NCBI RefSeq assembly: GCF_003121705.1
Contig: NZ_PYHR01000002.1
Span: 1-64,000 of the forward strand
DNA: 64,000 bases
Reading direction: 5' to 3'
DNA from: Serinibacter arcticus
GTDB taxonomy: Bacteria > Actinomycetota > Actinomycetes > Actinomycetales > Beutenbergiaceae
In this document: in pieces, positions 1-64,000 of the stretch
How the letters are laid out: each line of letters starts with the position of its first letter
Position numbering within the stretch: position 1 is the first letter of the stretch
Notes under the pieces: model-generated
Told to the model about the DNA's origin: nothing
The model's database searches: none
The model's input: the letters and a program-made list of their open reading frames with translations, nothing else
Program-made: the position numbers and the translations under genes

Positions 1-118
1 CAGGAGTTCCAGCTCGGTCCCGTCCCGCGGCCCCGCCCCGTCCCCACGGACGCCGACGCCGAGCCGTCCGCGGCTCGCGCCGACGCCTGGACCCTCGCCC
101 GTCTCGCAGGGCGAGCGC

Positions 119-1861
119 ATGACCGGTGCGCAGAGCATCGTCCGCTCGCTCGAGGCCGCCGGCACCGAGGTCATCTTCGGTCTGCCCGGGGGCACGATCC
201 TCCCGACCTACGACCCGCTGCTGGACTCCGAGAAGCTCCGTCACATCCTCGTGCGCCACGAGCAGGGCGCCGGCCACGCCGCGTCGGGCTACGCGCACGC
301 CACCGGTCGCGTCGGGGTCTGCATGGCGACCTCCGGCCCGGGGGCGACCAACCTCGTCACGCCGCTGGCCGACGCCAACATGGACTCGATCCCGATGGTC
401 GCGATCACGGGCCAGGTCGGCGCCTCCCTCATCGGCACGGACGCCTTCCAGGAGGCCGACATCGTCGGCATCACGATGCCGGTGACCAAGCACTCGTTCC
501 TGGTGACGAACCCGGACGAGATCCCGGCCCGCATCGCCGAGGCCTTCCACATCGCCAGCACCGGGCGCCCCGGTCCGGTGCTCGTGGACATCGCCAAGAG
601 CGCGCAGCAGGCCGACACGATCTTCCGGTGGCCGGTCGAGCTCGACCTGCCCGGCTACCACCCGACGACGAAGCCGCACCTCAAGCAGGTGCGCGAGGCC
701 GCCCGGCTGCTCGCGACGGCGCGTCGCCCCGTGCTGTACGTCGGCGGCGGCGTGGTGCGCGCCGGGGCCAGCGAGGCCCTGCGCAAGCTCACCGACATCT
801 CGGGCGCACCCGTCGTCACGACGCTGATGGCCCGCGGTGCCCTGCCCGACTCCCACCCGCAGAACCTCGGCATGCCTGGCATGCACGGCACGGTCCCCGC
901 GGTGGCGTCGCTGCAGCGGGCCGACCTCGTCGTCGCGCTCGGTGCTCGGTTCGACGACCGCGTCACCGGCCTGCTGTCGACGTTCGCGCCGCTGGCCACC
1001 GTGGTGCACGCCGACATCGACCCCGCGGAGATCTCCAAGAACCGCCGCGCGGACGTGCCGATCGTCGGCGACATGCTCGAGGTCATCACCGACCTGGCGA
1101 TCGAGCTGGCCAACGAGCACGCGCAGCACGGTCTGCCGGACCTCGAGGCCTGGTGGGCCCAGCTCGACAAGCTGCGCGAGACGTACCCGCTGGGGTGGAC
1201 GCCGACCGAGGACGGTCTGCTCGCCCCGCAGCACGTGATCTCCCGCCTCGGCGAGATCAGCGGGCCGGAGGCGACCTACGTGGCCGGCGTCGGCCAGCAC
1301 CAGATGTGGGCCGCGCAGTTCATCAAGTACGAGCGCTCGCAGTCGTGGATCAACTCGGGCGGTCTCGGGACGATGGGCTATGCGATCCCCGCCGCCATGG
1401 GGGCCAAGGTCGGCGAGCCGGACCGCAACGTCTGGGCGATCGACGGCGACGGCTGCTTCCAGATGACCAACCAGGAGCTCGCCACCTGCGCGATCGAGGG
1501 CATCGGCATCAAGGTCGCCGTCATCAACAACTCCTCGCTCGGCATGGTGCGGCAGTGGCAGACCCTGTTCTACGAGGGCCGCTACTCCAACACCGAGCTG
1601 AACACCGGCCACTCCTCGCGCCGCATCCCCGACTTCGTCAAGCTCGCCGAGGCCTACGGCTGCATCGGGCTGCGCTGCGAGAACGCCAAGGACGTGGACG
1701 AGACGATCCGCAAGGCGAACGAGATCGACGACGTGCCCGTCGTCGTCGACTTCGTCGTCAGCCGCGACGCCCAGGTGTGGCCGATGGTCGCCGCCGGCGT
1801 TAGCAACGACGCGATCCAGTACGCCCGGGACATCACCCCGAGCTGGGACCGGGAGGAATGA
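119..1861 (+). CDS. ilvB: Acetolactate synthase, large (catalytic) subunit
   Basis: This enzyme condenses two pyruvates to acetolactate, or pyruvate with 2-oxobutyrate, in the first shared step of valine, leucine and isoleucine synthesis; it needs ThDP, FAD and Mg. Visible features are the N-terminal GLPGG segment, the catalytic Glu48 in HEQGAGHA, a central FAD/TPP domain with [10 protein letters not shown], and the C-terminal ThDP motif starting GDGCF near residue 440 and ending in NN. At 580 residues from this ATG it is slightly short for actinobacterial homologues, which carry a disordered N-terminal tail. The frame stays open to base 2 and encodes a Pro/Ser/Arg-rich stretch, so the true start may lie left of the window. 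The last codon overlaps an ATG, coupling it to ilvN. Confidence 0.96.
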
Positions 1862-1866
1862 GCACC

Positions 1867-3532
<1,666 letters not shown>

Positions 3533-3537
3533 GCCGC

Positions 3538-3573
3538 GAACGCCCCGCCCCGGACCTCCGGGGCGGGGCGTTC
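3538..3573 (+). terminator. Rho-independent-type terminator after ilvC
   Basis: The arms GAACGCCCCGCCCCGG and its complement flank a short ACCT loop and end in GTTC. It separates ilvBNC from the next promoter. The U-tract is short, as is usual in high-GC genomes. Confidence 0.85.
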
Positions 3574-3599
3574 GTCGTCGGCGCTGGTTGAATGGGGTG

Positions 3600-4277
3600 A
3601 TGAGCGAGCACAAGGACGACACCACGCCCGAGACCCCGCTGCCGGAGACCGCCACGGACCCGGTGATCCCCGTCGACGAGGCGGTCGACGGCGCCAGCTC
3701 GCCCGACCCCGTCGTCGCCGCGGCCTACGCGCCCGAGCCCGAGGAGCCGACGTCGGAGTCGGACGACCCCGAGCTCACCTTCGAGCCCGAGGGTCAGGGC
3801 GAGGAGATCCAGCTCTACTGGGAGGCGGTGCGCGCCAAGGCCCGTATCGGCCGGCTCGCCGTCTACATGGGCACCGACCTGTCGACCGCGGTGGCCCCGC
3901 CGGCGTGGTCCTTCGGCGACAACCCCCGCCTCGCCGACGAGCTGCTCGGCCACGTCCTGTCAGGCCGCAAGACGGGCACGTCGACGGCGCTGGTCGAGTT
4001 CGGCGAGGAGCCGCTGCCGCGCGAGGGGGAGCTCTCGATCATCCTCGACGGCGCGGGTCACCCGCGGGCCCTCGTGCGGACCACCTCCGTGGCGACCGTG
4101 CGCTTCGACGAGGTCGACGAGGCGTTCGCCCGCGCCGAGGGCGAGGACGACCTGAGCCTGGGCTCCTGGCGCGAGCAGCACGAGACCTACTGGCGCCGGG
4201 TGCTGGGCGTCGACGCCCTCGACCCCGCCACCGAGATCGTCACCGAGCGCTTCGAGCTGCTGGACCCCCGGCCATGA
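3600..4277 (+). CDS. ASCH-domain protein
   Basis: A 225-aa protein with an acidic, Pro/Glu/Asp-rich N-terminal extension (residues 1-65) and a C-terminal ASCH domain, a PUA-like fold thought to bind RNA. The domain shows IQLYWEAVRAKARIG, then LADELLGHVLSGRKTGTS (the G-K/R turn typical of ASCH), EGELSIILDGAGHPRALVRT, and the closing SLGSWREQHETYW. The ATG at 3600 is preceded by TTGAAT six bases upstream, suggesting a leaderless transcript; GTG at 3597 is an alternative. It overlaps the next gene by ATGA. The family is clear; the cellular role is unknown. Confidence 0.8.
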   Translation: MSEHKDDTTPETPLPETATDPVIPVDEAVDGASSPDPVVAAAYAPEPEEPTSESDDPELTFEPEGQGEEIQLYWEAVRAKARIGRLAVYMGTDLSTAVAPPAWSFGDNPRLADELLGHVLSGRKTGTSTALVEFGEEPLPREGELSIILDGAGHPRALVRTTSVATVRFDEVDEAFARAEGEDDLSLGSWREQHETYWRRVLGVDALDPATEIVTERFELLDPRP

Positions 4278-4939
4278 CCTCCGACCTGCCTGACGTCCCG
4301 CGCTGGCAGGACACGCCCGTGGTGACGCCGACGCCGGAGGTGCGCGACGCGCCGACGCCGCTGCTGGCGCAGGCGCACCTGGCCGCGCTGACGGCCACCG
4401 CCGGGCAGATCATCCCGCCGCTCGCCCGCGCCGTCGGGTGGTTGCGGTGGCCCTCGCTGGTCGTGCTGGTCCTCGGCGCGGCCGGACCCGTCCTGCTGAT
4501 CGCCCTGGCGGCGAGCTGGCAGGGCTGGCCGCGTCCGGTCGGGATCGTCGTCGGGCTGCTCGCGCTGGTCCCGGTCGTCCTGCTCGGACGCTCCCGGGCG
4601 GCCACGCTCCGTGCCGCGCGCGCACCGGAGGCCCTCACCGCCGAGCTCGCCGGCTTCGCCGCGCACGTCAACGGCGGTCTGGCGATCCTCGACAAGCTCC
4701 GGGCGGTCGCCCAGGGCGGGGGAGCACGCCTGATCCCGCGCCTGACCGCGCTGTGGAAGGTCGTCCAGCTCCCCGGCGACGCGCTCGAGCACCTCGACCG
4801 GCTGCCCCACCTGCGCTGGTTCCTGCCGCCCCGGGTGACCGACACGTGGGCTCGCGTGATCACGGTCGTCTGGAGCTCGCTGGGGTGCTACCTGCTCTCG
4901 ACCTTCCTCGGGGCGCTGTCGCTCACCGACGTGCTCTGA
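4274..4939 (+). CDS. Predicted membrane protein coupled to the ASCH gene
   Basis: I do not recognise a named family. The 221-aa product has a Pro/Thr-rich N-terminal segment, two adjacent hydrophobic helices (about residues 55-80 and 85-105), an amphipathic middle with Arg-rich stretches, and a hydrophobic C-terminus (about 195-215). Its ATG overlaps the ASCH stop (ATGA), so the two are co-translated. Function cannot be inferred; the coupling suggests a shared process. Confidence 0.75.
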
Positions 4940-4974
4940 GGAGCCCCGAAGGTGTTCGAGGCGTAAGACACCTG

Positions 4975-4991
4975 GTTTCAGCAGGTGGGAC
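4975..4991 (+). promoter_or_regulatory. Candidate IclR-family operator in the leuB promoter
   Basis: GTTTC-N7-GGGAC matches the 5-7-5 spacing of the GTCTC-N7-GAGAC palindrome between the IclR gene and leuC (46649-46665), with one change in each half-site. It lies just upstream of the leuB -10 box, over the -35 position. A separate 6-bp inverted repeat CACCTG/CAGGTG overlaps it. Confidence 0.5.
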
Positions 4992-4996
4992 CGCGC

Positions 4997-5002
4997 TAGC
5001 AT
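4997..5002 (+). promoter_or_regulatory. leuB -10 box (leaderless-type)
   Basis: TAGCAT ends 7 nt before the leuB ATG. No ribosome binding site lies between, so the transcript probably starts at or beside the start codon. Confidence 0.65.
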
Positions 5003-5009
5003 CGACGGC

Positions 5010-6059
5010 ATGACTCGCACGCTTGATCTTGCAGTGATCGCCGGTGACGGCATCGGTCCCGAGGTGGTGGCCGAGGGCCTGAAGGTGCTCGACGCCGTCC
5101 TCACCGGCTCCGACGTCACCGTGGCCACCACGCCGTACGAGCTCGGCGCGAAGCGCTGGCACGCGACGGGGGAGACACTCACGGAGGAGGACCTCGCCGC
5201 GATCGCGAAGCACGAGGCGATCCTGCTCGGCGCCATCGGTGACCCCGGCGTCCCGAGCGGCGTGCTCGAGCGCGGGCTGCTGCTGAAGCTGCGCTTCGCT
5301 TTCGACCACTACGTCAACCTGCGCCCGTCCGTGCTCTACCCGGGCGTCCCGACGCCGCTGGCGAACCCGGGTGACGTCGACTTCGTCGTCGTGCGCGAGG
5401 GCACCGAGGGTCCCTACGTCGGCAACGGTGGCGCGATCCGCGTCGGCACCCCGGCCGAGGTCGCCAACGAGGTCTCGGTCAACACCGCGTACGGCGTCGA
5501 GCGCGTCGTGCGGGACGCGTTCGCCCGCGCCCAGGCGCGCCCGCGCAAGAAGCTGACCCTCGTGCACAAGCACAACGTCCTTGTCCACGCCGGCCACCTG
5601 TGGCGCCGTCAGGTCGAGGCCGTGGCCGCCGAGTTCCCCGACGTCACGGTCGACTACTGCCACGTCGACGCTGCCACGATCTACCTCGTCAACGACCCGG
5701 CGCGCTTCGACGTGATCGTCACCGACAACCTGTTCGGCGACATCCTCACCGACCTCGCCGCGGCGATCACCGGCGGCATCGGCCTGGCCGCGTCCGGGAA
5801 CATCAACCCCACCGGGGCGTTCCCGTCGATGTTCGAGCCCGTGCACGGCTCGGCACCGGACATCGCCGGCCAGCAGAAGGCCGACCCGACGGCGACCGTG
5901 CTGTCGGTGGCCCTCATGCTCGAGCACCTCGGCCTGACCGAGCAGGCGAGCCGCATCCAGCGCGCCGTCGAGGAGGACATCGCCTCCCGCGTCGGGAACC
6001 CCGCCGTCCGGACCACCAGCGAGATCGGCGACGCCCTCGCCGCACGAGTAGCCGGCTGA
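5010..6059 (+). CDS. leuB: 3-isopropylmalate dehydrogenase
   Basis: It oxidatively decarboxylates 3-isopropylmalate in leucine synthesis using NAD. Motifs seen are [16 protein letters not shown] at the N-terminus, [15 protein letters not shown] near residue 130, and the metal and substrate-binding [13 protein letters not shown] near 240, followed by [10 protein letters not shown]. Its 349 aa match the actinobacterial form. It appears monocistronic, with a leaderless-type promoter and a long terminator hairpin at 6082-6117. The candidate upstream operator ties it to the IclR regulator beside leuCD. A related tartrate-dehydrogenase-type enzyme is possible but unlikely here. Confidence 0.95.
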
Positions 6060-6081
6060 GCCGCCACCGCGCCCGTGCCGG

Positions 6082-6117
6082 CGCCCCTCGGAGCGACCTC
6101 GGTCGCACCGAGGGGCG
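6082..6117 (+). terminator. Terminator after leuB
   Basis: The hairpin has an outer stem CGCCCCTCGG/CCGAGGGGCG and an inner stem GCGACC/GGTCGC with one A:A mismatch between them. No clear U-tract follows. Confidence 0.75.
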
Positions 6118-6166
6118 TCGTCGCAGCCGGGCACCCAGCGGCGGCTCCCGCCGGCGATTTCTGGCG

Positions 6167-6172
6167 TAGGTT
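6167..6172 (+). promoter_or_regulatory. ilvE -10 box
   Basis: TAGGTT lies 29 nt before the GTG start. The GGAGG at 6191-6195, 6 nt ahead of GTG, shows that this gene has a conventional leader, unlike many neighbours. Confidence 0.5.
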
Positions 6173-6201
6173 CGTTCCCGCAACCACCCTGGAGGCTTTC
6201 C

Positions 6202-7302
6202 GTGACCACCCCGACCGCTTCGTCCACCTCGTACGAGATCCGACCGTCCTCGAACCCGCGCACCGTCACCGAGCGCGCGGAGGTCCTGGCCGACCTGAAG
6301 TTCGGCACCGTCTTCACCGACCACATGGCGCACGCCACCTGGACCAACCAGGAGGGCTGGCACCACCGTCGCATCGAGGCGTACGGACCGCTGCAGCTCG
6401 ACCCGGCTTCCGCCGTGCTGCACTACGCCCAGGAGGTGTTCGAGGGCCTCAAGGCCTACGCGCACCCCGACGGCTCCGTGTGGTCCTTCCGGCCCGAGGC
6501 CAACGCGCGCCGGTTCGCCCGCAGCGCCGAGCGCCTCGCGCTGCCGCAGCTGAGCGAGGAGGACTTCCTCGACTCGGTGCGCCAGCTCGTGCACACCGAC
6601 GTCGAGTGGGTCCCGACGACGCCGGGTTCCTCGCTCTACCTGCGCCCGTTCATGTTCGCCTCTGAGGCGTTCCTCGGCGTGCGGGCGGCGCAGCGCGTGG
6701 ACTACCTCGTCATCGCCTCGCCCGTGGGCCCGTACTTCGCCCGCGGCATCACGCCCGTGCACATCTGGGTCAGCGAGGACTACACCCGCGCCGCCCCCGG
6801 CGGCACGGGAGCGGCCAAGTGCGGCGGCAACTACGCCGCCAGCCTGCTGCCGCAGGCCGACGCCGCCGCCCGCGGGTTCGACCAGATCCTGTTCCTCGAC
6901 CCCTCGGGCGAGAACATCGAGGAGCTGGGCGGCATGAACGTCGTCGTCATCCACGCCGACGGCTCCGCCAGCACGCCGCGCCTGACCGGCTCGATCCTCG
7001 AGGGCGTCACGCGCTCGTCGATCCTCACGCTGCTGGCGGAGGACGGGCGGACGGTCACCGAGCGCGACATCCCGCTGGCCGAGCTGGTCGACGGCGTGCG
7101 CTCCGGCGAGGTGACGGAGATCTTCGCGTGCGGCACGGCCGCCGTCGTCACCCCGATCGGCCGCCTGGCCGGGACCGACTTCGACGTCACGGTCGGCGAC
7201 GGCGAGGCCGGACAGGTCACGCGCGACGTGCACGCCACGCTCACCGGCATCCAGTACGGCACGCGCGAGGACACGCACGGCTGGCTGACGCGCCTCGTCT
7301 GA
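6202..7302 (+). CDS. ilvE: Branched-chain amino acid aminotransferase
   Basis: It catalyses the final PLP-dependent transamination of the 2-oxo acids to valine, leucine and isoleucine. The catalytic lysine is Lys206 in the GTGAAKCGGNYA segment. Also visible are HYAQEVFEGLKAY near residue 75, YLRPFMFA near 145, and the C-terminal EIFACGTAAVVTPIG. At 366 aa it is the type II (BCAT) length. The GTG start has a well-placed GGAGG. A 10-bp hairpin at 7311-7336 follows and separates it from the cimA leader. Confidence 0.96.
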   Translation: MTTPTASSTSYEIRPSSNPRTVTERAEVLADLKFGTVFTDHMAHATWTNQEGWHHRRIEAYGPLQLDPASAVLHYAQEVFEGLKAYAHPDGSVWSFRPEANARRFARSAERLALPQLSEEDFLDSVRQLVHTDVEWVPTTPGSSLYLRPFMFASEAFLGVRAAQRVDYLVIASPVGPYFARGITPVHIWVSEDYTRAAPGGTGAAKCGGNYAASLLPQADAAARGFDQILFLDPSGENIEELGGMNVVVIHADGSASTPRLTGSILEGVTRSSILTLLAEDGRTVTERDIPLAELVDGVRSGEVTEIFACGTAAVVTPIGRLAGTDFDVTVGDGEAGQVTRDVHATLTGIQYGTREDTHGWLTRLV

Positions 7303-7310
7303 GCCGTTCG

Positions 7311-7336
7311 GCGTCGCCGGCCCGCCCCGGCGACGC
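7311..7336 (+). terminator. Terminator after ilvE
   Basis: Perfect 10-bp arms GCGTCGCCGG and CCGGCGACGC with a 6-nt loop lie 8 nt after the ilvE stop and upstream of the cimA leader promoter. Confidence 0.75.
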
Positions 7337-7367
7337 GGACGGATCGGGGCGGGGTGGGCCGCTGTGG

Positions 7368-7373
7368 CATACT
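7368..7373 (+). promoter_or_regulatory. -10 box of the cimA leader transcript
   Basis: CATACT ends 6 nt before the GTG of the leader peptide. This is the same box-N6-start geometry as other leaderless genes in the window, so transcription probably begins at the leader start codon. Confidence 0.6.
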
Positions 7374-7379
7374 CGCTGC

Positions 7380-7409
7380 GTGGCACACCCCGCCCTCCTC
7401 ATTACCTAG
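7380..7409 (+). CDS. Leader peptide of cimA (MAHPALLIT)
   Basis: This nine-codon ORF (GTG start, TAG stop) has consecutive Leu, Leu, Ile and Thr codons next to its stop. Its stop codon overlaps the first of two hairpins and a terminator follows, then cimA 182 nt after the leader stop. Leader peptides rich in the regulatory amino acid are the hallmark of ribosome-mediated attenuation, and Ile (with Leu) suits a gene of the isoleucine branch. It has no ribosome binding site and appears leaderless. Confidence 0.65.
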   Translation: MAHPALLIT

Positions 7410-7433
7410 CGCGTCCGGCCCTCCCGGACGCGC
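7409..7433 (+). promoter_or_regulatory. cimA leader hairpin 1
   Basis: Perfect 10-bp arms (7409-7418 and 7424-7433; GCGCGTCCGG/CCGGACGCGC) start at the last base of the leader stop. A ribosome terminating or stalling on the leader would cover part of the left arm. The loop and right arm contain CCTCCCG (7420-7426), a copy of the terminator left arm that could compete for CGGGAGG. Confidence 0.6.
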
Positions 7434-7434
7434 C

Positions 7435-7460
7435 GCCTCCCGCACCCTCGGGAGGCTTTT
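7435..7460 (+). terminator. cimA attenuator terminator
   Basis: The stem GCCTCCCG/CGGGAGGC with a 6-nt loop is followed directly by TTTTGTGT, the best U-tract of any terminator in the window. It lies between the leader peptide and cimA, so it must be read through for cimA expression. Confidence 0.8.
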
Positions 7461-7591
7461 GTGTGTCCGGGTGAGCAACCCTCAGCCTCCTCGGGCACGG
7501 CGGACGGGCAACCACAGGGATCGACAGGGCCACCGGCACCACCCAGGCCGGCGACGTCGATCCCGCTTCGCACGGTGAAAGCAGGCATGCA

Positions 7592-9202
7592 ATGACGACG
7601 CCCCACGCGCTCGACGGCGTGACCGTCGAGATCTACGACACGACCCTGCGCGACGGCGCGCAGCAGGAGGGCATGAACCTCACGGTCGCCGACAAGCTGG
7701 CGATCGCGCCCCTCCTGGACGAGCTCGGCGTCGCGGTCATCGAGGGCGGCTGGCCCGGAGCGATCCCCAAGGACACCGAGTTCTTCGGGCGGATCGAGAA
7801 GGAGCTCGAGCTCCCGCGGGCGCAGATCGCGGCGTTCGGCTCGACCCGCAAGGCCGGCGGCCGCGCCCACGACGACGTGCAGGTGCGCGGGCTGCTCGAC
7901 TCCGAGGCTCCCATCGTCACGCTGGTCGCCAAGAGCGACATCCGGCACGTCGAGCGCGCTCTGCGCACGACGGGCGAGGAGAACCTCGCCATGATCACCG
8001 ACACCGTCCGCTACCTGCGCGACGCCGGCCGCCGCGTGATCCTCGACGCCGAGCACTTCTTCGACGGCTTCCGGTACGACCGCGACTACGCCCTGCGCGC
8101 GGTCACCGCGGCCTTCGAGGCCGGCGCCTCCGACGTCGTCCTGTGCGACACCAACGGCGGCATGCTGCCCGACTGGGTGCACGCCGTCGTCGAAGAGGTC
8201 CGCGGCCGTACCGACGGCACTCTCGGCATCCACGCCCACAACGACTCCGGCTGCGCCGTGGCCAACTCCGTCGCCGCCGTCGCGGCCGGGGCGCGGCACG
8301 TCCAGGGCACCGTGAACGGCTACGGCGAGCGGACCGGCAACGCCGACCTCGTCGCCGTCGTCGCCAACCTCGAGCTCAAGCTCGGTGCCGTCTGCCTGGC
8401 GCCCGGCGCGCTGGCCGAGTCCACGCGCATCGCGCACGCGATCAGCGAGGTCACCAACATCCCGCCCTACGGCCGCCAGCCGTACATCGGTGCGAGCGCG
8501 TTCGCCCACAAGGCGGGGCTGCACGCCAGCGCCATCAAGGTCGACCCCGACATGTACCAGCACATCGACCCGACGGCCGTCGGCAACGACATGCGCATGC
8601 TCGTCTCCGACATGGCCGGCCGGGCCTCGATCGAGCTCAAGGGTCGCGAGCTCGGCTTCGACCTGGCGGGGCAGCCCGAGCTGCTCACCCGCGTCGTCGA
8701 CCGGGTCAAGAACGCCGAGGCCGCCGGGTACACGTTCGACGCCGCCGATGCCTCCTTCGCGCTCATGCTGCGCGAGGAGATCGACGGCTCGCGCCCCGGC
8801 TACTTCCGGATGGAGAGCTGGCGCGCGTCGGTGAACTACTCCGAGCGCACCGGCGGCGACGGCGAGTGCGAGGCGACCGTGAAGCTGCACGCCGGCGGGG
8901 CGCGCGTCGTCCAGACCGGCGAGGGCAACGGTCCCGTCAACGCCCTCGACCACGCGCTGCGCGAGGCGCTCGTGGGCGTCTACCCGGAGATCGAGACGTT
9001 CGAGCTCATCGACTTCCGCGTCCGCCTGCTCGACACCTCGCACGGGACGGACGCGGTCACGCGCGTGCTCATCCAGACGACGGACGGCTCCGAGGTCTGG
9101 AGCACGGTCGGCGTCGGGCCCAACATCCTCGAGGCGTCGTACGAGGCGCTCGTGGACGCCCTCGTCTACGGGCTCGTGCGGCAGGGCGTCGAGACGCGCT
9201 GA
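7592..9202 (+). CDS. cimA: (R)-citramalate synthase
   Basis: It condenses acetyl-CoA and pyruvate to citramalate, feeding 2-oxobutyrate to isoleucine without threonine. The HMGL-like TIM barrel opens with EIYDTTLRDGAQQEG, and EGGWPGAIPKDTEFF is the segment that separates CimA from LeuA. LGIHAHNDSGCAVANS (metal-binding His pair) lies near residue 215, and a C-terminal LeuA-type allosteric domain spans about residues 425-530. At 536 aa it is the TIGR00977-like length, by recall. It sits downstream of ilvE behind a leader peptide and terminator. A 2-isopropylmalate synthase is less likely given the signature. Confidence 0.92.
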   Translation: MTTPHALDGVTVEIYDTTLRDGAQQEGMNLTVADKLAIAPLLDELGVAVIEGGWPGAIPKDTEFFGRIEKELELPRAQIAAFGSTRKAGGRAHDDVQVRGLLDSEAPIVTLVAKSDIRHVERALRTTGEENLAMITDTVRYLRDAGRRVILDAEHFFDGFRYDRDYALRAVTAAFEAGASDVVLCDTNGGMLPDWVHAVVEEVRGRTDGTLGIHAHNDSGCAVANSVAAVAAGARHVQGTVNGYGERTGNADLVAVVANLELKLGAVCLAPGALAESTRIAHAISEVTNIPPYGRQPYIGASAFAHKAGLHASAIKVDPDMYQHIDPTAVGNDMRMLVSDMAGRASIELKGRELGFDLAGQPELLTRVVDRVKNAEAAGYTFDAADASFALMLREEIDGSRPGYFRMESWRASVNYSERTGGDGECEATVKLHAGGARVVQTGEGNGPVNALDHALREALVGVYPEIETFELIDFRVRLLDTSHGTDAVTRVLIQTTDGSEVWSTVGVGPNILEASYEALVDALVYGLVRQGVETR

Positions 9203-9215
9203 CGCAGGAATGTCT

Positions 9216-9247
9216 CGACGGGCGGTGGCTGAGGCCGCCGCCCGTCG
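9216..9247 (+). terminator. Terminator after cimA
   Basis: A stem of about 14 bp (CGACGGGCGG.GGC/GCC.CCGCCCGTCG) closes a TGAG loop and starts 14 nt past the cimA stop. It also lies ahead of the convergent gene ending at 9296, so it may act in both directions. Confidence 0.8.
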
Positions 9248-9295
9248 GCGTTCCCGGGGGAGCGGTGGTGCGGGGCCCGGTCCGGTGCCGAGGCC

Positions 9296-9967
9296 TCAGA
9301 CGATCTCGGCGAGGGGTGCCTGGTCGATCACGAGGCGGACGCGCGTGGCGCGTCGGGCGAGCTGCTTGCGGGCCGAGGCGAGCGTCTCGGACACCTCGGC
9401 GTCGACCGTCTCCTCGGCGATCGTCACGTTGAGGACGATCGGGTACTCGGGGTCGGCGTCGGCGGGCGCGGGGGAGTGCTCCCCGACGGCGGCGGCGAGG
9501 CCGTTCTCCAGCGCGGCGCGCAGGTCGGCCGCGCTGCCCTCGGCCGACGGCGACGTGTGGACGATGCGCACGACGACGCCGCGCAGGCCCGCGTTCCACG
9601 CCAGCACGGGTGCGGGGCCGTCGGAGGGGACGACCTCCGCCGCCACCTGGAGCGTGCCGGAGGCCCCGAGCGGCTCGAGCGCCGGCTCGGGGACGTCGAG
9701 CGGGTCGGGGTCGGACGCGGGGTCGGGCTCGAGGATCGGGTCAGGCTCGAACGCCGGCTCGGGCTCCACGACGGGGTCCGGCTCGAACGCGGGCTCCGGC
9801 TCGACGGCAGGCTCCGGCTCGACAACAGGCGTCGGCTCGACGGCGGGCGTCGGCTCGGGCTCGACGACCGGCGTCGGCGCGGTCCCCGTCGTCGCCGCCG
9901 GCGGCGCGAGGGTCTCCTCGTCGGTCTCTGCGTCACGGGTGTTCTTGCGCCAACGGAACCAGGCCAT
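9296..9967 (-). CDS. Hypothetical protein with Pro-Glu/Asp repeats
   Basis: This 223-aa protein is not recognised. It has a basic N-terminus (MAWFRWRKN), then about 70 residues of repeating units such as VEPEPAFEPDP (residues 35-100), then a compact C-terminal region of about 120 residues with alternating hydrophobic and charged positions and a final helix (SETLASARKQLARRATRV). There is no signal peptide or transmembrane helix. The acidic Pro-rich segment looks like an extended spacer. Its start codon lies in a perfect inverted repeat shared with lplA, so the two genes have mirror-image start regions. Confidence 0.7.
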   Translation of the reverse strand: MAWFRWRKNTRDAETDEETLAPPAATTGTAPTPVVEPEPTPAVEPTPVVEPEPAVEPEPAFEPDPVVEPEPAFEPDPILEPDPASDPDPLDVPEPALEPLGASGTLQVAAEVVPSDGPAPVLAWNAGLRGVVVRIVHTSPSAEGSAADLRAALENGLAAAVGEHSPAPADADPEYPIVLNVTIAEETVDAEVSETLASARKQLARRATRVRLVIDQAPLAEIV

Positions 9968-10027
9968 GCGTCCATCCTCCCACCGCGGGGCCACCGGCGG
10001 GCCCCGCGGTGGGAGGATGGACGCATG
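9965..10027. repeat. Perfect 28-bp inverted repeat holding both divergent start codons
   Basis: Arms 9965-9992 and 10000-10027 are exact reverse complements around a 7-nt centre. Each arm ends in the ATG of the gene it faces, six bases after GAGGAT, with GGAGG in the same segment. The whole 57-bp intergenic space is consumed, so both genes have identical upstream DNA. Confidence 0.95.
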
Positions 10028-11086
10028 CACGGTGAGTACAAGGTTCCCGGTGGCAAGCTCGTCGTGGCGGACGTCGACCTCGACGGCGAGGGCGACGGCG
10101 CGACGCTGGCGAGCGTCGCCGTCTCCGGCGACTTCTTCCTCGAGCCCGACGACGCGCTCGACGTCATCAACGCCTCCCTCGTCGGCCTCCCGGCGTCGTC
10201 GTCGGTGGCCTCGATGGCCGCCGCGGTCGCCGGTGCGGTCGGGGACGACGTCGCGATGGTCGGCTTCTCGCCCGAATCGGTCGCGATCGCCGTCCGGCGC
10301 GCGCTCGGGCACTCCTCGAGCTGGGGCGACCACACGTTCGAGATCATCCGGGGCCGCGCCGAGGAGCCGTTCGTCCAGATGGCGCTCGACGAGGTGCTGG
10401 CCCAGTCCGTCGGCGCCGGTACGCGCGGACCCACGCTGCGGTTCTGGGAGTGGGAGCGCACGACGGTCGTGATCGGGTCGTTCCAGTCGATGCGCAACGA
10501 GATCGACCCCGACGGCGCGCAGCGCCAGGGCGTGACGATCACGCGCCGCGTCTCGGGCGGCGGCGCGATGTTCATCCAGCCGGGCAACACCATCACCTAC
10601 TCGCTCTACGTCCCGGCCTCGCTGGTGGACGGCCTGAGCTTCGAGCAGAGCTACGCGTTCCTCGACGACTGGGTGCTCGGGGCGCTGCGCGACCTCGGCA
10701 TCCGGGCCAGCTACGTCCCGCTCAACGACATCACCTCCCCGGACGGCAAGATCGCCGGCGCGGCGCAGAAGCGCTACGCCTCCGGCGCCGTGCTCCACCA
10801 CGTGACGATGAGCTACGACATCGACGCCGACGCGATGCTGGACGTGCTGCGCATCGGCCGCGAGAAGCTGTCGGACAAGGGCACCCGCAGCGCCAACAAG
10901 CGCGTGGACCCGTTGCGCCGCCAGACCGGGCTGCCCCGCGAGGAGATCATCGACGCGTTCATCGCCCACTTCGCGAGCCGCTACACGACCGTGCCGGGCG
11001 AGATCACCGACGCCGAGCGGGCCGAGGCCGAGCGCCTCGTGCGGGAGAAGTTCGCCACGCCCGAGTGGTTGAATCGGGTCCCATGA
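10025..11086 (+). CDS. lplA: Lipoate-protein ligase A family protein
   Basis: It is predicted to attach lipoate to 2-oxoacid dehydrogenase and glycine-cleavage carrier proteins. The 353-aa chain has an N-terminal accessory domain (HGEYKVPGGKLVVADVDL, then SGDFFLEPDDAL) and a BPL/LplA catalytic domain from about residue 110. That domain has EEPFVQMALDEVL, the RRVSGGGAMFIQPGN lipoyl-AMP loop near 180, and SPDGKIAGAAQKR with the conserved lysine near 240. The accessory domain being N-terminal is the reverse of E. coli LplA. The ATG at 10025 fits both the domain start and the promoter geometry. It overlaps the next gene by ATGA. Confidence 0.88.
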   Translation: MHGEYKVPGGKLVVADVDLDGEGDGATLASVAVSGDFFLEPDDALDVINASLVGLPASSSVASMAAAVAGAVGDDVAMVGFSPESVAIAVRRALGHSSSWGDHTFEIIRGRAEEPFVQMALDEVLAQSVGAGTRGPTLRFWEWERTTVVIGSFQSMRNEIDPDGAQRQGVTITRRVSGGGAMFIQPGNTITYSLYVPASLVDGLSFEQSYAFLDDWVLGALRDLGIRASYVPLNDITSPDGKIAGAAQKRYASGAVLHHVTMSYDIDADAMLDVLRIGREKLSDKGTRSANKRVDPLRRQTGLPREEIIDAFIAHFASRYTTVPGEITDAERAEAERLVREKFATPEWLNRVP

Positions 11087-11658
11087 GCTTCCACATCGCA
11101 GGCCTGGCCGAGGCCGACGCCGTCCTCGACGCCGACCCCTTCGCGGTCGTCGTCGGCATGATGCTCGACCAGCAGTACGGCATGGAGCACGCGTTCCGCG
11201 GCGGGTGGAAGGTGCGCAGCCGGTTCGGCACGCTCGAGCCGGCCGCGATCGCGAGCGCCGACCCGGAGGCGTTCAAGGAGCTGTGCTCCACGCCGCCGGC
11301 GATCCACCGCTTCCCCGGCTCGATGGCGGCCCGCCTGCAGGAGCTCGCGGCGCTGGTCGTCGAGCGCTACGACGGCGACGTCACCCGGCTGTGGACCGAG
11401 GCGACCTCGGGCAAGGATCTGCTGACGCGTGTCCAGGAGCTGCCGGGCTTCGGGAAGCAGAAGGCGCAGATCTTCGTGGCGCTGCTGGCCAAGCAGCTCG
11501 GCGTCCGACCCGAGGGCTGGGAGGCGGCCGCGGGGGACTACGCGCTGGAGGGCTACCGGTCGGTGGCCGACGTCGTGGACGGCGAGTCGCTGCTCAAGGT
11601 GCGCGACTTCAAGCAGCAGAAGAAGGCGGCGGCGAAGGCCGCCGCGGCCGAGGGCTGA
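11083..11658 (+). CDS. HhH-GPD family protein (putative base-excision glycosylase-like)
   Basis: A 191-aa protein of the actinobacterial HhH-GPD family without an assigned substrate (TIGR03252-like, by recall). DPFAVVVGMMLDQQYGMEHAF lies at residues 18-38 and the helix-hairpin-helix VQELPGFGKQKAQIFVALL at about 115-133. The C-terminus is a Lys/Ala-rich tail. The usual catalytic aspartate of HhH-GPD glycosylases is not obvious, so repair activity is uncertain. It overlaps lplA by 4 nt; a TTGAAT box 8 nt before its ATG could give an independent leaderless transcript. Confidence 0.8.
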   Translation: MSFHIAGLAEADAVLDADPFAVVVGMMLDQQYGMEHAFRGGWKVRSRFGTLEPAAIASADPEAFKELCSTPPAIHRFPGSMAARLQELAALVVERYDGDVTRLWTEATSGKDLLTRVQELPGFGKQKAQIFVALLAKQLGVRPEGWEAAAGDYALEGYRSVADVVDGESLLKVRDFKQQKKAAAKAAAAEG

Positions 11659-11667
11659 TCCGCCCTC

Positions 11668-11718
11668 GACGTCGGCCCGACGTGGTCGTCGGCCCGGCGT
11701 GACGGTCAGCCCAGCGTG
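11668..11718. repeat. 17-bp tandem repeat filling a convergent gene gap
   Basis: Three diverged 17-bp units (11668-11684, 11685-11701, 11702-11718) share the core GTCGGCCCGRCGTG. Copies 1 and 2 differ at two bases. The third covers the stop codon of the minus-strand DUF2510 gene. Confidence 0.7.
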
Positions 11719-12761
11719 ACGGTGACGGAGAACGTGCCCGAGGCCCCGAACAGGTCCTCCAGGACGACGAAGGCGTAGCCGGGCTCGACCGGCACCTCCG
11801 CCAGCGGGTCGTACTCCGCGCCCCCCGTGGTGCCGGCCAGGGTCGGGCCGCGATCGTCGACGCTCGTGATGCGGCCGCCGGCGTCGTACGTCAGCTGCCC
11901 GTCCTGCGCGTCGGGGTCGGCGGCGCGCGCGTCGACCAGGAGCGTGCCCGCGGCGTCCACGGGCACCGAGACGACGGTCGGGAGGTAGTCCGCCACGGTC
12001 ACGTCGGTCGCCACCCCCAGCGGCAGCTCCACGACGGTCGCTGGCTCGACGAGCACCGTCACCTCCGTCTGGAGCGCGTCGTGCTCGGTGACGACGACGT
12101 CGTAGGTGCCGGCCGTCAGGTGGAGGTAGTAACCCGGATCGCTCCAGGTGCCGCCGAGGTGGTCCGCCAGGACGGTGCCGCGGTCGTCGGGCAGGGGCAG
12201 GGGGTCGGTGCCCCCGGCCGGGGTGAGGGTGAGCTTGACGTCCTCGTCCGACGTCGCCACCACGAGGTAGGCGCCGTCGGTGGTGACCTCGAGCGTGCTG
12301 CGCAGCTCACCGTCGGCCGGGACGGTGCCCCGCGCCTCGACGTCGACGGCGATCGGATCGATCGTGGTGGTGCTCGACGGCGACGGGTCGGCCCCGACCG
12401 GAGCGTCGCCGTCGCCCGTGCCCAGGGCGCCGAGGGCGACCACGAGGATGGTGACGACGAGGGCGCCGCCGCCCACCAGCCACCAGACGAGGCCGCTGCG
12501 ACGTCGCCCCGGCGCCCGGGAGGTCGGCGGGACCAGCACGGGGGCGGGGGTCCAGGTGCTGACGGTGCGGGGGCCGTCGGAGGCGCGCAGGTTGGCGTCC
12601 GCGAGGTAGGGGTAGTCGGCCAGCGCGGTCGTCGGACCGTGGGACGCGGTCTCGAGCGGCGCGAACGGCTGGGTGTAGTCGGTCCAGGTGTCGCCGTCCC
12701 AGAACCGCACCTGGGGCACACCCTGCGGATCGGGGTACCAGCCCGGCTCTTTGGTCAGCAC
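11706..12761 (-). CDS. DUF2510-domain membrane protein
   Basis: A 351-aa protein starting with the DUF2510 signature GWYPDPQGVPQVRFWDGDTWTDYT (residues 6-29). A Pro-rich linker, one transmembrane helix (GLVWWLVGGGALVVTILVVA, about 105-125), and an extracytoplasmic C-terminal domain of about 210 residues rich in beta-prone Val/Thr segments follow. The topology suggests DUF2510 inside and the rest outside. The GTG at 12761 directly precedes the domain and is six bases after GAGACT on the minus strand. The C-terminal part resembles secreted beta-sandwich domains; no function is assigned. Confidence 0.82.
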   Translation of the reverse strand: MLTKEPGWYPDPQGVPQVRFWDGDTWTDYTQPFAPLETASHGPTTALADYPYLADANLRASDGPRTVSTWTPAPVLVPPTSRAPGRRRSGLVWWLVGGGALVVTILVVALGALGTGDGDAPVGADPSPSSTTTIDPIAVDVEARGTVPADGELRSTLEVTTDGAYLVVATSDEDVKLTLTPAGGTDPLPLPDDRGTVLADHLGGTWSDPGYYLHLTAGTYDVVVTEHDALQTEVTVLVEPATVVELPLGVATDVTVADYLPTVVSVPVDAAGTLLVDARAADPDAQDGQLTYDAGGRITSVDDRGPTLAGTTGGAEYDPLAEVPVEPGYAFVVLEDLFGASGTFSVTVTLG

Positions 12762-12816
12762 GGGTCTAGTCTCGCGCACCCGGCGGCCGGGACGGGAAGC
12801 CGGGGCCGGTGACGCC

Positions 12817-15423
12817 TCACGCGGGCCCGAGCGAGACGATCCGCACGACGACCTCGCTCGCGGCGTCGCAGGCGTCGAGGTCGACGTCGAGCTGCAGGCG
12901 CCAGTCGTGGTCGCCGGCCGGGTCGTCGAGGATCTGCGTGACGTGCCACGTCCGGCCCTCGGGCTCGACGAGCAGCAGCGAGGCGGAGCGGGCCGCGCCG
13001 TCCGTGGCGATCTCGTCGTACTCCTGCCAGTACGGAGCGATGGCGTCGGCCCACCGCTGCGGGTCCCAGCCGTCGTCGCCGTCGAGCGCCCCGAGGTCCG
13101 CGTAGCGATCCCGTGCCAGGAGCTCGACGCGGCGGAACGCGGCGCCGCGGACGGCGGTGCGCAGCGCGCGTTCGTTCGCGGTGAACGGCGGCGGCGCCTC
13201 GGAGTCGCCGAAGCGGCGCTCGGCGGCGGCCACCTCGTCGTCGGTGAGGCCGTCGGCGGCATCGGTCTCGGCGCCGGCCAGGGCCTCCCACTCGCTCAGC
13301 AGCGAGGAGTCGACCTGGCGGACGACCTCGCCGAGCCAGGTCACGACGTCCTCGACCTCGCTGCTGCGGCGCTCGGCGGGGATGATCTGGCGCATCGAGC
13401 GGTAGACGTCGGTGAGGTAGCGCAGCACCACGCCCTCGCTGCGGGCGACCTGGTAGCGGGAGACGAGCTCGGAGAACGTCATGCCGGTCTCGATCATCTC
13501 GCGCACGACCGACTTGGGCTGGATCTCCGAGTCGGTGACCCACGGGTTGGCCTTCGCGTAGATGGCCATCGCCCCCTCGAGGAGCTCCGCGAGCGGCTGC
13601 GGGTAGGTGATCTCCTCGAGCAGCTCCATCCGCTCCTCGTACTCGAGCCCGTCGGCCTTCATCTGACCGATGGCCTCGCCGCGGGAGGCGTGCTGCTGGG
13701 CCATCAGGACGGGGCGCGGACCCGGCGTCGTGGCCTCGATGACGGAGACGACGTCGAGCGCGAGCGCGAACGGCTCCTTCTCGGGGTCGAGCAGCTCCAG
13801 CGACGCCAGGGCGAAGGGGGAGAGCGGGGAGTTCAGCGCGAAGTCGTCGGGCATGTCGGCCTCGAGCGTCACCGTGGGCTCGCCCTCGCGCACGTACTGC
13901 CGCGGGGTGTGCTGGACCAGGCCGGCCGAGCGCAGCGAGCGGTAGATCCCGACGGCGCGGCGCAGGTGGGGGTCGGCGGGCCGGTCGGGCTCGTGGCTGC
14001 CGAGCACGAGGTCGGTGAGCCGCTGCACCGGGTCGCCGGGGCGCGCGAGGATGCCGAGCACCATGGCGTGCGTGACGTGGAACTGCGACGTCAGTGCCTC
14101 GGGCTCGCTGTCCCGCAGCCGCTCGAACGTCTTGTCGGTCCAGTTCACCTGGCCCTCGGGGGCCTTCTTCCGGACGATCTTGCGGCGCTTGCGCTCGTCG
14201 TCGCCCGCCTTGGCCAGGGCCTTGGCGTTCTCGACGACGTGCTCGGGCGCCTGCACGACCACGTCGCCCATCGTGTCGAACCCGGCGCGGCCGGCCCGGC
14301 CGGCGATCTGGTGGAACTCCCGGGCGCTGAGGTGGCGCTGCCGCACGCCGTCGTACTTCGTCAGGCCGGTGAAGACGACGGTGCGGATCGGCATGTTGAC
14401 GCCGACCCCGAGCGTGTCGGTCCCGCACACGACGCGCAGGTGGCCGGCCTGGACCAGGCGCTCCACCAGGCGGCGGTAGCGGGGAAGCATCCCGGCGTGG
14501 TGGACGCCGATCCCGAGGCGCAGGAGGCGGGACAGGGTGGTGCCGAAACCGCCGGCGAACCGCTCGCCCGCCAGCGCCTGCGCGATCGCCTCGCGCTGCG
14601 GCTTGGTGGTGACGGGGACCGACGTGAGGGCCTGAGCGCGCTCGAGGGCGGCCGCCTGGGTGAAGTGGACGACGTAGACCGGGGCGCGGTGCGTGGTGAG
14701 GAGCTCGGTGATGACCTCGGTCAGCGGCTCGAGGGAGTAGCTGAAGGTCAGGGGGACCGGCCGCTCGGTGTTCGTGATGAGCTGGCTCTCGCGGCCCGTG
14801 CGGCGCGTGAGGTCGGTGGTGATCGCGCTCATGTCGCCGAGCGTGGCCGACAGCAGCACGAACTGGGCGCCCGGCAGGTCGAGCAGCGGGATCTGCCAGG
14901 CGGCGCCGCGCTGCGGGTCGGCGTAGAAGTGGAACTCGTCGGCGACGACGACGAGGTCGGCGTCGTTCTCGGTGCTCGCGGGCGTGGCTCCCAGCTGGCC
15001 CCGCAGGGTCTGCGCGGAGAGGATCTCGGCCGTGCAGCAGATGATCGGGGCGCCGGGGTTGATCGCGACGTCGCCGGTGACCATGCCGACGTTCGCGGCG
15101 CCGAAGACGGCGGCGAGGTCGAAGAACTTCTCGCTCACGAGCGCCTTCACGGGCGCGGTGTAGAACGTCCGGGCACCTCGGGCCAGGGCGGCGGCGTGGG
15201 CCGCGATCGCCACGAGGCTCTTGCCGCTGCCGGTCGGGGTGGCCAGCACGACGTGCTCGCCCCCGAGGATCGCCAGCGCGGCCTCCTCCTGGTGCGGGTA
15301 GAGGGTCAGCCCGCGGGTGGCGGCATAGGCCTCGAACGCCCCGTAGGCGTCGTCCGGCGACGTCCCTGCGGCCAGCGCCAGCGGGTGGGCGGGGCTGAGG
15401 GAGGTGGTGGTGGGGTGGGGCAC
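12817..15423 (-). CDS. Ski2-like DEAD/DEAH helicase with C-terminal DUF3516
   Basis: An ATP-dependent RNA or DNA helicase of 868 aa. Motif I is ATPTGSGKS near residue 62, the motif II variant is DEFH near 155, motif III is SAT near 185, and motif VI is QIAGRAGRAGFD near 375. The C-terminal half (about 470-850) matches DUF3516, which in actinobacteria is always joined to this helicase core. GTG at 15426 is possible, but GTG at 15423 lies exactly six bases after TAGGTT on the minus strand and is preferred. The substrate is unknown; relatives act in RNA decay or repair. Confidence 0.9.
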   Translation of the reverse strand: MPHPTTTSLSPAHPLALAAGTSPDDAYGAFEAYAATRGLTLYPHQEEAALAILGGEHVVLATPTGSGKSLVAIAAHAAALARGARTFYTAPVKALVSEKFFDLAAVFGAANVGMVTGDVAINPGAPIICCTAEILSAQTLRGQLGATPASTENDADLVVVADEFHFYADPQRGAAWQIPLLDLPGAQFVLLSATLGDMSAITTDLTRRTGRESQLITNTERPVPLTFSYSLEPLTEVITELLTTHRAPVYVVHFTQAAALERAQALTSVPVTTKPQREAIAQALAGERFAGGFGTTLSRLLRLGIGVHHAGMLPRYRRLVERLVQAGHLRVVCGTDTLGVGVNMPIRTVVFTGLTKYDGVRQRHLSAREFHQIAGRAGRAGFDTMGDVVVQAPEHVVENAKALAKAGDDERKRRKIVRKKAPEGQVNWTDKTFERLRDSEPEALTSQFHVTHAMVLGILARPGDPVQRLTDLVLGSHEPDRPADPHLRRAVGIYRSLRSAGLVQHTPRQYVREGEPTVTLEADMPDDFALNSPLSPFALASLELLDPEKEPFALALDVVSVIEATTPGPRPVLMAQQHASRGEAIGQMKADGLEYEERMELLEEITYPQPLAELLEGAMAIYAKANPWVTDSEIQPKSVVREMIETGMTFSELVSRYQVARSEGVVLRYLTDVYRSMRQIIPAERRSSEVEDVVTWLGEVVRQVDSSLLSEWEALAGAETDAADGLTDDEVAAAERRFGDSEAPPPFTANERALRTAVRGAAFRRVELLARDRYADLGALDGDDGWDPQRWADAIAPYWQEYDEIATDGAARSASLLLVEPEGRTWHVTQILDDPAGDHDWRLQLDVDLDACDAASEVVVRIVSLGPA

Positions 15424-15429
15424 CACCCG

Positions 15430-15435
15430 AACCTA
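15430..15435 (-). promoter_or_regulatory. Leaderless-type -10 box of the DUF3516 helicase gene
   Basis: TAGGTT on the minus strand lies 6 nt before GTG at 15423 and 3 nt before GTG at 15426. The spacing supports the inner start. Confidence 0.55.
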
Positions 15436-15454
15436 CCCGCTGGCCCGCCGCCGC

Positions 15455-16591
15455 TCAGCGTCGGGCGAGGAGCGTGAGCACCTCGTAGTGGTCCGTGTTC
15501 GGGAACATGTCGAGCAGCTGGGCGCGCTCGACGCGCAGCGACGGCATCGCGGCGAGGTCGCGCGCGAGGCTGGCGGCGTTGCACGAGGAGTAGACGACGT
15601 GCGCGGCGCTCGAGGTCTCCAACCACTGCGCCAGCGGGGCGCCGATGCCGCGGCGCGGCGGGTTCACGACGACGACGTCGGGGGCCTGCGACGGGTCACC
15701 GAGCGCGACGGCCCCGGCGTCCTGCGCCATGAACCTCGCGCGCGGGAGGCCGAGGTCGGCGGCGGTGCGCCCGGCGCTCGCGACCGCCTCGGTCGACACC
15801 TCGATCCCGAGCACCTCCAGACCCGGCACGGCCCGGGCGGCGTGCAGGGCGAACCCGCCGACGCCGCAGTACAGGTCCCACAGGGTGCGCGGGCCGAGCT
15901 CGGCGATCCACGCCGTCGCCTGCCGGTACAGGGCCGCGGCGACGTCGGTGCTCGTCTGGAAGAACGACCGGGGCCGCAGGTGCAGGGGCAGGTCGTTGAC
16001 GCGCATCGTGAGCGTCTCGCCGTGCAGCACGATCTCCTCGGGGCCCTCGAGCACGGCGGCGTGCTGCGGCTGGAGGTTGAGGCTGACGACGGCGGCGTGC
16101 GGCAGGTCCGCCAGCAGCCCGGGCAGGTGCTTGCGGATCCTCGTCTCGGCCTCGCGCGAACGCAGGACGAGGCGGATCAGGAGCTCGCCGTCGGGACTGG
16201 CGGTGACGAGCAGGTACTTCAGCTCGCCGGAGCGGGCGGCGATGTCGTAGGGGGTGAGCGACGCCGTCGTGACGAACCGCGCGAGCGCGGGGAGGGAGGC
16301 CTCGATCGTCTCGAGGTGGAGCGGGCACGCGGTGAGGTCGGTGACCTGGCCAGGGGCGCCGTCGATCGTCTGGATCCCGAGCACGGGGGCGGCCGCGGTG
16401 CCTCCGACGACGAGCTTGGCCTTGTTGCGGAAGCGGTCCTGCCGGCTGGTGACGGGTGGCAGCCAGACGTCCTCGGGCAGCCCGAGCACGTCACGGACGG
16501 CGCGCTCCTTGCGGGCGATCTGGTCCGGATACCTCAGGTGCAGCAGGGTGCACGAACGGCACAGGTCCCGCTCCAGGTAGTCGCACCGCAC
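15455..16591 (-). CDS. rlmC: 23S rRNA (uracil-C5)-methyltransferase RlmC
   Basis: It methylates U747 of 23S rRNA in the E. coli homologue. The 378-aa protein starts with an Fe-S cysteine cluster (MRCDYLERDLCRSCTLL) like the MQC...CRSC start of E. coli RlmC, then has RFRNKAKLVV, RPRSFFQTS, the SAM site DLYCGVGGFALHAA near 240, VNPPRRGIG near 310 and the catalytic YSSCNA near 340, ending EVLTLL. The alignment favours GTG at 16591 over GTG at 16621. That GTG is six bases after GATGAT on the minus strand, and the pair is framed by a 14-bp inverted repeat. RlmD is less likely because it lacks this short start. Confidence 0.9.
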   Translation of the reverse strand: MRCDYLERDLCRSCTLLHLRYPDQIARKERAVRDVLGLPEDVWLPPVTSRQDRFRNKAKLVVGGTAAAPVLGIQTIDGAPGQVTDLTACPLHLETIEASLPALARFVTTASLTPYDIAARSGELKYLLVTASPDGELLIRLVLRSREAETRIRKHLPGLLADLPHAAVVSLNLQPQHAAVLEGPEEIVLHGETLTMRVNDLPLHLRPRSFFQTSTDVAAALYRQATAWIAELGPRTLWDLYCGVGGFALHAARAVPGLEVLGIEVSTEAVASAGRTAADLGLPRARFMAQDAGAVALGDPSQAPDVVVVNPPRRGIGAPLAQWLETSSAAHVVYSSCNAASLARDLAAMPSLRVERAQLLDMFPNTDHYEVLTLLARR

Positions 16592-16618
16592 GGTGAGATC
16601 ATCCCACCGTGCGGTGCG
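16582..16618. repeat. 14-bp perfect inverted repeat around the rlmC start
   Basis: Arms 16582-16595 and 16605-16618 (CGCACCGCACGGTG and its complement) flank a 9-nt centre holding the -10-like GATGAT of rlmC. One arm includes the rlmC start codon. Confidence 0.85.
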
Positions 16619-16643
16619 CACCGCCGCGAGGCCGGTCAGGTCG

Positions 16644-17069
16644 TCACTCCTGCGGGGTCCCGGCGATGTTGACCATCCAGTAGGTGCCGAACCTGTCGAA
16701 GGTCATCCCGAAGTGGTCGCCCCAGGGCGCCATCACGAGGTCCTCGGTGATCCGGCCGCCGTCGGTGAGCTTCGCCCACTGCTGGCGCATGACGGCCTCG
16801 TCCTCGGGGCCGCCGAACAGCGCGACGGCGACCGAGGAGGCCTCGGGCAGCGGCATGCTCGCGGGGCTGTCGGCGGCCATCAGCCACGCCGTGCCGTCGA
16901 TGACCAGCTGGCTGTGCATGATCTTCTCCGCCTCGGCCGGGTCCTGCGCCATGCCGAAATCGCCGAACGTGGAGAAGGTCGCCTCGCCGCCGAACACGTC
17001 GACGTAGAACTCCATGGCGGCGCGTGCGGTGTCGCGGAACTGCAGGTACGGGTTGACGTTGATGCTCAC
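16644..17069 (-). CDS. PhnB-like VOC-superfamily protein
   Basis: A 141-aa protein of the PhnB/3-demethylubiquinone-type branch of the VOC (glyoxalase fold) superfamily. Visible motifs are NPYLQFRDTARAAMEFYVDVFGG at the N-terminus and WGDHFGMTFDRFGTYWMVN at the C-terminus. The start at GTG 17069 gives the usual SINVNPYL beginning and has GGGAG six to seven bases upstream; a longer frame to 17132 encodes no homologous residues. Substrate is unknown. It lies between rlmC and a second VOC gene. Confidence 0.82.
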   Translation of the reverse strand: MSINVNPYLQFRDTARAAMEFYVDVFGGEATFSTFGDFGMAQDPAEAEKIMHSQLVIDGTAWLMAADSPASMPLPEASSVAVALFGGPEDEAVMRQQWAKLTDGGRITEDLVMAPWGDHFGMTFDRFGTYWMVNIAGTPQE

Positions 17070-17166
17070 GAGGTGCTCCCTGGGTCGGTGGTGGTGGGTG
17101 CACGGTAGACCCGGCCACCGACAGGAACTCATCGGGGGGTGCGGCTCGGCCGCGAGGAGTGCTCGG

Positions 17167-17544
17167 TCAGGGCTTCTCGGCGATGACGATCTCGGTGCCC
17201 CACGGGTCGCGCAGGTGCGCGAACCGGGCGCCGGGCTCGCCGTCGGGACCGTGGAACGGGCGGACGCCGAACCGGCGGTCGAGGTGGAGCAGGTCGTCGT
17301 CGAGATCGTCGGAGTAGAGCACCAGGGTGGGGTCGGTGCCGGTCTGCGAGCCGACGCGGTCCCCCGTGGAGTCCAGCAGCCAGATGCCCGGGTCGCCGAC
17401 GGTGCCGGTGCCGACGTGGAGCGCGCGGAAGTCCTCGCTGATCCGGGCGTCGAGGAGGACGGGGAAACCGAGGCCGCCGGAGTAGAAATCCAGCGCCTCG
17501 TCGAGGTCGCCGACCAGGACGACGACGCGGCCGAGGCTGATCAT
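17167..17544 (-). CDS. VOC family (glyoxalase-like) protein
   Basis: A 125-aa single-domain VOC protein: ISLGRVVVLVGDLDEALDFY at the N-terminus, GDPGIWLLDS in the middle and RFAHLRDPWGTEIVIAEKP at the end. The final Glu of the metal site (GTEI) is present. The ATG shares one base with the stop of the upstream coiled-coil gene, so the two are likely co-transcribed. Substrate is not predictable. Confidence 0.85.
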   Translation of the reverse strand: MISLGRVVVLVGDLDEALDFYSGGLGFPVLLDARISEDFRALHVGTGTVGDPGIWLLDSTGDRVGSQTGTDPTLVLYSDDLDDDLLHLDRRFGVRPFHGPDGEPGARFAHLRDPWGTEIVIAEKP

Positions 17545-18971
17545 CAGTCGAAGAGGTCGTCGAAGACCTCGCCCAGGACCATGCCGCCGAGCAGACCGCC
17601 CGCGAGGCCGCCGAGGCCTCCGAGATCGCCGCCGCGACCGCGGCCACGACCGCCGGCCAGACCACCGAGCGCGCCCAGGCCGCCCAGACCCGCCGCGCCG
17701 CGGCCGTAGCCGCCGCGACGGTCCCGGTCGCCCCGACCGTCGTCCCAGCCGTCGTCGCCCCAACCCTGGTCGCGTCCGCCGTCGATGTCCTGGCGGGCCA
17801 GGTCGAGGGCCTGCGCCGCGAGGGTGGCCGACCGCCGGGCGAGACCGAAGGCCTGCTCGCGGGAGTCGTCGTCGCTGCCGCAGCGGTGGACGTCGGTGAG
17901 CGTGCGCTCGGCCTCGGCGAGGCGCGTCCGGGCGTCGGCACCGATGTAGCCGCGGTGACCGGCGATGACGTCGCGCGCGACGGCCAGCTGGCGCTCGGCG
18001 TCGTCGATCGCGTGCGCGAGCTGGTCGCGGCCGGGGACGGGACGGGCGGCGCGCTCGCGGGCGACGTCGACGGCGCGGTCGAGGGCCGTGTTGGCCTCGC
18101 GCAGCCGCGACAGGTTGCCGAACGGGTCGCTCGGCGTCCCGGCCGCCGGGAGCGCGGCGAGCGCGGCCTCGAGCTCCGCGGCGGCGCGCGTCACGTCGGG
18201 GGTGGCGGGGACGTCGCGGACGGCGATCAGGTCGCCGCGCGAGTCGGCGACGACGGCGGCGAGCGTCGACTCGGCCCGGAGCGCCTCGATCTCGAAGGTC
18301 TCCACGGCCTCGAGCAGCGTGGCCGAGCGCCGGATGCCCTCGGTGGCGGCCTCGAGGGCGACGGTGGCGGCGGCGTTGTTGCCGGAGTCACGACGCCGGG
18401 CCGCGACGTCGAGGCTGTGCTCGGCGAAGGAGATGAGCTGCTCGGCCTCGGCGGCGTTGTCGGCCACCTGGCGCACGGCGCCCGAGGAGTAGCGCTCGCC
18501 CAGGCGGGTCACCGTCTCGTGCGCGTGCGGCACCTGGCCGCGGATGCGGGTGGCCTCGGAGCGCACGTTCTCCACGACGGCCGGCGCCTCGCGGACCTTG
18601 CTCACGGCGCGCTCGAGGTCGGCCGTCCGGGCGTCGAGGAGGTCCTGCGCCCAGTCGGCGAGCTGGACGATGCGGGCGTTGCGCTCGCGCAGCTCCTCCG
18701 GGGTGTCGGGGATGTGGTCCGTGTTGAGCTGGTGGAGGCGGAAGGCCTCGCCGAGGTGGGTGCGGACACTCTCGACGGCGTCGCGCAGGTCGGCCGTCGC
18801 GGCCTCGCCCAGCTCGGCGACGGCGAACCCCAGCTCGTCGGTGGTCAGGCGGAGCCGTTCGTCGGCCTCGACGAGGGCGCGGCCGGCGCGCTGCGCGAGC
18901 ACGGCGTCCTGAGAGTCGAGCTCGTCCTGCTGCTGGTTCTTGCGGGTCCGTCCCCAGAAGAGCGATGCCAT
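17544..18971 (-). CDS. Coiled-coil protein resembling the C-terminal part of TPM-domain proteins, without the TPM domain
   Basis: A 475-aa protein made mostly of long Ala/Glu/Arg-rich helices (residues 20-400), ending in a Gly/Arg/Asp-rich low-complexity tail (about 395-475) and the acidic VLGEVFDDLFD. The central segment (RYSSGAVRQVADNAAEAEQ, then ISFAEHSLDVAARR) looks like the helical region that follows the TPM domain in actinobacterial TPM proteins, but there is no signal peptide, TPM domain or anchor. The ATG is six bases after TAGACT on the minus strand. It is linked to the downstream VOC gene. Function is unknown. Confidence 0.78.
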   Translation of the reverse strand: MASLFWGRTRKNQQQDELDSQDAVLAQRAGRALVEADERLRLTTDELGFAVAELGEAATADLRDAVESVRTHLGEAFRLHQLNTDHIPDTPEELRERNARIVQLADWAQDLLDARTADLERAVSKVREAPAVVENVRSEATRIRGQVPHAHETVTRLGERYSSGAVRQVADNAAEAEQLISFAEHSLDVAARRRDSGNNAAATVALEAATEGIRRSATLLEAVETFEIEALRAESTLAAVVADSRGDLIAVRDVPATPDVTRAAAELEAALAALPAAGTPSDPFGNLSRLREANTALDRAVDVARERAARPVPGRDQLAHAIDDAERQLAVARDVIAGHRGYIGADARTRLAEAERTLTDVHRCGSDDDSREQAFGLARRSATLAAQALDLARQDIDGGRDQGWGDDGWDDGRGDRDRRGGYGRGAAGLGGLGALGGLAGGRGRGRGGDLGGLGGLAGGLLGGMVLGEVFDDLFD

Positions 18972-18977
18972 GTCGTG

Positions 18978-18983
18978 AGTCTA
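18978..18983 (-). promoter_or_regulatory. Leaderless-type -10 box for the coiled-coil gene
   Basis: TAGACT on the minus strand is exactly six bases before the ATG at 18971, with no ribosome binding site between. Confidence 0.6.
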
Positions 18984-19167
18984 GGTCGGCGGGTCGGGGA
19001 GTCGGTCGGGCAGCCGGTCGGGGCCTCGTCGTGCGCTGCCTCCGGGTCACGACGACGCAACGACTCGGCGTCGATCCGGTCACGGCTGCACGATCCGCCC
19101 CCGCACGGCACACAGACGGGACATCCTGGGCGTGCACGCCCGACCTCTCGACGTGACGGAGACGACC

Positions 19168-20289
19168 ATGATGCGGACCCGAACCCTGATCGCTCTCGGA
19201 CTCGGGGCAGCGATGCTGGCCGGCTGCTCGGGCGGAGGGAGCGCGAGCGATGCGGGTCAGCCGGGCGTGGCCGAGTCCGCCGCCGGCGCCGACTCCGCCG
19301 CGGAGGAGTCCGGTCGCGGGAGCGGCGCGGCGGGCAGCGCCGACGGCGCGGGCTCCACGGTCGACCGCCAGGTGATCTCGACCGGCTGGGTCCAGCTCTC
19401 GGTCGAGGATCCGGTCACCGGCGCCGACGAGGTCGTCGCGATCGTCGAGGCCTCGGACGGCCGCATCGACTCCCGCTCGATCGTCGCCGAGCGGGAGGAC
19501 AGGCACCCGTTCGCCTCGCTCGTCGCCCGCATCCCCTCCGACGACCTCACGGCCGTGCTCGGCCAGCTCGACGACGTGGGCGAGACGCTCAGGAGCGAGA
19601 TCAGCGCGCAGGACGTCACCGGCACCGTCGTCGACCTCGACGCCCGCATCCGCGCGAAGGAGCTGTCGGTCGAGCGGCTCGAGAACCTGCTCGCGAGCGC
19701 CACGACCAACGCCGAGCTGATCGAGGCCGAGGGGGTGCTGACGCAGCGGCAGTCCGAGCTCGAGCAGCTGCGGACCGAGCGCGACCTGCTCGGCGACCAG
19801 GTCGCGCTGTCCACCATCACGATCGAGCTGACCGTCCCGGAGGAGATCCCGGTGACGCGCTCGCCGGGTTTCACGGGCGGCCTGGCGAGCGGGTGGGACA
19901 GCGTCGTGTCCTTCTTCACCGTGGCGGCCGTCGTGGTCGGGACGCTGCTCCCGTGGCTCGTGATCCTCGGGCTGGTGGGCGCCCTCGTTCTGGTGCTGCG
20001 TCGTCGCCGGCTCGCTCGTCGACCTGAGAAGTCCGCACCGACCGCCCCCGCACCCACCGCCCCCGCCGCCGCGCGGACCGCCCCGGTGCCGGACTGGCTG
20101 ACGACCCCGGCCTACCCCGCGCCGCAGGCCACCCGGTCGGCCCCCGCGGGGGCGACCGTCGTCGCGGATCCCGCGAGGGACCCCGAGCCCGACGCCGGTG
20201 CGCGGGAGAAGCCCGACGACACCGAGGTCGAGACGCCGACCGACCCGCCGACCGACCCGCCGACCGACCCCACGGCCGAGCGACCCTAG
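19168..20289 (+). CDS. DUF4349 lipoprotein
   Basis: A 373-aa envelope protein. The signal peptide ends in a lipobox LAGC (Cys near residue 20). A Ser/Ala/Gly linker, the DUF4349 domain (about 70-250, starting VDRQVISTGWVQLSVED) and its internal coiled coil (RIRAKELSVERLENLLA), a C-terminal transmembrane helix (about 265-290), and a cytoplasmic Pro-rich tail with TDPP repeats follow. The ATG at 19168 follows GGAG at 19158. The C-terminal transmembrane helix plus N-terminal lipid is typical of the family, whose role is unknown. Its TAG stop shares the palindrome CTAG with the stop of the convergent ABC gene. Confidence 0.85.
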   Translation: MMRTRTLIALGLGAAMLAGCSGGGSASDAGQPGVAESAAGADSAAEESGRGSGAAGSADGAGSTVDRQVISTGWVQLSVEDPVTGADEVVAIVEASDGRIDSRSIVAEREDRHPFASLVARIPSDDLTAVLGQLDDVGETLRSEISAQDVTGTVVDLDARIRAKELSVERLENLLASATTNAELIEAEGVLTQRQSELEQLRTERDLLGDQVALSTITIELTVPEEIPVTRSPGFTGGLASGWDSVVSFFTVAAVVVGTLLPWLVILGLVGALVLVLRRRRLARRPEKSAPTAPAPTAPAAARTAPVPDWLTTPAYPAPQATRSAPAGATVVADPARDPEPDAGAREKPDDTEVETPTDPPTDPPTDPTAERP

Positions 20290-21029
20290 CGGCCGGCGTC
20301 GAGCAGGGCCCGCGTGAACGGGTGGGCGGGTCGCGCCCACACCGTCTCCACGGGCCCCTGCTCGACGACGCGGCCCTCCCGCATCACGACGACGTCGTCG
20401 CACACCTGCCGCACGACGGCGAGGTCGTGGGAGATGAGCACGAGCGACAGCCCGCGCCGGGTCTGCAGGTCGCGCAGCAGGTCGAGGATGCCCGCCTGCA
20501 CGGTGACGTCGAGGGCGGAGACGGGCTCGTCGCACACGAGCAGCTCCGGCTCGGCCGCGAGCGCCCGGGCGATCGCGACGCGCTGACGCTGCCCGCCCGA
20601 GAGCGTGCGCGGTCGGCGGCCGAGGATCTCCGGTCCGAGTCGGACCTGGGCCAGCAGCTCGACCAGGGCGTCGCGACGGGCGGGCCGCCCGGCGCTGCTC
20701 GCCGAGTCGCGCAGCAGCGCCTCGACGGCGAGGCGGGGGTCCGCACTCGCGAGCGGGTCCTGCGGCACGAGCCGCACGAGCCGGCGTCGCGGTCGACGGG
20801 CGCGCTCGTCCGGCGCGCTCCACGGCTCGCCGTCCAGCAGCACCGCGCCGGCGTCGGGCCGCTCGGCCGCCAGCAGGAGCCGGGCCAGCGTGGTCTTGCC
20901 CGAGCCCGACTCACCCACGATCCCGAGGGCGCGGCCGCGCGCGAGCGTGAGGCTCACGTCGTCGACGGCGACGACCTCGCCGCCGCGCGGCAGCGGGTAG
21001 CTGCGGCGCAGCCCGGTGGCGGCGAGCAC
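20286..21029 (-). CDS. Peptide/nickel-type ABC transporter ATP-binding protein (second ATPase)
   Basis: A 247-aa DppF/NikE-like ATPase: Walker A GESGSGKT near residue 40, Q-loop VPQDP, signature LSGGQRQRV, Walker B LLVCDEP and a switch HD in SHDLAVV. It is shorter than typical DppF because it lacks the oligopeptide C-terminal extension. Its GTG lies 76 nt inside the preceding ATPase gene in another frame. It is the last gene of the minus-strand importer operon, powering uptake with the two permeases and the lipoprotein encoded upstream. Confidence 0.9.
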   Translation of the reverse strand: MLAATGLRRSYPLPRGGEVVAVDDVSLTLARGRALGIVGESGSGKTTLARLLLAAERPDAGAVLLDGEPWSAPDERARRPRRRLVRLVPQDPLASADPRLAVEALLRDSASSAGRPARRDALVELLAQVRLGPEILGRRPRTLSGGQRQRVAIARALAAEPELLVCDEPVSALDVTVQAGILDLLRDLQTRRGLSLVLISHDLAVVRQVCDDVVVMREGRVVEQGPVETVWARPAHPFTRALLDAGR

Positions 21030-21910
21030 CGGCGTCGACCCCGCACCCTCACCCCCTGCAGCCCCTCAGCCGCACCACCGCCGCCGGGCTTCGCCCCGCG
21101 CGGCACCGCGGCGACCAGCCGCTGCGTGTACGGATGGGCCGGGGCCTGCAGCACCTGCGCCGTCGGACCCTCCTCGACCACGCGCCCGTTCTCGAGCACG
21201 ACGACGCGGTCGGCCACGCGTGCGACGGCGCGCAGGTCGTGGCTGACCAGCAGCATCGCGGTGCCCCCGTCGCGGAGCCGGCCCAGCAGCGCCAGCACGC
21301 CCGCCGCCACGGTCGCGTCCAGCGCGGTGGTCGGCTCGTCCAGGACGAGCAGGTCGGGGGAGCCGATGATCGCGGAGGCGATGAGCGCCCGCTGACGCAT
21401 GCCGCCGGAGAGGTCGCCGGAGCGCTGGGCGGCCCGCACCGCGGGGAGGTCGAGCCCGGCGTCGGCGAGCGCCTGCTCGACGGCCGCGCGACGCCCGGCC
21501 CGTCCCGTGCGTGCGCCGCCCGCGCGGGCGGCCAGCGTCTCGCCGACCTCCGCGCCCACGGTCCGCAGCGGGTCGAGCGAGCCGAGGGCGTCCTGCAGCA
21601 CGAGCCCGACCCGGCTCCCGCGCAGGCGTCGCCACCGGCGCTGGCCGTACCCGCGGACGTCGTGGCCCGCGACGTCGAACCGCTGCGCGCGGACGGTCGC
21701 CGTCGACCCGCCCTCGCCCGCCAGGCCGAGGACGGCGCGCGAGAGCACCGACTTGCCCGCCCCGGACTCGCCGACGACGGCGACGCACTCGCCGGGGGCG
21801 ATCGTCAGCGAGACGCCGTGCAGCACGGCGACGGCGGTGGCACCGCGCACGAAGCCGACCTCCAGGTCCTCGATCGCCAGGACGGGAGCCCCGCCCGTCG
21901 TCGCCGTCAC
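20954..21910 (-). CDS. Peptide/nickel-type ABC transporter ATP-binding protein (first ATPase)
   Basis: A 318-aa DppD/NikD-like ATPase: Walker A GESGAGKS near residue 50, LVLQDALGSLDP, signature LSGGMRQRA, Walker B LLVLDEP, and the AHPYTQRLVAAVPRG oligopeptide-family C-terminal motif near 270. After that motif some 40 residues of Gly/Arg/Cys/Ser-rich sequence run 76 nt into the next gene. This tail has no family character, and a one-base gain just upstream would end the protein at 21066, so a small frameshift cannot be excluded. GTG at 21910 overlaps the permease stop. Confidence 0.87.
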   Translation of the reverse strand: MTATTGGAPVLAIEDLEVGFVRGATAVAVLHGVSLTIAPGECVAVVGESGAGKSVLSRAVLGLAGEGGSTATVRAQRFDVAGHDVRGYGQRRWRRLRGSRVGLVLQDALGSLDPLRTVGAEVGETLAARAGGARTGRAGRRAAVEQALADAGLDLPAVRAAQRSGDLSGGMRQRALIASAIIGSPDLLVLDEPTTALDATVAAGVLALLGRLRDGGTAMLLVSHDLRAVARVADRVVVLENGRVVEEGPTAQVLQAPAHPYTQRLVAAVPRGAKPGGGGAAEGLQGVRVRGRRRCSPPPGCAAATRCRAAARSSPSTT

Positions 21911-22767
21911 GCCGCCACCCGCCCGAATCGTCGCCCGAGCACGGTCAGCGCGGCCGCCGTCACCGTGATCGCCAGCCCGGGGCAGACCGTGAGCCACCAC
22001 GACGAGGTCAGGTAGACCCGGCCGGCGTTGAGCATCGCGCCCCACTCCGAGGACGGCGGCCTGGCCCCCAGCCCGAGGAAGCTCAGCGCGGCCACCCACA
22101 CCACGGCCTGCCCGATCCCGAGCGTGACGACGGCGACCAGCGGCCACAGCGCGTTCGGCAGGATGTGGCGACGCAGCACCCAGGCGCCGCCGCGCCCCTC
22201 GAGCCGCGCGGCGGCCACGTAGCCGGAGTCGGCGACGGAGCGCGCCCGCGCGCGCAGGATCCGGGCGTACCCGGGGGCGGTCGCGAGCCCGACGGCGAGG
22301 ACCGAGGCCGCCACCCCCGGGCCCTGCACGGCGACGAGCAGGAGCGCGAGCACCATCGTCGGCAGCGCGTAGAGGACCTCGATGATGCGCGAGACCCCGG
22401 CGTCCAGCCAGCGCGGCCCGAGCCCCGCCGCGAACCCGAGGACGAGCGCGAGGCCGGTGCCGATCGCCGTCGCGGCGAGGCCGACCCCGAGCGAGGACGA
22501 GGCGCCGTGCACCACGCGGGTCCACACGTCGCGACCCGACTCGTCGGTGCCGAACCAGGTGCCCCAGCCCGGCGGCTGCATGGCGCGCCCCGGGTCGATC
22601 GCGGCCGGGCTCCCCGGGGCGACGAGCGAGGGTGCGACGACGGCGAGCAGCACCAGGGCGACGACCACGAGCGCCACCGCGCCCGGGACGCCGAGGCGAC
22701 GCGCCGCCGTCGTGAGCCGGGTCCGCACGGCGTCGGACGCCCGGACCGACGCGTCGGCCGCGCTCAC
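21907..22767 (-). CDS. ABC transporter permease (DppC/NikC-like)
   Basis: A 286-aa inner-membrane subunit with about six hydrophobic helices. The N-terminal WFGTDESGRDVWTRVVHGAS is the DppC-type hallmark near residue 70, and the EAA-like loop includes ARLEGRGGAWVLRRHILPNAL near 190. GTG at 22767 overlaps the stop of the first permease gene by 4 nt. It forms the membrane pore with the upstream DppB-like permease. Confidence 0.92.
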   Translation of the reverse strand: MSAADASVRASDAVRTRLTTAARRLGVPGAVALVVVALVLLAVVAPSLVAPGSPAAIDPGRAMQPPGWGTWFGTDESGRDVWTRVVHGASSSLGVGLAATAIGTGLALVLGFAAGLGPRWLDAGVSRIIEVLYALPTMVLALLLVAVQGPGVAASVLAVGLATAPGYARILRARARSVADSGYVAAARLEGRGGAWVLRRHILPNALWPLVAVVTLGIGQAVVWVAALSFLGLGARPPSSEWGAMLNAGRVYLTSSWWLTVCPGLAITVTAAALTVLGRRFGRVAA

Positions 22768-23762
22768 GAGAGCGCCACCGGTTCGGGGGCGGCCGGCGAC
22801 GGCGCGGAGCGCCCGCCCGCCCGCCGCGTGCGGGGGTCCAGCACCTTCTCGAGCGCGTCGGTGGCCGTGACGATGACGACGTACAGCACCGCGACGGCCG
22901 CGACGGCGCCGATCACCACGGGCACGTCGCCCACGAGCGTCGCGTCCACCAGCAGGCGGCCGAGGCCGGGCCGGCCGAAGAGCAGCTCCACGACCACGGC
23001 GCCGGACAGGAGCGACCCGAACGCCCAGCCCGACAGCGCCACGACCGGGAGGCTCGCGTGCCGCAGCGTGTGCCTGGCGAACACGCGGGCGGGCGAGGCG
23101 CCTCGGGCGCGCGACGACGTCGCGAACGGCGCGGCCCCGGCCTCTTCGAGGCCGTCCCGCATCAGCTGGCCGAGGAAGCCCGCGAGCGGGACCGCCAGGG
23201 TGATCGTCGGCAGCACGAGACCAGGCAGCGAGCCGGGGGTGCTCGTCGCGGGCAGCCAGCCGAGCCCGGCCGCGACGACGGCGATGAGCATCGCGCCGAG
23301 CCAGAAGTGCGGCGTCACGGTGGCGACGACCTCGAGCCCCCGGAGCGCGGCGGCGACGATCCGTCCGACCGGCCCGCGCGCGTGGACGGCGACCAGCGCC
23401 ACCGCCAGGGCGAGCAGCCAGGCGAGCACCAGCGCCGCCGTCGCGAGCACGGCCGTCGTGGGGAGGGAGTCGCGGAGCAGGTCGGCCACGGGGACGCGGC
23501 GCGAGAACGACGTGCCGAGGTCGAGCGTGGCCACGCGGCGCAGCTGGTCGAGGTACTGCAGCACGAGCGGCTGGTCGAGGCCGTACTCGGCGACGGCGGC
23601 CGCGACGGCGTCCGGACCCGCCTGCGAGCCGGGGCCGCCGAGGATCGCCTCGAGCGGATCGCGCCCGCCGGCCCGCAGGGAGAGGAAGACGACCGTGGCC
23701 GTGACCCACACCACCAGCAGGGCGCGACCGAGCGCGCCCAGGGCGAAGCGGAGCACGGCCAC
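22764..23762 (-). CDS. ABC transporter permease (DppB/NikB-like)
   Basis: A 332-aa membrane protein: a first helix near residue 15-30, a DPLEAILGGPGSQ-type periplasmic loop, then six or so helices, with the EAA loop ATSSRARGASPARVFARHTLRHAS near 210. A GGGAGGAT ribosome site precedes the ATG, 31 nt after the binding-protein gene. It is followed by the DppC-like permease with a 4-nt overlap. Confidence 0.92.
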   Translation of the reverse strand: MAVLRFALGALGRALLVVWVTATVVFLSLRAGGRDPLEAILGGPGSQAGPDAVAAAVAEYGLDQPLVLQYLDQLRRVATLDLGTSFSRRVPVADLLRDSLPTTAVLATAALVLAWLLALAVALVAVHARGPVGRIVAAALRGLEVVATVTPHFWLGAMLIAVVAAGLGWLPATSTPGSLPGLVLPTITLAVPLAGFLGQLMRDGLEEAGAAPFATSSRARGASPARVFARHTLRHASLPVVALSGWAFGSLLSGAVVVELLFGRPGLGRLLVDATLVGDVPVVIGAVAAVAVLYVVIVTATDALEKVLDPRTRRAGGRSAPSPAAPEPVALS

Positions 23763-23793
23763 GAGGCGATCCTCCCTCAGACGTGCGGCGGGG

Positions 23794-25446
23794 TCAGGAC
23801 TGCGTCAGCGCGGCGTCGACGAAGGTCGGCGTCGAGACGGTGTCCAGGGTGTCGACGCCCTCGACGCCGCGCAGCAGGAAGTGGTTCTGCTGGTCGTAGA
23901 GCGGGAGGATGTAGTGGCCCTCGAGCACGATCGCCTGCGCCTGCGCGTACAGGTCGGCACGCTCCGTCTCGTCCTGGCTGGCCGAGGCCGCGTCCAGCAG
24001 GGCGTCGAGCGCGGGGTCCCTCACCGAGGCGAGGTTGGCGAAGTAGCCCGACGGCGCCGGGACGGTCGAGTCGGAGTGGTAGAGGATCCGCAGCACGTCC
24101 GGGCCGACCTTGGTGTACGGGGCGCTGACGGCCTCGTACTCGTGTGCCGCGAGGGCGCCGTACCAGCCGGAGAGGTCGAGCGGCTCGAGGACGACCTCGA
24201 AGCCCGCCTCGGCCGTGTTGGCCTGGATCTGCTCGAACAGCGACTGCTCGGCGGCCACGGACTGGTTCGTGCTCACGGGGAAGCGGACGGTGAGGCGCTC
24301 GCCGTCGCGCGTGCGGTAGCCGTCGGCGTCGCGCTCGGTCCAGCCCGCGCCGTCGAGCAGCGTGTTCGCGGCGTCGAGGTCGTAGCCGAACAGGGACTCG
24401 TCGGAGTAGGCCGTGGTCTCCACCGAGGAGAGCGGGGAGTACGACGGCGCGGCGACGCCCGCGAAGAGCGTCTCGATGCCGGGCTCGGGGTTGGCCGAGC
24501 GGATGAAGGCCTCGCGCACGGCGGCGTCGTCGAACGGCGCCTGCGCCGTGTTGAGCTCGATGCGGTTGGAGCTGCCCGGGCGCGGCGCGTCGAGGTGCGT
24601 GACGTCGGTGCCCTCGGAGGCGACGATCGCGTCGGGCTGCGGGTTGTCGATCACCTGGACCTCGCCCGAGGTGAGCGCGGCGTAGCGGGTGGCGGCGTCG
24701 GGCAGGAAGCGCCAGGTGATCCCGTCGAGGATCGCGGGCTCCGCGGTGCCGTCCGGGCGCACGTAGTCGTCGTTGCGCACGAGGTCGACCTGCTGCTGCG
24801 GCGTCCAGGCCTCGACGACGAACGGTCCGGTCCCGATCGGCGCCGCGCAGTTGGCCTCCTGGCCGCGTGCGAGGCCGGCGGGGGACTGGATGGCGGTCCA
24901 CGGCTGCGACAGCGACTCCAGCAGCGCGGAGTCGGGAGCCGTGAGGAGGAAGCGCGCGTGGGTCGCGTCGACGACCTCGACCTCGGCGACCTTGCCCACC
25001 GCGAGGTACCCCGTGGAGGAGCCCGTGTCGGGGTCCTGGAGGTGCTCGACGTTCGCCTTCACCGCGGCGGCGTCCACGGGGGTGCCGTCGGTGAACGTGC
25101 GTCCCTCGGCGAGCGTGAAGTCCCACGTCAGCCCGTCGGGGCTGACGGTCCAGTCGGTCGCCAGCCACGGGGTGATGGCGCCGTCGGCGTCGCGGCCGAC
25201 GAGCGGCTCGAGGTACTGCGACGAGAGCAGGGCCTGCGGGTAGTTGCCGCCGACGTGCGGGTCGAGGCACGTGGGCTCGGCGTCACCGGTCGCGTAGACC
25301 AGGGTGCCGCCCGCCTCGGCGCTGCCGGTGCCGGCGGTGCTGCTCGCGTCGCCGGTGTCGGGGGAGTCGCCGGCGGGGGAGCCGGTGCAGGCGGCGAGGA
25401 CGAGCGCGAGCGCGCTCAGGGCGATGACGGGGGCGTGACGGCGCAC
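23794..25446 (-). CDS. ABC transporter substrate-binding lipoprotein (family 5)
   Basis: A 550-aa extracytoplasmic binding protein. The signal peptide ends in the lipobox LAAC (Cys20), then a Ser/Gly/Asp-rich linker and an SBP_bac_5 domain with LEPLVGRDADGAITPWLATDW, FTDGTPVDAAAVKAN and GTGPFVVEAWTP. A longer frame reaches 25536, but GTG at 25446 has GAAGG five bases upstream and starts directly at the signal peptide. The substrate could be a peptide, nickel complex or related ligand; no selective residues are evident. It is the first gene of the importer operon, divergent from tetR across a shared operator. Confidence 0.9.
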   Translation of the reverse strand: MRRHAPVIALSALALVLAACTGSPAGDSPDTGDASSTAGTGSAEAGGTLVYATGDAEPTCLDPHVGGNYPQALLSSQYLEPLVGRDADGAITPWLATDWTVSPDGLTWDFTLAEGRTFTDGTPVDAAAVKANVEHLQDPDTGSSTGYLAVGKVAEVEVVDATHARFLLTAPDSALLESLSQPWTAIQSPAGLARGQEANCAAPIGTGPFVVEAWTPQQQVDLVRNDDYVRPDGTAEPAILDGITWRFLPDAATRYAALTSGEVQVIDNPQPDAIVASEGTDVTHLDAPRPGSSNRIELNTAQAPFDDAAVREAFIRSANPEPGIETLFAGVAAPSYSPLSSVETTAYSDESLFGYDLDAANTLLDGAGWTERDADGYRTRDGERLTVRFPVSTNQSVAAEQSLFEQIQANTAEAGFEVVLEPLDLSGWYGALAAHEYEAVSAPYTKVGPDVLRILYHSDSTVPAPSGYFANLASVRDPALDALLDAASASQDETERADLYAQAQAIVLEGHYILPLYDQQNHFLLRGVEGVDTLDTVSTPTFVDAALTQS

Positions 25447-25462
25447 AGGTGCCTTCTTCCGG

Positions 25463-25485
25463 ATTGTTGGTCGCAGTCCAACAAT
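25463..25485. promoter_or_regulatory. Candidate TetR operator between the ABC operon and tetR
   Basis: Perfect 8-bp arms ATTGTTGG and CCAACAAT are separated by 7 nt. The site sits in the divergent spacer; the minus-strand -10-like TATTGT overlaps one arm, so binding would block the importer promoter. Confidence 0.75.
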
Positions 25486-25511
25486 AGGTGGATCCGGCCC
25501 CGACAGCCGCC

Positions 25512-25517
25512 TACGAT
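25512..25517 (+). promoter_or_regulatory. Leaderless-type -10 box of tetR
   Basis: TACGAT lies six bases before the ATG at 25524. The palindromic operator is 26 nt upstream of it, near the expected -35 region. Confidence 0.6.
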
Positions 25518-25523
25518 CGAGTG

Positions 25524-26117
25524 ATGACGACCACACGGGGGGCCGGGCGGCCGCGGGCCGCCTCGCGCGCGCTGCTCGAGGAGGCGGCCTGCGAGCTGTT
25601 CCTGGAGCAGGGGTACGCCGCGACGTCGGTGGCGGACGTGACGCTGCGGGCCGGGGTGAGCCGCTCCACGTTCTTCAACTACTTCGACACCAAGAGCGAC
25701 CTCCTGTGGACCGGCGTCGACGAGCAGGTCGCGGCGCTCGCGGCACGGCTGGCCGCGCCCGGGGGAGCCGACCTCGCCGGCGTCGACCGCGAGCTGCGGA
25801 CCTTCGCGACGGCGCTCGGCCCCGACAACGTCGCCCTCGCGTTCTCGCAGGAGTCGGTGATGGGCCTCGGGGACGACCTCAGGGAGGCCGCCGTGCGCCG
25901 TCTCGCCGACGTGCGCGACGTGGCGTCGGCGGCGCTGCGGGCGGCCGGCGTCCCTGAGCTGACGGCCGAGGTGCTCGGCGCCGCCCGCGCGGGGGCGCTG
26001 CTCGCGGCCGTCCGGTCGTGGTCCCTGCGCGGACCCGGCCGGGTGGCGCTCGCCGACGTCCTCGAGGAGGCGCTCGCAGCGCTGGACGGGGCGGCGGTGC
26101 CGGCGGACCCGGCGTGA
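25524..26117 (+). CDS. TetR family transcriptional regulator
   Basis: A 197-aa repressor-type regulator. The N-terminal HTH spans about residues 10-55 (ALLEEAACELFLEQGYAATSVADVT, then GVSRSTFFNYFDTKSDLLW); the C-terminal ligand domain is Ala-rich. The upstream frame extends to 25488, but ATG 25524 fits the domain start and the -10 spacing. It is divergent from the ABC importer operon and, from the operator position, probably represses it and itself. The inducer may be the transported ligand. Its stop lies in a 19-bp tandem repeat. Confidence 0.9.
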   Translation: MTTTRGAGRPRAASRALLEEAACELFLEQGYAATSVADVTLRAGVSRSTFFNYFDTKSDLLWTGVDEQVAALAARLAAPGGADLAGVDRELRTFATALGPDNVALAFSQESVMGLGDDLREAAVRRLADVRDVASAALRAAGVPELTAEVLGAARAGALLAAVRSWSLRGPGRVALADVLEEALAALDGAAVPADPA

Positions 26118-26161
26118 CACCGCCGCCCCGGCGTGACACCGCCGCCCCGGCGTGACACCGC
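26111..26161 (+). repeat. 19-bp tandem repeat over the tetR stop codon
   Basis: Copies at 26111-26129 and 26130-26148 are identical (GGCGTGACACCGCCGCCCC), and a 13-bp partial third copy follows. The tetR TGA is inside the first copy. Confidence 0.9.
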
Positions 26162-26174
26162 GCCGTCGCCCCGC

Positions 26175-26180
26175 CAGGAT
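26175..26180 (+). promoter_or_regulatory. Leaderless-type -10 box for the L7/L12-like gene
   Basis: CAGGAT lies six bases before the ATG at 26187. No ribosome binding site is present between them. Confidence 0.5.
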
Positions 26181-26186
26181 GGCGTG

Positions 26187-26501
26187 ATGGGACTCTTCGG
26201 CAGCAGCAGCGGCAACGACCAGACCCTCGAGCGACGCGTGGCCGACCTGGAGCGCGAGGTCCGCGACCTGCGGGCCGCGGTCGCGGCGCTGGCCGCCCGC
26301 CCTGCGGGGGGCGGCAGCGCCGACGCCACGGACGCCCCCGCCTGGGGCTCGGCCGTCGCGGGCTACCAGCCGAGCGAGCGGGTCTACACCGCCCTCCTGG
26401 CCGGCAGGAAGATCGAGGCGATCAAGATCGTCCGCGAGGAGACGAGCTGGGGGCTCGCCGAGGCCAAGAACTTCGTGGACCGTTTCGAGCGCACGCTCTG
26501 A
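26187..26501 (+). CDS. Small protein with a ribosomal L7/L12 C-terminal-like domain
   Basis: A 104-aa protein with a short N-terminus, a coiled-coil segment (residues 12-40, LERRVADLEREVRDLRAAVAAL), a Gly/Ala linker, and a C-terminal segment YTALLAGRKIEAIKIVREETSWGLAEAK that matches the L7/L12 C-terminal fold, where the conserved GKIxAIKxxRE and LxEAK elements bind factors. Such proteins are found in actinobacteria outside ribosomal operons; the function is not known. ATG 26187 is preferred over 26133 because of the -10 spacing and domain start. A 15-bp tandem repeat starts over its stop. Confidence 0.75.
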   Translation: MGLFGSSSGNDQTLERRVADLEREVRDLRAAVAALAARPAGGGSADATDAPAWGSAVAGYQPSERVYTALLAGRKIEAIKIVREETSWGLAEAKNFVDRFERTL

Positions 26502-26560
26502 GTCGGCACGCTCTGAGTCGACACGCCCCGAGTCGACTCGCTCCGAGGCGACACGCTCAC
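26491..26560. repeat. 15-bp tandem repeats linking two convergent stop codons
   Basis: Units at 26491-26505 and 26506-26520 are identical (GCACGCTCTGAGTCG); units at 26521-26535 and 26536-26550 are diverged, and a partial fifth covers the trpB2 stop. The array runs from the L7/L12-like stop to the trpB2 stop with nothing else between. Confidence 0.88.
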
Positions 26561-27882
26561 ACGTAGTCCGCGTACGAGGGCAGGTCGAGCACGCCGTTGC
26601 CCGACAACCCGATGAGGATCACCTCGTCGGTGGTCGCGGCGCGGGCGTGGGCGATCGCGGCGGACACCGCGTGCGTCGACTCCGGTGCCGGGATGATGCC
26701 CTCGGCCCGGGCGAACGTCACCCCGGCGCGGAACGCCTCGTCCTGCTCGACGGCGACGGCCTCCATCAGGCCGAGGTTCACCGCGTGCGACACCATCGGC
26801 GACATTCCGTGGTACCGCAGACCGCCGGCGTGGATCGCCGGCGGCACGAAGTCGGCCCCGAGCGTGTGCATCTTCAGCAGCGGCGTCAGGCCGGCCACGT
26901 CGCCGTGGTCGTAGCGATAGGTGCCCTGCGTGAGCGACGGGCAGGCGGCCGGCTCGCACGCGACCAGCCCCGTCGTCGTGCCCTCGCGCAGGTTGCGCCC
27001 GAGGAACGGGAACGTCAGACCGGCGAGGTTGGACCCGCCGCCCGCGCAGCCGAACACGATGTCGGGCACGGGGTCCCCGGCCTCGGCCAGCTGGACCAGC
27101 GCCTCCTGGCCGATGACCGTCTGGTGCAGCATCACGTGGTTGAGGACGCTGCCGAGGGAGTAGTGCGCCTGCGGGTCCTTGGCCGCCGCCTCGACCGCCT
27201 CGCTGATGGCCATGCCGAGCGAGCCGGTCGTGTCGGGCGTGGCCGCCAGGATCGCGCGGCCCGAGTCGGTCAGGTCCGACGGCGAGGAGTGGCACACCCC
27301 GCCGTAGGCCTCCATCTGGAAGCGGCGGTAGGGCTTGGCGTCGTAGGAGGAGCGCACCTGCCACACCTCGACCGTCAGGCCCAGCAGCGCCCCAGCGAGC
27401 GAGAGCGACGCGCCCCACTGCCCGGCGCCGGTCTCGGTGGTGAGCTTCGTCGTGCCCTCGAGCGCGTTGTAGTAGGCCTGCGCGATCGCCGTGTTCGGCT
27501 TGTGCGACCCTGCCGGGCTCTGGCCCTCGTACTTGTAGTAGATCCGCGCCGGCGTCCCCAGGACCCGCTCGAGGCGGTGCGCGCGGATCAGCGGCGCCGG
27601 CCGCCAGAGCGAGTAGATCTCCCTGACCGTCTGCGGGATCTCGATGTACCGCTCGGTCGCGACCTCCTGCGCGATGAGCGCCATCGGGAACAGGGGCGCG
27701 AGGTCCTCCGGCCCCAGCGGCTCGCGCGTGCCGGGGTGCAGGTGCGGCGGCACCGGCTCCGGCAGGTCGGCGTTGAGGTTGTACCAGTGCGTCGGCACGG
27801 TGGAGGGGATCTCGAAGCCCAGCGGCTCGAGGCTGCGGCGCTCGGCACCGAGGGGAGCAGCGGGGGCAGGGACGTCGGACAT
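26557..27882 (-). CDS. trpB2: Tryptophan synthase beta-like protein (TrpB2 type)
   Basis: A PLP-dependent TrpB2 enzyme of 441 aa, which makes tryptophan from indole and serine or acts on O-phospho-type substrates in relatives. The PLP lysine lies in [14 protein letters not shown] near residue 110. [14 protein letters not shown] near 140, the phosphate-binding GCAGGGSN near 245, and the final LSGNGVLDL are visible. The long N-terminal extension ([21 protein letters not shown]) separates it from TrpB1. The ATG at 27882 has GAGGAGA six bases upstream. No trpA or other trp gene is near, so it may be a salvage enzyme. Confidence 0.9.
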
Positions 27883-27956
27883 CGGGTTCTCCTCGCAGGA
27901 TCGACAGTGATCGCGACCGAGCCTAGGGGCCGCCCCCGACGCCCGCGGGGAGGCGC

Positions 27957-28589
27957 TCAGCCCGTGGTCACCCACGTGGTGCCGACCTCGCGGGCGGCGA
28001 CCCGCCCCGCGGTGGCGCGCTCCACGCTCGTGACCAGCCGGGCGTCCCCACCGGGCGGGACGTCGACGCGCAGCCCGACGTCGGCGCCGTACGTCGCCGT
28101 CACGGGCCACCCGGCACGACGCGCCTCGGCCTCCACCACGGCGGCCTCGGCGTAGCCGGCCACCAGCTCGTAGGAGGTGTGACGGGTCCGGACCGCGACG
28201 TCGGCGTCCTCCAGCGCCAGCGCGACGGCGCCGCGGTAGGCCCGCGTGAGGCCACCGGTCCCGAGCAGGACCCCACCGAAGTAGCGGACCACGACGGCGA
28301 CGACGTCGCTCACCCCGCCGGCGACGAGCGCCTCGAGCATCGGGGCGCCTGCGGTGCCCGAGGGCTCGCCGTCGTCGTTGGTGCGCTGGAGGGCGCCGTC
28401 GGGTCCGAGGACGAACGCCGTGCAGTGGTGCCGGGCGCGGGGGTGGGCGGCGCGCACCGCCGCGATCCGCTCGCGCGCGGCCGCCTCGCCGTCGACGGGG
28501 GAGAGCAGGCTGAGGAACCGGGAGCGCGAGATCTCGGTCTCGGCGGCGACCTCGCTGCGCAGCGTCCGGTACGAGGAGACGTCGGCCAT
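27957..28589 (-). CDS. YigZ/IMPACT family protein
   Basis: A 210-aa UPF0029/IMPACT-family protein. The N-terminal domain holds [48 protein letters not shown] and [19 protein letters not shown] near residue 105; the C-terminal half is the DUF1949-like ferredoxin fold. IMPACT relatives in eukaryotes modulate translation control; the bacterial role is unsettled. Its ATG lies in a TGATGG following the preceding gene's stop region. Confidence 0.92.
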
Positions 28590-28626
28590 CAGCGAGCGGC
28601 CGTCAACGAGCAGCCATCAGTCGGTG
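28585..28626. repeat. Three 14-bp units between a stop and the next start
   Basis: Units at 28585-28598, 28599-28612 and 28613-28626 share GCCRTCARYGAGC-like sequence. The first covers the YigZ start and the third covers the stop of the upstream minus-strand gene. Confidence 0.65.
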
Positions 28627-29483
28627 GCGTCGCCCTTGGTGAGCACCTCGAGGCGCTGCCGGGCGACGCGGGCCTGCCGCTCCGCCTCGCGCAGCTTCCG
28701 CTTCCAGGCAGCGACGTTCGTGCGGGTCGAGTCGCGGTCGCGGGTCATCGACACGAGCTCGGACTCGAGCACCTCGAGCATCCGCGCGAGCGACTCGACC
28801 GTGTCCCTGGCGGCCGACAGGTCGTTCTCGGCGTCGACCAGGTCGGCGGTCGCCCGCTGGATCGCGACCTGACCGGCCCGCTTCGCCGCGCCGCTCGGGT
28901 GCCGGTCGCGCGAGGTCTCGCGCAGCGGCAGCAGCGTGACCGTCGGTCCGCCTGGGGTGGGGTCGACGACGTCCTCCTCGTCGGTGTCCAGGAGCGTGAA
29001 GCCCTCGTGGACGACGGTCCGCGCCAGGGTCCCCGCGCGCACCTGCTCGGCGACGTCCTGATCCATGACGGCGGCCGTGAGGGTCTCGAGCACGCGCGTC
29101 AGGGTCTCCTGCGACGGCTTGCGACCGCCGCCGGCCGACTGGTCCTCGCCGTGGTGCCACAGCAGCGACATCAGGGCGTCGGTCTTGATCCGTCGCGACC
29201 GGTCGAGCCGCGTGAGGTCGATGCGGTTGCGCGCCAGGGTCGCGGCCCGCAGCTGCTCCCCGACGGCGAGGAGCTCCTCCAGGTCGGCGGGCCAGTGGTG
29301 GGCGATCTGGTTGACCCAGAAGGCGCCGATCGTGGGCTTGGCGAGCTTGCGCAGCCGGGCGGACCCGACCTCGTCCCCGTCGGCCTTCATCGCGGCGGCG
29401 GCCCGGCTGCGAGCGCCGACGAACTCCTCGGGCTCCAGCTGGTAGAGCGACGCGATCACATCGCGCAGGGAGCTGGAGGACAT
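28617..29483 (-). CDS. Conserved hypothetical coiled-coil protein
   Basis: A 288-aa protein. The N-terminus (LYQLEPEEFVGARSRAAAAM, then RKLAKPTIGAFWVNQIAHHWP) belongs to a widespread actinobacterial family of unknown function that I recall but cannot name. The C-terminal third (about 200-285) is a long coiled coil rich in Glu, Arg and Leu. ATG 29483 is preferred to 29519; it lies six bases after CACTCT on the minus strand. It precedes the YigZ gene, with a repeat-filled 27-nt gap. Confidence 0.75.
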   Translation of the reverse strand: MSSSSLRDVIASLYQLEPEEFVGARSRAAAAMKADGDEVGSARLRKLAKPTIGAFWVNQIAHHWPADLEELLAVGEQLRAATLARNRIDLTRLDRSRRIKTDALMSLLWHHGEDQSAGGGRKPSQETLTRVLETLTAAVMDQDVAEQVRAGTLARTVVHEGFTLLDTDEEDVVDPTPGGPTVTLLPLRETSRDRHPSGAAKRAGQVAIQRATADLVDAENDLSAARDTVESLARMLEVLESELVSMTRDRDSTRTNVAAWKRKLREAERQARVARQRLEVLTKGDATD

Positions 29484-29489
29484 GGTCCA

Positions 29490-29495
29490 AGAGTG
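29490..29495 (-). promoter_or_regulatory. Leaderless-type -10 box for the coiled-coil gene at 29483
   Basis: CACTCT on the minus strand ends six bases before the ATG; a weaker match than others in the window. Confidence 0.4.
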
Positions 29496-29547
29496 GCGGT
29501 CGCGGCGTCCCACGTCCACACGGGCGGTCGGCAGCGGTGTCGTCAGC

Positions 29548-31263
29548 TCACGCCGGCGACCAGCGGTCGGCCTTGCGCAGGCGGTTCGCCAGGCCCTCGC
29601 CGCCGACCCGCTCGAGGTAGGCGCGGGGGCCGACGAGCACCAGCAGCGTGCGGGCGCGGGACATCCCGGCGTACAGGATGTGGCGCGCGCGCTCGACCTC
29701 CCGCACCCCGTTGACCGCCAGCACCACGACCCGTCGCTCGAGCCCCTTGAAGCCCAGGACGTGGCCGTAGAAGACGTCCTCCTCGGCGAAGAACGTGTCC
29801 CAGTAGGCGTCGAAGCCCCCGTGCCCGACGTCGCTCACCTGTGCGGGGTGACGTCGACCCGTGACCAGGAGGGCGACGTGACCGGGGTCCCAACCCTCCT
29901 CGAGCAGCGCCTCGACGACGGAGTCGGCGGCGTCGACGACGGCGTCCGCCGAACCGGCGCGCACGGAGGGGTCCGCCGAGCCCAGCGCCTCGGCGTCGCC
30001 GGCCTCGACCAGCCGGACCGCGGGTCCGGACATCCCCTGCGGGGACACGTCGGTGTCGGTGAGGCTGCCGAACACCTGGGCGATCTGCCGGGTGGAGCGC
30101 AGGTTCTCGCTGAGCCGGAACGGGGGCAGCTCGACGGGTGCGCGGCCCTCCCGCGGGAAGATCCGCTGGGCCTCGTCCGAGAAGACGAACAGCCCGCCGG
30201 CACTCCCGCCCTCGGCCGCGCCGCGCAGGCAGCGCGTCAGCGCGGGCCACCAGGCCTCGGAGAAGTCCTGCGCCTCGTCGACGACGATCGCGTCGAACGG
30301 TTCGGCCGTCCCCGCCAGGCGCGCGAGGTCGGCCGGGAGGCGGACCTCCCAGTCCTCCGCGACGTCGTCGCGTCCGGGGTCGGCCCCGAGCGCGACGGGC
30401 AGGTCGTGGAAGAGGCCCACCCAGGCCGGACGCTCGCGCGCGGGCCACGTCGCCGTCGTCCGCTCCATGTAGCGGCCGAGGCCGCGGGAGTAGCACAGCA
30501 GCGCGACCCGGCGGTGCCGACGGGCCAGGCGCCGGGCCTGCGCGAGAGCCAGGTAGGTCTTGCCGCTGCCGGCGCCGCCGACCACCTGCGCGCTCGGGAA
30601 GGCGTCGATGAGGTCGAGCACGCGCTCCTGCTCCCGGGTCATCCGCTCGAGCCTGAGGTCGTGCGCCTCGGCGAGCGCGAGCTGCTCGCTCTGACCGGGG
30701 AAGGAGTCGGCGAGGGTCGCGTGCACGAGGCCGGTCCCGACGTCGTCGAGATCGGCGTGGCCGACGGCGTGCCGCCCGAGCGACGAGCGCACCTGGGTCC
30801 CGACGTCGCCCGCCTCGAGGGTCGCCGCGTCGATCAGCATCGGCCGCGGCAGGTCCGGCGGGCGGACGTCCGCGGGCACGCGCGTGTGGGGGAGGGCGAC
30901 CAGGTGCGCGAAGCGGACGTCGCCGAGCGAGGGCGCGTGGGTCCGGAGGTACCGGCGCAGGGAGTGCTTGGCGCGGTCGGCCTGGTAGCCGGGGTCCACG
31001 GTGCGCCCCTCGCCCGGGCCCTGGCGCCACTCGCCGTCGACGCGGCGCACGGCCCCGCCCTTCACCTCGATCACCGCGATCCCGTGGGGCGGCCAGACGA
31101 CGACGAGGTCCGCCTCGCGCTGCTCGGCCCCCTCCTGCAGCCGCAGGTTCGCGATCAGCAGCGCGTCGTCGGGGAGCGCGTCGCGCACCGCCGTCCACAC
31201 GGCGCGCTCGGCCCCGTGATCGCGGGAGTCGTCGGGCGGGTCGGCGGGGAAGAGGTGCGGCAC
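29548..31263 (-). CDS. NERD-nuclease/UvrD-like helicase fusion
   Basis: A 571-aa protein. An N-terminal NERD domain (about residues 15-130; NLRLQEGAEQREADLVVVWP, then IEVKGG with the E-x-K nuclease core) is joined to a UvrD/Rep-type helicase: Walker A GGAGSGKT near 230, DEAQDF motif II near 310, SDEAQRIF, and HILYAGMSRAR near 525. It is predicted to cut and unwind nucleic acid. The GTG at 31263 lies six bases after TAGGAC on the minus strand. No partner genes are adjacent, so it is a stand-alone enzyme, possibly in repair or defence. Confidence 0.87.
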   Translation of the reverse strand: MPHLFPADPPDDSRDHGAERAVWTAVRDALPDDALLIANLRLQEGAEQREADLVVVWPPHGIAVIEVKGGAVRRVDGEWRQGPGEGRTVDPGYQADRAKHSLRRYLRTHAPSLGDVRFAHLVALPHTRVPADVRPPDLPRPMLIDAATLEAGDVGTQVRSSLGRHAVGHADLDDVGTGLVHATLADSFPGQSEQLALAEAHDLRLERMTREQERVLDLIDAFPSAQVVGGAGSGKTYLALAQARRLARRHRRVALLCYSRGLGRYMERTTATWPARERPAWVGLFHDLPVALGADPGRDDVAEDWEVRLPADLARLAGTAEPFDAIVVDEAQDFSEAWWPALTRCLRGAAEGGSAGGLFVFSDEAQRIFPREGRAPVELPPFRLSENLRSTRQIAQVFGSLTDTDVSPQGMSGPAVRLVEAGDAEALGSADPSVRAGSADAVVDAADSVVEALLEEGWDPGHVALLVTGRRHPAQVSDVGHGGFDAYWDTFFAEEDVFYGHVLGFKGLERRVVVLAVNGVREVERARHILYAGMSRARTLLVLVGPRAYLERVGGEGLANRLRKADRWSPA

Positions 31264-31269
31264 CCCTCA

Positions 31270-31275
31270 GTCCTA
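31270..31275 (-). promoter_or_regulatory. Leaderless-type -10 box of the NERD-helicase gene
   Basis: TAGGAC on the minus strand is six bases before the GTG at 31263. Confidence 0.55.
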
Positions 31276-31282
31276 TCGCAGC

Positions 31283-31322
31283 CGGCGGCGGGCCGCAGGG
31301 TGAAGCCCCGCTCCCGCCGCCG
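31283..31322 (-). terminator. Terminator after the MetE-like gene
   Basis: Perfect 10-bp arms CGGCGGCGGG and CCCGCCGCCG with a 20-nt loop lie between the MetE-like stop and the NERD-helicase promoter. Confidence 0.55.
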
Positions 31323-31335
31323 ACGGCGTGGCGCC

Positions 31336-32541
31336 TCAGCCCCAGAGCGTCCGTGTCGCCAGGGCCGCGCCCTCGGTCAGGCTGCGGAGCTTCGCCCACG
31401 CGATCTGGCCGTGCACGCGGCCGCCGAGCCCGCAGTCCGTGGAGGCGACGACGTTCTCCCGACCCACGCGCTCGGCGATCCGGACGATGCGCTCGGCCAC
31501 GAGCTCGGGGTGCTCGACGACGTTGGTCGCGTGCGAGACGACGCCGGGCAGCAGGATCTTGCCGTCGGGCAGGGCGACGTCCTCCCACACGCGGTACTCG
31601 TGCTCGTGCCGGACGTTCGCGGCCTCGAAGGTGATCGCGTCGGCGTTGATCCCCAGGACGGTCGGGAGGATGTCGCGCAGGCCGAGGTCGGTGGTGTGCG
31701 GGCCGTGCCACGAACCCCAGCAGAGGTGGTAGCGGATCCGGTCGGACGGAAGGCCGCGCAGCGCGTGGTTGAGCGCCTCGACCCGCAGCCGCGTGAAGTC
31801 CAGATAGTCCTCGAGCGCGGGCTCGGGCTCGATCTGGTCGTAGTTCTCGGCGATCGAGGGGTCGTCGATCTGGAGGATCAGCCCCGCGTCGAGGACCGCG
31901 ACGTACTCCTCGCGCATGACGTCGGCCCAGGCGAACAGGAGCTCCTCGTCGGAGGCGTAGTGCTCGTTGGCGATGCGGGAGGCGGAGCCCGGCGCGAGGG
32001 ACGTGATGAAGGCGTCGCTCGTCCCGGCCGCGTCGGCCGCGGCGCGCAGGTTGGCGACGTCGGCGGCGATCGCCGCGTGCCCCGTGTAGCGCAGCGGTCC
32101 GGTCACCTTGGGGAAGACCGGAGGGGTGCCGTGGAAGATGCCCGACGTCGGGTCGGTGTAGGCCTCGCGGAAGGCCTGCTGGTCGCGTCGGAAGGCGAAC
32201 CCCGTCAGCCGGGTGTCGCCCGGGGAGGACACGTGCCGGTCGGTGATCCAGGCGCCGCCCTCGTCGAGGGACAGGCCCTCGGCCCGCTGGAAGATGTAGG
32301 ACCACCACGAGCCGAAGTCCATCGGCGAGGTCATCGACTTGCCGTACTCGCCGTCGCCCACGAGGTCGATCCCGGTCTCGCGCTGCCGCAGGACCAGGTC
32401 GGCGACCTCGGCGGCGAGCAGCTCCTCCCAGCCCTCGACCTCCTCGCCCGCGGCCCGCGCGGCGTTGGCGGCGACGAGGCGTTCCGTGCGGGGGAGGGAA
32501 CCGGCGTGGGACGTGAGGACGGAGTCGTGGCTGCGGCGCAT
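31336..32541 (-). CDS. Cobalamin-independent methionine synthase II family protein
   Basis: A 401-aa protein with only the C-terminal MetE-like barrel (UROD/MetE fold), without the N-terminal half of true MetE. It begins LTSHAGSLPR, has TGIDLVGDGEYGK near residue 60, a zinc-site HLCWG near 270 and STDCGLGG near 365, so the His/Cys zinc ligands are present. Relatives include methyltransferases and epoxyalkane:CoM-type enzymes, so the thiol substrate is unknown. The ATG is six bases after GATGAT on the minus strand. Confidence 0.86.
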   Translation of the reverse strand: MRRSHDSVLTSHAGSLPRTERLVAANAARAAGEEVEGWEELLAAEVADLVLRQRETGIDLVGDGEYGKSMTSPMDFGSWWSYIFQRAEGLSLDEGGAWITDRHVSSPGDTRLTGFAFRRDQQAFREAYTDPTSGIFHGTPPVFPKVTGPLRYTGHAAIAADVANLRAAADAAGTSDAFITSLAPGSASRIANEHYASDEELLFAWADVMREEYVAVLDAGLILQIDDPSIAENYDQIEPEPALEDYLDFTRLRVEALNHALRGLPSDRIRYHLCWGSWHGPHTTDLGLRDILPTVLGINADAITFEAANVRHEHEYRVWEDVALPDGKILLPGVVSHATNVVEHPELVAERIVRIAERVGRENVVASTDCGLGGRVHGQIAWAKLRSLTEGAALATRTLWG

Positions 32542-32547
32542 CCCGCC

Positions 32548-32553
32548 ATCATC
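32548..32553 (-). promoter_or_regulatory. Leaderless-type -10 box of the MetE-like gene
   Basis: GATGAT on the minus strand lies six bases before the ATG at 32541. Confidence 0.45.
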
Positions 32554-32625
32554 GCCTCGCCTCGCGGCGTCGGGTCCGGGACGCCCACCAGGTGACCACC
32601 GGGCGGACGAGCGCGGCCGAGCGGA

Positions 32626-32652
32626 CCGGTCGGGCCGGTCGGGTCCGGTCGG
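32626..32652. repeat. Short tandem repeat next to the stop at 32656
   Basis: CCGGTCGG occurs three times, at 32626, 32635 and 32645, in a 9-10 bp register just past a minus-strand stop codon. The surrounding 114 nt have no gene. Confidence 0.6.
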
Positions 32653-32655
32653 TGC

Positions 32656-33543
32656 TCAGCCGGCCAGGACGCGGGTGGTGACGTCGAGCAGCCGGTGCCG
32701 GACGCCGTCGGCCCGGACGCTGAAGTCGCGCTGCGCCGCGACGTACTCCGCCTTGCCCGCCGGCGTCTCGATGGCCACGGGCGCGAGCCCGAACGAGGAG
32801 ACGTCGTAGGGGGAGGCGCGCATGTCGAGCACCCGGATGTCCCGGGCCAGCTCGAACGCCGCCAGGGCGAGGTCGCCCGGGACGGCAGGTCCGAGGTGGA
32901 TGGAGGTCTTCACGAGGTCCATGCCGACGTGCAGGCAGCCGCCCTGGTCCATCGCCACCTGCGTCTCCCTGGAGGGCTGCAGCGTGTTGAGCGGCTGCGC
33001 CGCCGGGGTGAAGAACCGGAACGCGTCGATGTGGCTGCACTGCACCCGGTGGCTGCGCACGACGGCGTCGGTCGCCTCCTCGCCCAGGCGCAGGGGGAGC
33101 GGGTGGCGGTGCTCGTCGGCCGCCTCGCCGTAGACCATCGCCCACTCGTGCAGACCGAAGCAGTCGAACCGGGCGGGGCGGTCGGCGACGGCGCCGAGCA
33201 GCGCGTGGTGGAACCGGACGGCACCTCCGCGGTCGGCGAGGAAGCGGGCGCGGTCCAGCTCGACGTCGCCGCCCTCCTCGCGGAACCACCGGGCGCCGGC
33301 GAGCCGGGAACCGGCCGCGTCCTCGAGCACGACGCCGACGCCGGGGCTCCACCGGGCGAGCAGCGACGGCTTGACCGGGTAGTAGGTGAAGAGGAAGTCC
33401 TCGACGGCGTGGCTCTCGCCCCGCCCGCGGCGCTCGCGGTACGTGGCGGTCAGGCCCTCGGCCCGCGCGACGTGCGCCGCCTCGGCCGCTCGCCAGGTCG
33501 CCGGGGCCAGCCGGCGGGTGTCGGCCACGAGCGCGGTGCTCAC
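32656..33543 (-). CDS. Conserved actinobacterial protein often labelled 3-methyladenine DNA glycosylase
   Basis: A 295-aa protein of a family that, by recall, is annotated as 3-methyladenine DNA glycosylase without biochemical proof. Conserved stretches are HAVEDFLFTYYPVKPSLLARW near residue 45, FDCFGLHEWAMVYGE near 130, SHRVQCSHIDAFRFFTPAAQPLNTL near 170, and ARDIRVLDMRASPYDVS near 240. It has none of the HhH or AlkA/AAG motifs I know, so the label is doubtful. GTG at 33543 overlaps the stop of the upstream membrane protein, so the two are coupled. Confidence 0.75.
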   Translation of the reverse strand: MSTALVADTRRLAPATWRAAEAAHVARAEGLTATYRERRGRGESHAVEDFLFTYYPVKPSLLARWSPGVGVVLEDAAGSRLAGARWFREEGGDVELDRARFLADRGGAVRFHHALLGAVADRPARFDCFGLHEWAMVYGEAADEHRHPLPLRLGEEATDAVVRSHRVQCSHIDAFRFFTPAAQPLNTLQPSRETQVAMDQGGCLHVGMDLVKTSIHLGPAVPGDLALAAFELARDIRVLDMRASPYDVSSFGLAPVAIETPAGKAEYVAAQRDFSVRADGVRHRLLDVTTRVLAG

Positions 33544-34766
33544 GCCGACACCGACCGGGCCGCGCCGTCGGACGCCGCCTTGAGGAGCCGTTCGAGCGGT
33601 CCCTGGCCGAGCGTGGCGCGCCACAGGCAGGCGAAGGCGATCGAGCCGAGCGCGAGGGCGAGCAGGGGACCGTTCGAGGCGGGGTAGTACACGGCGTCGG
33701 AGCCCAGGACCGCGATCACGACGAGCTGCGCGGAGTAGATCGTCAGCGACATCGAGCCCGTCGCGGCCAGCGGCCACAGGGCGAGCTCACCGACCCGGCC
33801 GGAGGTGGCCAGCAGGCAGAGCCCGAGCACCGCCACGGCGACCCCGAGGTTGCCCACGACATCGAAGCCGGAGTTGGCGTGCGGCTCGACGGACAGCAGC
33901 GCGTCGGGCCAGAAGAGCACGTCGAACGGTCCGGTCGAGCTGCCCGTCCCGCTCGAGAGCGAGGCGCCGACGCCGTAGGCCGCGGCCGCGACGAGGGCCC
34001 CGCCGCCGAGCAGCGCGGCGGCGTAGCGACGGGAGGCCAGCGCGCCCCGGCCGACGACGATGCCGACCAGCAGGTAGGCGATCCAGACCACCACCGGGTA
34101 GTAGCCGAGCACGAGCTCGCCGATCAGCGGCCCCTCCCAGAGGAAGACGACGCTCGGCTGCACGGTCCCCGTCAGGGACTGTCGCAGCCCGAGCGCGACG
34201 ACGGGGCCGAGCACGACGGCGACGCCCGCCAGCCCGAGCAGCCACCCGCTCCGCAGCCGGAGCACGGGCAGCGCCATCAGGAACATCACCGCGTAGGACG
34301 TGAGGATGACGACGACGGGGGTCCCGAGCAGCTGCAGCCCGAACCCGACGCCGAACAGGATGACGGCGCGGACGGCGATCTTCGTCCGCACGCGACGCCA
34401 CCCGAGGCGGTCGTCGTGCGCCGTCGAGCGCGTCATCAGGGCGATCCCGACGCCCGCGAGCGTCGCGAACAGGGCCGAGGAGCGACCGTCGAAGATCCAC
34501 ATCCACTGCTCGCCCCAGCCGCCACCGCGGTTGTCGTGGCCGGTGCCGAGGTGCGCGACGAGCATGCCGAGGATGGCGACGGACCTGGCGACGTCGACGC
34601 CCGAGATCCGACGGCGCGGTGCGGCCGTCCGAGCGGTCGTCGGGGCGGGCGCGGGGGTCGGCGCGAAGGCCGGGCCGGTCGTCGGACCCGGGGTCCAGAC
34701 CTGCGGCGGGGGCGCTGTGGCGGGTCCCGGGACGGGCGATCCGGCGGGGAACTGCGGTGAGCTCAT
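33540..34766 (-). CDS. DUF418/DUF1624-type membrane protein (YeiB-like)
   Basis: A 408-aa multi-spanning membrane protein. After a Pro/Thr/Ala-rich cytoplasmic N-terminus (1-65) comes the DUF1624-like start ISGVDVARSVAILGMLVAHL, the DGRSSALFATLAGVGIAL helix, about nine further helices, and the DUF418-like end SIAFACLWRATLGQGPLERLLK. Related proteins resemble membrane acyltransferases. ATG 34766 has AGGAAGG about seven bases upstream; the frame to 34937 has no family residues. It is coupled to the downstream gene by GTGA. Confidence 0.83.
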   Translation of the reverse strand: MSSPQFPAGSPVPGPATAPPPQVWTPGPTTGPAFAPTPAPAPTTARTAAPRRRISGVDVARSVAILGMLVAHLGTGHDNRGGGWGEQWMWIFDGRSSALFATLAGVGIALMTRSTAHDDRLGWRRVRTKIAVRAVILFGVGFGLQLLGTPVVVILTSYAVMFLMALPVLRLRSGWLLGLAGVAVVLGPVVALGLRQSLTGTVQPSVVFLWEGPLIGELVLGYYPVVVWIAYLLVGIVVGRGALASRRYAAALLGGGALVAAAAYGVGASLSSGTGSSTGPFDVLFWPDALLSVEPHANSGFDVVGNLGVAVAVLGLCLLATSGRVGELALWPLAATGSMSLTIYSAQLVVIAVLGSDAVYYPASNGPLLALALGSIAFACLWRATLGQGPLERLLKAASDGAARSVSA

Positions 34767-34839
34767 CACGACCTTCCTGGCGGCGCGGGACGCGCCGGGA
34801 CGTGGGGCCAGCCTAGGAGACGGTCCTTGCCCCGAGGGA

Positions 34840-34845
34840 TACGGT
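34840..34845 (+). promoter_or_regulatory. -10 box of the methyltransferase gene
   Basis: TACGGT lies 28 nt before the ATG at 34874; GAGGAGG at 34862-34868 gives a normal leader. The same TACGGT element precedes the SDR gene (51615) and the binding protein at 54801. Confidence 0.45.
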
Positions 34846-34873
34846 GGGGGACACCCGCGACGAGGAGGACGCC

Positions 34874-35671
34874 ATGGCCCGGTACACGCACGGACACTCC
34901 GAGAGCGTGCTGCGGTCGCACACGTGGCGGACCGCACGCAACTCCGCCGCCTACCTGCTCGACGACCTCGCCCCCGGGCTGGACGTCCTCGACGTGGGCT
35001 GCGGCCCCGGCACCATCACGGTCGACCTCGCCGACATCGTCGCCCCGGGGCGCGTCGTCGGCGTCGACACCTCCCACGAGGTGCTGCTGAAGGCCTCCGA
35101 GCTGGCCGCCGCCCGCGGCGTGAGCAACACGCTCTTCGAGCCGGCCGACGTGTTCGACCTTCCCTACGGGAGCGCGAGCTTCGACGTCGTCCACGCCCAC
35201 CAGGTCCTCCAGCACCTCGACGATCCGGTCGCCGCGCTGCGCGAGATGCGCCGCGTGCTGCGCCCGGGCGGCGTGCTCGCCGTCCGCGACGTCGACTACG
35301 GCGGCATGCGCTGGTTCCCGCGGCTGCCCGGTCTGGACGAGTGGCTCGACCTCTACCAGCAGGTGGCGCGCCGCAACGGCGGCGAGCCCGACGCCGGTCC
35401 CCGCCTGCTGTCGTGGGTCCGGGAGGCCGGCTTCGCGGACACGACCGCGACGGCGTCGACCTGGTGCTACGCCGACGACGACACGCGCGCCTGGTGGGCG
35501 GGCGTCTGGTCCGAGCGGGTGCGCCACTCGCAGTTCGCCGAGCACGCCCTGGAGCTGGGCGTGGCGGACACGGCGGCGCTCGACGCCGTCGCGGAGGCCT
35601 GGCGCGAGTGGGGCGCTGCCGAGGACGGCTGGTTCGCGATGGTGCACGGCGAGGTCGTCGCCCGGCGGTAG
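34874..35671 (+). CDS. Class I SAM-dependent methyltransferase
   Basis: A 265-aa UbiE/Methyltransf_11-type enzyme. Motif I is VLDVGCGPGTITVDLA near residue 40; motif II-like VVGVDTSHEVL near 60; FDVVHAHQVLQHLDDP near 105; motif III VLRPGGVLAVRDVDYGG near 130. Start chosen at ATG 34874 because GAGGAGG lies six bases upstream; an ATG at 34844 has none. Substrate is unknown. The neighbouring FAH-family gene starts 16 nt downstream but has its own -10 box. Confidence 0.9.
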   Translation: MARYTHGHSESVLRSHTWRTARNSAAYLLDDLAPGLDVLDVGCGPGTITVDLADIVAPGRVVGVDTSHEVLLKASELAAARGVSNTLFEPADVFDLPYGSASFDVVHAHQVLQHLDDPVAALREMRRVLRPGGVLAVRDVDYGGMRWFPRLPGLDEWLDLYQQVARRNGGEPDAGPRLLSWVREAGFADTTATASTWCYADDDTRAWWAGVWSERVRHSQFAEHALELGVADTAALDAVAEAWREWGAAEDGWFAMVHGEVVARR

Positions 35672-35675
35672 TCCG

Positions 35676-35681
35676 TAGGCT
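35676..35681 (+). promoter_or_regulatory. Leaderless-type -10 box of the FAH-family gene
   Basis: TAGGCT lies six bases before the ATG at 35688 and just past the methyltransferase stop. Confidence 0.6.
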
Positions 35682-35687
35682 GACCCC

Positions 35688-36461
35688 ATGCGCATCGCAC
35701 GTATCGCCGTCGGCGACGACCCCCGTTACGCCATCGTCGAGGGTGAGGGGGAGGACGTCACGTACGCCCTCATCACGGGTGACCCGCTGTACTCCGGCGT
35801 CGAGCCCACGGGCCAGGTGCTCCCGGCCGACGGCGTCCGCCTGCTCGCCCCGGTCATCCCTCGCTCGAAGGTGGTCGGGATCGGTCGCAACTACGCCGAG
35901 CACGCCGCCGAGCTGGGCAACGCGGTGCCCGAGGACCCGATGGTCTTCCTCAAGCCCAACACCGCCGTCGTCGGGCCGGACGACCCGATCATCCTGCCGA
36001 GCTACTCCGAGGACGTGCACTACGAGGGCGAGCTCGCCCTTGTCATCTCCCGGATCTGCAAGGACGTCCCGGTGACGCGCGCCAAGGACGTCATCCTCGG
36101 CTACACGTGCGCCAACGACGTGACCGCGCGGGACCAGGGCGCCACGGGCCCGTGGACGCTGAAGAAGGGCTTCGACTCCTCCTGCCCGCTCGGCCCCTAC
36201 ATCGTCACCGACCTCGACCCTGCCGACCTCGCCGTGCGGACCTACCTCGACGGCACGCTGGTCCAGGACGGGTCGACCTCGCAGATGGTCCACGGCGTGC
36301 ACGAGCTGGTCGCCTACGTCTCGACGATCTTCACGCTGCTGCCCGGCGACGTGATCCTCACGGGGACGCCGGCCGGTGTCGGCCCGATGGTCGCGGGCCA
36401 GCGCGTCGACGTCGAGATCGAGGGCATCGGTCGCCTGAGCAACCCGGTGATGCGCCGCTAG
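35688..36461 (+). CDS. Fumarylacetoacetate hydrolase family protein
   Basis: A 257-aa FAH-superfamily protein, whose members are hydrolases, isomerases or decarboxylases of small dicarbonyl acids. Visible are KVVGIGRNYAEHAAEL near residue 60, MVFLKPNTAVVGPDDPI near 85, the metal ligands in YEGELALVI near 110, NDVTARDQGATGPWTLKKGFDSSCPLGPY near 145, and GDVILTGTPAGVGPM near 220. Length and motifs fit the acylpyruvase-type branch. It precedes gltX, a pairing common in actinobacteria; the substrate is unknown. Confidence 0.92.
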   Translation: MRIARIAVGDDPRYAIVEGEGEDVTYALITGDPLYSGVEPTGQVLPADGVRLLAPVIPRSKVVGIGRNYAEHAAELGNAVPEDPMVFLKPNTAVVGPDDPIILPSYSEDVHYEGELALVISRICKDVPVTRAKDVILGYTCANDVTARDQGATGPWTLKKGFDSSCPLGPYIVTDLDPADLAVRTYLDGTLVQDGSTSQMVHGVHELVAYVSTIFTLLPGDVILTGTPAGVGPMVAGQRVDVEIEGIGRLSNPVMRR

Positions 36462-36488
36462 GGGAGCCGGGGGAGGACCGGTCGTCGA

Positions 36489-36494
36489 TAGGCT
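36489..36494 (+). promoter_or_regulatory. Near-leaderless -10 box of gltX
   Basis: TAGGCT ends nine bases before the ATG at 36504, so the leader can be only a few nucleotides. The same hexamer precedes the FAH-family gene. Confidence 0.55.
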
Positions 36495-36503
36495 GGCCCC
36501 ATC

Positions 36504-37994
36504 ATGACTACCTCCTCCGGCTCGTCCGTGCGCGTCCGCTTCTGTCCCTCGCCCACCGGGATCCCGCACGTCGGGATGATCCGCACGGCCCTGTTCAACT
36601 GGGCGCAGGCCCGGCACACCGGCGGCACGTTCGTGTTCCGCATCGAGGACACCGACGCCGCGCGGGACTCCGAGGAGTCCTACGCCGCGATCATCGAGTC
36701 GCTGCGCTGGCTCGGGCTGGACTGGGACGAGGGCATCGAGGTCGGCGGCCCGCACGGTCCCTACCGGCAGTCGCAGCGCGGCGAGATCTACGCCGAGGTC
36801 ATCTCCGAGCTCAAGGCCGGCGGGTACCTCTACCCGTCCTTCTCGACGCCGGAGGAGATCGCCGAGCGCAACGCCGCCGCCGGGCGGGCGGCACAGATGG
36901 GTTACGACAACGCCGAGCGCGACCTCACCGCCGACCAGGTCGAGGCGTTCCGCGCGCAGGGTCGCGAGCCCGTGTGGCGCCTGCGGATGCCCGACGACGA
37001 CATCACCTTCACGGACCTGATCCGCGGCGAGGTCACGTTCGCGGCGGGCTCCGTGCCGGACTTCGTCGTCGTCCGCGCCGACGGCAAGCCGCTGTACACG
37101 CTCGTCAACCCGGTCGACGACGCGCTGATGGGCATCAACCACGTGCTGCGGGGCGAGGACCTGCTGTCCTCCACGCCGCGCCAGATCGCGCTGTACCGCG
37201 CGCTGGTCGAGCTCGGGATCGCCGAGGCGGAGCCGGTCTTCGCCCACATGCCGCTCGTGCGCGGTGACGGCAACAAGAAGCTCTCCAAGCGCGACCCCGA
37301 GTCGAACCTCTTCCACCACCGCGAGCGCGGATTCATCCCGGAGGGGCTGCTGAACTACCTGTCGCTGCTGGGCTGGTCGATCGCGCCGGACAACGACGTG
37401 TTCACGATGGCCGAGCTCGTCGAGGCGTTCGACATCGCCGACGTCAACCCCAACCCGGCCCAGTTCGACCTCGCCAAGGCCGAGGCGATCAACGGCCAGC
37501 ACGTCCGGCTCCTCGCGCCGGAGGACTTCCGCTCCCGGCTGGTGCCCTACCTCACCGACGTCCTGTCGGCCCCGAGCTGGGACCTGCTGAACGACCGCGA
37601 GCGCGAGATCCTCACGGCGGCGGCTCCGCTCGTGCAGGAGCGCATGGTGCTGCTGGGCGAGGCGCCGGCGATGCTCGGCTTCCTCTTCACGGCGGGCGAC
37701 GACGTCGCGATCGCCGACGACGCCCGCGCCACGCTCAAGGACGGCGCGGCCGACGTGCTCGACGCCGCGATCGGCGCGCTCACCGGTCTGGAGACGTTCG
37801 CGACGGCGGAGATCGAGGCCGCGCTGCGCGAGGCCATCGTCGAGGGTCTGGGCGTCAAGCCGCGCCTGGCGTTCGGTCCGCTGCGCGTGGCCGTCTCAGG
37901 ACGTCGGATCTCGCCGCCGCTGTTCGAGTCGATGGAGATCCTCGGCCAGGACTCCACGCTGAACCGGCTGCGGGCGCTGCGCGCGACCCTGTGA
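36504..37994 (+). CDS. gltX: Glutamyl-tRNA synthetase
   Basis: It charges glutamate to tRNA-Glu, and in bacteria without GlnRS also to tRNA-Gln for later amidation. The class I HIGH-type motif is [19 protein letters not shown] near residue 12, [16 protein letters not shown] lies near 45, and the KMSKS equivalent [12 protein letters not shown] near 255. At 496 aa it is full length. Actinobacteria usually lack GlnRS, so this is probably non-discriminating (inference). tRNA-Gln and tRNA-Glu genes lie 0.9-1.1 kb downstream. Confidence 0.96.
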
Positions 37995-38004
37995 GCGCGG
38001 CGAC

Positions 38005-38756
38005 GTGACGACGCCCGGGACCGTGGTGCTCGACGACGTCGACGGCGTTTTGCTCGACATCGACGACACGCTGGTGGACACCCGCGCCGCGTTCGGCACG
38101 GGCCTGGCGGCGATCGCGGAGGTCTACCTCCCGCACCTGGGCGAGGACGAGCGAGCCCGGGCGCTGGAGCTGTGGCGGGCCGACGCCTCCGGGTACTACC
38201 GGCGCCACACTCGCGGCGAGCTGACGGCGAGCGAGCAGCGGCTGCTGCGCGCCCGCGAGCTGCACGCCGCGTTCGGGGCCCCGAGATCGACGACGACGAC
38301 TTCGCCGCCTGGGACGCCGTGTGGCGGGTGGGTTTCGAGGGCGGCTGGCGGGTGCACGACGACGTCGCGGACCTGCTGGTGCGTCTCGCGGAGGCGGGGC
38401 TCGCCGTCGGGGCCCTGACGAACGCGGTCGGAGACCTCTCGGCGCGCAAGCTGGCGCGGTGCGGCCTCGCCGACACCGTGCCGCTGCTGGTCAGCCTCGA
38501 CACGTTCGGCGTCGGCAAGCCCGACCCTCGGGTCTTCCTCGAGGCGTGCCGGCTGCTGGGCACGTCACCGGAGCGCACCGTCTACGTCGGCGACGAGCTG
38601 GACACCGACGCGCTCGCAGCGACCGCCGCCGGGCTGCGGGGGATCTGGCTCGACCGGCCCGGTACGCGTCGCGGCGGCGTCCATCTCGAGGACCCCGGCG
38701 TCGCGCGCGAGGCGGGGATCGCCGTGGTCGGCTCGTTGGACGCGCTCGGGCGCTGA
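38005..38756 (+). pseudogene. HAD-family hydrolase, interrupted by a one-base frameshift
   Basis: Two frames together make a normal HAD hydrolase of about 250 aa. The first (from GTG 38005) holds motif I LLDIDDTLVDTRAAFG and the cap up to HAAFGAP. The second continues EIDDDDFAAWDAVW, then motif II VGALTNA, KPDPRVFLEAC and VYVGDELDTDALAA, ending at 38756. The join lies at GGGGCCCC (38275-38282) and needs one extra base there. The break could be a real null mutation or a sequencing error. It starts 10 nt after gltX; its stop begins a 12-bp tandem repeat. Confidence 0.8.
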
Positions 38757-38810
38757 GGCCGCCTCGGAGGCCGGCTCGGAGGCCGGCTGGGAGGCCGGCT
38801 GGGATGCCCC
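38751..38810 (+). repeat. 12-bp tandem repeat starting at the HAD stop codon
   Basis: Five 12-bp units in exact register: 38751 (holds the TGA), 38763 and 38775 (identical, CTCGGAGGCCGG), 38787 (one change) and 38799 (diverged). It sits between the HAD gene and the tRNA promoter. Confidence 0.9.
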
Positions 38811-38831
38811 GAGCGCTGCAAATCCGCCGGT

Positions 38832-38860
38832 TTGGTCACCCCCGGATTTCCTTGTACAGT
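38832..38860 (+). promoter_or_regulatory. Promoter of tRNA-Gln
   Basis: TTGGTC (38832-38837) and TACAGT (38855-38860) with a 17-nt spacer lie 67 nt before the tRNA. An 8-bp inverted repeat CCGCCGGT/ACCGGCGG (38824-38831, 38863-38870) frames it. Confidence 0.6.
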
Positions 38861-38926
38861 AGACCGGCGGTTGAAAGACGGCAAAGAGTCGGGGAAGCCC
38901 GGAACTGCGCCGATCTGGATACCCCT

Positions 38927-38998
38927 TGGGGTATGGTGTAATTGGCAGCACGACTGTTTCTGGTACAGTTAGTCTAGGTTCGAGTCCTGGTACCCCAG
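38927..38998 (+). tRNA. tRNA-Gln (anticodon CTG)
   Basis: The cloverleaf can be drawn: acceptor TGGGGTA/TACCCCA with discriminator G, a D arm, the anticodon loop TTCTGGT with CTG at 38960-38962 on the ACTGT/ACAGT stem, and a T arm with GGTTCGAGTCC. The CCA end is not encoded. It decodes CAG, the main glutamine codon in GC-rich genomes. Confidence 0.93.
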
Positions 38999-39019
38999 CG
39001 GTGAAGACAGCCGCCGATT

Positions 39020-39047
39020 TTGCTTGCGAGCAGGAATCGGCTAGAGT
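39020..39047 (+). promoter_or_regulatory. Promoter of tRNA-Glu
   Basis: TTGCTT (39020-39025) and TAGAGT (39042-39047) with a 16-nt spacer lie 31 nt before tRNA-Glu, so this tRNA need not depend on the tRNA-Gln transcript. A small GCCAC-TTCG-GTGGC hairpin follows. Confidence 0.55.
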
Positions 39048-39078
39048 CTTTGAGGCCACTTCGGTGGCTGACCAGCAC

Positions 39079-39151
39079 GGCCCCATCGTATAGCGGCCTA
39101 GTACGTCGCCCTCTCACGGCGGTAACGCGGGTTCGAATCCCGCTGGGGTCA
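39079..39151 (+). tRNA. tRNA-Glu (anticodon CTC)
   Basis: The acceptor GGCCCCA/TGGGGTC has one G:T pair and discriminator A. The anticodon loop CTCTCAC carries CTC at 39113-39115, and the T arm contains GGTTCGAATCC. CCA is not encoded. It decodes GAG. A UUCG-capped terminator follows. Confidence 0.94.
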
Positions 39152-39158
39152 CGAGCGC

Positions 39159-39188
39159 AAGGCCCCCGATCTTCGGATCGGGGGCCTT
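39159..39188 (+). terminator. Terminator of the tRNA-Glu unit
   Basis: A perfect 13-bp stem AAGGCCCCCGATC/GATCGGGGGCCTT is capped by TTCG, the stable UUCG tetraloop, 7 nt past the tRNA. Confidence 0.92.
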
Positions 39189-39240
39189 CGTCGTTCTCCG
39201 GGACGGGTGGGGACCCAGGGCCGATGTCGGCGGCCTCGCC

Positions 39241-39246
39241 TAGGGT
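39241..39246 (+). promoter_or_regulatory. Leaderless-type -10 box of the AddB-like gene
   Basis: TAGGGT lies six bases before the GTG at 39253, which fixes that start. Confidence 0.6.
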
Positions 39247-39252
39247 CGAACC

Positions 39253-42200
39253 GTGGTCTTCCTCACAGCCGGCCCCGACGCCGCAGCCCCGTCCCCGACG
39301 GGCCGTCCCGCGCCCGGCGCCCCCGTGGCGCACGTCAGCTCCTACGGACGCGACCTGCTCGAGCAGCTGCGTCGGGCCGTCGCCGCCGCCAAGGGCGGTG
39401 ACCCGCTGGCCGCCGTCACGGTCGTGGTGCCCGACAACCTCAGCGGTCTGCTGGCCCGTCGCGCGCTCGCCTCGGGCCTGGGCGATCGCGGTCCCGGCGT
39501 CGCGGGGCTCGTCGTCACGACCCTGCCCCGGCTCGCGGAGACGATCGTCGCCGGCGCGCTCGCCCCCCGACTCCCCGCCACGGGCGCCGTCGTCGCTGCC
39601 CGGTGGCGCCGGGCGCTGCAGGAGGACCCGGGCGCGTTCGACGCCGTGGCCGACCACCCGGCCACGATCCGGGCCCTCGTGCAGGCGCACCGCGAGCTGC
39701 GGGACCTGGACGCCGGCGGTCTGGCGGCGGTGGCCGCGAGCGGGGCGCTGGCGCACGAGGTCGTCTCGCTCCACCGCCGCGTGACGTCCGCCCTCGAGGC
39801 GGGCTGGTACGACGAGACGGACCTGCTCCGGGAGGCGGCGCGCCGCGTGGCCGAGAGGGCCGGGGCGGCCGCCGTCGCCCCGTCGTCCTGCACGCCCCGC
39901 AGCGGACGACGGCGGCCGAGCAGGAGCTGCTGCGGGCGCTCGTGACGAGGACGGCGGTGACCGCCGTCGTCGGACTCACGGGTGTCGAACGGGCCGACGG
40001 AGCCGTCCTCGCGGGGCTGGCAGCCGTCGGGATCGCGCCCGCGGCGTCGGAGCGGGCCGGCACCGCCATCCCGGTGGCCACGGGCATCCGCCACGCGTCC
40101 GACGCCGACGACGAGGTCAGGCTGGTCGTCCGGGAGGTCGCCACGCTGCTCGAGTCGACGCCGGCCCACCGCATCGCGGTGCTCTACGCCGCCGCCTCGC
40201 CGTACGCGCGGCTGCTCCACGAACGCTTCGCGCAGGCCGGGATCCAGGTCAACGGGCGTGGCGTGCGCGGTGTCGAGGAGCGAGCGCTGACGCGCGGTTT
40301 CCTCGGGCTGCTGCGGCTGCCCGAGCACCTGTTCGCCCGCGCCGAGGTGATGCGGGTGCTCGCCGAGGCGCCCGCCGTGCTGGACGGCCGCGTCGCGCCC
40401 GTCTCGCGCTGGGAGGCGATCTCCCGGGCGGCGGCCGTCGTCGAGGGCGAGGACTGGGACGTCCGGCTGGGGGAGTGGGCCCGGTCCCGGGCCGTGCTGG
40501 CCGAGGCCGAGCTGGCCGCGGAGGACCCCCGCCCCGGGGTCGTGGAGCGCCACCAGCGGGACGCCCGGAGCGCCGGCGAGCTGCGGGACGCCGTCCTCGG
40601 GCTGCGCGCGCGACTCGCCGACGGCGCTGCGGCGGTGACATGGCCGGCGCTGTCCGCCTGGGCCTCGGCCCTGTTCGCCGACGTCTACCAGCAGGACGAC
40701 GGCGGACGGCTCCCCGCCGAGGAGTCCTACGCCGCCGCCGCGATCGCCGCGGCGACGGCGCAGCTCGCCTCGCTCGGCCAGGTCGAGCCCACCACGTCCC
40801 TCGCCTCGGCCGTGGAGGTGCTGGAGCTGGAGCTGGAGCGCGCCGTCCCGCGCGTGGGGCGCTTCGGCGAGGGCGTCCACGTGAGCCCGCTCGGGGAGAC
40901 GGCCGCGCTGGAGGCCGACGTCGTGATCGCCGTCGGGCTCGCGGAGGACTCCTACCCCGGCCGCCTGCGGGAGGACGCCCTGCTGGGGGAGGACGCCCGC
41001 GACGCCGCCCCGGGACTCGTCCCGCTGCGCACCCGGATCGACGACCGCCACCGTGCGCTGCTGGCGGCGCTGGCCGCCGCGCCGACCGCGCTCGTGACCT
41101 TCCCGCGCGGCGACCTGCGGCGCAGCACCCACCGGCTCCCGTCGCGGTTCGTCCTGCCGTCGCTCCGCGACCTCGCCGGCACGGCCGACGGGCCCAGGAC
41201 GGAGCTCGCCGCCTCGGAGTGGGACGAGGTGCCGGAGGCGGCGAAGGTCGGGTCGCCGTCGTTCGCGTCGTCGCTGCTGCGCACGCCGGCGCCCGCCGAC
41301 GAGCAGGAGTGGCGGGTGCGGGCAGCGGCGCAGGACGCGCTCGACGATCCGGTGGTGACCTCGGCCCGGACCATGCTCGCGGCACGCGCCGGCGACGTGC
41401 TGACGCGCTACGACGGCGACCTGGGAGGCGTCACCGGGCTGCCGGACCACGCCACCGGGCAGCCGGTGGTGGCGCCGACGTCGCTGGAGCAGTACGCCGA
41501 CTGCCCGCACGCCTGGTTCATGGAGCGCCTGCTGCGGGTCTCGCCGCTCCAGGCGCCGGAGGAGGTCGTCCAGGTCTCACCGCTGGAGGTCGGGAACCTC
41601 GTGCACACCTGCCTCGACCGGCTGGTGAGCAGCTCGCCCGCGCTGCCGCAGGACGGCGCCCCGTGGTCGGCCGCCGACCGTGACCTGCTGCGGCGGATCT
41701 TCGAGGAGGAGGCCGACGCGGCCGCCGCCCGCGGCGTCACCGGGCACCCCCGGCTGTGGCAGCTCGAGCGGCAGGCGCTGGCGCGCGACCTCGAGCGGAT
41801 GCTCGAGGACGACGACCGCTGGCGGGCCTCCCGCCGCGCGACCGTGCTGGCCTCGGAGCTGAGCTTCGGCCAGAACGGTGCCCCGCCCGTGCTGGTGCCG
41901 GTCGCCGGCGGCGCCGTCGCGATGCGCGGGAGCGCCGACAAGGTGGACCGCGCGGCCGACGGCACGCTCCTGGTGACCGACGTCAAGACCGGGAAGAAGG
42001 CGGGCTACACCGCCATCGAGAAGGATCCGGTGGTCGGTGGGACGCGGCTGCAGCTGCCCGTCTACGCCCACGCCGCCCGGGCCGCCTACGGGGGCGAGGT
42101 CGCCGAGGCGCTGTGCTGGTTCGTCCGTCGCGACGCCGGCTCCCGCATCGCCGTGACGCTCGACGACGAGCTCGAGCGCCGCTACTCCGAGTCCGTGGGG

Positions 42201-42449
42201 ACGCTCGTCGACCACATCGCGCGGGGCTGGTTCCCGGCCGTCGCCCCGGCGGAGGCCGACGTGATCTTCGTGCGGTGCCCGTACTGCAACCCCGACGGGC
42301 TCGGCCACGGCGAGCGCCGCGAACGGTGGGAGCGGCAGCGCAGCGACCCCCGGCTGGCCGACCTGGTCGCCCTCATCGACCCCGAGGCCGTCGATCCGCT
42401 GTCGTCGGGTGCCGGCGCGCCCACCCCCCGTACCGAGGAGAACCGATGA
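39253..42449 (+). pseudogene. AddB-like PD-(D/E)XK nuclease, interrupted by a one-base frameshift
   Basis: Two frames together encode about 1,065 aa of an AddB-type recombination nuclease. The first (39253 to about 39881) holds HVSSYGRDLLEQLRRAV and VVVPDNLSGLLARRAL. The second continues VVLHAPQRTTAAEQELLRAL to 42449 and carries the C-terminal nuclease: TSLEQYADCPHAWFMERLL, then LLVTDVKTGKK and RCPYCNPDGLG. The join is in a CCCC run at 39878-39881 and needs one extra base. Three cysteines of an Fe-S-type site are visible; a fourth is not clear. It overlaps the helicase gene by ATGA. Either a true inactivation or a sequence error. Confidence 0.8.
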
Positions 42450-45400
42450 GCGCGCTCGGACACGTCGTCGAGCCCGATCCGGACCTGGTGGACGAGGCGG
42501 ACCGGACCCGCATCACGACCGAGGTTGACAGCTCGCTGTTCGTCGAGGCCGGCGCCGGGTCGGGCAAGACCCGGGCCCTGGTGGAACGGATCCGCACGCT
42601 GGTGCTCGTCGAGGGGGTGCCGCTGCGCCGCATCGCCGCGGTCACCTTCACCGAGAAGGCGGGAGCCGAGCTGCGCGACCGGCTGCGCGCCGACCTCGAG
42701 GAGGCTCGCCGGGACGCCCGCGATCGTGGCGACGGCGCGGCGGCGCTGCGCGCCGACCACGGCCTCGAGGACCTCGACTCCGCCGCGATCGGCACGCTCC
42801 ACTCCTTCGCCCAGCGCCTCCTGGGTCGGCACCCGGTCGAGGCGGGACTGCCGCCGCTGGTCGAGGTCAGCGACGAGGTCGGGTCGGGGGTCGCGTTCGA
42901 CGAGCGCTGGTCGGTGCTGCGCCGCGAGCTGCTCGACGACGAGGACATGTCGCAGCGCCTGCTGCTGGCGATGGCGGCGGGCGTCACCTTCGACCACCTG
43001 CGCCAACTCACGCGCGCGTTCAACGCCGACTGGGACCTCGTGGCCGACCGGGTCCTTCAGGCCGAGGTCGGCGACGCCCGGCTGCCCGACCCCGCGTCCC
43101 TCGCGGCTCGGGCGACGGCGCTGGCGGCCCGCGCCGCCGAGTGCGCCAACCCCGCGGACAAGTTCGTCGGCAGGCTGGCGGCGCTCGGGGAGTGGGCGGC
43201 GCTCGTGTCGGCGGCGGCCGACGACCGCGAGCGGTTCGCCGCCCTCAAGGTCGGTGAGGGTCTCTCCTTCGCGCACGGGGTGACGAAGTCGTGGCCCGAC
43301 CTCCCGGGTCTGCGGGAGGAGTGCAAGGACCTCGTCGCGGAGGTCGCCGGAGCCGTCGCGGCGTTCACCGACGCCACGCTCCGTCCTCTCGCGCGCTGGA
43401 TCGCCGAGCGCGTGGTGCGCGACGCCCGGGCGAGAGCCGCCCGCGGGACGCTCGAGTTCCACGACCTGCTCGTGCTCTCCCGCGAGCTCCTGCGCACGGA
43501 CGAGGATGTGCGGGCCTCCCTGCAGGCCGCCTTCCCGCGACTGCTGCTGGACGAGTTCCAGGACACCGACCCGATCCAGGTCGAGCTCGCCGTCCGGATC
43601 GCCGCCGGGGCCGCCGGCGGGGCGCCGGACTGGCGGGACGTCCGGGTCCCGCCCGGCTCGCTGTTCGTGGTCGGCGACCCGAAGCAGTCGATCTACCGGT
43701 TCCGGCGCGCCGACATCCGCACGTTCCTCGGCGTCCGATCCTGGATGGGACCGGAGGCCGGGGCGACCCTGTCGACGAACTTCCGCACCACGGCGCCGAT
43801 CCTGGAGTGGGTGAACGGGGTCTTCGGTGAGCTGATCCAGGCCGTCGACGGGGCGCAGCCCTCCTACGTGCCCCTCGACGCCCACCGGCCCGCGGTCTCC
43901 TCGGGCCCGGCGGTCACCGTCCTCGCCCCGGCCCCGCACGAGGACCTCCCGCGCAGCAGCGCCTCGATCCTGCGCGAGCGCGAGGCGGCCGACGTCGCCG
44001 GCACGCTCGCGCGCGCCCACGCCGAGGGCTGGGCCGTGCAGGACGAGCGGACGAAGGCCGAGCGAGCGATGCGGTGGGGCGACGTCGCGATCCTCGTGCC
44101 CGCCCGCACCTCGCTGCCGTTCCTTGAGGAGGCGCTGGAGCACCGCGGCATCCCGTACCGCGCCGAGTCCAGCTCGCTGGTCTACTCGGCGCCGGAGGTG
44201 CGCGACCTGATGGCAGCGGCGCGCGCCGTCGCCGATCCGGGCGACCAGCTCGCGGTGGTCACCGCGCTGCGGTCGCCGCTCTACGGCTGCGGGGACGACG
44301 ACCTGTGGACGTGGCGCCGCGACGGTGGTTCGTTCCACCTGCTGGCGCCGCGGGAGGACGACGACGGCCTCGATGAGGCGCACCCGGTCGCGGCTGCGCT
44401 CGCCCACCTGCGCGAGGTGCACCGCTGGGCGCGGTGGACCACCCCCAGCGAGGTGCTCGGCCGGCTCGTCGCCGACCGACGGATGCTCGAGGTGCCGGCG
44501 CACCAGCTGCCCCGGGCCCGCGACGTCTGGCGGCAGCTGCGGTTCGTCGTCGACCAGGCCCGGGCCTGGTCCGAGGTCGAGCACGGGGGTCTGCGCGCCT
44601 ACCTGACCTGGGCGGCGCGGCAGGCAGACGAGTCCTCGCGCGTGGCCGAGGCCGTGCTGCCCGAGACGGACGTCGACGCCGTGCGCATCATGACCGTGCA
44701 CGCCGCCAAGGGTCTGGAGTTCCCGGTCGTGGCGCTCTCGGGCCTCACCTCGCGCGGCCAGAGCCCCCGCGGGGTGCGGGTGCTGTGGACCGACGACGGC
44801 GGGTGGTCGATCCGCCTCAAGGCCGGCGTGCAGACCGAGGAGTTCACGGCAATGGCGCCGCTGGACGAGCAGATGGACTCCTACGAGCGGCGCCGGCTGC
44901 TGTACGTCGCGGCCACCCGCGCTCGCGACCACCTCGTCGTCTCGCTGCACCGGGACGCGGGACGCAGCGACACGAGCGCGCGGCTGCTGGCCGAGCAGGG
45001 CGGGGCCTCGGGTCACGGGGCGGTCGCCACTCCCGCGGGGGCCGAGATCGCCGCGCCGCCCGCGCCGCAGCCGCTCCCGCCCGTCCCCGACCTGGCGACG
45101 TGGCAGGCGCGCACGGCGGCGGTGCGCGCCGCGAGCCGCGCGGTCGTGGTGCTGAGCCCGTCGGGTCTGGAGGGGACCGAACCCGACGCGCCGTTCACGC
45201 CGGTCATCACGGGCGCTGCGGCTGCGGCTGATGCGCGGGACGCGGCTGACGCGGCTGAGTCCGACACGGTCGAGCCAGGGGGAGCGGCCAAGGGCGCACG
45301 GGACCTGCAGCTCCCGCCCTGGTCGAAGGGGCGCTACGGCACCGCGATCGGGCGGGCCGTGCACGGCGTGCTCCAGTCGGTCGACCTCGCCTCCGGTGCG

Positions 45401-45808
45401 GGACTGGACGCGGCGCTGGCCGCCCAGGTGCACGCCGAGGCGGTCACGGAGCACGCCGACGTCGTCGAGGCCCTCGTGCGGTCCGCGCTCGCCAGCGACC
45501 TCGTGCGGCGAGCGGCCGAGCGGGAGCACTGGGCGGAGACGTTCGTCGCCACGGTCGAGGACGGCCGCGTCCTCGAGGGGTTCGTCGACCTCACGGTGCG
45601 GGACGCGGACGGCGGGGTGACGATCGTCGACTACAAGACCGATGCTGTCCCTGCCGGGGCGCTCGGGGCGCGCACGCAGTACTACGCGCCCCAGCTCCGC
45701 GCCTACGCGAGGGCGCTGCGGGACGCCGGGGCCGACGTGCGTCGCGCCGTGCTGCTGTTCCTCCACCCGGAGGGCGCGGTGGAGCGCGACGTCGACCTCA
45801 CGGCCTGA
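42446..45808 (+). CDS. AddA-like UvrD helicase-nuclease
   Basis: A 1,120-aa double-strand-break processing enzyme. The N-terminal Rep/UvrD domain has Walker A EAGAGSGKTRAL near residue 35, TFTEKAGAELRDR near 70, the DEFQDTDPIQ motif II near 370, GDPKQSIYRFRRADI near 410, and motif V/VI VHAAKGLEFPVVAL and LLYVAATRARDHL near 820. The C-terminal PD-(D/E)XK nuclease has GRAVHGVLQ, EGFVDLTV and IVDYKTD near 1060. It is coupled to the AddB-like gene. It could be read as AdnA-like, but AdnAB usually has both helicases intact, so AddA-like is my call. Confidence 0.88.
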   Translation: MSALGHVVEPDPDLVDEADRTRITTEVDSSLFVEAGAGSGKTRALVERIRTLVLVEGVPLRRIAAVTFTEKAGAELRDRLRADLEEARRDARDRGDGAAALRADHGLEDLDSAAIGTLHSFAQRLLGRHPVEAGLPPLVEVSDEVGSGVAFDERWSVLRRELLDDEDMSQRLLLAMAAGVTFDHLRQLTRAFNADWDLVADRVLQAEVGDARLPDPASLAARATALAARAAECANPADKFVGRLAALGEWAALVSAAADDRERFAALKVGEGLSFAHGVTKSWPDLPGLREECKDLVAEVAGAVAAFTDATLRPLARWIAERVVRDARARAARGTLEFHDLLVLSRELLRTDEDVRASLQAAFPRLLLDEFQDTDPIQVELAVRIAAGAAGGAPDWRDVRVPPGSLFVVGDPKQSIYRFRRADIRTFLGVRSWMGPEAGATLSTNFRTTAPILEWVNGVFGELIQAVDGAQPSYVPLDAHRPAVSSGPAVTVLAPAPHEDLPRSSASILREREAADVAGTLARAHAEGWAVQDERTKAERAMRWGDVAILVPARTSLPFLEEALEHRGIPYRAESSSLVYSAPEVRDLMAAARAVADPGDQLAVVTALRSPLYGCGDDDLWTWRRDGGSFHLLAPREDDDGLDEAHPVAAALAHLREVHRWARWTTPSEVLGRLVADRRMLEVPAHQLPRARDVWRQLRFVVDQARAWSEVEHGGLRAYLTWAARQADESSRVAEAVLPETDVDAVRIMTVHAAKGLEFPVVALSGLTSRGQSPRGVRVLWTDDGGWSIRLKAGVQTEEFTAMAPLDEQMDSYERRRLLYVAATRARDHLVVSLHRDAGRSDTSARLLAEQGGASGHGAVATPAGAEIAAPPAPQPLPPVPDLATWQARTAAVRAASRAVVVLSPSGLEGTEPDAPFTPVITGAAAAADARDAADAAESDTVEPGGAAKGARDLQLPPWSKGRYGTAIGRAVHGVLQSVDLASGAGLDAALAAQVHAEAVTEHADVVEALVRSALASDLVRRAAEREHWAETFVATVEDGRVLEGFVDLTVRDADGGVTIVDYKTDAVPAGALGARTQYYAPQLRAYARALRDAGADVRRAVLLFLHPEGAVERDVDLTA

Positions 45809-45826
45809 CCAGGGACGCCGTCACAG

Positions 45827-45881
45827 CGAGAACGCCCGGCGCGGCTCGGGAGTCATCCTCGAGCCGCGCCGGGCGTTCTCG
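45827..45881. terminator. Bidirectional terminator between the AddA-like gene and the IclR gene
   Basis: Arms of 22 bp (45827-45848, 45860-45881) are perfect complements with an 11-nt loop. They lie between two convergent genes, so the hairpin serves both strands. Confidence 0.9.
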
Positions 45882-45914
45882 GCGGGAGTGGTGGGGGTCG
45901 GAAGCGAGTCGACG

Positions 45915-46634
45915 TCAGTGCTCGTCGGAGCGCTTCAGCACCTCGGACAGGCGGTTGGCGGCGCTCATCACGGCGGCGGCGTGCAGCCGGCCGGGCTGAC
46001 GCGTCATCCGCTCGATCGGGCCGGAGATCGACACGGCGGCCACGACGCGGCCCGACGGCCCGCGCACGGGGGCGGAGACGGAGGCGACCCCGGCCTCGCG
46101 CTCGCCGACGGACTGGGCCCAGCCGCGGCGTCGGACGCCCGACAGGATCGTGGCGGTGAAGGAGGCGCCGTGCAGGCCGCGGTGCAGGCGGTCGGGCTCC
46201 TCCCACGCGAGCAGGGTCTGGGCGGCCGAGCCGGCCTGCATCGAGAGCTGGACGCCGACCGGGATGGAGTCGCGCAGGCCCATGGGGCGCTCGGCGGCCG
46301 CCACGCAGATGCGGGAGTCGCCCTGGCGACGGAAGAGCTGGGCGCTCTCGCCCGTGTGGTCGCGCAGCGCCGTCAGCACCGGGCCGGCTGCGGCGAGCAG
46401 CCGGTCCTCGCCGGCGGCGGCGGCGAGCTCGGCCAGCCGCGGGCCGAGCACGAAGCGACCCTGGAGGTCGCGGGTGACGAGACGGTGGTGCTCGAGGGCG
46501 ACGGCGAGCCGGTGCGCGGTGGGGCGCGCCAGGTGCGTCGCGGCGACCAGCTGCGCGAGGGTCGAGGGGCCGGCCTCGAGCGCTCCGAGCACGATCGCGG
46601 CCTTGTCGAGAACTCCCACTCCACTTGTGTCCAT
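45915..46634 (-). CDS. IclR-family regulator, probable leuCD/leuB regulator (LtbR/NdgR-like)
   Basis: A 239-aa IclR protein. The N-terminal winged HTH is at residues 8-70 ([35 protein letters not shown]), followed by an IclR effector domain with [21 protein letters not shown] and [25 protein letters not shown]. It is divergent from leuC. In Corynebacterium LtbR and in Streptomyces NdgR, relatives at the same position control leuCD and leuB (recall). Its ATG is six bases after CAATAT on the minus strand, with TTGCGT 17 nt upstream, and the palindrome at 46649-46665 sits inside that spacer, so it should regulate itself. Confidence 0.87.
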
Positions 46635-46640
46635 GCCTCG

Positions 46641-46669
46641 ATATTGCCGTCTCGTTGACTGAGACGCAA
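46641..46669 (-). promoter_or_regulatory. Promoter of the IclR regulator gene
   Basis: On the minus strand TTGCGT (46669-46664) and CAATAT (46646-46641) are 17 nt apart, and the ATG follows after six bases. The operator palindrome lies between the two boxes. Confidence 0.6.
46649..46665. promoter_or_regulatory. Candidate IclR operator at leuC
   Basis: GTCTC-N7-GAGAC is a perfect palindrome in the divergent spacer. The flanks TTGC and GCAA extend the symmetry with one extra base on the left. A weaker copy lies in the leuB promoter. Confidence 0.65.
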
Positions 46670-46693
46670 GTCCAGGCGGGGGCGAGTTCGGAG

Positions 46694-46699
46694 CACAAT
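46694..46699 (+). promoter_or_regulatory. Possible leuC -10 box
   Basis: CACAAT is the best -10-like hexamer in the leuC leader; no good -35 is present. It would give a leader of about 65 nt that contains the hairpin at 46721-46748. Confidence 0.35.
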
Positions 46700-46720
46700 C
46701 ACCTCCTGACGTGTTCCGGC

Positions 46721-46748
46721 GGCCCGTCGCACGATCTGCGACCGGGCC
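46721..46748 (+). other. Hairpin in the leuC 5' leader
   Basis: The stem GGCCCG.CGCA pairs with TGCGACCGGGCC with one bulge and a 5-nt loop. It ends 10 nt before the ribosome binding region of leuC. No U-tract follows. Confidence 0.5.
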
Positions 46749-46771
46749 AGACGTGGTTGAAGGTGAGCAAC

Positions 46772-48253
46772 ATGGGCAAGACCCTGGCTGAGAAGGTGTG
46801 GGAGGCGCACATCGTGCGCAAGGGCGAGAACGGGGCGCCCGATCTCCTGTACATCGACCTCCACCTGTGCCACGAGGTGACCAGCCCGCAGGCCTTCGAG
46901 GGCCTGCGGCTCGCCGGTCGTCCCGTGCGCCGTCCCGACCTCACGATGGCGACCGAGGACCACAACACCCCGACGCTCGACATCGACCTGCCGATTGCGG
47001 ACCTCACGAGCCGCACGCAGATCCAGACGCTGCGCAACAACGCCGCCGAGTTCGGCGTCCGCATCCACTCGCTCGGCGACGCCGACCAGGGGATCGTGCA
47101 CCAGGTCGGCCCGCAGCTCGGACTGACGATGCCCGGCATGACGGTCGTCTGCGGCGACAGCCACACCTCCACCCACGGGGCGTTCGGCGGCCTGGCCTTC
47201 GGGATCGGCACGAGCGAGGTCGAGCACGTGCTCGCCACGCAGACGCTCCCGCTGCAGCCGTTCAAGACGATGGCGATCAACGTCGTCGGCGACCTGCCCC
47301 CCGGCTCCACCAGCAAGGACATCATCCTGGCGATCATCGCCAAGATCGGGACCGGCGGCGGCGCCGGCTACGTGCTGGAGTACCGCGGTCCGGCCATCGA
47401 GAAGCTCTCGATGGAGGCCCGCATGACGATCTGCAACATGTCGATCGAGGCCGGCGCCCGCGCGGGCATGATCGCGCCCGACCAGACCACGTTCGACTAC
47501 GTCGAGGGCCGCCCGCACGCGCCGCAGGGCGAGGACTGGGACGCCGCCGTCGACTACTGGAAGACGCTGCGCACCGACGAGGACGCGACGTTCGACGTCG
47601 AGGTCGAGCTCCTCGCGAGCGACCTCGAGCCGTTCATCACCTGGGGCACCAACCCGGGTCAGGGGCTGCCGATCAGCGCCACGATCCCCGTCCCCGAGAA
47701 CATCTCGGACGAGAACGAGCGCGTCGCCGCCGAGCGCGCGATCGAGTACATGGGCCTCACGCCCGGCCAGCCGCTGCGCGAGATCAAGATCGACACGGTC
47801 TTCATGGGCTCGTGCACCAACGGCCGCATCGAGGACCTGCGCTCCATCGCCAAGGTCATCCAGGGCCGTCGCAAGCACGACGACCTGCGCGTGCTCGTCG
47901 TCCCGGCGTCCGCCCGCGTGCGGCTGCAGGCCGAGGCGGAGGGGCTCGACCAGATCTTCCTCGACTTCGGGGCCGAGTGGCGCAACGCCGGGTGCTCGAT
48001 GTGCCTCGGCATGAACCCCGACCAGCTCGCGCCGGGGGAGCGGTCCGCCTCGACGTCGAACCGCAACTTCGAGGGACGCCAGGGCAAGGGCGGTCGCACG
48101 CACCTCGTCTCGCCCCTCGTCGCGGCGGCCACCGCGATCCGCGGCACGCTCTCCTCGCTCAGCGACCTCGACCTGCCCGCCGGCACCGACCTGACGACCT
48201 TCGACGGCACGCCCCTGGCGCCCCTGGACCCCGCGGTCCTGGTCCAGGTCTGA
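46772..48253 (+). CDS. leuC: 3-isopropylmalate dehydratase, large subunit
   Basis: It isomerises 2- to 3-isopropylmalate in leucine synthesis with a [4Fe-4S] cluster, as a complex with LeuD. From ATG 46772 it is 493 aa. Motifs are [44 protein letters not shown] near residue 130, [13 protein letters not shown] near 348 and [15 protein letters not shown] near 410; the three cluster cysteines (one in GSCTN, two in CSMC) are present. Start chosen at 46772 because GAAGGTGAG lies about 6 nt upstream; the frame back to 46625 lacks homology. leuD follows after 26 nt. Confidence 0.95.
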
Positions 48254-48279
48254 GCGCGACGACGAGGAAGGACATCCCC

Positions 48280-48918
48280 ATGGACAAGATCACCACCCAC
48301 ACCGGCATCGGCGTCCCGCTGCGCCGCGGCAACGTGGACACCGACCAGATCATCCCCGCCGTCTACCTCAAGCGAGTCACGCGCACGGGGTTCGAGGACG
48401 CGCTCTTCGCAGCCTGGCGCGGCGACCCCTCCTTCATCCTCAACCAGGACGCCTACAAGGCCGGTACCGTGCTCGTCGCCGGACCCGACTTCGGCACCGG
48501 CTCCTCCCGCGAGCACGCCGTCTGGGCGCTGAAGGACTACGGCTTCCGGGTCGTGCTCGCCTCGCGCTTCGCGGACATCTTCCGCGGCAACTCGGGCAAG
48601 CAGGGTCTCGTGGCCGGTCTGGTCGAGCAGGAGGACATCGAGCTGCTCTGGAAGCTCCTCGAGGCCACGCCCGGCCTGGAGGTCACGGTCGACCTGGTCA
48701 ACAAGACCGTCACGGCCGGCGAGGCCACCGTGCCGTTCCAGATCGACGAGTACACGCGCTGGCGCCTGATGGAGGGCCTGGACGACATCGGCCTCACCCT
48801 CCAGCACGAGGCGGACATCACGGCGTTCGAGGCGACGCGCGAGAGCTGGCGTCCGAAGACGCTGCCGGCACGCACCCTGCCCAAGATCGACATCGAGGCG
48901 GCGCGCAGCTCTTCCTGA
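48280..48918 (+). CDS. leuD: 3-isopropylmalate dehydratase, small subunit
   Basis: This swivel-domain partner of LeuC is 212 aa. Motifs are [23 protein letters not shown] near residue 18, [22 protein letters not shown] near 70, [15 protein letters not shown] near 95, and [14 protein letters not shown] near 165. ATG 48280 has GAGGAAGGA about 7 nt upstream. It forms an operon with leuC. Confidence 0.95.
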
Positions 48919-49016
48919 GCGGCGCTCCCGGGACGACGGGCACCCCCGTCATAGGGTGAGGAGACCGCTCTCGGGCGGCTCCGATCCCTATCCACGCCTC
49001 CTCGGACGGTTCCTCC

Positions 49017-51002
49017 ATGACGGTGACGCTCGGCCGCGGGCCCGCTCGCGCGACCGCGTCAGCCCAAGCGTCCGCCCGGCCCCCCGCGCCTCGCGTCGAG
49101 GCCCCCTCGTCCCGACCGCTGCCCCACCTGCGGGGCCTGGACGGCGTGCGGGCCCTCGCCGTCGCGGCCGTCGTGGCCTACCACGCGGGGGCCACCTGGC
49201 TGCCGGGCGGCTTCCTCGGCGTCGACGTCTTCTTCGTCCTCTCGGGCTTCCTCATCACGGCGCTGCTGGCCCACGAGGTGCGCGAGACGGGCGGCTTCCG
49301 GATCGGCACGTTCTACCGCCGTCGGATCGCGCGGCTCGTCCCGGCGCTGTGGACGATGATCGCGGCGGTCGCGCTGGCCGGCCTGGTCTGGCGCGAGCAG
49401 CTCGATGCCCTCCGCGGCTCGATCGTCGCCGGCCTGACCTCCACCTCCAACTGGTGGATGATCGCCGCGGACGAGTCCTACTTCTCCTCGGGCGGCCGGC
49501 CGCCGCTGCTGCGGCACCTGTGGTCGCTCGCGCTCGAGGCCCAGTTCTACCTGCTCGCCCCGCTGCTGGCGTGGGTGCTGCTGCGCCGGGGGCGACGGTA
49601 CCTGGGCAGGATCGCCCTCGGTCTCGCGATCGCCTCGGCGGCCCTGATGGCGGTGTGGGCCGTCCGGGGCGAGATGCCGATCCCGTTCGATCCCTCCCGG
49701 CTGTACTTCGGCACCGACACGCACCTCGCGGGCCTGATGATCGGCGTCGTCCTGGCGTGCGTGTGGCAGCCCTGGCGGACGTGGCCGGGGACCGCCGCGT
49801 GGTTGCGCGGGAGCGACGCCACCCCGCGCTGGCGCTCGGGCCTGGTGGCCGACCTCGCCGGGGTGGTCGGCCTGATGCTCGCGGTCGTGGTGATGGCGAC
49901 GCAGGGTGAGCTGTCACCGTCGCTCTACCGCGGCGGGTTCCTGTCCTTCAGCGTGATGGCCGCGCTGCTCGTCGCCGCAGCGGCCCACCCGGGCAGCCTG
50001 CTGGGACGCGGGCTCGCGCTGCCGCCGCTCGCGTGGCTCGGCACGCGCTCCTACGGCATCTACCTGTGGCACTGGCCGGTCTTCGCCTTCACCCGACCGG
50101 GCCTCGACGTGCCAGGTCCGGACTGGCTGGTGCAGACGCTCCGCATCGCGCTGGTGCTCGGGATCGCGGAGCTGTCCTTCCGGTACGTCGAGACGCCCGC
50201 CCGGCGGGGCGGCCTGCAGCGTTGGTTCGCCGGGCTCCGCGAGCCCGGGCGTCCCGGCCGCCTGCTCGTGGCGTCCGGCGCGGCGACGGCGGTGCTCGCG
50301 CTCGGTGCGGCCGTCGCGCTCGTGCCGGGCACCTCGTCCGACGCCGAGCTCGGCGCCCGGTCGGTCGCCGAGGAGGCCGCGACGCCGGCGTCGGCGCGCG
50401 CCACGGATCCCGTCCCCGACGACCCGACCCCCGAGGCGCCGGCGCCGCTGGCGCCGGCGGCGGCCCCGGTGCCACCGCCCGCCCCGGCAGCCGCCACCAC
50501 CCCAGCCCCGGCTCCGACCCCCGCCGAGGAGCTCGGCACCGTGTCGGCCGTCGGGGACTCCGTGCTGGCGATGGCCGCGCCCGACCTCGGGGCGCTCGGC
50601 GTCGGCGTCGACGCGGTGAAGTCGCGGCAGTTCCGGGAGATGGCCGATCTCGTGCTGACGGCGCGCGACTCCGGCACCCTCGGGCACACCGTCGTCGTGC
50701 ACGGCGGCACCAACGGCCCGATCGCCGAGGCCGACCTCCGGCGACTGCTGGACGGCACCGCGGACCGGCGGGTCTTCCTGGTGACGATCAAGGCACCCGT
50801 GGCCTGGGAGGGTATGAACAACGAGCTCCTGGCGCGGGTGGTGCCCGAGTACCCGCACGCGGGTCTGATCGACTGGGCCGGCGCCGCGACGGCGCACCCC
50901 GACTGGCTCTACAGCGACACGATCCACCCGCGCGAGGGCGAGGGGAGCGCGGCGATGGCGAACCTGGTCTGGACGACGATCCAGCCGGGGTGGACCGGCT
51001 GA
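49017..51002 (+). CDS. Acyltransferase-3 membrane protein fused to an SGNH domain
   Basis: A 661-aa OatA-type protein thought to O-acetylate peptidoglycan or surface glycans. The N-terminal acyltransferase-3 domain (about residues 40-400; HLRGLDGVRALAVAAVVAYHAG, then FFVLSGFLITALL, RRRIARLVPALW) has about ten transmembrane helices. A Pro/Ala-rich linker (470-510) precedes a C-terminal SGNH domain: the GDS block (VGDSVLAM) near 520, GGTN near 563 and the D-x-x-H pair in SDTIHP near 640. No good ribosome binding site precedes ATG 49017, so the start is uncertain. Confidence 0.85.
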   Translation: MTVTLGRGPARATASAQASARPPAPRVEAPSSRPLPHLRGLDGVRALAVAAVVAYHAGATWLPGGFLGVDVFFVLSGFLITALLAHEVRETGGFRIGTFYRRRIARLVPALWTMIAAVALAGLVWREQLDALRGSIVAGLTSTSNWWMIAADESYFSSGGRPPLLRHLWSLALEAQFYLLAPLLAWVLLRRGRRYLGRIALGLAIASAALMAVWAVRGEMPIPFDPSRLYFGTDTHLAGLMIGVVLACVWQPWRTWPGTAAWLRGSDATPRWRSGLVADLAGVVGLMLAVVVMATQGELSPSLYRGGFLSFSVMAALLVAAAAHPGSLLGRGLALPPLAWLGTRSYGIYLWHWPVFAFTRPGLDVPGPDWLVQTLRIALVLGIAELSFRYVETPARRGGLQRWFAGLREPGRPGRLLVASGAATAVLALGAAVALVPGTSSDAELGARSVAEEAATPASARATDPVPDDPTPEAPAPLAPAAAPVPPPAPAAATTPAPAPTPAEELGTVSAVGDSVLAMAAPDLGALGVGVDAVKSRQFREMADLVLTARDSGTLGHTVVVHGGTNGPIAEADLRRLLDGTADRRVFLVTIKAPVAWEGMNNELLARVVPEYPHAGLIDWAGAATAHPDWLYSDTIHPREGEGSAAMANLVWTTIQPGWTG

Positions 51003-51036
51003 CGGCGGGCGGCCGACGGCGGGGAGCAGCCCCGTG

Positions 51037-51522
51037 CTACGGCACGGTCTCCACGAGCGGCCCCGCGGCCTCGGCCGCGGCGACGGCGCCGCGCAGGTAG
51101 CGCACCACGACCTCGCGCTCGTCCGGCGAGAGGGAGGCGTCCAGCTGCGCGAGGGCGCGGAACATGCCCCCCATGTGCTGCAGGACCTCGCTCCGGGCGG
51201 AGTCGGTGATGACGACCTCGGTCCGGCGCCGGTCGCGCGAGTGGGGGCGACGCTCCACGTGCCCCTTCGCCTCCAGCCGGTCGACGATCCCGGTGGACGC
51301 CGCCGTCGAGACGTCGAGCAGCCGCGCGATCTCCGCGGGGCCGATGGGCTGACGGGCGAGGTGCTCCAGGGCGTGCACCTCGGTGTCCGAGAGCCCGGTC
51401 GAGGTGGACACGTGCTGGCGCACGTCCGCCTCCAGGCTCATCACACGACGGAGCAGCACCAGCGACTCGGTCTGCTTCCAGGCGCCACGCACGGAGAGGT
51501 CGACGTCGGTCAAGTCATTCAC
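51037..51522 (-). CDS. MarR family transcriptional regulator
   Basis: A 161-aa winged-helix regulator: QTESLVLLRRVMSLEADVRQHVS, SDTEVHALEHLARQPIGPAEIARLLDVSTAASTGIVDRLE (recognition helix) and HSRDRRRTEVVIT (wing). The GTG start at 51522 lies in a candidate operator (51519-51541) just after its -10-like TAGGCT (51554-51549, minus strand). The same 23-bp element recurs at the MMPL exporter promoter at 52626, so the protein probably represses itself and the pump. Ligand unknown. Confidence 0.88.
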   Translation of the reverse strand: MNDLTDVDLSVRGAWKQTESLVLLRRVMSLEADVRQHVSTSTGLSDTEVHALEHLARQPIGPAEIARLLDVSTAASTGIVDRLEAKGHVERRPHSRDRRRTEVVITDSARSEVLQHMGGMFRALAQLDASLSPDEREVVVRYLRGAVAAAEAAGPLVETVP

Positions 51523-51541
51523 CTACTTAGTCACTAAGCAA
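51519..51541 (-). promoter_or_regulatory. Candidate MarR operator at the marR-type gene
   Basis: On the minus strand, TTGCTTAGTGACTAAG begins a 23-bp element, with CTTAGT-G-ACTAAG as a perfect 13-bp palindrome (51526-51538). It lies about 7-30 nt after the -10 box TAGGCT, over the expected transcription start. Confidence 0.7.
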
Positions 51542-51614
51542 CGCGCCCAGCCTAGCGCTCGCGTTCCGCACCCGTGGGGCGACACGGACCGTGACGTGGC
51601 CCCCTCGGCCTGCC

Positions 51615-51620
51615 TACGGT
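51615..51620 (+). promoter_or_regulatory. -10 box of the SDR gene
   Basis: TACGGT within CCTACGGTCG lies 37 nt before the GTG. An almost identical CCTACGGTCGGG precedes the binding-protein gene at 54801. Confidence 0.45.
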
Positions 51621-51657
51621 CGAGGGAGGGGAGCCACCTCCGACCGGAAGGACCACC

Positions 51658-52551
51658 GTGCGCACGCAGTACACGTTCGTCGACCCCACCACCCTCTACG
51701 CCGACATCAGCACGCGACCGGACGACCAGACGGAGCCCGGGCTGGACGCCGAGCTCCGGGACCGCGCCGACCTGGGTGAGGAGACCTACGTCGGCACCGG
51801 CCGGCTCAAGGGTCGCAAGGCGCTCGTGACCGGGGGCGACTCGGGCATCGGCGCCGCGACCGTGATCGCGTTCGCCCGCGAGGGTGCCGACGTCGCCCTG
51901 GCCTACCTCCCGCCGGAGCAGGTGGACGCCGAGCGGGTCGCCGCGATCGCACGCGAGGCCGGGGTCGTCGTCGCGCTGCTGCCCGGGGACCTGAGCGTGC
52001 ACGCCGAGGCGGTGGCGCTGGTCGACGACGCGGTGGCGCAGCTCGGAGGGCTCGACATCCTCGTCAACAACGCCGGCAAGCAGATCTACAACGAGGACCT
52101 GACGACGCTCCCGGACGAGCAGTTCGACGACACGTTCAAGGTCAACGTCTACGCGATGTTCTGGATCACCAAGGCCGCGCTCGGCCACCTGCCGCCGGGC
52201 TCGACGATCATCAACACCACGTCGGTCCAGGCGTACTCGCCGTCGGACATCCTCGTCGACTACGCCTCCACGAAGGCGACCATCAACGCCTTCACGAAGG
52301 CGCTCGCGCAGCAGGTGGGGCCGAAGGGCATCCGCGTCAACGCCGTCGCCCCCGGTCCGGTCTGGACGCCGCTCCAGGTCACGGACGGCCAGCCCTCCGA
52401 CGCGATCGGGGAGTTCGGGCAGAGCACGCCCCTCGGGCGCGCGGGCCAGCCCGCGGAGCTCGCTCCGGCCTACGTCTTCCTGGCGTCGGCGGAGTCGAGC
52501 TACGTCTCGGGCGAGACCCTCAACGTCAACGGGGGCATGCCGACCCCCTGA
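51658..52551 (+). CDS. Short-chain dehydrogenase/reductase (general-stress SDR type)
   Basis: A 297-aa SDR of the YdaD/YhdF-like branch with a long N-terminal extension (QYTFVDPTTLYADI). The cofactor motif is VTGGDSGIGAATVIAFA near residue 60, NNAGKQ near 140, the catalytic Ser in TTSVQAY near 180, and Tyr/Lys in DYASTKA near 200, ending ETLNVNGGMPTP. The GTG start has GGAAGGA about 6 nt upstream and TACGGT at 51615. Substrate is not known; its position beside MarR and the MMPL pump hints at a stress role. Confidence 0.88.
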   Translation: MRTQYTFVDPTTLYADISTRPDDQTEPGLDAELRDRADLGEETYVGTGRLKGRKALVTGGDSGIGAATVIAFAREGADVALAYLPPEQVDAERVAAIAREAGVVVALLPGDLSVHAEAVALVDDAVAQLGGLDILVNNAGKQIYNEDLTTLPDEQFDDTFKVNVYAMFWITKAALGHLPPGSTIINTTSVQAYSPSDILVDYASTKATINAFTKALAQQVGPKGIRVNAVAPGPVWTPLQVTDGQPSDAIGEFGQSTPLGRAGQPAELAPAYVFLASAESSYVSGETLNVNGGMPTP

Positions 52552-52575
52552 CGCCTCACCCACCTCCGCACGGCG

Positions 52576-52608
52576 CGCCGCCCCCACCAGCTTCCGGTGG
52601 GGGCGGCG
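52576..52608 (+). terminator. Terminator after the SDR gene
   Basis: Perfect 13-bp arms CGCCGCCCCCACC/GGTGGGGGCGGCG with a 7-nt loop lie 24 nt past the SDR stop and just ahead of the MMPL promoter. Confidence 0.85.
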
Positions 52609-52614
52609 TCGTCG

Positions 52615-52620
52615 TATAGT
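52615..52620 (+). promoter_or_regulatory. -10 box of the MMPL exporter gene
   Basis: TATAGT lies 8 nt ahead of the palindromic core of the candidate MarR operator and 62 nt ahead of the ATG. A MarR dimer on that site would cover the transcription start. Confidence 0.65.
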
Positions 52621-52625
52621 TCACT

Positions 52626-52648
52626 TGCTTAGCAACTAACCAGGTGAT
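52626..52648 (+). promoter_or_regulatory. Candidate MarR operator at the MMPL exporter
   Basis: A 23-bp element beginning TTGCTTAGCAACTAA agrees with the marR-type element (51519-51541) at 19 of 23 positions. It sits at the same distance from the -10 box, about the transcription start. Confidence 0.7.
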
Positions 52649-52682
52649 CTACCGAGGTCACGTTCCAGGAGGACGAGCTCAG

Positions 52683-54713
52683 ATGTCGACACGCCGCATG
52701 CCCAGGCCCGTGATCTGGGTGTTCGCCATCCTCCCGCTGATCCTCGGTGTGCTGATGATTGCGGTGGTCGGAGGCGGCGAGCGGCCCCGGCTCGCGACCG
52801 ACCAGCTGCCCGCCGGCTACGACTCGACGCTGGCGACCGAGCTCGCCGCCGAGCTCCCCGACGACGCCGGCTCGACCGCCGTCGTCGTCTTCAGCGCGGT
52901 CGGCACCGACGCCCTGGCACCCGAGGCGCTGGGGGAGATCGGCACGCTCCTGACCGACATCTCCGGCGCCGAGCCCGTGCTCGTCCCCTCCGAGGACGGC
53001 ACCGCGGCGCTGGGGATCCTGGCGCTCGAGGCGACAAGCGCGAGCGAGGTGGCCGACGCCGTCGTCGACCTGCGCGAGCAGCTCGACCAGGGGGTGCCCG
53101 ACGGCGTGACGGCGCAGGTCACCGGTCCCGCCGGGATCGAGGCCGACCTCGCCTCCGTGTTCGACGGCGCGAACTTCCGACTGCTCGCGGCCACGGCCCT
53201 CGTCGTCGCCGTGCTCCTGATCGTCACCTACCGCAGCCCCGTGCTGTGGATCATCCCGCTCACCGTGGTGGGCATCGCCGACCAGACGGCCGCCGCGCTG
53301 GCGACCCGGGTGCTCGCCGCCGTCGACATCGCCTGGAACGAGTCGACCACCGGCATCCTCAGCGTGCTGGTGTTCGGCGCCGGCACGAACTACGCGCTGC
53401 TGCTCATCTCGCGCTACCGCGACGAGCTGCGCACCACGGACGACCGGTTCGCCGCGATGGGGCACGCGCTGAAGCGCACGCTCGAGCCCGTCCTGTGCTC
53501 GGCCGGCACCGTCGTGGTCGGCCTGCTCACCCTGCTGCTCTCGCTCGTCCCGACCACGCGCGGCCTCGGGCTCGCGTGCGCGGTCGGGATCGTCGTCGCC
53601 GCGTTCTTCGTGCTCGTGTGCCTGCCCGCGTGCCTCGTGCTGTTCGGGCGCTGGGTGTTCTGGCCCAAGGTGCCCCGCGTCGGGGACGCGCTCGCGAGCG
53701 AGACCCGCTCCGTGTGGCGCCGGATCGGCGACGGCGTCGCCCGCCGCCCGATCGTCGTGGGCTCCGGCGTCGTCGTCGTGCTGGCGCTGCTCGCCGTCGG
53801 CAACACCCAGCTCCGCCTCGGCCTCGACACGGCCGACCAGTTCCTGGTCAAGCCGGAGGCGATCGCCGCCGCGGAGCGCATCTCGGAGTCGTTCCCGGCC
53901 GGGACGTCCAACCCCACCCTCGTGGCCACGCGGGCGGACGCCGCCCAGGTGCAGCAGGCGATCGAGGGCGTCGACGGCGTCGCGTCCGTCGCCCCGGCCG
54001 GCACGGGGGAGGGCGTCACGCAGCTCCAGGTGGTGCTCGACGCGGCCGAGGGGAGCGACGACGCCGACGCCGCCGTCCTCGCGCTGCGGGACGCGCTGGG
54101 CGAGTTCGACGAGACGTACGTCGGCGGCCCCGAGGCCCAGCGCCTCGACGCGACCGACGCCGCCGCCCGCGACCGCGGCCTGATCATCCCGCTCATCCTC
54201 GGCCTGGTGCTCGTGGCGCTGGGGGCCCTGCTGCGGTCGGTGGTGGCGCCGATCCTGCTGGTGCTCACGGTGGTCGGCACGTACTTCGCCTCGCTCGGCG
54301 CCTCGTGGTGGATCTTCACCGGCGTGCTCGGGTTCAACGCGCTCGACGAGGGGGTGCCGCTGCTCGCGTTCCTCTTCCTGGTCGCGCTCGGCGTCGACTA
54401 CAACATCTTCCTCGTCACGCGGGCCCGCGAGGAGAGCCTGGAGCACGGTCCCCGCGAGGGGATGCTCCGGGCGCTCGGGGCCACGGGCGGCGTCATCACG
54501 AGCGCCGGGATCCTGCTGGCGGCCGTCTTCGCCGTCCTCGGGGTGCTGCCGCTCGTCGTGCTCGCCCAGCTCGGCGTCATCGTGTGCCTCGGGGTGCTGC
54601 TGGACACGCTCGTCGTGCGGACGATGCTGGTCCCGTCGCTCGCCCTCGTCCTGGGCGACAAGTTCTGGTGGCCGCGGCGTCTCGGATCCGGACGGCACGC
54701 GTCCGCCATCTGA
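52683..54713 (+). CDS. MMPL/RND family exporter
   Basis: A 676-aa membrane protein of the MmpL/RND class, likely exporting lipids or drugs. The N-terminal helix (PVIWVFAILPLILGVLMIAV) is followed by a periplasmic domain (about 35-160) and a six-helix bundle with GAGTNYALLLISRYRDEL near residue 240. A second repeat with LGVDYNIFLVTRAREESLEHGPREGML near 580 completes the internal duplication. ATG 52683 has AGGAGGA about 8 nt upstream. The candidate operator ties it to the MarR protein two genes upstream. Confidence 0.92.
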   Translation: MSTRRMPRPVIWVFAILPLILGVLMIAVVGGGERPRLATDQLPAGYDSTLATELAAELPDDAGSTAVVVFSAVGTDALAPEALGEIGTLLTDISGAEPVLVPSEDGTAALGILALEATSASEVADAVVDLREQLDQGVPDGVTAQVTGPAGIEADLASVFDGANFRLLAATALVVAVLLIVTYRSPVLWIIPLTVVGIADQTAAALATRVLAAVDIAWNESTTGILSVLVFGAGTNYALLLISRYRDELRTTDDRFAAMGHALKRTLEPVLCSAGTVVVGLLTLLLSLVPTTRGLGLACAVGIVVAAFFVLVCLPACLVLFGRWVFWPKVPRVGDALASETRSVWRRIGDGVARRPIVVGSGVVVVLALLAVGNTQLRLGLDTADQFLVKPEAIAAAERISESFPAGTSNPTLVATRADAAQVQQAIEGVDGVASVAPAGTGEGVTQLQVVLDAAEGSDDADAAVLALRDALGEFDETYVGGPEAQRLDATDAAARDRGLIIPLILGLVLVALGALLRSVVAPILLVLTVVGTYFASLGASWWIFTGVLGFNALDEGVPLLAFLFLVALGVDYNIFLVTRAREESLEHGPREGMLRALGATGGVITSAGILLAAVFAVLGVLPLVVLAQLGVIVCLGVLLDTLVVRTMLVPSLALVLGDKFWWPRRLGSGRHASAI

Positions 54714-54720
54714 GACGAAT

Positions 54721-54738
54721 CGGGGTCGCGAGACCCCG
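54721..54738 (+). terminator. Small terminator-like hairpin after the exporter
   Basis: Arms CGGGGTC/GACCCCG with a GCGA loop lie 7 nt past the exporter stop. Short, with no U-tract. Confidence 0.5.
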
Positions 54739-54753
54739 TGCCGCCAACGCTCC

Positions 54754-54759
54754 TACGGT
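54754..54759 (+). promoter_or_regulatory. -10 box of the LLM/ABC operon
   Basis: TACGGT in TCCTACGGTCGGG lies 41 nt before the ATG of the first gene; GAGGAGC at 54789-54795 is its ribosome site. No dedicated regulator gene adjoins it. Confidence 0.45.
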
Positions 54760-54800
54760 CGGGTCACCCACGCACCACAGCCCGAACCGAGGAGCACGAG

Positions 54801-56468
54801 ATGTCACGCACCACCCCTGTCCGCAGATCGGTCGCGCTCGCCGCCGTGGCCGCCGCCACAGCGATGCTCGCCGCCTGCGGGACGGCCGGCGGTTCGAGCT
54901 CCGGCGGCGACGACGCGACCAGCGGCGAGGGCGGCTCCGCCGCCGCCGGCGAGCCGCAGACCGGCGGCGAGCTGCTGTACCTGGAGTACCAGCCGTACAC
55001 GACGCTGTACCCGCCGCAGTCGGGCTTCTACCCCAACGGCGCCCTCATCGCGAACATCACCGACCGCCTCGTCTACCAGGACCCCGAGACCCTCGAGTTC
55101 TCGCCCTGGATCGCCACGGACTGGGAGATCAACGCCGATGCCACGGAGTACACCTTCAACCTCCGCAGCGGCGTGACGTTCTCCGACGGCACCCCGCTGG
55201 ACGCCGAGGTCGTCGCGAAGAACTTCGACACCTACGGACTCGGTGACCCGGAGGCGGGCTTCCCGATCTCCGAGCAGATCAACAACTACGTCAGCAGCGA
55301 GGTCGTCGACGACGACACCGTGATCTTCCGGTTCTCGGCCCCGGCACCCGGCTTCCTGCAGGCGACCACCGCGAACGGCGCCGGCCTGCTGTCCTCGGCC
55401 ACGCTCGACGGCGACCTGGACTCCTACGCCCCGGGCAACGCGACGAACGTGGTCGGCTCCGGCCCCTTCGTCATCACGGAGGAGACCGTCGGCACCGAGA
55501 TCCTGCTCGAGGCCCGCGAGGACTACGACTGGGCCCCCGAGGACTCCGAGCACCAGGGTCGCGCGTACCTCGACGGCGTCCGGTTCTCCGTGACGCCGGA
55601 GGACAGCGTCCGCATCGGTGCCCTCACCTCGGGCCAGACGGACGTCATCCGCTACGTCCAGGCGTACGACGAGGACCAGGTCGCCGACGCGGGGCTGCAG
55701 CTCTTCGCCCCGCAGACGCAGGGCGTGAACAACAGCCTGTCGCTCCGCTTCACCAACGGGATCCTCGCGGACATCAACGTCCGCAAGGCGATCGTGGCCG
55801 GTGTGAACGCGCAGGAGGTCGTCGACACGGTCTTCACCGAGAACTACCCGGTCGCCACCGGCGTGCTGTCCCACACCGCGCTCGGCTACGTCGACCACGA
55901 GGCCGAGCTGGCCTACGACCCCGACGAGGCGAACCGCCTGCTCGACGAGGCCGGCTGGACCCTCGGCTCGGACGGCATCCGTGAGAAGGACGGTCAGAAG
56001 CTGACGCTCGTGGCCAGCGAGGCCAAGCCCCAGCCGCTCTCGCGCGACACCCTGACGCTCGTCTCCCAGCAGCTCAAGACGATCGGCGTCGACCTGCAGA
56101 TCCTCGCCGCCGACTCCGGCACCTACGCCGAGGCGATCAAGGACCCCGAGCAGGTGCAGCTGTACCACTCGATGGTCGGACGCACGGACCTCGACGTCAT
56201 CAAGAGCCAGTACCACTCGGCCAACCGCAACGCGAACCTGTCGAACGACGCCGAGCTCGACCGCCTCCTGGAGCTCGTCTCCTCGACGGCCGAGCCCGAG
56301 GCTCGCCTGGCGGCCACGGCTGCCGCCCAGCAGTACCTGGTCGACCAGGCCTACGTGATTCCGCTGTTCGAGGAGCCCCAGGTCTACGGCGCGCAGCCGT
56401 ACGTCCAGGGCTTCGGCTGGGACACCATCGCCCGTCCGGTCTTCTACAGCACCTGGCTCGAGCAGTGA
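54801..56468 (+). CDS. ABC transporter substrate-binding lipoprotein of the LLM/CMD operon
   Basis: A 555-aa family-5 binding protein. The signal peptide ends in LAAC (Cys near residue 24); the SBP_bac_5 domain has GGELLYLEYQPYTTLYPP, ALIANITDRLVYQDPETLEFSPWIATDWEI and TFSDGTPLDAEVVAKNF. By recall it resembles the KPN_01854-type binding proteins (TIGR04028), which occur only beside LLM and alkylhydroperoxidase-like genes. Ligand unknown. GTGA overlap couples it to the first permease. It is the operon's first gene. Confidence 0.88.
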   Translation: MSRTTPVRRSVALAAVAAATAMLAACGTAGGSSSGGDDATSGEGGSAAAGEPQTGGELLYLEYQPYTTLYPPQSGFYPNGALIANITDRLVYQDPETLEFSPWIATDWEINADATEYTFNLRSGVTFSDGTPLDAEVVAKNFDTYGLGDPEAGFPISEQINNYVSSEVVDDDTVIFRFSAPAPGFLQATTANGAGLLSSATLDGDLDSYAPGNATNVVGSGPFVITEETVGTEILLEAREDYDWAPEDSEHQGRAYLDGVRFSVTPEDSVRIGALTSGQTDVIRYVQAYDEDQVADAGLQLFAPQTQGVNNSLSLRFTNGILADINVRKAIVAGVNAQEVVDTVFTENYPVATGVLSHTALGYVDHEAELAYDPDEANRLLDEAGWTLGSDGIREKDGQKLTLVASEAKPQPLSRDTLTLVSQQLKTIGVDLQILAADSGTYAEAIKDPEQVQLYHSMVGRTDLDVIKSQYHSANRNANLSNDAELDRLLELVSSTAEPEARLAATAAAQQYLVDQAYVIPLFEEPQVYGAQPYVQGFGWDTIARPVFYSTWLEQ

Positions 56469-57400
56469 GATACGCCCTCGGCCGCGTCGCCTCCGCCGCG
56501 GGGGTGCTGCTGGCGGCCTTCACCGTCGCGTTCCTCCTGCTGCAGGCGCTCCCCGGCGATGCCGTGATGATCCGCTTCGAGAACCCCGAGCTGGGGCTCT
56601 CGCCGGAGCAGATCGCGGGCATCCGGGAGAGCTACGGCGCGGACGTGGGCCTCCTCACGCAGTTCTGGCACTCCCTGTCCGGTGCCCTCGGAGGCGACCT
56701 CGGCTACTCGGTCGCCTCCGGGGCCCCGGTGCGGGTCCTGGTGGGATCGGCGATCCCGTCGACGCTGCTGCTGGCGGGGCTCGGGTTCGTCGTCGCGGCG
56801 ATCCTCGCGGGTCTGCTCGCCTTCGGCGCCATCCTCAGCCCGTCCGGGTGGCTGGCCTCGTTCCTGCGGTCGCTGCCCTCGCTGTTCGTCTCGGTGCCGG
56901 TCTTCTGGCTCGGCATCGTGCTCATCCAGATCTTCAGCTTCCGGCTCGGCCTGATCTCCGTGATCCGACCGGGACCGCTGGAGGCGCTGATCCTTCCCGT
57001 GCTCACGCTCGCGGTGCCGATCAGCGCCCCGATGGCGCAGGTGCTCGTCCGGGCGATCGACGACGTCCAGGCGCAGCCGTTCATCACGGTCGTCCGCTCC
57101 AAGGGGGCGGGCGAGGCGTGGATCCTCGTCAAGAACGTGCTGCGGAACGCCGCGCTGCCCGCCCTGACGATCGCCGGCGTCCTGCTGGGCGAGCTCATCG
57201 GCGGCGCCGTCGTGACCGAGACCGTGTTCGCGCGGTTCGGCATCGGCCGCCTGACGGCCGACGCCCTGGACACCCAGGACATCCCCGTGCTGCAGGCGAT
57301 CGTCGTGGTCGCGGCGCTGGCCTTCGTCGTCGTCAACCTCCTGGTGGACCTCGTCGCCCCGCTCATCGACCCGCGCCTCAAGCGCCGGGTCCAGGCCTGA
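56465..57400 (+). CDS. ABC transporter permease (DppB-like) of the LLM/CMD operon
   Basis: A 311-aa permease with a start helix (RYALGRVASAAGVLLAAFTVAFLLLQALPGD), then five or so further helices and the EAA loop VRSKGAGEAWILVKNVLRNAALP near residue 215. The GTG overlaps the binding-protein stop by 4 nt. It pairs with the DppC-like permease 10 nt downstream. Confidence 0.93.
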   Translation: MRYALGRVASAAGVLLAAFTVAFLLLQALPGDAVMIRFENPELGLSPEQIAGIRESYGADVGLLTQFWHSLSGALGGDLGYSVASGAPVRVLVGSAIPSTLLLAGLGFVVAAILAGLLAFGAILSPSGWLASFLRSLPSLFVSVPVFWLGIVLIQIFSFRLGLISVIRPGPLEALILPVLTLAVPISAPMAQVLVRAIDDVQAQPFITVVRSKGAGEAWILVKNVLRNAALPALTIAGVLLGELIGGAVVTETVFARFGIGRLTADALDTQDIPVLQAIVVVAALAFVVVNLLVDLVAPLIDPRLKRRVQA

Positions 57401-57410
57401 GGAGCACGCC

Positions 57411-58295
57411 ATGACCCTCGAGCTCGAACGCGTCGCGCTGCTCCCCCCGGAGGGTGAGGGGACCCCCGGTCCCCGCGCCCGCCGTCGTCGTCGCCTCCCC
57501 AAGGTCGGCGTCACCCTCGCCCTCGCCGTCCTCGTCCTCGTGGTCGCCTGGGCCCTCGTGCCCCAGCTCTTCACGAGCTACGACCCCTACGTCGGCGTCC
57601 CGGCCGACGCGCTGCAGGGCCCGAGCGCGGCCCACTGGTTCGGCACCGACTCCACGGGCCGCGACCTGTTCAGCCGCGTCGTGCACGGCTCGCGCTACTC
57701 GCTGACGGGCGGCGTGGTCGCCGTCGCGGTCGGGCTCGTCGCCGGCACCGCGATCGGCGTCATCGCCGGCTCGATCGGCACGATCATCGACGAGGTCCTG
57801 ATGCGCGTCGTCGACGTGCTGCTCTCGATCCCCGGCCTGCTGCTCAGCCTCTCGGTCATCATCCTGCTCGGCTTCGGCACCACCAACGCCGCGATCGCGG
57901 TGGGCGTGACGTCGGTCGCCTCGTTCGCACGCCTGTCGCGCTCCGAGGTGGTGCGCGTGCGTCGGTCGGACTACGTCGAGGCCGCCTTCGGCAGCGGCGG
58001 TCGCTGGTGGAGCGTGCTGTGGCGCCACGTGCTGCCCAACTCGCTCACGCCCGTGCTCGCGCTGGCCGCGCTCCAGTTCGGCACCGCGATCCTGGCCATC
58101 TCCACCCTCGGCTTCCTCGGCTACGGCGCCCCGCCGCCCACGCCCGAGTGGGGCCTGCTCATCTCGGAGGGGCGCAGCCACCTGGCCACCTCGTGGTGGC
58201 TCACGACCCTGCCCGGCGTGATCGTCGTGCTCGTCGTGCTGTCGGCCAACCGCCTCTCCGCCGCCATCTCCTCGGCAAGGACGGCCCGCTCATGA
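57411..58295 (+). CDS. ABC transporter permease (DppC-like) of the LLM/CMD operon
   Basis: A 294-aa permease: a basic N-terminus, first helix near residue 35-55, HWFGTDSTGRDLFSRVVHGSRYS near 75, EAA loop AFGSGGRWWSVLWRHVLPNSLTP near 195, and the final WWLTTLPGVIVVLVVLSANRLS helix. GGAGCAC lies just before the ATG. It overlaps the ATPase gene by 4 nt. Confidence 0.93.
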   Translation: MTLELERVALLPPEGEGTPGPRARRRRRLPKVGVTLALAVLVLVVAWALVPQLFTSYDPYVGVPADALQGPSAAHWFGTDSTGRDLFSRVVHGSRYSLTGGVVAVAVGLVAGTAIGVIAGSIGTIIDEVLMRVVDVLLSIPGLLLSLSVIILLGFGTTNAAIAVGVTSVASFARLSRSEVVRVRRSDYVEAAFGSGGRWWSVLWRHVLPNSLTPVLALAALQFGTAILAISTLGFLGYGAPPPTPEWGLLISEGRSHLATSWWLTTLPGVIVVLVVLSANRLSAAISSARTARS

Positions 58296-59908
58296 CCGCT
58301 CTCCTGGACGTCCGCGGCCTCTCGGTCGGGTACGGCAACCACGGCGGTGACGTCACCCAGGTGACGCACGACGTCACGTTCTCGGTCGCCCCCGGCGAGA
58401 TCCTCGCGCTGGTGGGGGAGTCGGGCTCGGGGAAGACGACGACGGCGCAGGCCGTCATCAACCTGCTGCCCCAGGGCGGTCAGGTGCTCGGCGGCAGCAT
58501 CGAGCTGGAGGGCGAGGACGTCACGTCAGCCTCCGGCTCGCGCTGGCGCTCCCTGCGCGGCCGCCGGGTCGGCCTCGTGCCGCAGGACCCGGGCGGCTCC
58601 CTGGACCCGACCAAGCGCATCGGCGACTCGATCGCCGAGGCGTTCCGGATCCACCGCGCCGCCCCGCGCCGCGTGCTCGAGAGCCGTGTCGTGGAGCTGC
58701 TGGAGCGTGTCGGCATCGACGACCCGGCGCGGCGCGCCAAGCAGTACCCGCACGAGCTCTCGGGCGGCATGAAGCAGCGCGTGCTCATCGCCGGGGCCAT
58801 CGCGCTGGGACCGGGGCTGCTGATCGCCGACGAGCCGACCTCGGCCCTCGACGTCACCGTGCAGCGCCGGATCATGGAGCTGCTCGACGACCTGCGCCGC
58901 GAGTCCGGCACCGGCATCCTCCTGGTCACGCACGACCTCGCGCTGGCCGGCGACCACGCGGATCGCGTGCTCGTGCTCCAGGGCGGCCGCGTGCAGGAGG
59001 AGGGGACGAGCGAGGAGGTGCTCGGCAACCCGAGCGCCGACTACACGCGCCGTCTGCTCGCCGACGCCCCCACCCTCGCGAGCCCCGTCCACCGCGTGGC
59101 GCGCACACCTGAGCCGGACGAGCGTCCCGTGCTGGCCGTGAACGACCTCGTCGTGGAGTTCGGCGGCGGGCGGTTCACCCGGACCCCGGCCTTCCGGGCG
59201 GTCGACGGCGTCAGCTTCGCCATCGCGCACGGCACCACGCACGCGCTCGTGGGGGAGTCCGGTTCGGGGAAGACGACGACGGCGCGCGCGATCGCCGCCT
59301 TCCAGCCCGCCACCTCGGGCCAGGTCACGCTCCTGGGCATCGACGTGCTGGCGGCGCACGGCTCGCCCCGCCGGCAGCTGCGACGCAACGTCCAGCTCGT
59401 CTACCAGAACCCGTTCGGCTCGCTCGACCCCCGCCAGACGGTCCTGGAGGTCGTCACCGAACCCCTGACGAACTTCGGCCTCGAGGGGTCGCCCGCGGAG
59501 CGTCGCGAGCACGCCGTCAAGGCGCTCGAGCGGGTCTCCCTCCCCGCGGCGCTGCACCAGCGGCGCCCGCGCGAGCTCTCGGGCGGCCAGCGCCAGCGCG
59601 TGGCGATCGCCCGCGCGATCGTGCTGCACCCGGAGCTGCTCATCCTCGACGAGGCCACCAGCGCCCTCGACGTCACCGTCCAGGCGGAGATCCTCCGCCT
59701 GCTGGACGACCTGCAACGCGAGCGCGGCATGACCTACCTCGTCATCTCCCACGACCTCGCGGTGGTGCGCCAGATCGCCGACACCGTGACGGTGCTCCGC
59801 CACGGTCGAACGGTCGAGCAGGGCACGACGGCGGAGATCTTCGCCTCGCCGCAGCAGGACTACACCCGCGATCTCATCGCCGCCATCCCCGGAGGAGTTC
59901 ACCCATGA
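58292..59908 (+). CDS. Fused double ABC ATPase of the LLM/CMD operon
   Basis: A 538-aa protein with two complete ATPase domains in one chain, a fusion of DppD- and DppF-type subunits. Domain 1 (about 1-265): GESGSGKT near residue 40, VPQDPGGSLDP, LSGGMKQRV, LLIADEP. Domain 2 (about 275-535): GESGSGKT near 325, VYQNPFGSLDP, LSGGQRQRV, LLILDEA, and AEIFASPQQDYTRDLIAAIPGG. It serves both nucleotide sites of the importer. The ATG overlaps the DppC-like permease; its stop overlaps the LLM gene. The other importer in this window has separate ATPases. Confidence 0.93.
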   Translation: MTALLDVRGLSVGYGNHGGDVTQVTHDVTFSVAPGEILALVGESGSGKTTTAQAVINLLPQGGQVLGGSIELEGEDVTSASGSRWRSLRGRRVGLVPQDPGGSLDPTKRIGDSIAEAFRIHRAAPRRVLESRVVELLERVGIDDPARRAKQYPHELSGGMKQRVLIAGAIALGPGLLIADEPTSALDVTVQRRIMELLDDLRRESGTGILLVTHDLALAGDHADRVLVLQGGRVQEEGTSEEVLGNPSADYTRRLLADAPTLASPVHRVARTPEPDERPVLAVNDLVVEFGGGRFTRTPAFRAVDGVSFAIAHGTTHALVGESGSGKTTTARAIAAFQPATSGQVTLLGIDVLAAHGSPRRQLRRNVQLVYQNPFGSLDPRQTVLEVVTEPLTNFGLEGSPAERREHAVKALERVSLPAALHQRRPRELSGGQRQRVAIARAIVLHPELLILDEATSALDVTVQAEILRLLDDLQRERGMTYLVISHDLAVVRQIADTVTVLRHGRTVEQGTTAEIFASPQQDYTRDLIAAIPGGVHP

Positions 59909-60945
59909 CGGAGTCGTTGTCGCACCTGCGGCTCGGCGTGTTCACGCGCCTGCTCGACGAGACCTCGCCCCGCGAGCGGTACCGCAACGCGACCGAGCAG
60001 ATCGTCGCGGCCGAGCGCCTGGGCTACCACTCGGCGTGGGTCGCCCAGCACCACTTCCACGCGCTCGAGGGCGGCCTGCCGGCTCCCGCCGTTCTGCTCG
60101 CCTCGGTCGCCTCGCTGACCTCGCGGATCCGGCTGGGCTTCGGCGTCATCACGCTGCCGCTGGAGCACCCGCTGCGCGTCGCCGAGGACCTCGCCGTGCT
60201 CGACGAGATCTCCGGCGGTCGGGTGGAGGTCGGCTTCGGCACCGGTGGCACGCCGAGCTCCTTCCGGGCGTTCGGCTTCGACCCGGCCGACCGCCGCCAG
60301 ATCTACGCCGACCACATCGCCGTCGTCACGGACGCGTGGGCGGGGCGCGACATCGCCGATCCCGAGAACCAGCTCTACCCGCCGGCCCCGACGCTCGCCG
60401 CACGGCGGTGGGAGGCGACGTTCTCCGCCGAGGGTGCCGCCCGGATCGGCGCGGCCGGCTCCGGTCTCATGCTCTCCCGCAGCCAGCCGCGTCCCGACGC
60501 GACGCCGGACATCACCATCTGGGAGCAGCAGGAGCCGCTCGTCGACGCCTACCTCGCGGCCCTCCCGACCGGGGTGGAGCCGCGCATCGCGGCGTCCCGC
60601 ACGGTCTTCGTGGCCGACGACGAGCCGACCTGGCGCCGCGAGGCCGACCGCGGCCTGCGCTCGGTCGCCGTCCGCGGCGGGCTGTGGGGACTCGACCCCG
60701 ACGCCGACCTGGAGGTGCTCGTCGAGCGCTCCAACAGCGTGGTCGGGACGAGCGAGCAGGTCGCGGAGCAGCTGGCCCGCGACACGATCCTCACGCGCGC
60801 CACCGACCTGCTCGTGCAGGTCCACTCCGTCGACCCCGTGCACGAGCTGGTGCTGCGTTCGCACGAGCTCCTCGCCCGCGAGGTCGCCCCGGTGCTCGGC
60901 CTGAGCACCGGATCCACCACCACCGAGCTGGAGGCCGCGCGATGA
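59905..60945 (+). CDS. Luciferase-like flavin-dependent monooxygenase (KPN_01858-like)
   Basis: A 346-aa bacterial-luciferase-like (LLM) protein, a TIM barrel using FMNH2 or F420. Visible are LRLGVFTRLLDETSPRERYRN, GYHSAWVAQHHFHALEGGLPAPAVLLA, RIRLGFGVITLPLEHPLRVAEDLAVLDEISGGRVEVGFGTGGTP near residue 75-115, and the C-terminal GLWGLDPDADLEVL. It matches, by recall, the KPN_01858 family (TIGR04027) always found with this importer. Substrate unknown; monooxygenation of an imported organosulfur, amine or ester is conceivable. ATGA overlaps on both sides. Confidence 0.87.
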   Translation: MTESLSHLRLGVFTRLLDETSPRERYRNATEQIVAAERLGYHSAWVAQHHFHALEGGLPAPAVLLASVASLTSRIRLGFGVITLPLEHPLRVAEDLAVLDEISGGRVEVGFGTGGTPSSFRAFGFDPADRRQIYADHIAVVTDAWAGRDIADPENQLYPPAPTLAARRWEATFSAEGAARIGAAGSGLMLSRSQPRPDATPDITIWEQQEPLVDAYLAALPTGVEPRIAASRTVFVADDEPTWRREADRGLRSVAVRGGLWGLDPDADLEVLVERSNSVVGTSEQVAEQLARDTILTRATDLLVQVHSVDPVHELVLRSHELLAREVAPVLGLSTGSTTTELEAAR

Positions 60946-61544
60946 GCGCCACCCTGCTGACGCCCCCCGACCTCCTGGACGACGTGCTGGGGGTGAGCGA
61001 GGGCGACGCGATCGACGCCGTCCGTCGCTCGCGTCCCGCCGCCCGGGAGAACACCCAGGCCACCCTGACGGCGCTGTTCGCGCTCGAGGACGGGGCCGAC
61101 GGCGCCGACGTCCCCACGCTGGCCGAGCGGCTCGCGGTGGCGACGTTCGTCGTCGGGCTGCACGGCGAGTCGCCGCTGCTGGCCGTCTACGCGGCCGACC
61201 TCGACCCCGAGGTCCGCGACGTCGTGACCGGGCTGGTCGCGCAGGCCGTCCGTCCCGGCCCGTTCGGGGTCTACCGCGAGCCCGGGCTGGCGGAGGAGTC
61301 CGTCGAGGGCCCGCGCTGGGCCGCGCCGACCGACGCGCTGGGGCCGCGGCTCGCGGCCGCCCTCACGCACGCGGCGCTGCTGGTGCAGCGTCCGCGCGAG
61401 TCCTCGCCGCAGGCCCTGGCGGCGCTGCTGGCCGCCGGCTGGAGCCGGACCGAGATCGTCACCCTGTCCCAGCTCGTCGCGTTCCTCACCTACCAGGTGC
61501 GGGTCGTGGCCGGCCTCGCCGTCCTGAAGGAGTCACGTTCATGA
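60942..61544 (+). CDS. CMD-domain protein (Avi_7170-like)
   Basis: A 200-aa protein of the carboxymuconolactone-decarboxylase/AhpD-like superfamily that resembles, by recall, the Avi_7170 family (TIGR04029). The N-terminal part holds LLDDVLGVSEGDAIDAVRRSRP and the C-terminal part LAALLAAGWSRTEIVTLSQLVAFLTYQVRVVAGL. No CXXC is present, so it lacks the peroxidase cysteine pair of its neighbour and may be a structural or binding partner. ATGA overlaps with both neighbours. Confidence 0.84.
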   Translation: MSATLLTPPDLLDDVLGVSEGDAIDAVRRSRPAARENTQATLTALFALEDGADGADVPTLAERLAVATFVVGLHGESPLLAVYAADLDPEVRDVVTGLVAQAVRPGPFGVYREPGLAEESVEGPRWAAPTDALGPRLAAALTHAALLVQRPRESSPQALAALLAAGWSRTEIVTLSQLVAFLTYQVRVVAGLAVLKESRS

Positions 61545-62203
61545 GCACCGCACACGTCGCCGGCGACGGCTCCCTCGCCACGGCCCCCGAGGTCACCACC
61601 TACCCCGAGCTGGACCGCCCCGAGCACTTCACGCGGGCCAACCTCGGCTGGGTGCCGTGGCTGGAGCCGCCCACGGCCGAGGAGCTCACCGAGGAGCAGT
61701 ACGTCGGTCTCGTGGACCGCCGTCGCGACTCGAGCCCGTACTTCCGCCTGCTCGCCCTCGACCCCGCGGTGCTCGCCGCGCGGACGAAGGCCGACATCGA
61801 CATCTTCCACACGTCCTCGCGCGACGGCGACGGGCTGCCGCGGCCCGAGCGCGAGCTCGCGGCCGCCGTCGCCTCCCGCGTGAACGGCTGCGTGTTCTGC
61901 GCGTCCGTCCACGCGCGGTTCTCGGCGCAGCTCTCCCACCGGGAGGCCGACATCGACCTCCTCCTGGCCGAGGGCGTCGAGTCGGCCGCGGGAGCGCTCG
62001 ACCCGCGCTGGTCGGCGATCCTGAACGCGGCCGAGGCCCTGACCGTCACGCCGCCGCGGTTCGGCACGGAGCACGTGGCCTCGCTGCGCTCCGTCGGGCT
62101 CAGCGACGAGGCGATCGGCGACCTCGTCTCCTCGGCCGGGTTCTTCTCCTGGGCCAACCGTCTGATGCTGTCGCTGGGCGAGCCCGAGAACCCGGCGAGC
62201 TGA
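61541..62203 (+). CDS. AhpD-like alkylhydroperoxidase-domain protein (Avi_7169-like)
   Basis: A 220-aa protein with the AhpD redox motif CVFCASVH near residue 122 (CXXC plus His), preceded by PERELAAAVASRVNG with the conserved Glu. The N-terminus HFTRANLGWVPWLEPPTAEELT is typical of the Avi_7169 family (TIGR04030 by recall). AhpD-type proteins cycle a disulfide to reduce peroxides, so it may remove peroxide made by the LLM enzyme; that is inference. It ends the seven-gene operon. Confidence 0.87.
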   Translation: MSTAHVAGDGSLATAPEVTTYPELDRPEHFTRANLGWVPWLEPPTAEELTEEQYVGLVDRRRDSSPYFRLLALDPAVLAARTKADIDIFHTSSRDGDGLPRPERELAAAVASRVNGCVFCASVHARFSAQLSHREADIDLLLAEGVESAAGALDPRWSAILNAAEALTVTPPRFGTEHVASLRSVGLSDEAIGDLVSSAGFFSWANRLMLSLGEPENPAS

Positions 62204-62257
62204 GGATCCCCGCCCGACGCCCGGAGGGGCCACGGTCGCCGTCGCGGGCATCCGCAC

Positions 62258-62263
62258 TAGGAT
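62258..62263 (+). promoter_or_regulatory. Near-leaderless -10 box of plsC
   Basis: TAGGAT ends eight bases before the GTG at 62272. It lies in the 68-nt gap after the AhpD-like gene, so plsC has its own promoter. Confidence 0.6.
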
Positions 62264-62271
62264 CGGCGACC

Positions 62272-62985
62272 GTGGCCTCAACGACTCGGACGACCTCCGC
62301 CAGCTACCGCTTCATCGCCGGGCTGATCAGACCCTTCCTCCGGCTGATCTCGAAGCGCACCTGGTACGGCGTCGAGAACCTGGACCGCAGCGAGGGGTTC
62401 ATCGTCGCCGCGAACCACGTCTCGACGCTCGACCCGCTGACCACTGCGCACGTGCTCTACAACAACGGCGCCCCGCCGCGCATCATGGCCAAGGCCGAGC
62501 TGTTCAAGGTCCCGATCTTCGGCGCCCTGCTGCGCTCCTCGGGCCAGATCCCCGTGCACCGCAACAGCCGGAACGCGGCCGAGTCGCTCGACGGCGCCCG
62601 CGCGGCGCTGGCCGCGGGCGAGTGCGTGATGATCTTCCCGGAGGGCACCCTGACGCTCGACCCCGAGGGCTGGCCGATGGTCGCGCGCACCGGAGTCGCG
62701 CGCCTCGCGCTCAGCACCCGGGCGCCCGTGCTCCCGCTCGCGCAGTGGGGCGCGAGCGCGATCCTGCCGCGCCAGTCCTTCGTCCTGCGGCTGTTCCCGC
62801 GCAAGCGGGTGCTCGCGATCGTCGGCCCCCCGGTCGAGCTGAGCGACCTGCACGGCCGCCAGGACTCCGCCGCGCTGGTCGAGGCGACGGCGCGGATCAT
62901 GGCCGCCATCACCTCGCAGCTCGCGGAGCTGCGGGGCGAAGAGCCCCCGACCGAGCCGTTCGACCGCCGTCGGGCGGGCGTGTAG
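62272..62985 (+). CDS. plsC: 1-acyl-sn-glycerol-3-phosphate acyltransferase
   Basis: It forms phosphatidic acid in membrane lipid synthesis. From GTG 62272 it is 237 aa: TWYGVENLDRSEGFIVAANHVSTLDPLTT has the catalytic HX4D, KAELFKVPIFGALLRSSGQIPVHR the second block, and MIFPEGTLTLD the FPEGT motif. The GTG is supported by the -10 spacing. Its TAG overlaps the GTG of gpsA, giving a two-gene lipid-precursor operon. Confidence 0.92.
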   Translation: MASTTRTTSASYRFIAGLIRPFLRLISKRTWYGVENLDRSEGFIVAANHVSTLDPLTTAHVLYNNGAPPRIMAKAELFKVPIFGALLRSSGQIPVHRNSRNAAESLDGARAALAAGECVMIFPEGTLTLDPEGWPMVARTGVARLALSTRAPVLPLAQWGASAILPRQSFVLRLFPRKRVLAIVGPPVELSDLHGRQDSAALVEATARIMAAITSQLAELRGEEPPTEPFDRRRAGV

Positions 62986-63983
62986 TGGTGCGCTGCACCG
63001 TCGTCGGTTCCGGCAGCTGGGGGACGACGTTCGCCCAGGTGCTCGCCGACGCCGGCAACGAGGTCGTCGTGTGGACGGCGCGCGAGGCCACGGCCCGCTC
63101 GATCACGGACGACCACGCCAACCCGACCTACCTGCCCGGCATCGCGCTCTCCGACGCGATCTCCGCCACCACGGACCTGACCGCCGCGCTCGCGGGGGCC
63201 GAGGTCGTCGTCGTCGCGCTCCCGTCGCAGATCGTGCGCGAGGTGCTGGCCCCGTACGCCGCGGCCGTGCCCGGCGACGCCGTCGTGGTCAGCCTGATGA
63301 AGGGCGTCGAGCTCGGGACCGACGAGCGCATGAGCCAGGTGCTCGGGGAGATCTGGGACCTGCCGACCGAGCGGATCGCCGTCGTGTCGGGGCCGAACCT
63401 CGCCGGTGAGATCGCCCTCCAGCAGCCGACCACCACGGTCGTCGCCTGCGAGGACGAGGACGTCGCGCTGCGGATCGCCCGGACCTGCGCGACGCCGTAC
63501 TTCCGCACGTTCACCACGACCGACGTCATCGGCGTCGAGATCGGCGGCGCGGTCAAGAACGTCATCGCGCTCGCCGTCGGCATCGCCCAGGGCCTGGGGT
63601 ACGGCGACAACACGATGGCCTCGATCATGACGCGCGGCCTGTCCGAGGCCGCCCGGATCGGCGCGGCGGTGGGCGCGCAGCCCGCGACGTTCGCCGGCCT
63701 GGCCGGGATGGGCGACCTCATCGCCACGTGCTCCTCGCCGCTCTCGCGCAACCACCGTCTCGGCTCGCTGCTCGGCCAGGGCCGCTCGCTCGAGGAGGCC
63801 GTGGTGGAGATCGGGTCGACGGCGGAGGGCGCGAAGTCCTGCCGCTCGATCCTCGACCTCGCCCACCAGCACGGCGTGAAGACGTCGATCATCGCGGCCG
63901 TCGTCGCGGTGCTGTACGAGGGCATGACGGTGCCCGAGATGGTCGCGAGGCTGGTCGACCGGCCGCCGCGGCCCGAGGACTGA
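62985..63983 (+). CDS. gpsA: Glycerol-3-phosphate dehydrogenase [NAD(P)+]
   Basis: It makes glycerol-3-phosphate from dihydroxyacetone phosphate for lipid synthesis. It is 332 aa: RCTVVGSGSWGTTFAQVLADAGN is the Rossmann motif, PSQIVREVL near residue 80, VVSGPNLAGEIA near 135, IGGAVKNVIALAVGIAQGLGYGDN with the catalytic Lys near 190, and AGMGDLIATCSSPLSRNHRLG near 245. GTG 62985 and GTG 62988 are both possible. It overlaps plsC by one base. Confidence 0.95.
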   Translation: MVRCTVVGSGSWGTTFAQVLADAGNEVVVWTAREATARSITDDHANPTYLPGIALSDAISATTDLTAALAGAEVVVVALPSQIVREVLAPYAAAVPGDAVVVSLMKGVELGTDERMSQVLGEIWDLPTERIAVVSGPNLAGEIALQQPTTTVVACEDEDVALRIARTCATPYFRTFTTTDVIGVEIGGAVKNVIALAVGIAQGLGYGDNTMASIMTRGLSEAARIGAAVGAQPATFAGLAGMGDLIATCSSPLSRNHRLGSLLGQGRSLEEAVVEIGSTAEGAKSCRSILDLAHQHGVKTSIIAAVVAVLYEGMTVPEMVARLVDRPPRPED

Positions 63984-63987
63984 GCTG

Positions 63988-64000
63988 GTGACGACGTCGC
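63988..64000 (+). CDS. Possible 5' end of the next gene, cut by the window edge
   Basis: GTG ACG ACG TCG follows the gpsA stop by 4 nt. gpsA is often followed by ddl (D-Ala-D-Ala ligase) in actinobacteria, but four codons cannot identify it. Confidence 0.2.

Follow-up and report, generated by a model that had tools for sequence, protein, structure and literature searches.

A conserved seven-gene importer-monooxygenase-AhpD operon of Serinibacter arcticus and its possible role in organosulfur scavenging

Introduction

Four protein families, TIGR04027, TIGR04028, TIGR04029 and TIGR04030 (KPN_01854-01858 and Avi_7169/7170 types), were catalogued years ago in NCBIfam as parts of one gene cassette, without an assigned purpose. 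A luciferase-like monooxygenase (LLM) of the TIGR04027 type, PCX02514 from Klebsiella sp. PCX, has a crystal structure (8K74) and a claimed, very slow NADPH-dependent activity on poly(acrylic acid), with a turnover of 0.002 per second and no requirement for flavin. Its Bac_luciferase superfamily also includes the SsuD/SfnG, NtaA/DmoA and MsnO8 monooxygenases, which have sulfur or xenobiotic uses.

A matching operon, cg2678-cg2674, is known in C. glutamicum. According to the annotation in the papers, it encodes a binding protein, permeases, a duplicated ATPase (cg2675) and a CMD protein (cg2674). There, cg2678, cg2677, cg2675 and cg2674 are McbR*-flagged and rise with methionine and cysteine genes at pH 6 (PMC2807442), 'cg2678-74' is down in a cysR mutant (PMC2580772), and cg2678 is an McbR target that is up alongside ssu and cys genes (PMC6892785). 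A further paper places cg2675-78 also under the heme-responsive regulator HrrA (PMC9491836). In K. pneumoniae, KPN_01858 is listed as rising together with TauC under iron limitation (PMC7194016). A parallel from outside bacteria is human Sestrin2, in which two AhpD-like domains, one active and one inactive, are described in tandem (PMC4674687).

Results

The operon is a member of the catalogued cassette

The window is the whole stretch of S. arcticus DNA that was analysed (64,000 nucleotides). We found seven genes at 54801-62203, all on the + strand, in the order SBP-P1-P2-ATPase-LLM-CMD-AhpD. Five of the six junctions are 4-nt overlaps (ATGA or GTGA); P1 and P2 are separated by a 10-nt gap. 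The first gene (54801..56468) encodes a family 5 substrate-binding lipoprotein (SBP; TIGR04028, KPN_01854 type; PF00496), with LAAC as a lipobox-like motif. Two ABC permeases follow, P1 of DppB/NikB type (56465..57400; PF00528, PF19300), whose GTG start lies inside the 4-nt overlap, and P2 of DppC/NikC type (57411..58295; PF00528), and then the fused double ATPase of the importer (58292..59908), with two ABC_tran stretches. The remaining genes encode the LLM (59905..60945; TIGR04027, KPN_01858 type), the CMD protein (60942..61544; TIGR04029, Avi_7170 type) and an AhpD-type protein (61541..62203; TIGR04030, Avi_7169 type; PF02627). An 87-nt gap (54714..54800, + strand) separates the operon from an upstream MMPL gene and holds a 7+7 inverted repeat at 54721-54738, a candidate terminator or operator.

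All four non-permease products scored above their NCBIfam cut-offs: SBP with 751 bits against TIGR04028 (cut-off 468.5), LLM with 454.1 against TIGR04027 (412.9), CMD with 159.3 against TIGR04029 (100.75) and AhpD, by a narrow margin, with 241.8 against TIGR04030 (233.15). The importer fell below the NikA, DppA and GsiB equivalog cut-offs (148 of 393, 92.5 of 1005 and 76.9 of 594 bits, respectively). The top NCBIfam match of P1 was under its cut-off, and the fused ATPase was YejF/GsiA-like, yet under the cut-offs of those families. The predicted structure of SBP (AF2, pLDDT 88.4) had 5u4o, NikA and YliB as its nearest solved folds.

Relatives were taken as the best 80 of 588 confirmed matches listed, a choice by score that leans toward close kin; their LLM identities range from 53 to 83%. 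All seven genes were detected in 44 of the 80 loci at E 1e-12. Another 19 lacked only CMD at this threshold, and CMD was recovered in all 19 at a looser E 1e-6, which brings the full cassette to 63/80 loci. The other 17 were truncated by contig ends, or were without the importer or without the CMD-AhpD pair. Among 22 relatives from the host's order, 19 carried all seven genes, two were without CMD and AhpD, and one had LLM alone. The same gene order recurs in Actinobacteria, Alpha- and Gammaproteobacteria, and the recurrence of the gene set is beyond chance. Since the four models were passed and the order recurs across taxa, the window operon is an ordinary member of the catalogued cassette; gene order is identical, no difference has weight, and CMD and AhpD are separate genes in the window. 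The sequence-only reading from which we started had given this seven-gene order with its coordinates and near-universal 4-nt overlaps, had linked the products to TIGR04027-04030 pending an HMM search, and had pointed to a conserved neighbourhood; each of these points was borne out.

The monooxygenase falls below the NtaA/DmoA and MsnO8 cut-offs

The window LLM and 8K74 are identical at 176 of 321 residues. R15, R130, S191 and R192 correspond to R10, R125, S186 and R187 of the 8K74 paper, so that four of the five proposed active residues are common to both proteins. The fifth, H253, is G in the window LLM, and this position is variable among 21 relatives. The poly(acrylic acid) activity is a claim for PCX02514 alone, not for the window LLM.

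Against the NtaA/DmoA model TIGR03860, the LLM reached 33.9 bits (cut-off 279.7), and it was far under the MsnO8 cut-off. The SsuD model TIGR03565 (cut-off 518.2) was absent among the best 25 of 26 families listed, which a match over the cut-off would outrank, and the F420-type LLM models among the matches listed were below their cut-offs.

CMD and AhpD form a degenerate-intact pair

The window AhpD reads E105-x11-C117-VF-C120-ASV-H124 (61853..61912, + strand). E-x11-C-x2-C-x3-H is the catalytic pattern of M. tuberculosis AhpD. The intact motif was present in all 98 relatives recovered, and CxxC in none of the CMD proteins of 101 relatives, nor in the window CMD; the peroxidase residues are thus kept by just one of the two proteins, AhpD. 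The initial description of a CMD protein without CXXC next to an AhpD with CVFCASVH is right for the window.

Although the window CMD had no Pfam match, its family profile matched that of its AhpD partner (prob 88.7, E 2.5e-6) and recovered the AhpD structure 6k40 at 1e-7. In a negative control, the LLM and AhpD profiles showed no similarity (prob 0.3). The CMD protein is a degenerate AhpD adjoining an intact one. This is new here, and so are the joining of the two into a single open frame, seen at 34 of 99 loci, and the likeness of one such fusion to the Sestrin2 tandem. A natural CMD-AhpD fusion aligned with Sestrin2 along its length at a TM of about 0.45-0.5, with an rmsd of 8-11 A and E-values above 0.001; the likeness is one of fold. 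Both proteins pair an active with a degenerate AhpD-type domain, but their order in Sestrin2 is the reverse of that in CMD-AhpD.

Sulfur-related genes neighbour some of the relatives

We relied on 23 genomes of the host's order, drawn regardless of neighbours. In four of them (0.19 expected), all from one family, an NtaA/DmoA monooxygenase lay no more than 10 kb from the LLM; SsuA-type (sulfonate-transporter) markers were found within this distance in 0/23. The window genome has no sulfur-specific gene beside the operon, its own NtaA and SsuA homologues being far off. An earlier test on 39 genomes gave NtaA-type genes within 10 kb in five (0.37 expected) and SsuA-type genes in three (0.22 expected), but these genomes had been picked from the 80 after NtaA- and TauC-type neighbours were seen, which biases both counts upward. 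Compared by eye, all 113 matches of the control family PF13407 in these 39 genomes lay more than 30 kb from the LLM (nearest 34 kb); this is a weak control, as only about 0.3 were expected within 10 kb.

Clustering over all 80 loci placed NtaA-type genes in six, TauC-type genes in five and an FMN reductase cluster in four. In one locus (L044), an NtaA-type monooxygenase and a rhodanese lie upstream, and SAM riboswitches with methionine-synthesis genes downstream. SsuA/TauC-type genes flank another (L098) on both sides, a third (L116) has SsuD-like and NtaA-type neighbours, and a CymR-like regulator is near a fourth (L077). Different company was seen elsewhere: Rahnella loci adjoin rut genes (rutG), rhizobial loci a HutC-like regulator and Bartonella trio loci heme-uptake genes, and Belnapia loci have an added Liv-type importer, an amidohydrolase and PdxA.

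Regulatory signals point to sulfur in related operons

The C. glutamicum genome contains a TIGR04028 match above cut-off, putatively cg2678, and no TIGR04027 LLM above cut-off. Its operon matches the window operon in importer and CMD but is without the window-type LLM, and the McbR/CysR control is known for C. glutamicum, not for the window species. A small same-class genome has the same SBP-P-P-ATPase-CMD/AhpD layout.

A SAM riboswitch (Rfam, 56.1 bits, same strand) lies about 0.5 kb before SBP in locus L115, the one case among 49 relatives scanned. The Rfam scan of the window returned two tRNAs and nothing else, hence no SAM riboswitch. L115 was also the only one of 35 actinobacterial sources with a Cys/Arg-rich short leader-like frame upstream. 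The leader-peptide pattern matched in the window and in L032 only in a frame shadowing the MMPL gene, and these matches were rejected. An McbR-like site in L151, a half-site with two mismatches 21 nt before SBP, was given no weight; the pattern occurs seven times over 17 kb, where 1.8 occurrences would be expected.

Among the papers outside subscription that our literature search listed, none ties the LLM cassette to sulfur.

Discussion

The operon was at first put forward as the best candidate for an undescribed system in the window. This is not quite right: the families are NCBIfam entries, 8K74 has been solved, and the matching C. glutamicum operon lies in a known sulfur regulon. The accompanying statement that the substrate is not known does stand, in that no physiological substrate has been established. 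Organosulfur compounds appeared in that first reading as one growth panel and were not named as the likely purpose. It also suggested peroxide removal by the AhpD pair, a task for which AhpD alone of the two has the residues.

We propose, with a probability of roughly 60%, that the operon is an organosulfur-scavenging unit, working through import and FMNH2-dependent breakdown under sulfur limitation. An anionic organosulfur compound would be taken up through the lipoprotein and its ABC importer of peptide/nickel type. The LLM would then oxidise this compound at or adjacent to the C-S bond, freeing sulfur for assimilation, with FMNH2 coming from a reductase whose gene lies outside the operon. 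CMD and AhpD may act as one hetero-unit, with AhpD as the redox-active half that reduces peroxide, sulfenate or disulfide formed en route and CMD as an inactive half with a structural or ligand-binding part. S. arcticus would presumably use the operon as its relatives do.

This proposal is supported by the McbR/CysR control of cg2678-74, by the SAM riboswitch of L115 and by the excess of NtaA/DmoA neighbours in the host's order. The contexts of L044, L098, L116 and L077, the FMN reductase cluster and the joint rise of KPN_01858 and TauC are also in its favour. Against it stand the missing SsuA-type markers in the order, the lack of a sulfur marker near the window operon, the rarity of the riboswitch, and the restriction of the positive genomes to one family. 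The C. glutamicum operon without the TIGR04027 LLM, its HrrA control, the rut, heme-uptake and Liv-type/amidohydrolase/PdxA contexts, and the flavin-free activity claimed for the assayed relative weigh on the same side.

Some of these observations would fit a carbon or nitrogen catabolic unit, in which the LLM oxidises an anionic compound without sulfur, similar to an aminopolycarboxylate, an opine or a carboxylate, and the AhpD pair processes the product. Among the nearest folds of SBP are that of an opine-binding protein and that of NikA, which has also been observed with Fe-EDTA; the 8K74 relative was reported to cleave poly(acrylic acid), and the Belnapia, Rahnella and rhizobial neighbours are of a suitable kind. 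We nevertheless think this unlikely, as it would lead one to expect neither McbR/CysR control nor a SAM riboswitch nor sulfur-type monooxygenases in excess, and the reported turnover is minute, flavin-free and from an enzyme whose H253 is not conserved in the window LLM. Still less probable is a unit for oxidative stress, iron or heme, with an importer for a metal chelate or protectant and an AhpD pair that clears peroxide. The complete AhpD motif, the heme-uptake genes beside the Bartonella trio loci, the HrrA control and the rise of KPN_01858 under iron limitation suggest it; the McbR/CysR control speaks against it, and TauC is up in the same iron-limited set, so sulfur may explain the rise. 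As the permeases and ATPase are of ordinary Dpp/Nik type, the operon might be an oligopeptide importer with unrelated enzymes downstream, but the conservation of seven genes in one order across several classes, with 4-nt overlaps in the window, nearly refutes this and leaves it very improbable.

A bolder version of the organosulfur proposal is speculative and, in our estimate, probably wrong: the pair could be the bacterial equivalent of a Sestrin, in which an active AhpD is matched with an inactive half for sensing or holding a small sulfur metabolite. The LLM product, acting via the inactive half, might then gate or steer the redox half, and the pair would form, with importer and monooxygenase, an unrecognised, widespread route for organic sulfur. 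Apart from this idea, the intact and degenerate AhpD proteins, consistently paired and often fused, offer a simple bacterial model for Sestrin-like tandems.

The cassette is found in plant-associated, soil and gut bacteria. If the sulfur role is true, a peptide-type importer would join the known entry routes for organic sulfur, and it would be doubtful that the LLM family acts on poly(acrylic acid) in nature. Such a role also gives a short list of candidate growth conditions and ligands for four families that have long been without a purpose.

Operon structure and distribution

The operon occupies 54801-62203 on the forward strand, within a 4.06 Mb genome assembled in two contigs, one of which supplied the window. 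Its seven genes encode, in order, a binding lipoprotein, two permeases, a fused double ATPase, a luciferase-like monooxygenase (LLM), CMD and AhpD. The near-universal 4-nt overlaps described in the sequence-only reading were seen at five of the six junctions (the sixth has a 10-nt gap), making a single transcript likely. In NCBIfam searches the binding protein, LLM, CMD and AhpD matched TIGR04028, TIGR04027, TIGR04029 and TIGR04030, respectively, each above its cut-off as had been anticipated, and the binding protein fell far under those of NikA, DppA and GsiB. Family scans placed the permeases and ATPase in the Dpp/Nik type. The operon is real and well conserved, but an ordinary member of an already catalogued cassette rather than the undescribed system first proposed. 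The binding protein model was confident (pLDDT 88.4) and resembled family 5 proteins generally (5u4o, NikA, YliB, CtaP, AgaA), a modelled likeness that does not name a ligand.

Upstream, after an 87-nt gap, lies an MMPL-family transporter gene (52683-54713). A related gene adjoins the operon in near relatives (loci L032, L125 and L127), with a MarR-type gene nearby, and it may be a lineage-specific companion. Translations of the downstream genes (62270-63983) are acyltransferase-like and NAD-dependent glycerol-3-phosphate dehydrogenase-like, and these look unrelated to the operon.

An LLM above the TIGR04027 cut-off was found in 23/198 genomes of the order, S. arcticus included. Across the class, where up to three candidates per genome were scored, 12/394 genomes had a TIGR04028 match at E 1e-120. 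The named relatives, the best 80 of 588 confirmed, belong by record titles to Actinobacteria, Rhizobiales, Inquilinus, Enterobacterales, Bartonella, Rokubacteria and others. All seven genes were present at E 1e-12 in 44 of these 80 loci, and seeking a diverged CMD at 1e-6 completed 19 more (63/80 in total), which bears out the predicted conservation of the neighbourhood. Since Bartonella and Rokubacteria carry the LLM-CMD-AhpD trio without this importer, and Belnapia pairs it with a Liv-type importer, the trio forms the core and the importer is exchangeable. Glyoxalase_3 (PF13468) is an optional eighth part: a protein cluster of this family is present in 18 of the best 80 loci, mostly directly behind AhpD, and lies divergent to or behind the cassette in 8/22 order loci (L121-L124, L126, L129-L131; the Pfam check covered three proteins from two loci). 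Such proteins often occur in tandem. The window has no Glyoxalase_3 gene next to the operon.

A putative active/inactive AhpD tandem

Homologues recovered from 108 loci comprised 98 AhpD and 101 CMD proteins. The catalytic pattern E-x11-C-x2-C-x3-H was present in 98/98 AhpDs and CxxC in 0/101 CMDs, so that the intact AhpD motif and CXXC-less CMD noted in the window hold across relatives. Profile comparison linked CMD with AhpD (probability 88.7, E 2.5e-6; 0.3 for the LLM-AhpD negative control), and the CMD profile matched AhpD structure 6k40 at 1e-7; these profiles mark CMD as an AhpD relative. The two are separate genes in the window and share one open frame in 34 of the 99 loci having both (e.g. 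L151:11140-12348 and L108:11021-12121), including the 19 loci with CMD found at 1e-6, K. michiganensis (L099) and several same-order relatives. A 366-residue Pantoea protein exceeds both cut-offs. Coupling this constant favours a single hetero-unit.

One domain of an AF2 model for the L151 fusion (pLDDT 80.7, pTM 0.81) resembled AhpD-type structures (TM on target 0.72-0.77). Along its length the model also aligned with Sestrin2 (5dj4, 5t0n), the better matches having TM on query of 0.45-0.51, with rmsd 8-11 A and E >0.001. Sestrin2 is described as having one active and one inactive AhpD-like domain (PMC4674687), although in the opposite order to CMD-AhpD. We treat the modelled resemblance as a likeness of plan, not membership.

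The monooxygenase

The closest solved protein to the LLM is Klebsiella 8K74 (176/321 residues identical). Its paper describes an NADPH-dependent cleavage of poly(acrylic acid) at a rate of 0.002 per second, inactivity with FMN and FMNH2, and a positively charged pocket. Among 21 aligned LLMs, Arg10, Ser186 and Arg187 (8K74 numbering) were invariant; position 125 held Arg in 18 and Lys in the other 3, and His253 was not conserved. An anionic substrate would fit such a pocket. None of the four PF01613 flavin reductases of the genome lies inside the operon; one is beside an NtaA-type monooxygenase at 2.19 Mb. An FMN-reductase cluster accompanies 4 of the best 80 loci.

A probable role in organosulfur use

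We favour, at a probability of roughly 0.6, a role for the operon in organosulfur use. Reports on C. glutamicum describe cg2678-cg2674 (binding protein, permeases, duplicated ATPase, CMD) as a McbR target, marked McbR* in a table, that increases along with the genes for methionine and cysteine (PMC2807442). The operon is reported to be lower when cysR is mutated (PMC2580772) and to go up together with cys and ssu genes (PMC6892785). The C. glutamicum control genome gave a TIGR04028 match above cut-off, which from its content we infer to be cg2678, and no TIGR04027 LLM above cut-off. L151 has the same LLM-less layout; its divergent 638-residue FAD-NAD(P)-binding protein (PF13454; L151:4051-5967) is possibly a replacement oxidoreductase.

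In a scan of 49 relatives plus the window, one SAM riboswitch preceded the operon, on its strand (L115:4088-4182; Rfam, 56.1 bits), with no other gene called before the binding protein start near 4688. The interval (L115:4183-4688) holds a short frame, ..RCDRGFFASRRRHVDHCRCGATACR, resembling a Cys/Arg-rich leader peptide. The sole Rfam matches in the window were two tRNA genes (38927-39151).

Five loci have informative sulfur-type neighbours. At L044 the operon is preceded by an NtaA-type enzyme and a rhodanese and followed by a methionine-synthase-like gene, relatives of cystathionine gamma-synthase and O-acetylhomoserine sulfhydrylase, and two SAM riboswitches. SsuA/TauC-type genes flank the operon on both sides at L098; L116 has SsuD-like and NtaA-type enzymes, L077 a CymR-like regulator, and L108 MsnO8-type and NtaA-type LLMs, an M20 hydrolase and a sulfatase-like gene. 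NtaA/DmoA-type monooxygenases lay no more than 10 kb from the LLM in 4/23 order genomes against 0.19 expected (Poisson 5e-5), all four in one family and hence not four independent events. In one genome (G083:C1:2643984-2670855) the cassette is surrounded, within about 20 kb, by four such matches and a second, weaker TIGR04027-like LLM (258.5 bits), a dense monooxygenase island. In iron-limited K. pneumoniae, KPN_01858 reportedly rose along with TauC (PMC7194016), a response consistent with sulfur as well as with iron.

Several observations count against a sulfur role. The surroundings of the window operon contain no sulfur marker, and none of the 23 order genomes had an SsuA-type binding protein within 10 kb of its LLM. 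In K. michiganensis, nearest to the name-giving genus, the neighbours are unrelated (alcohol dehydrogenase, MFS exporter, formate dehydrogenase); rutG adjoins Rahnella loci, a HutC-like regulator some rhizobial loci and heme uptake genes Bartonella loci. According to one report, cg2675-78 are also under HrrA control (PMC9491836). For this catalogued cassette, the probable sulfur link and the putative active/inactive AhpD tandem are useful additions.
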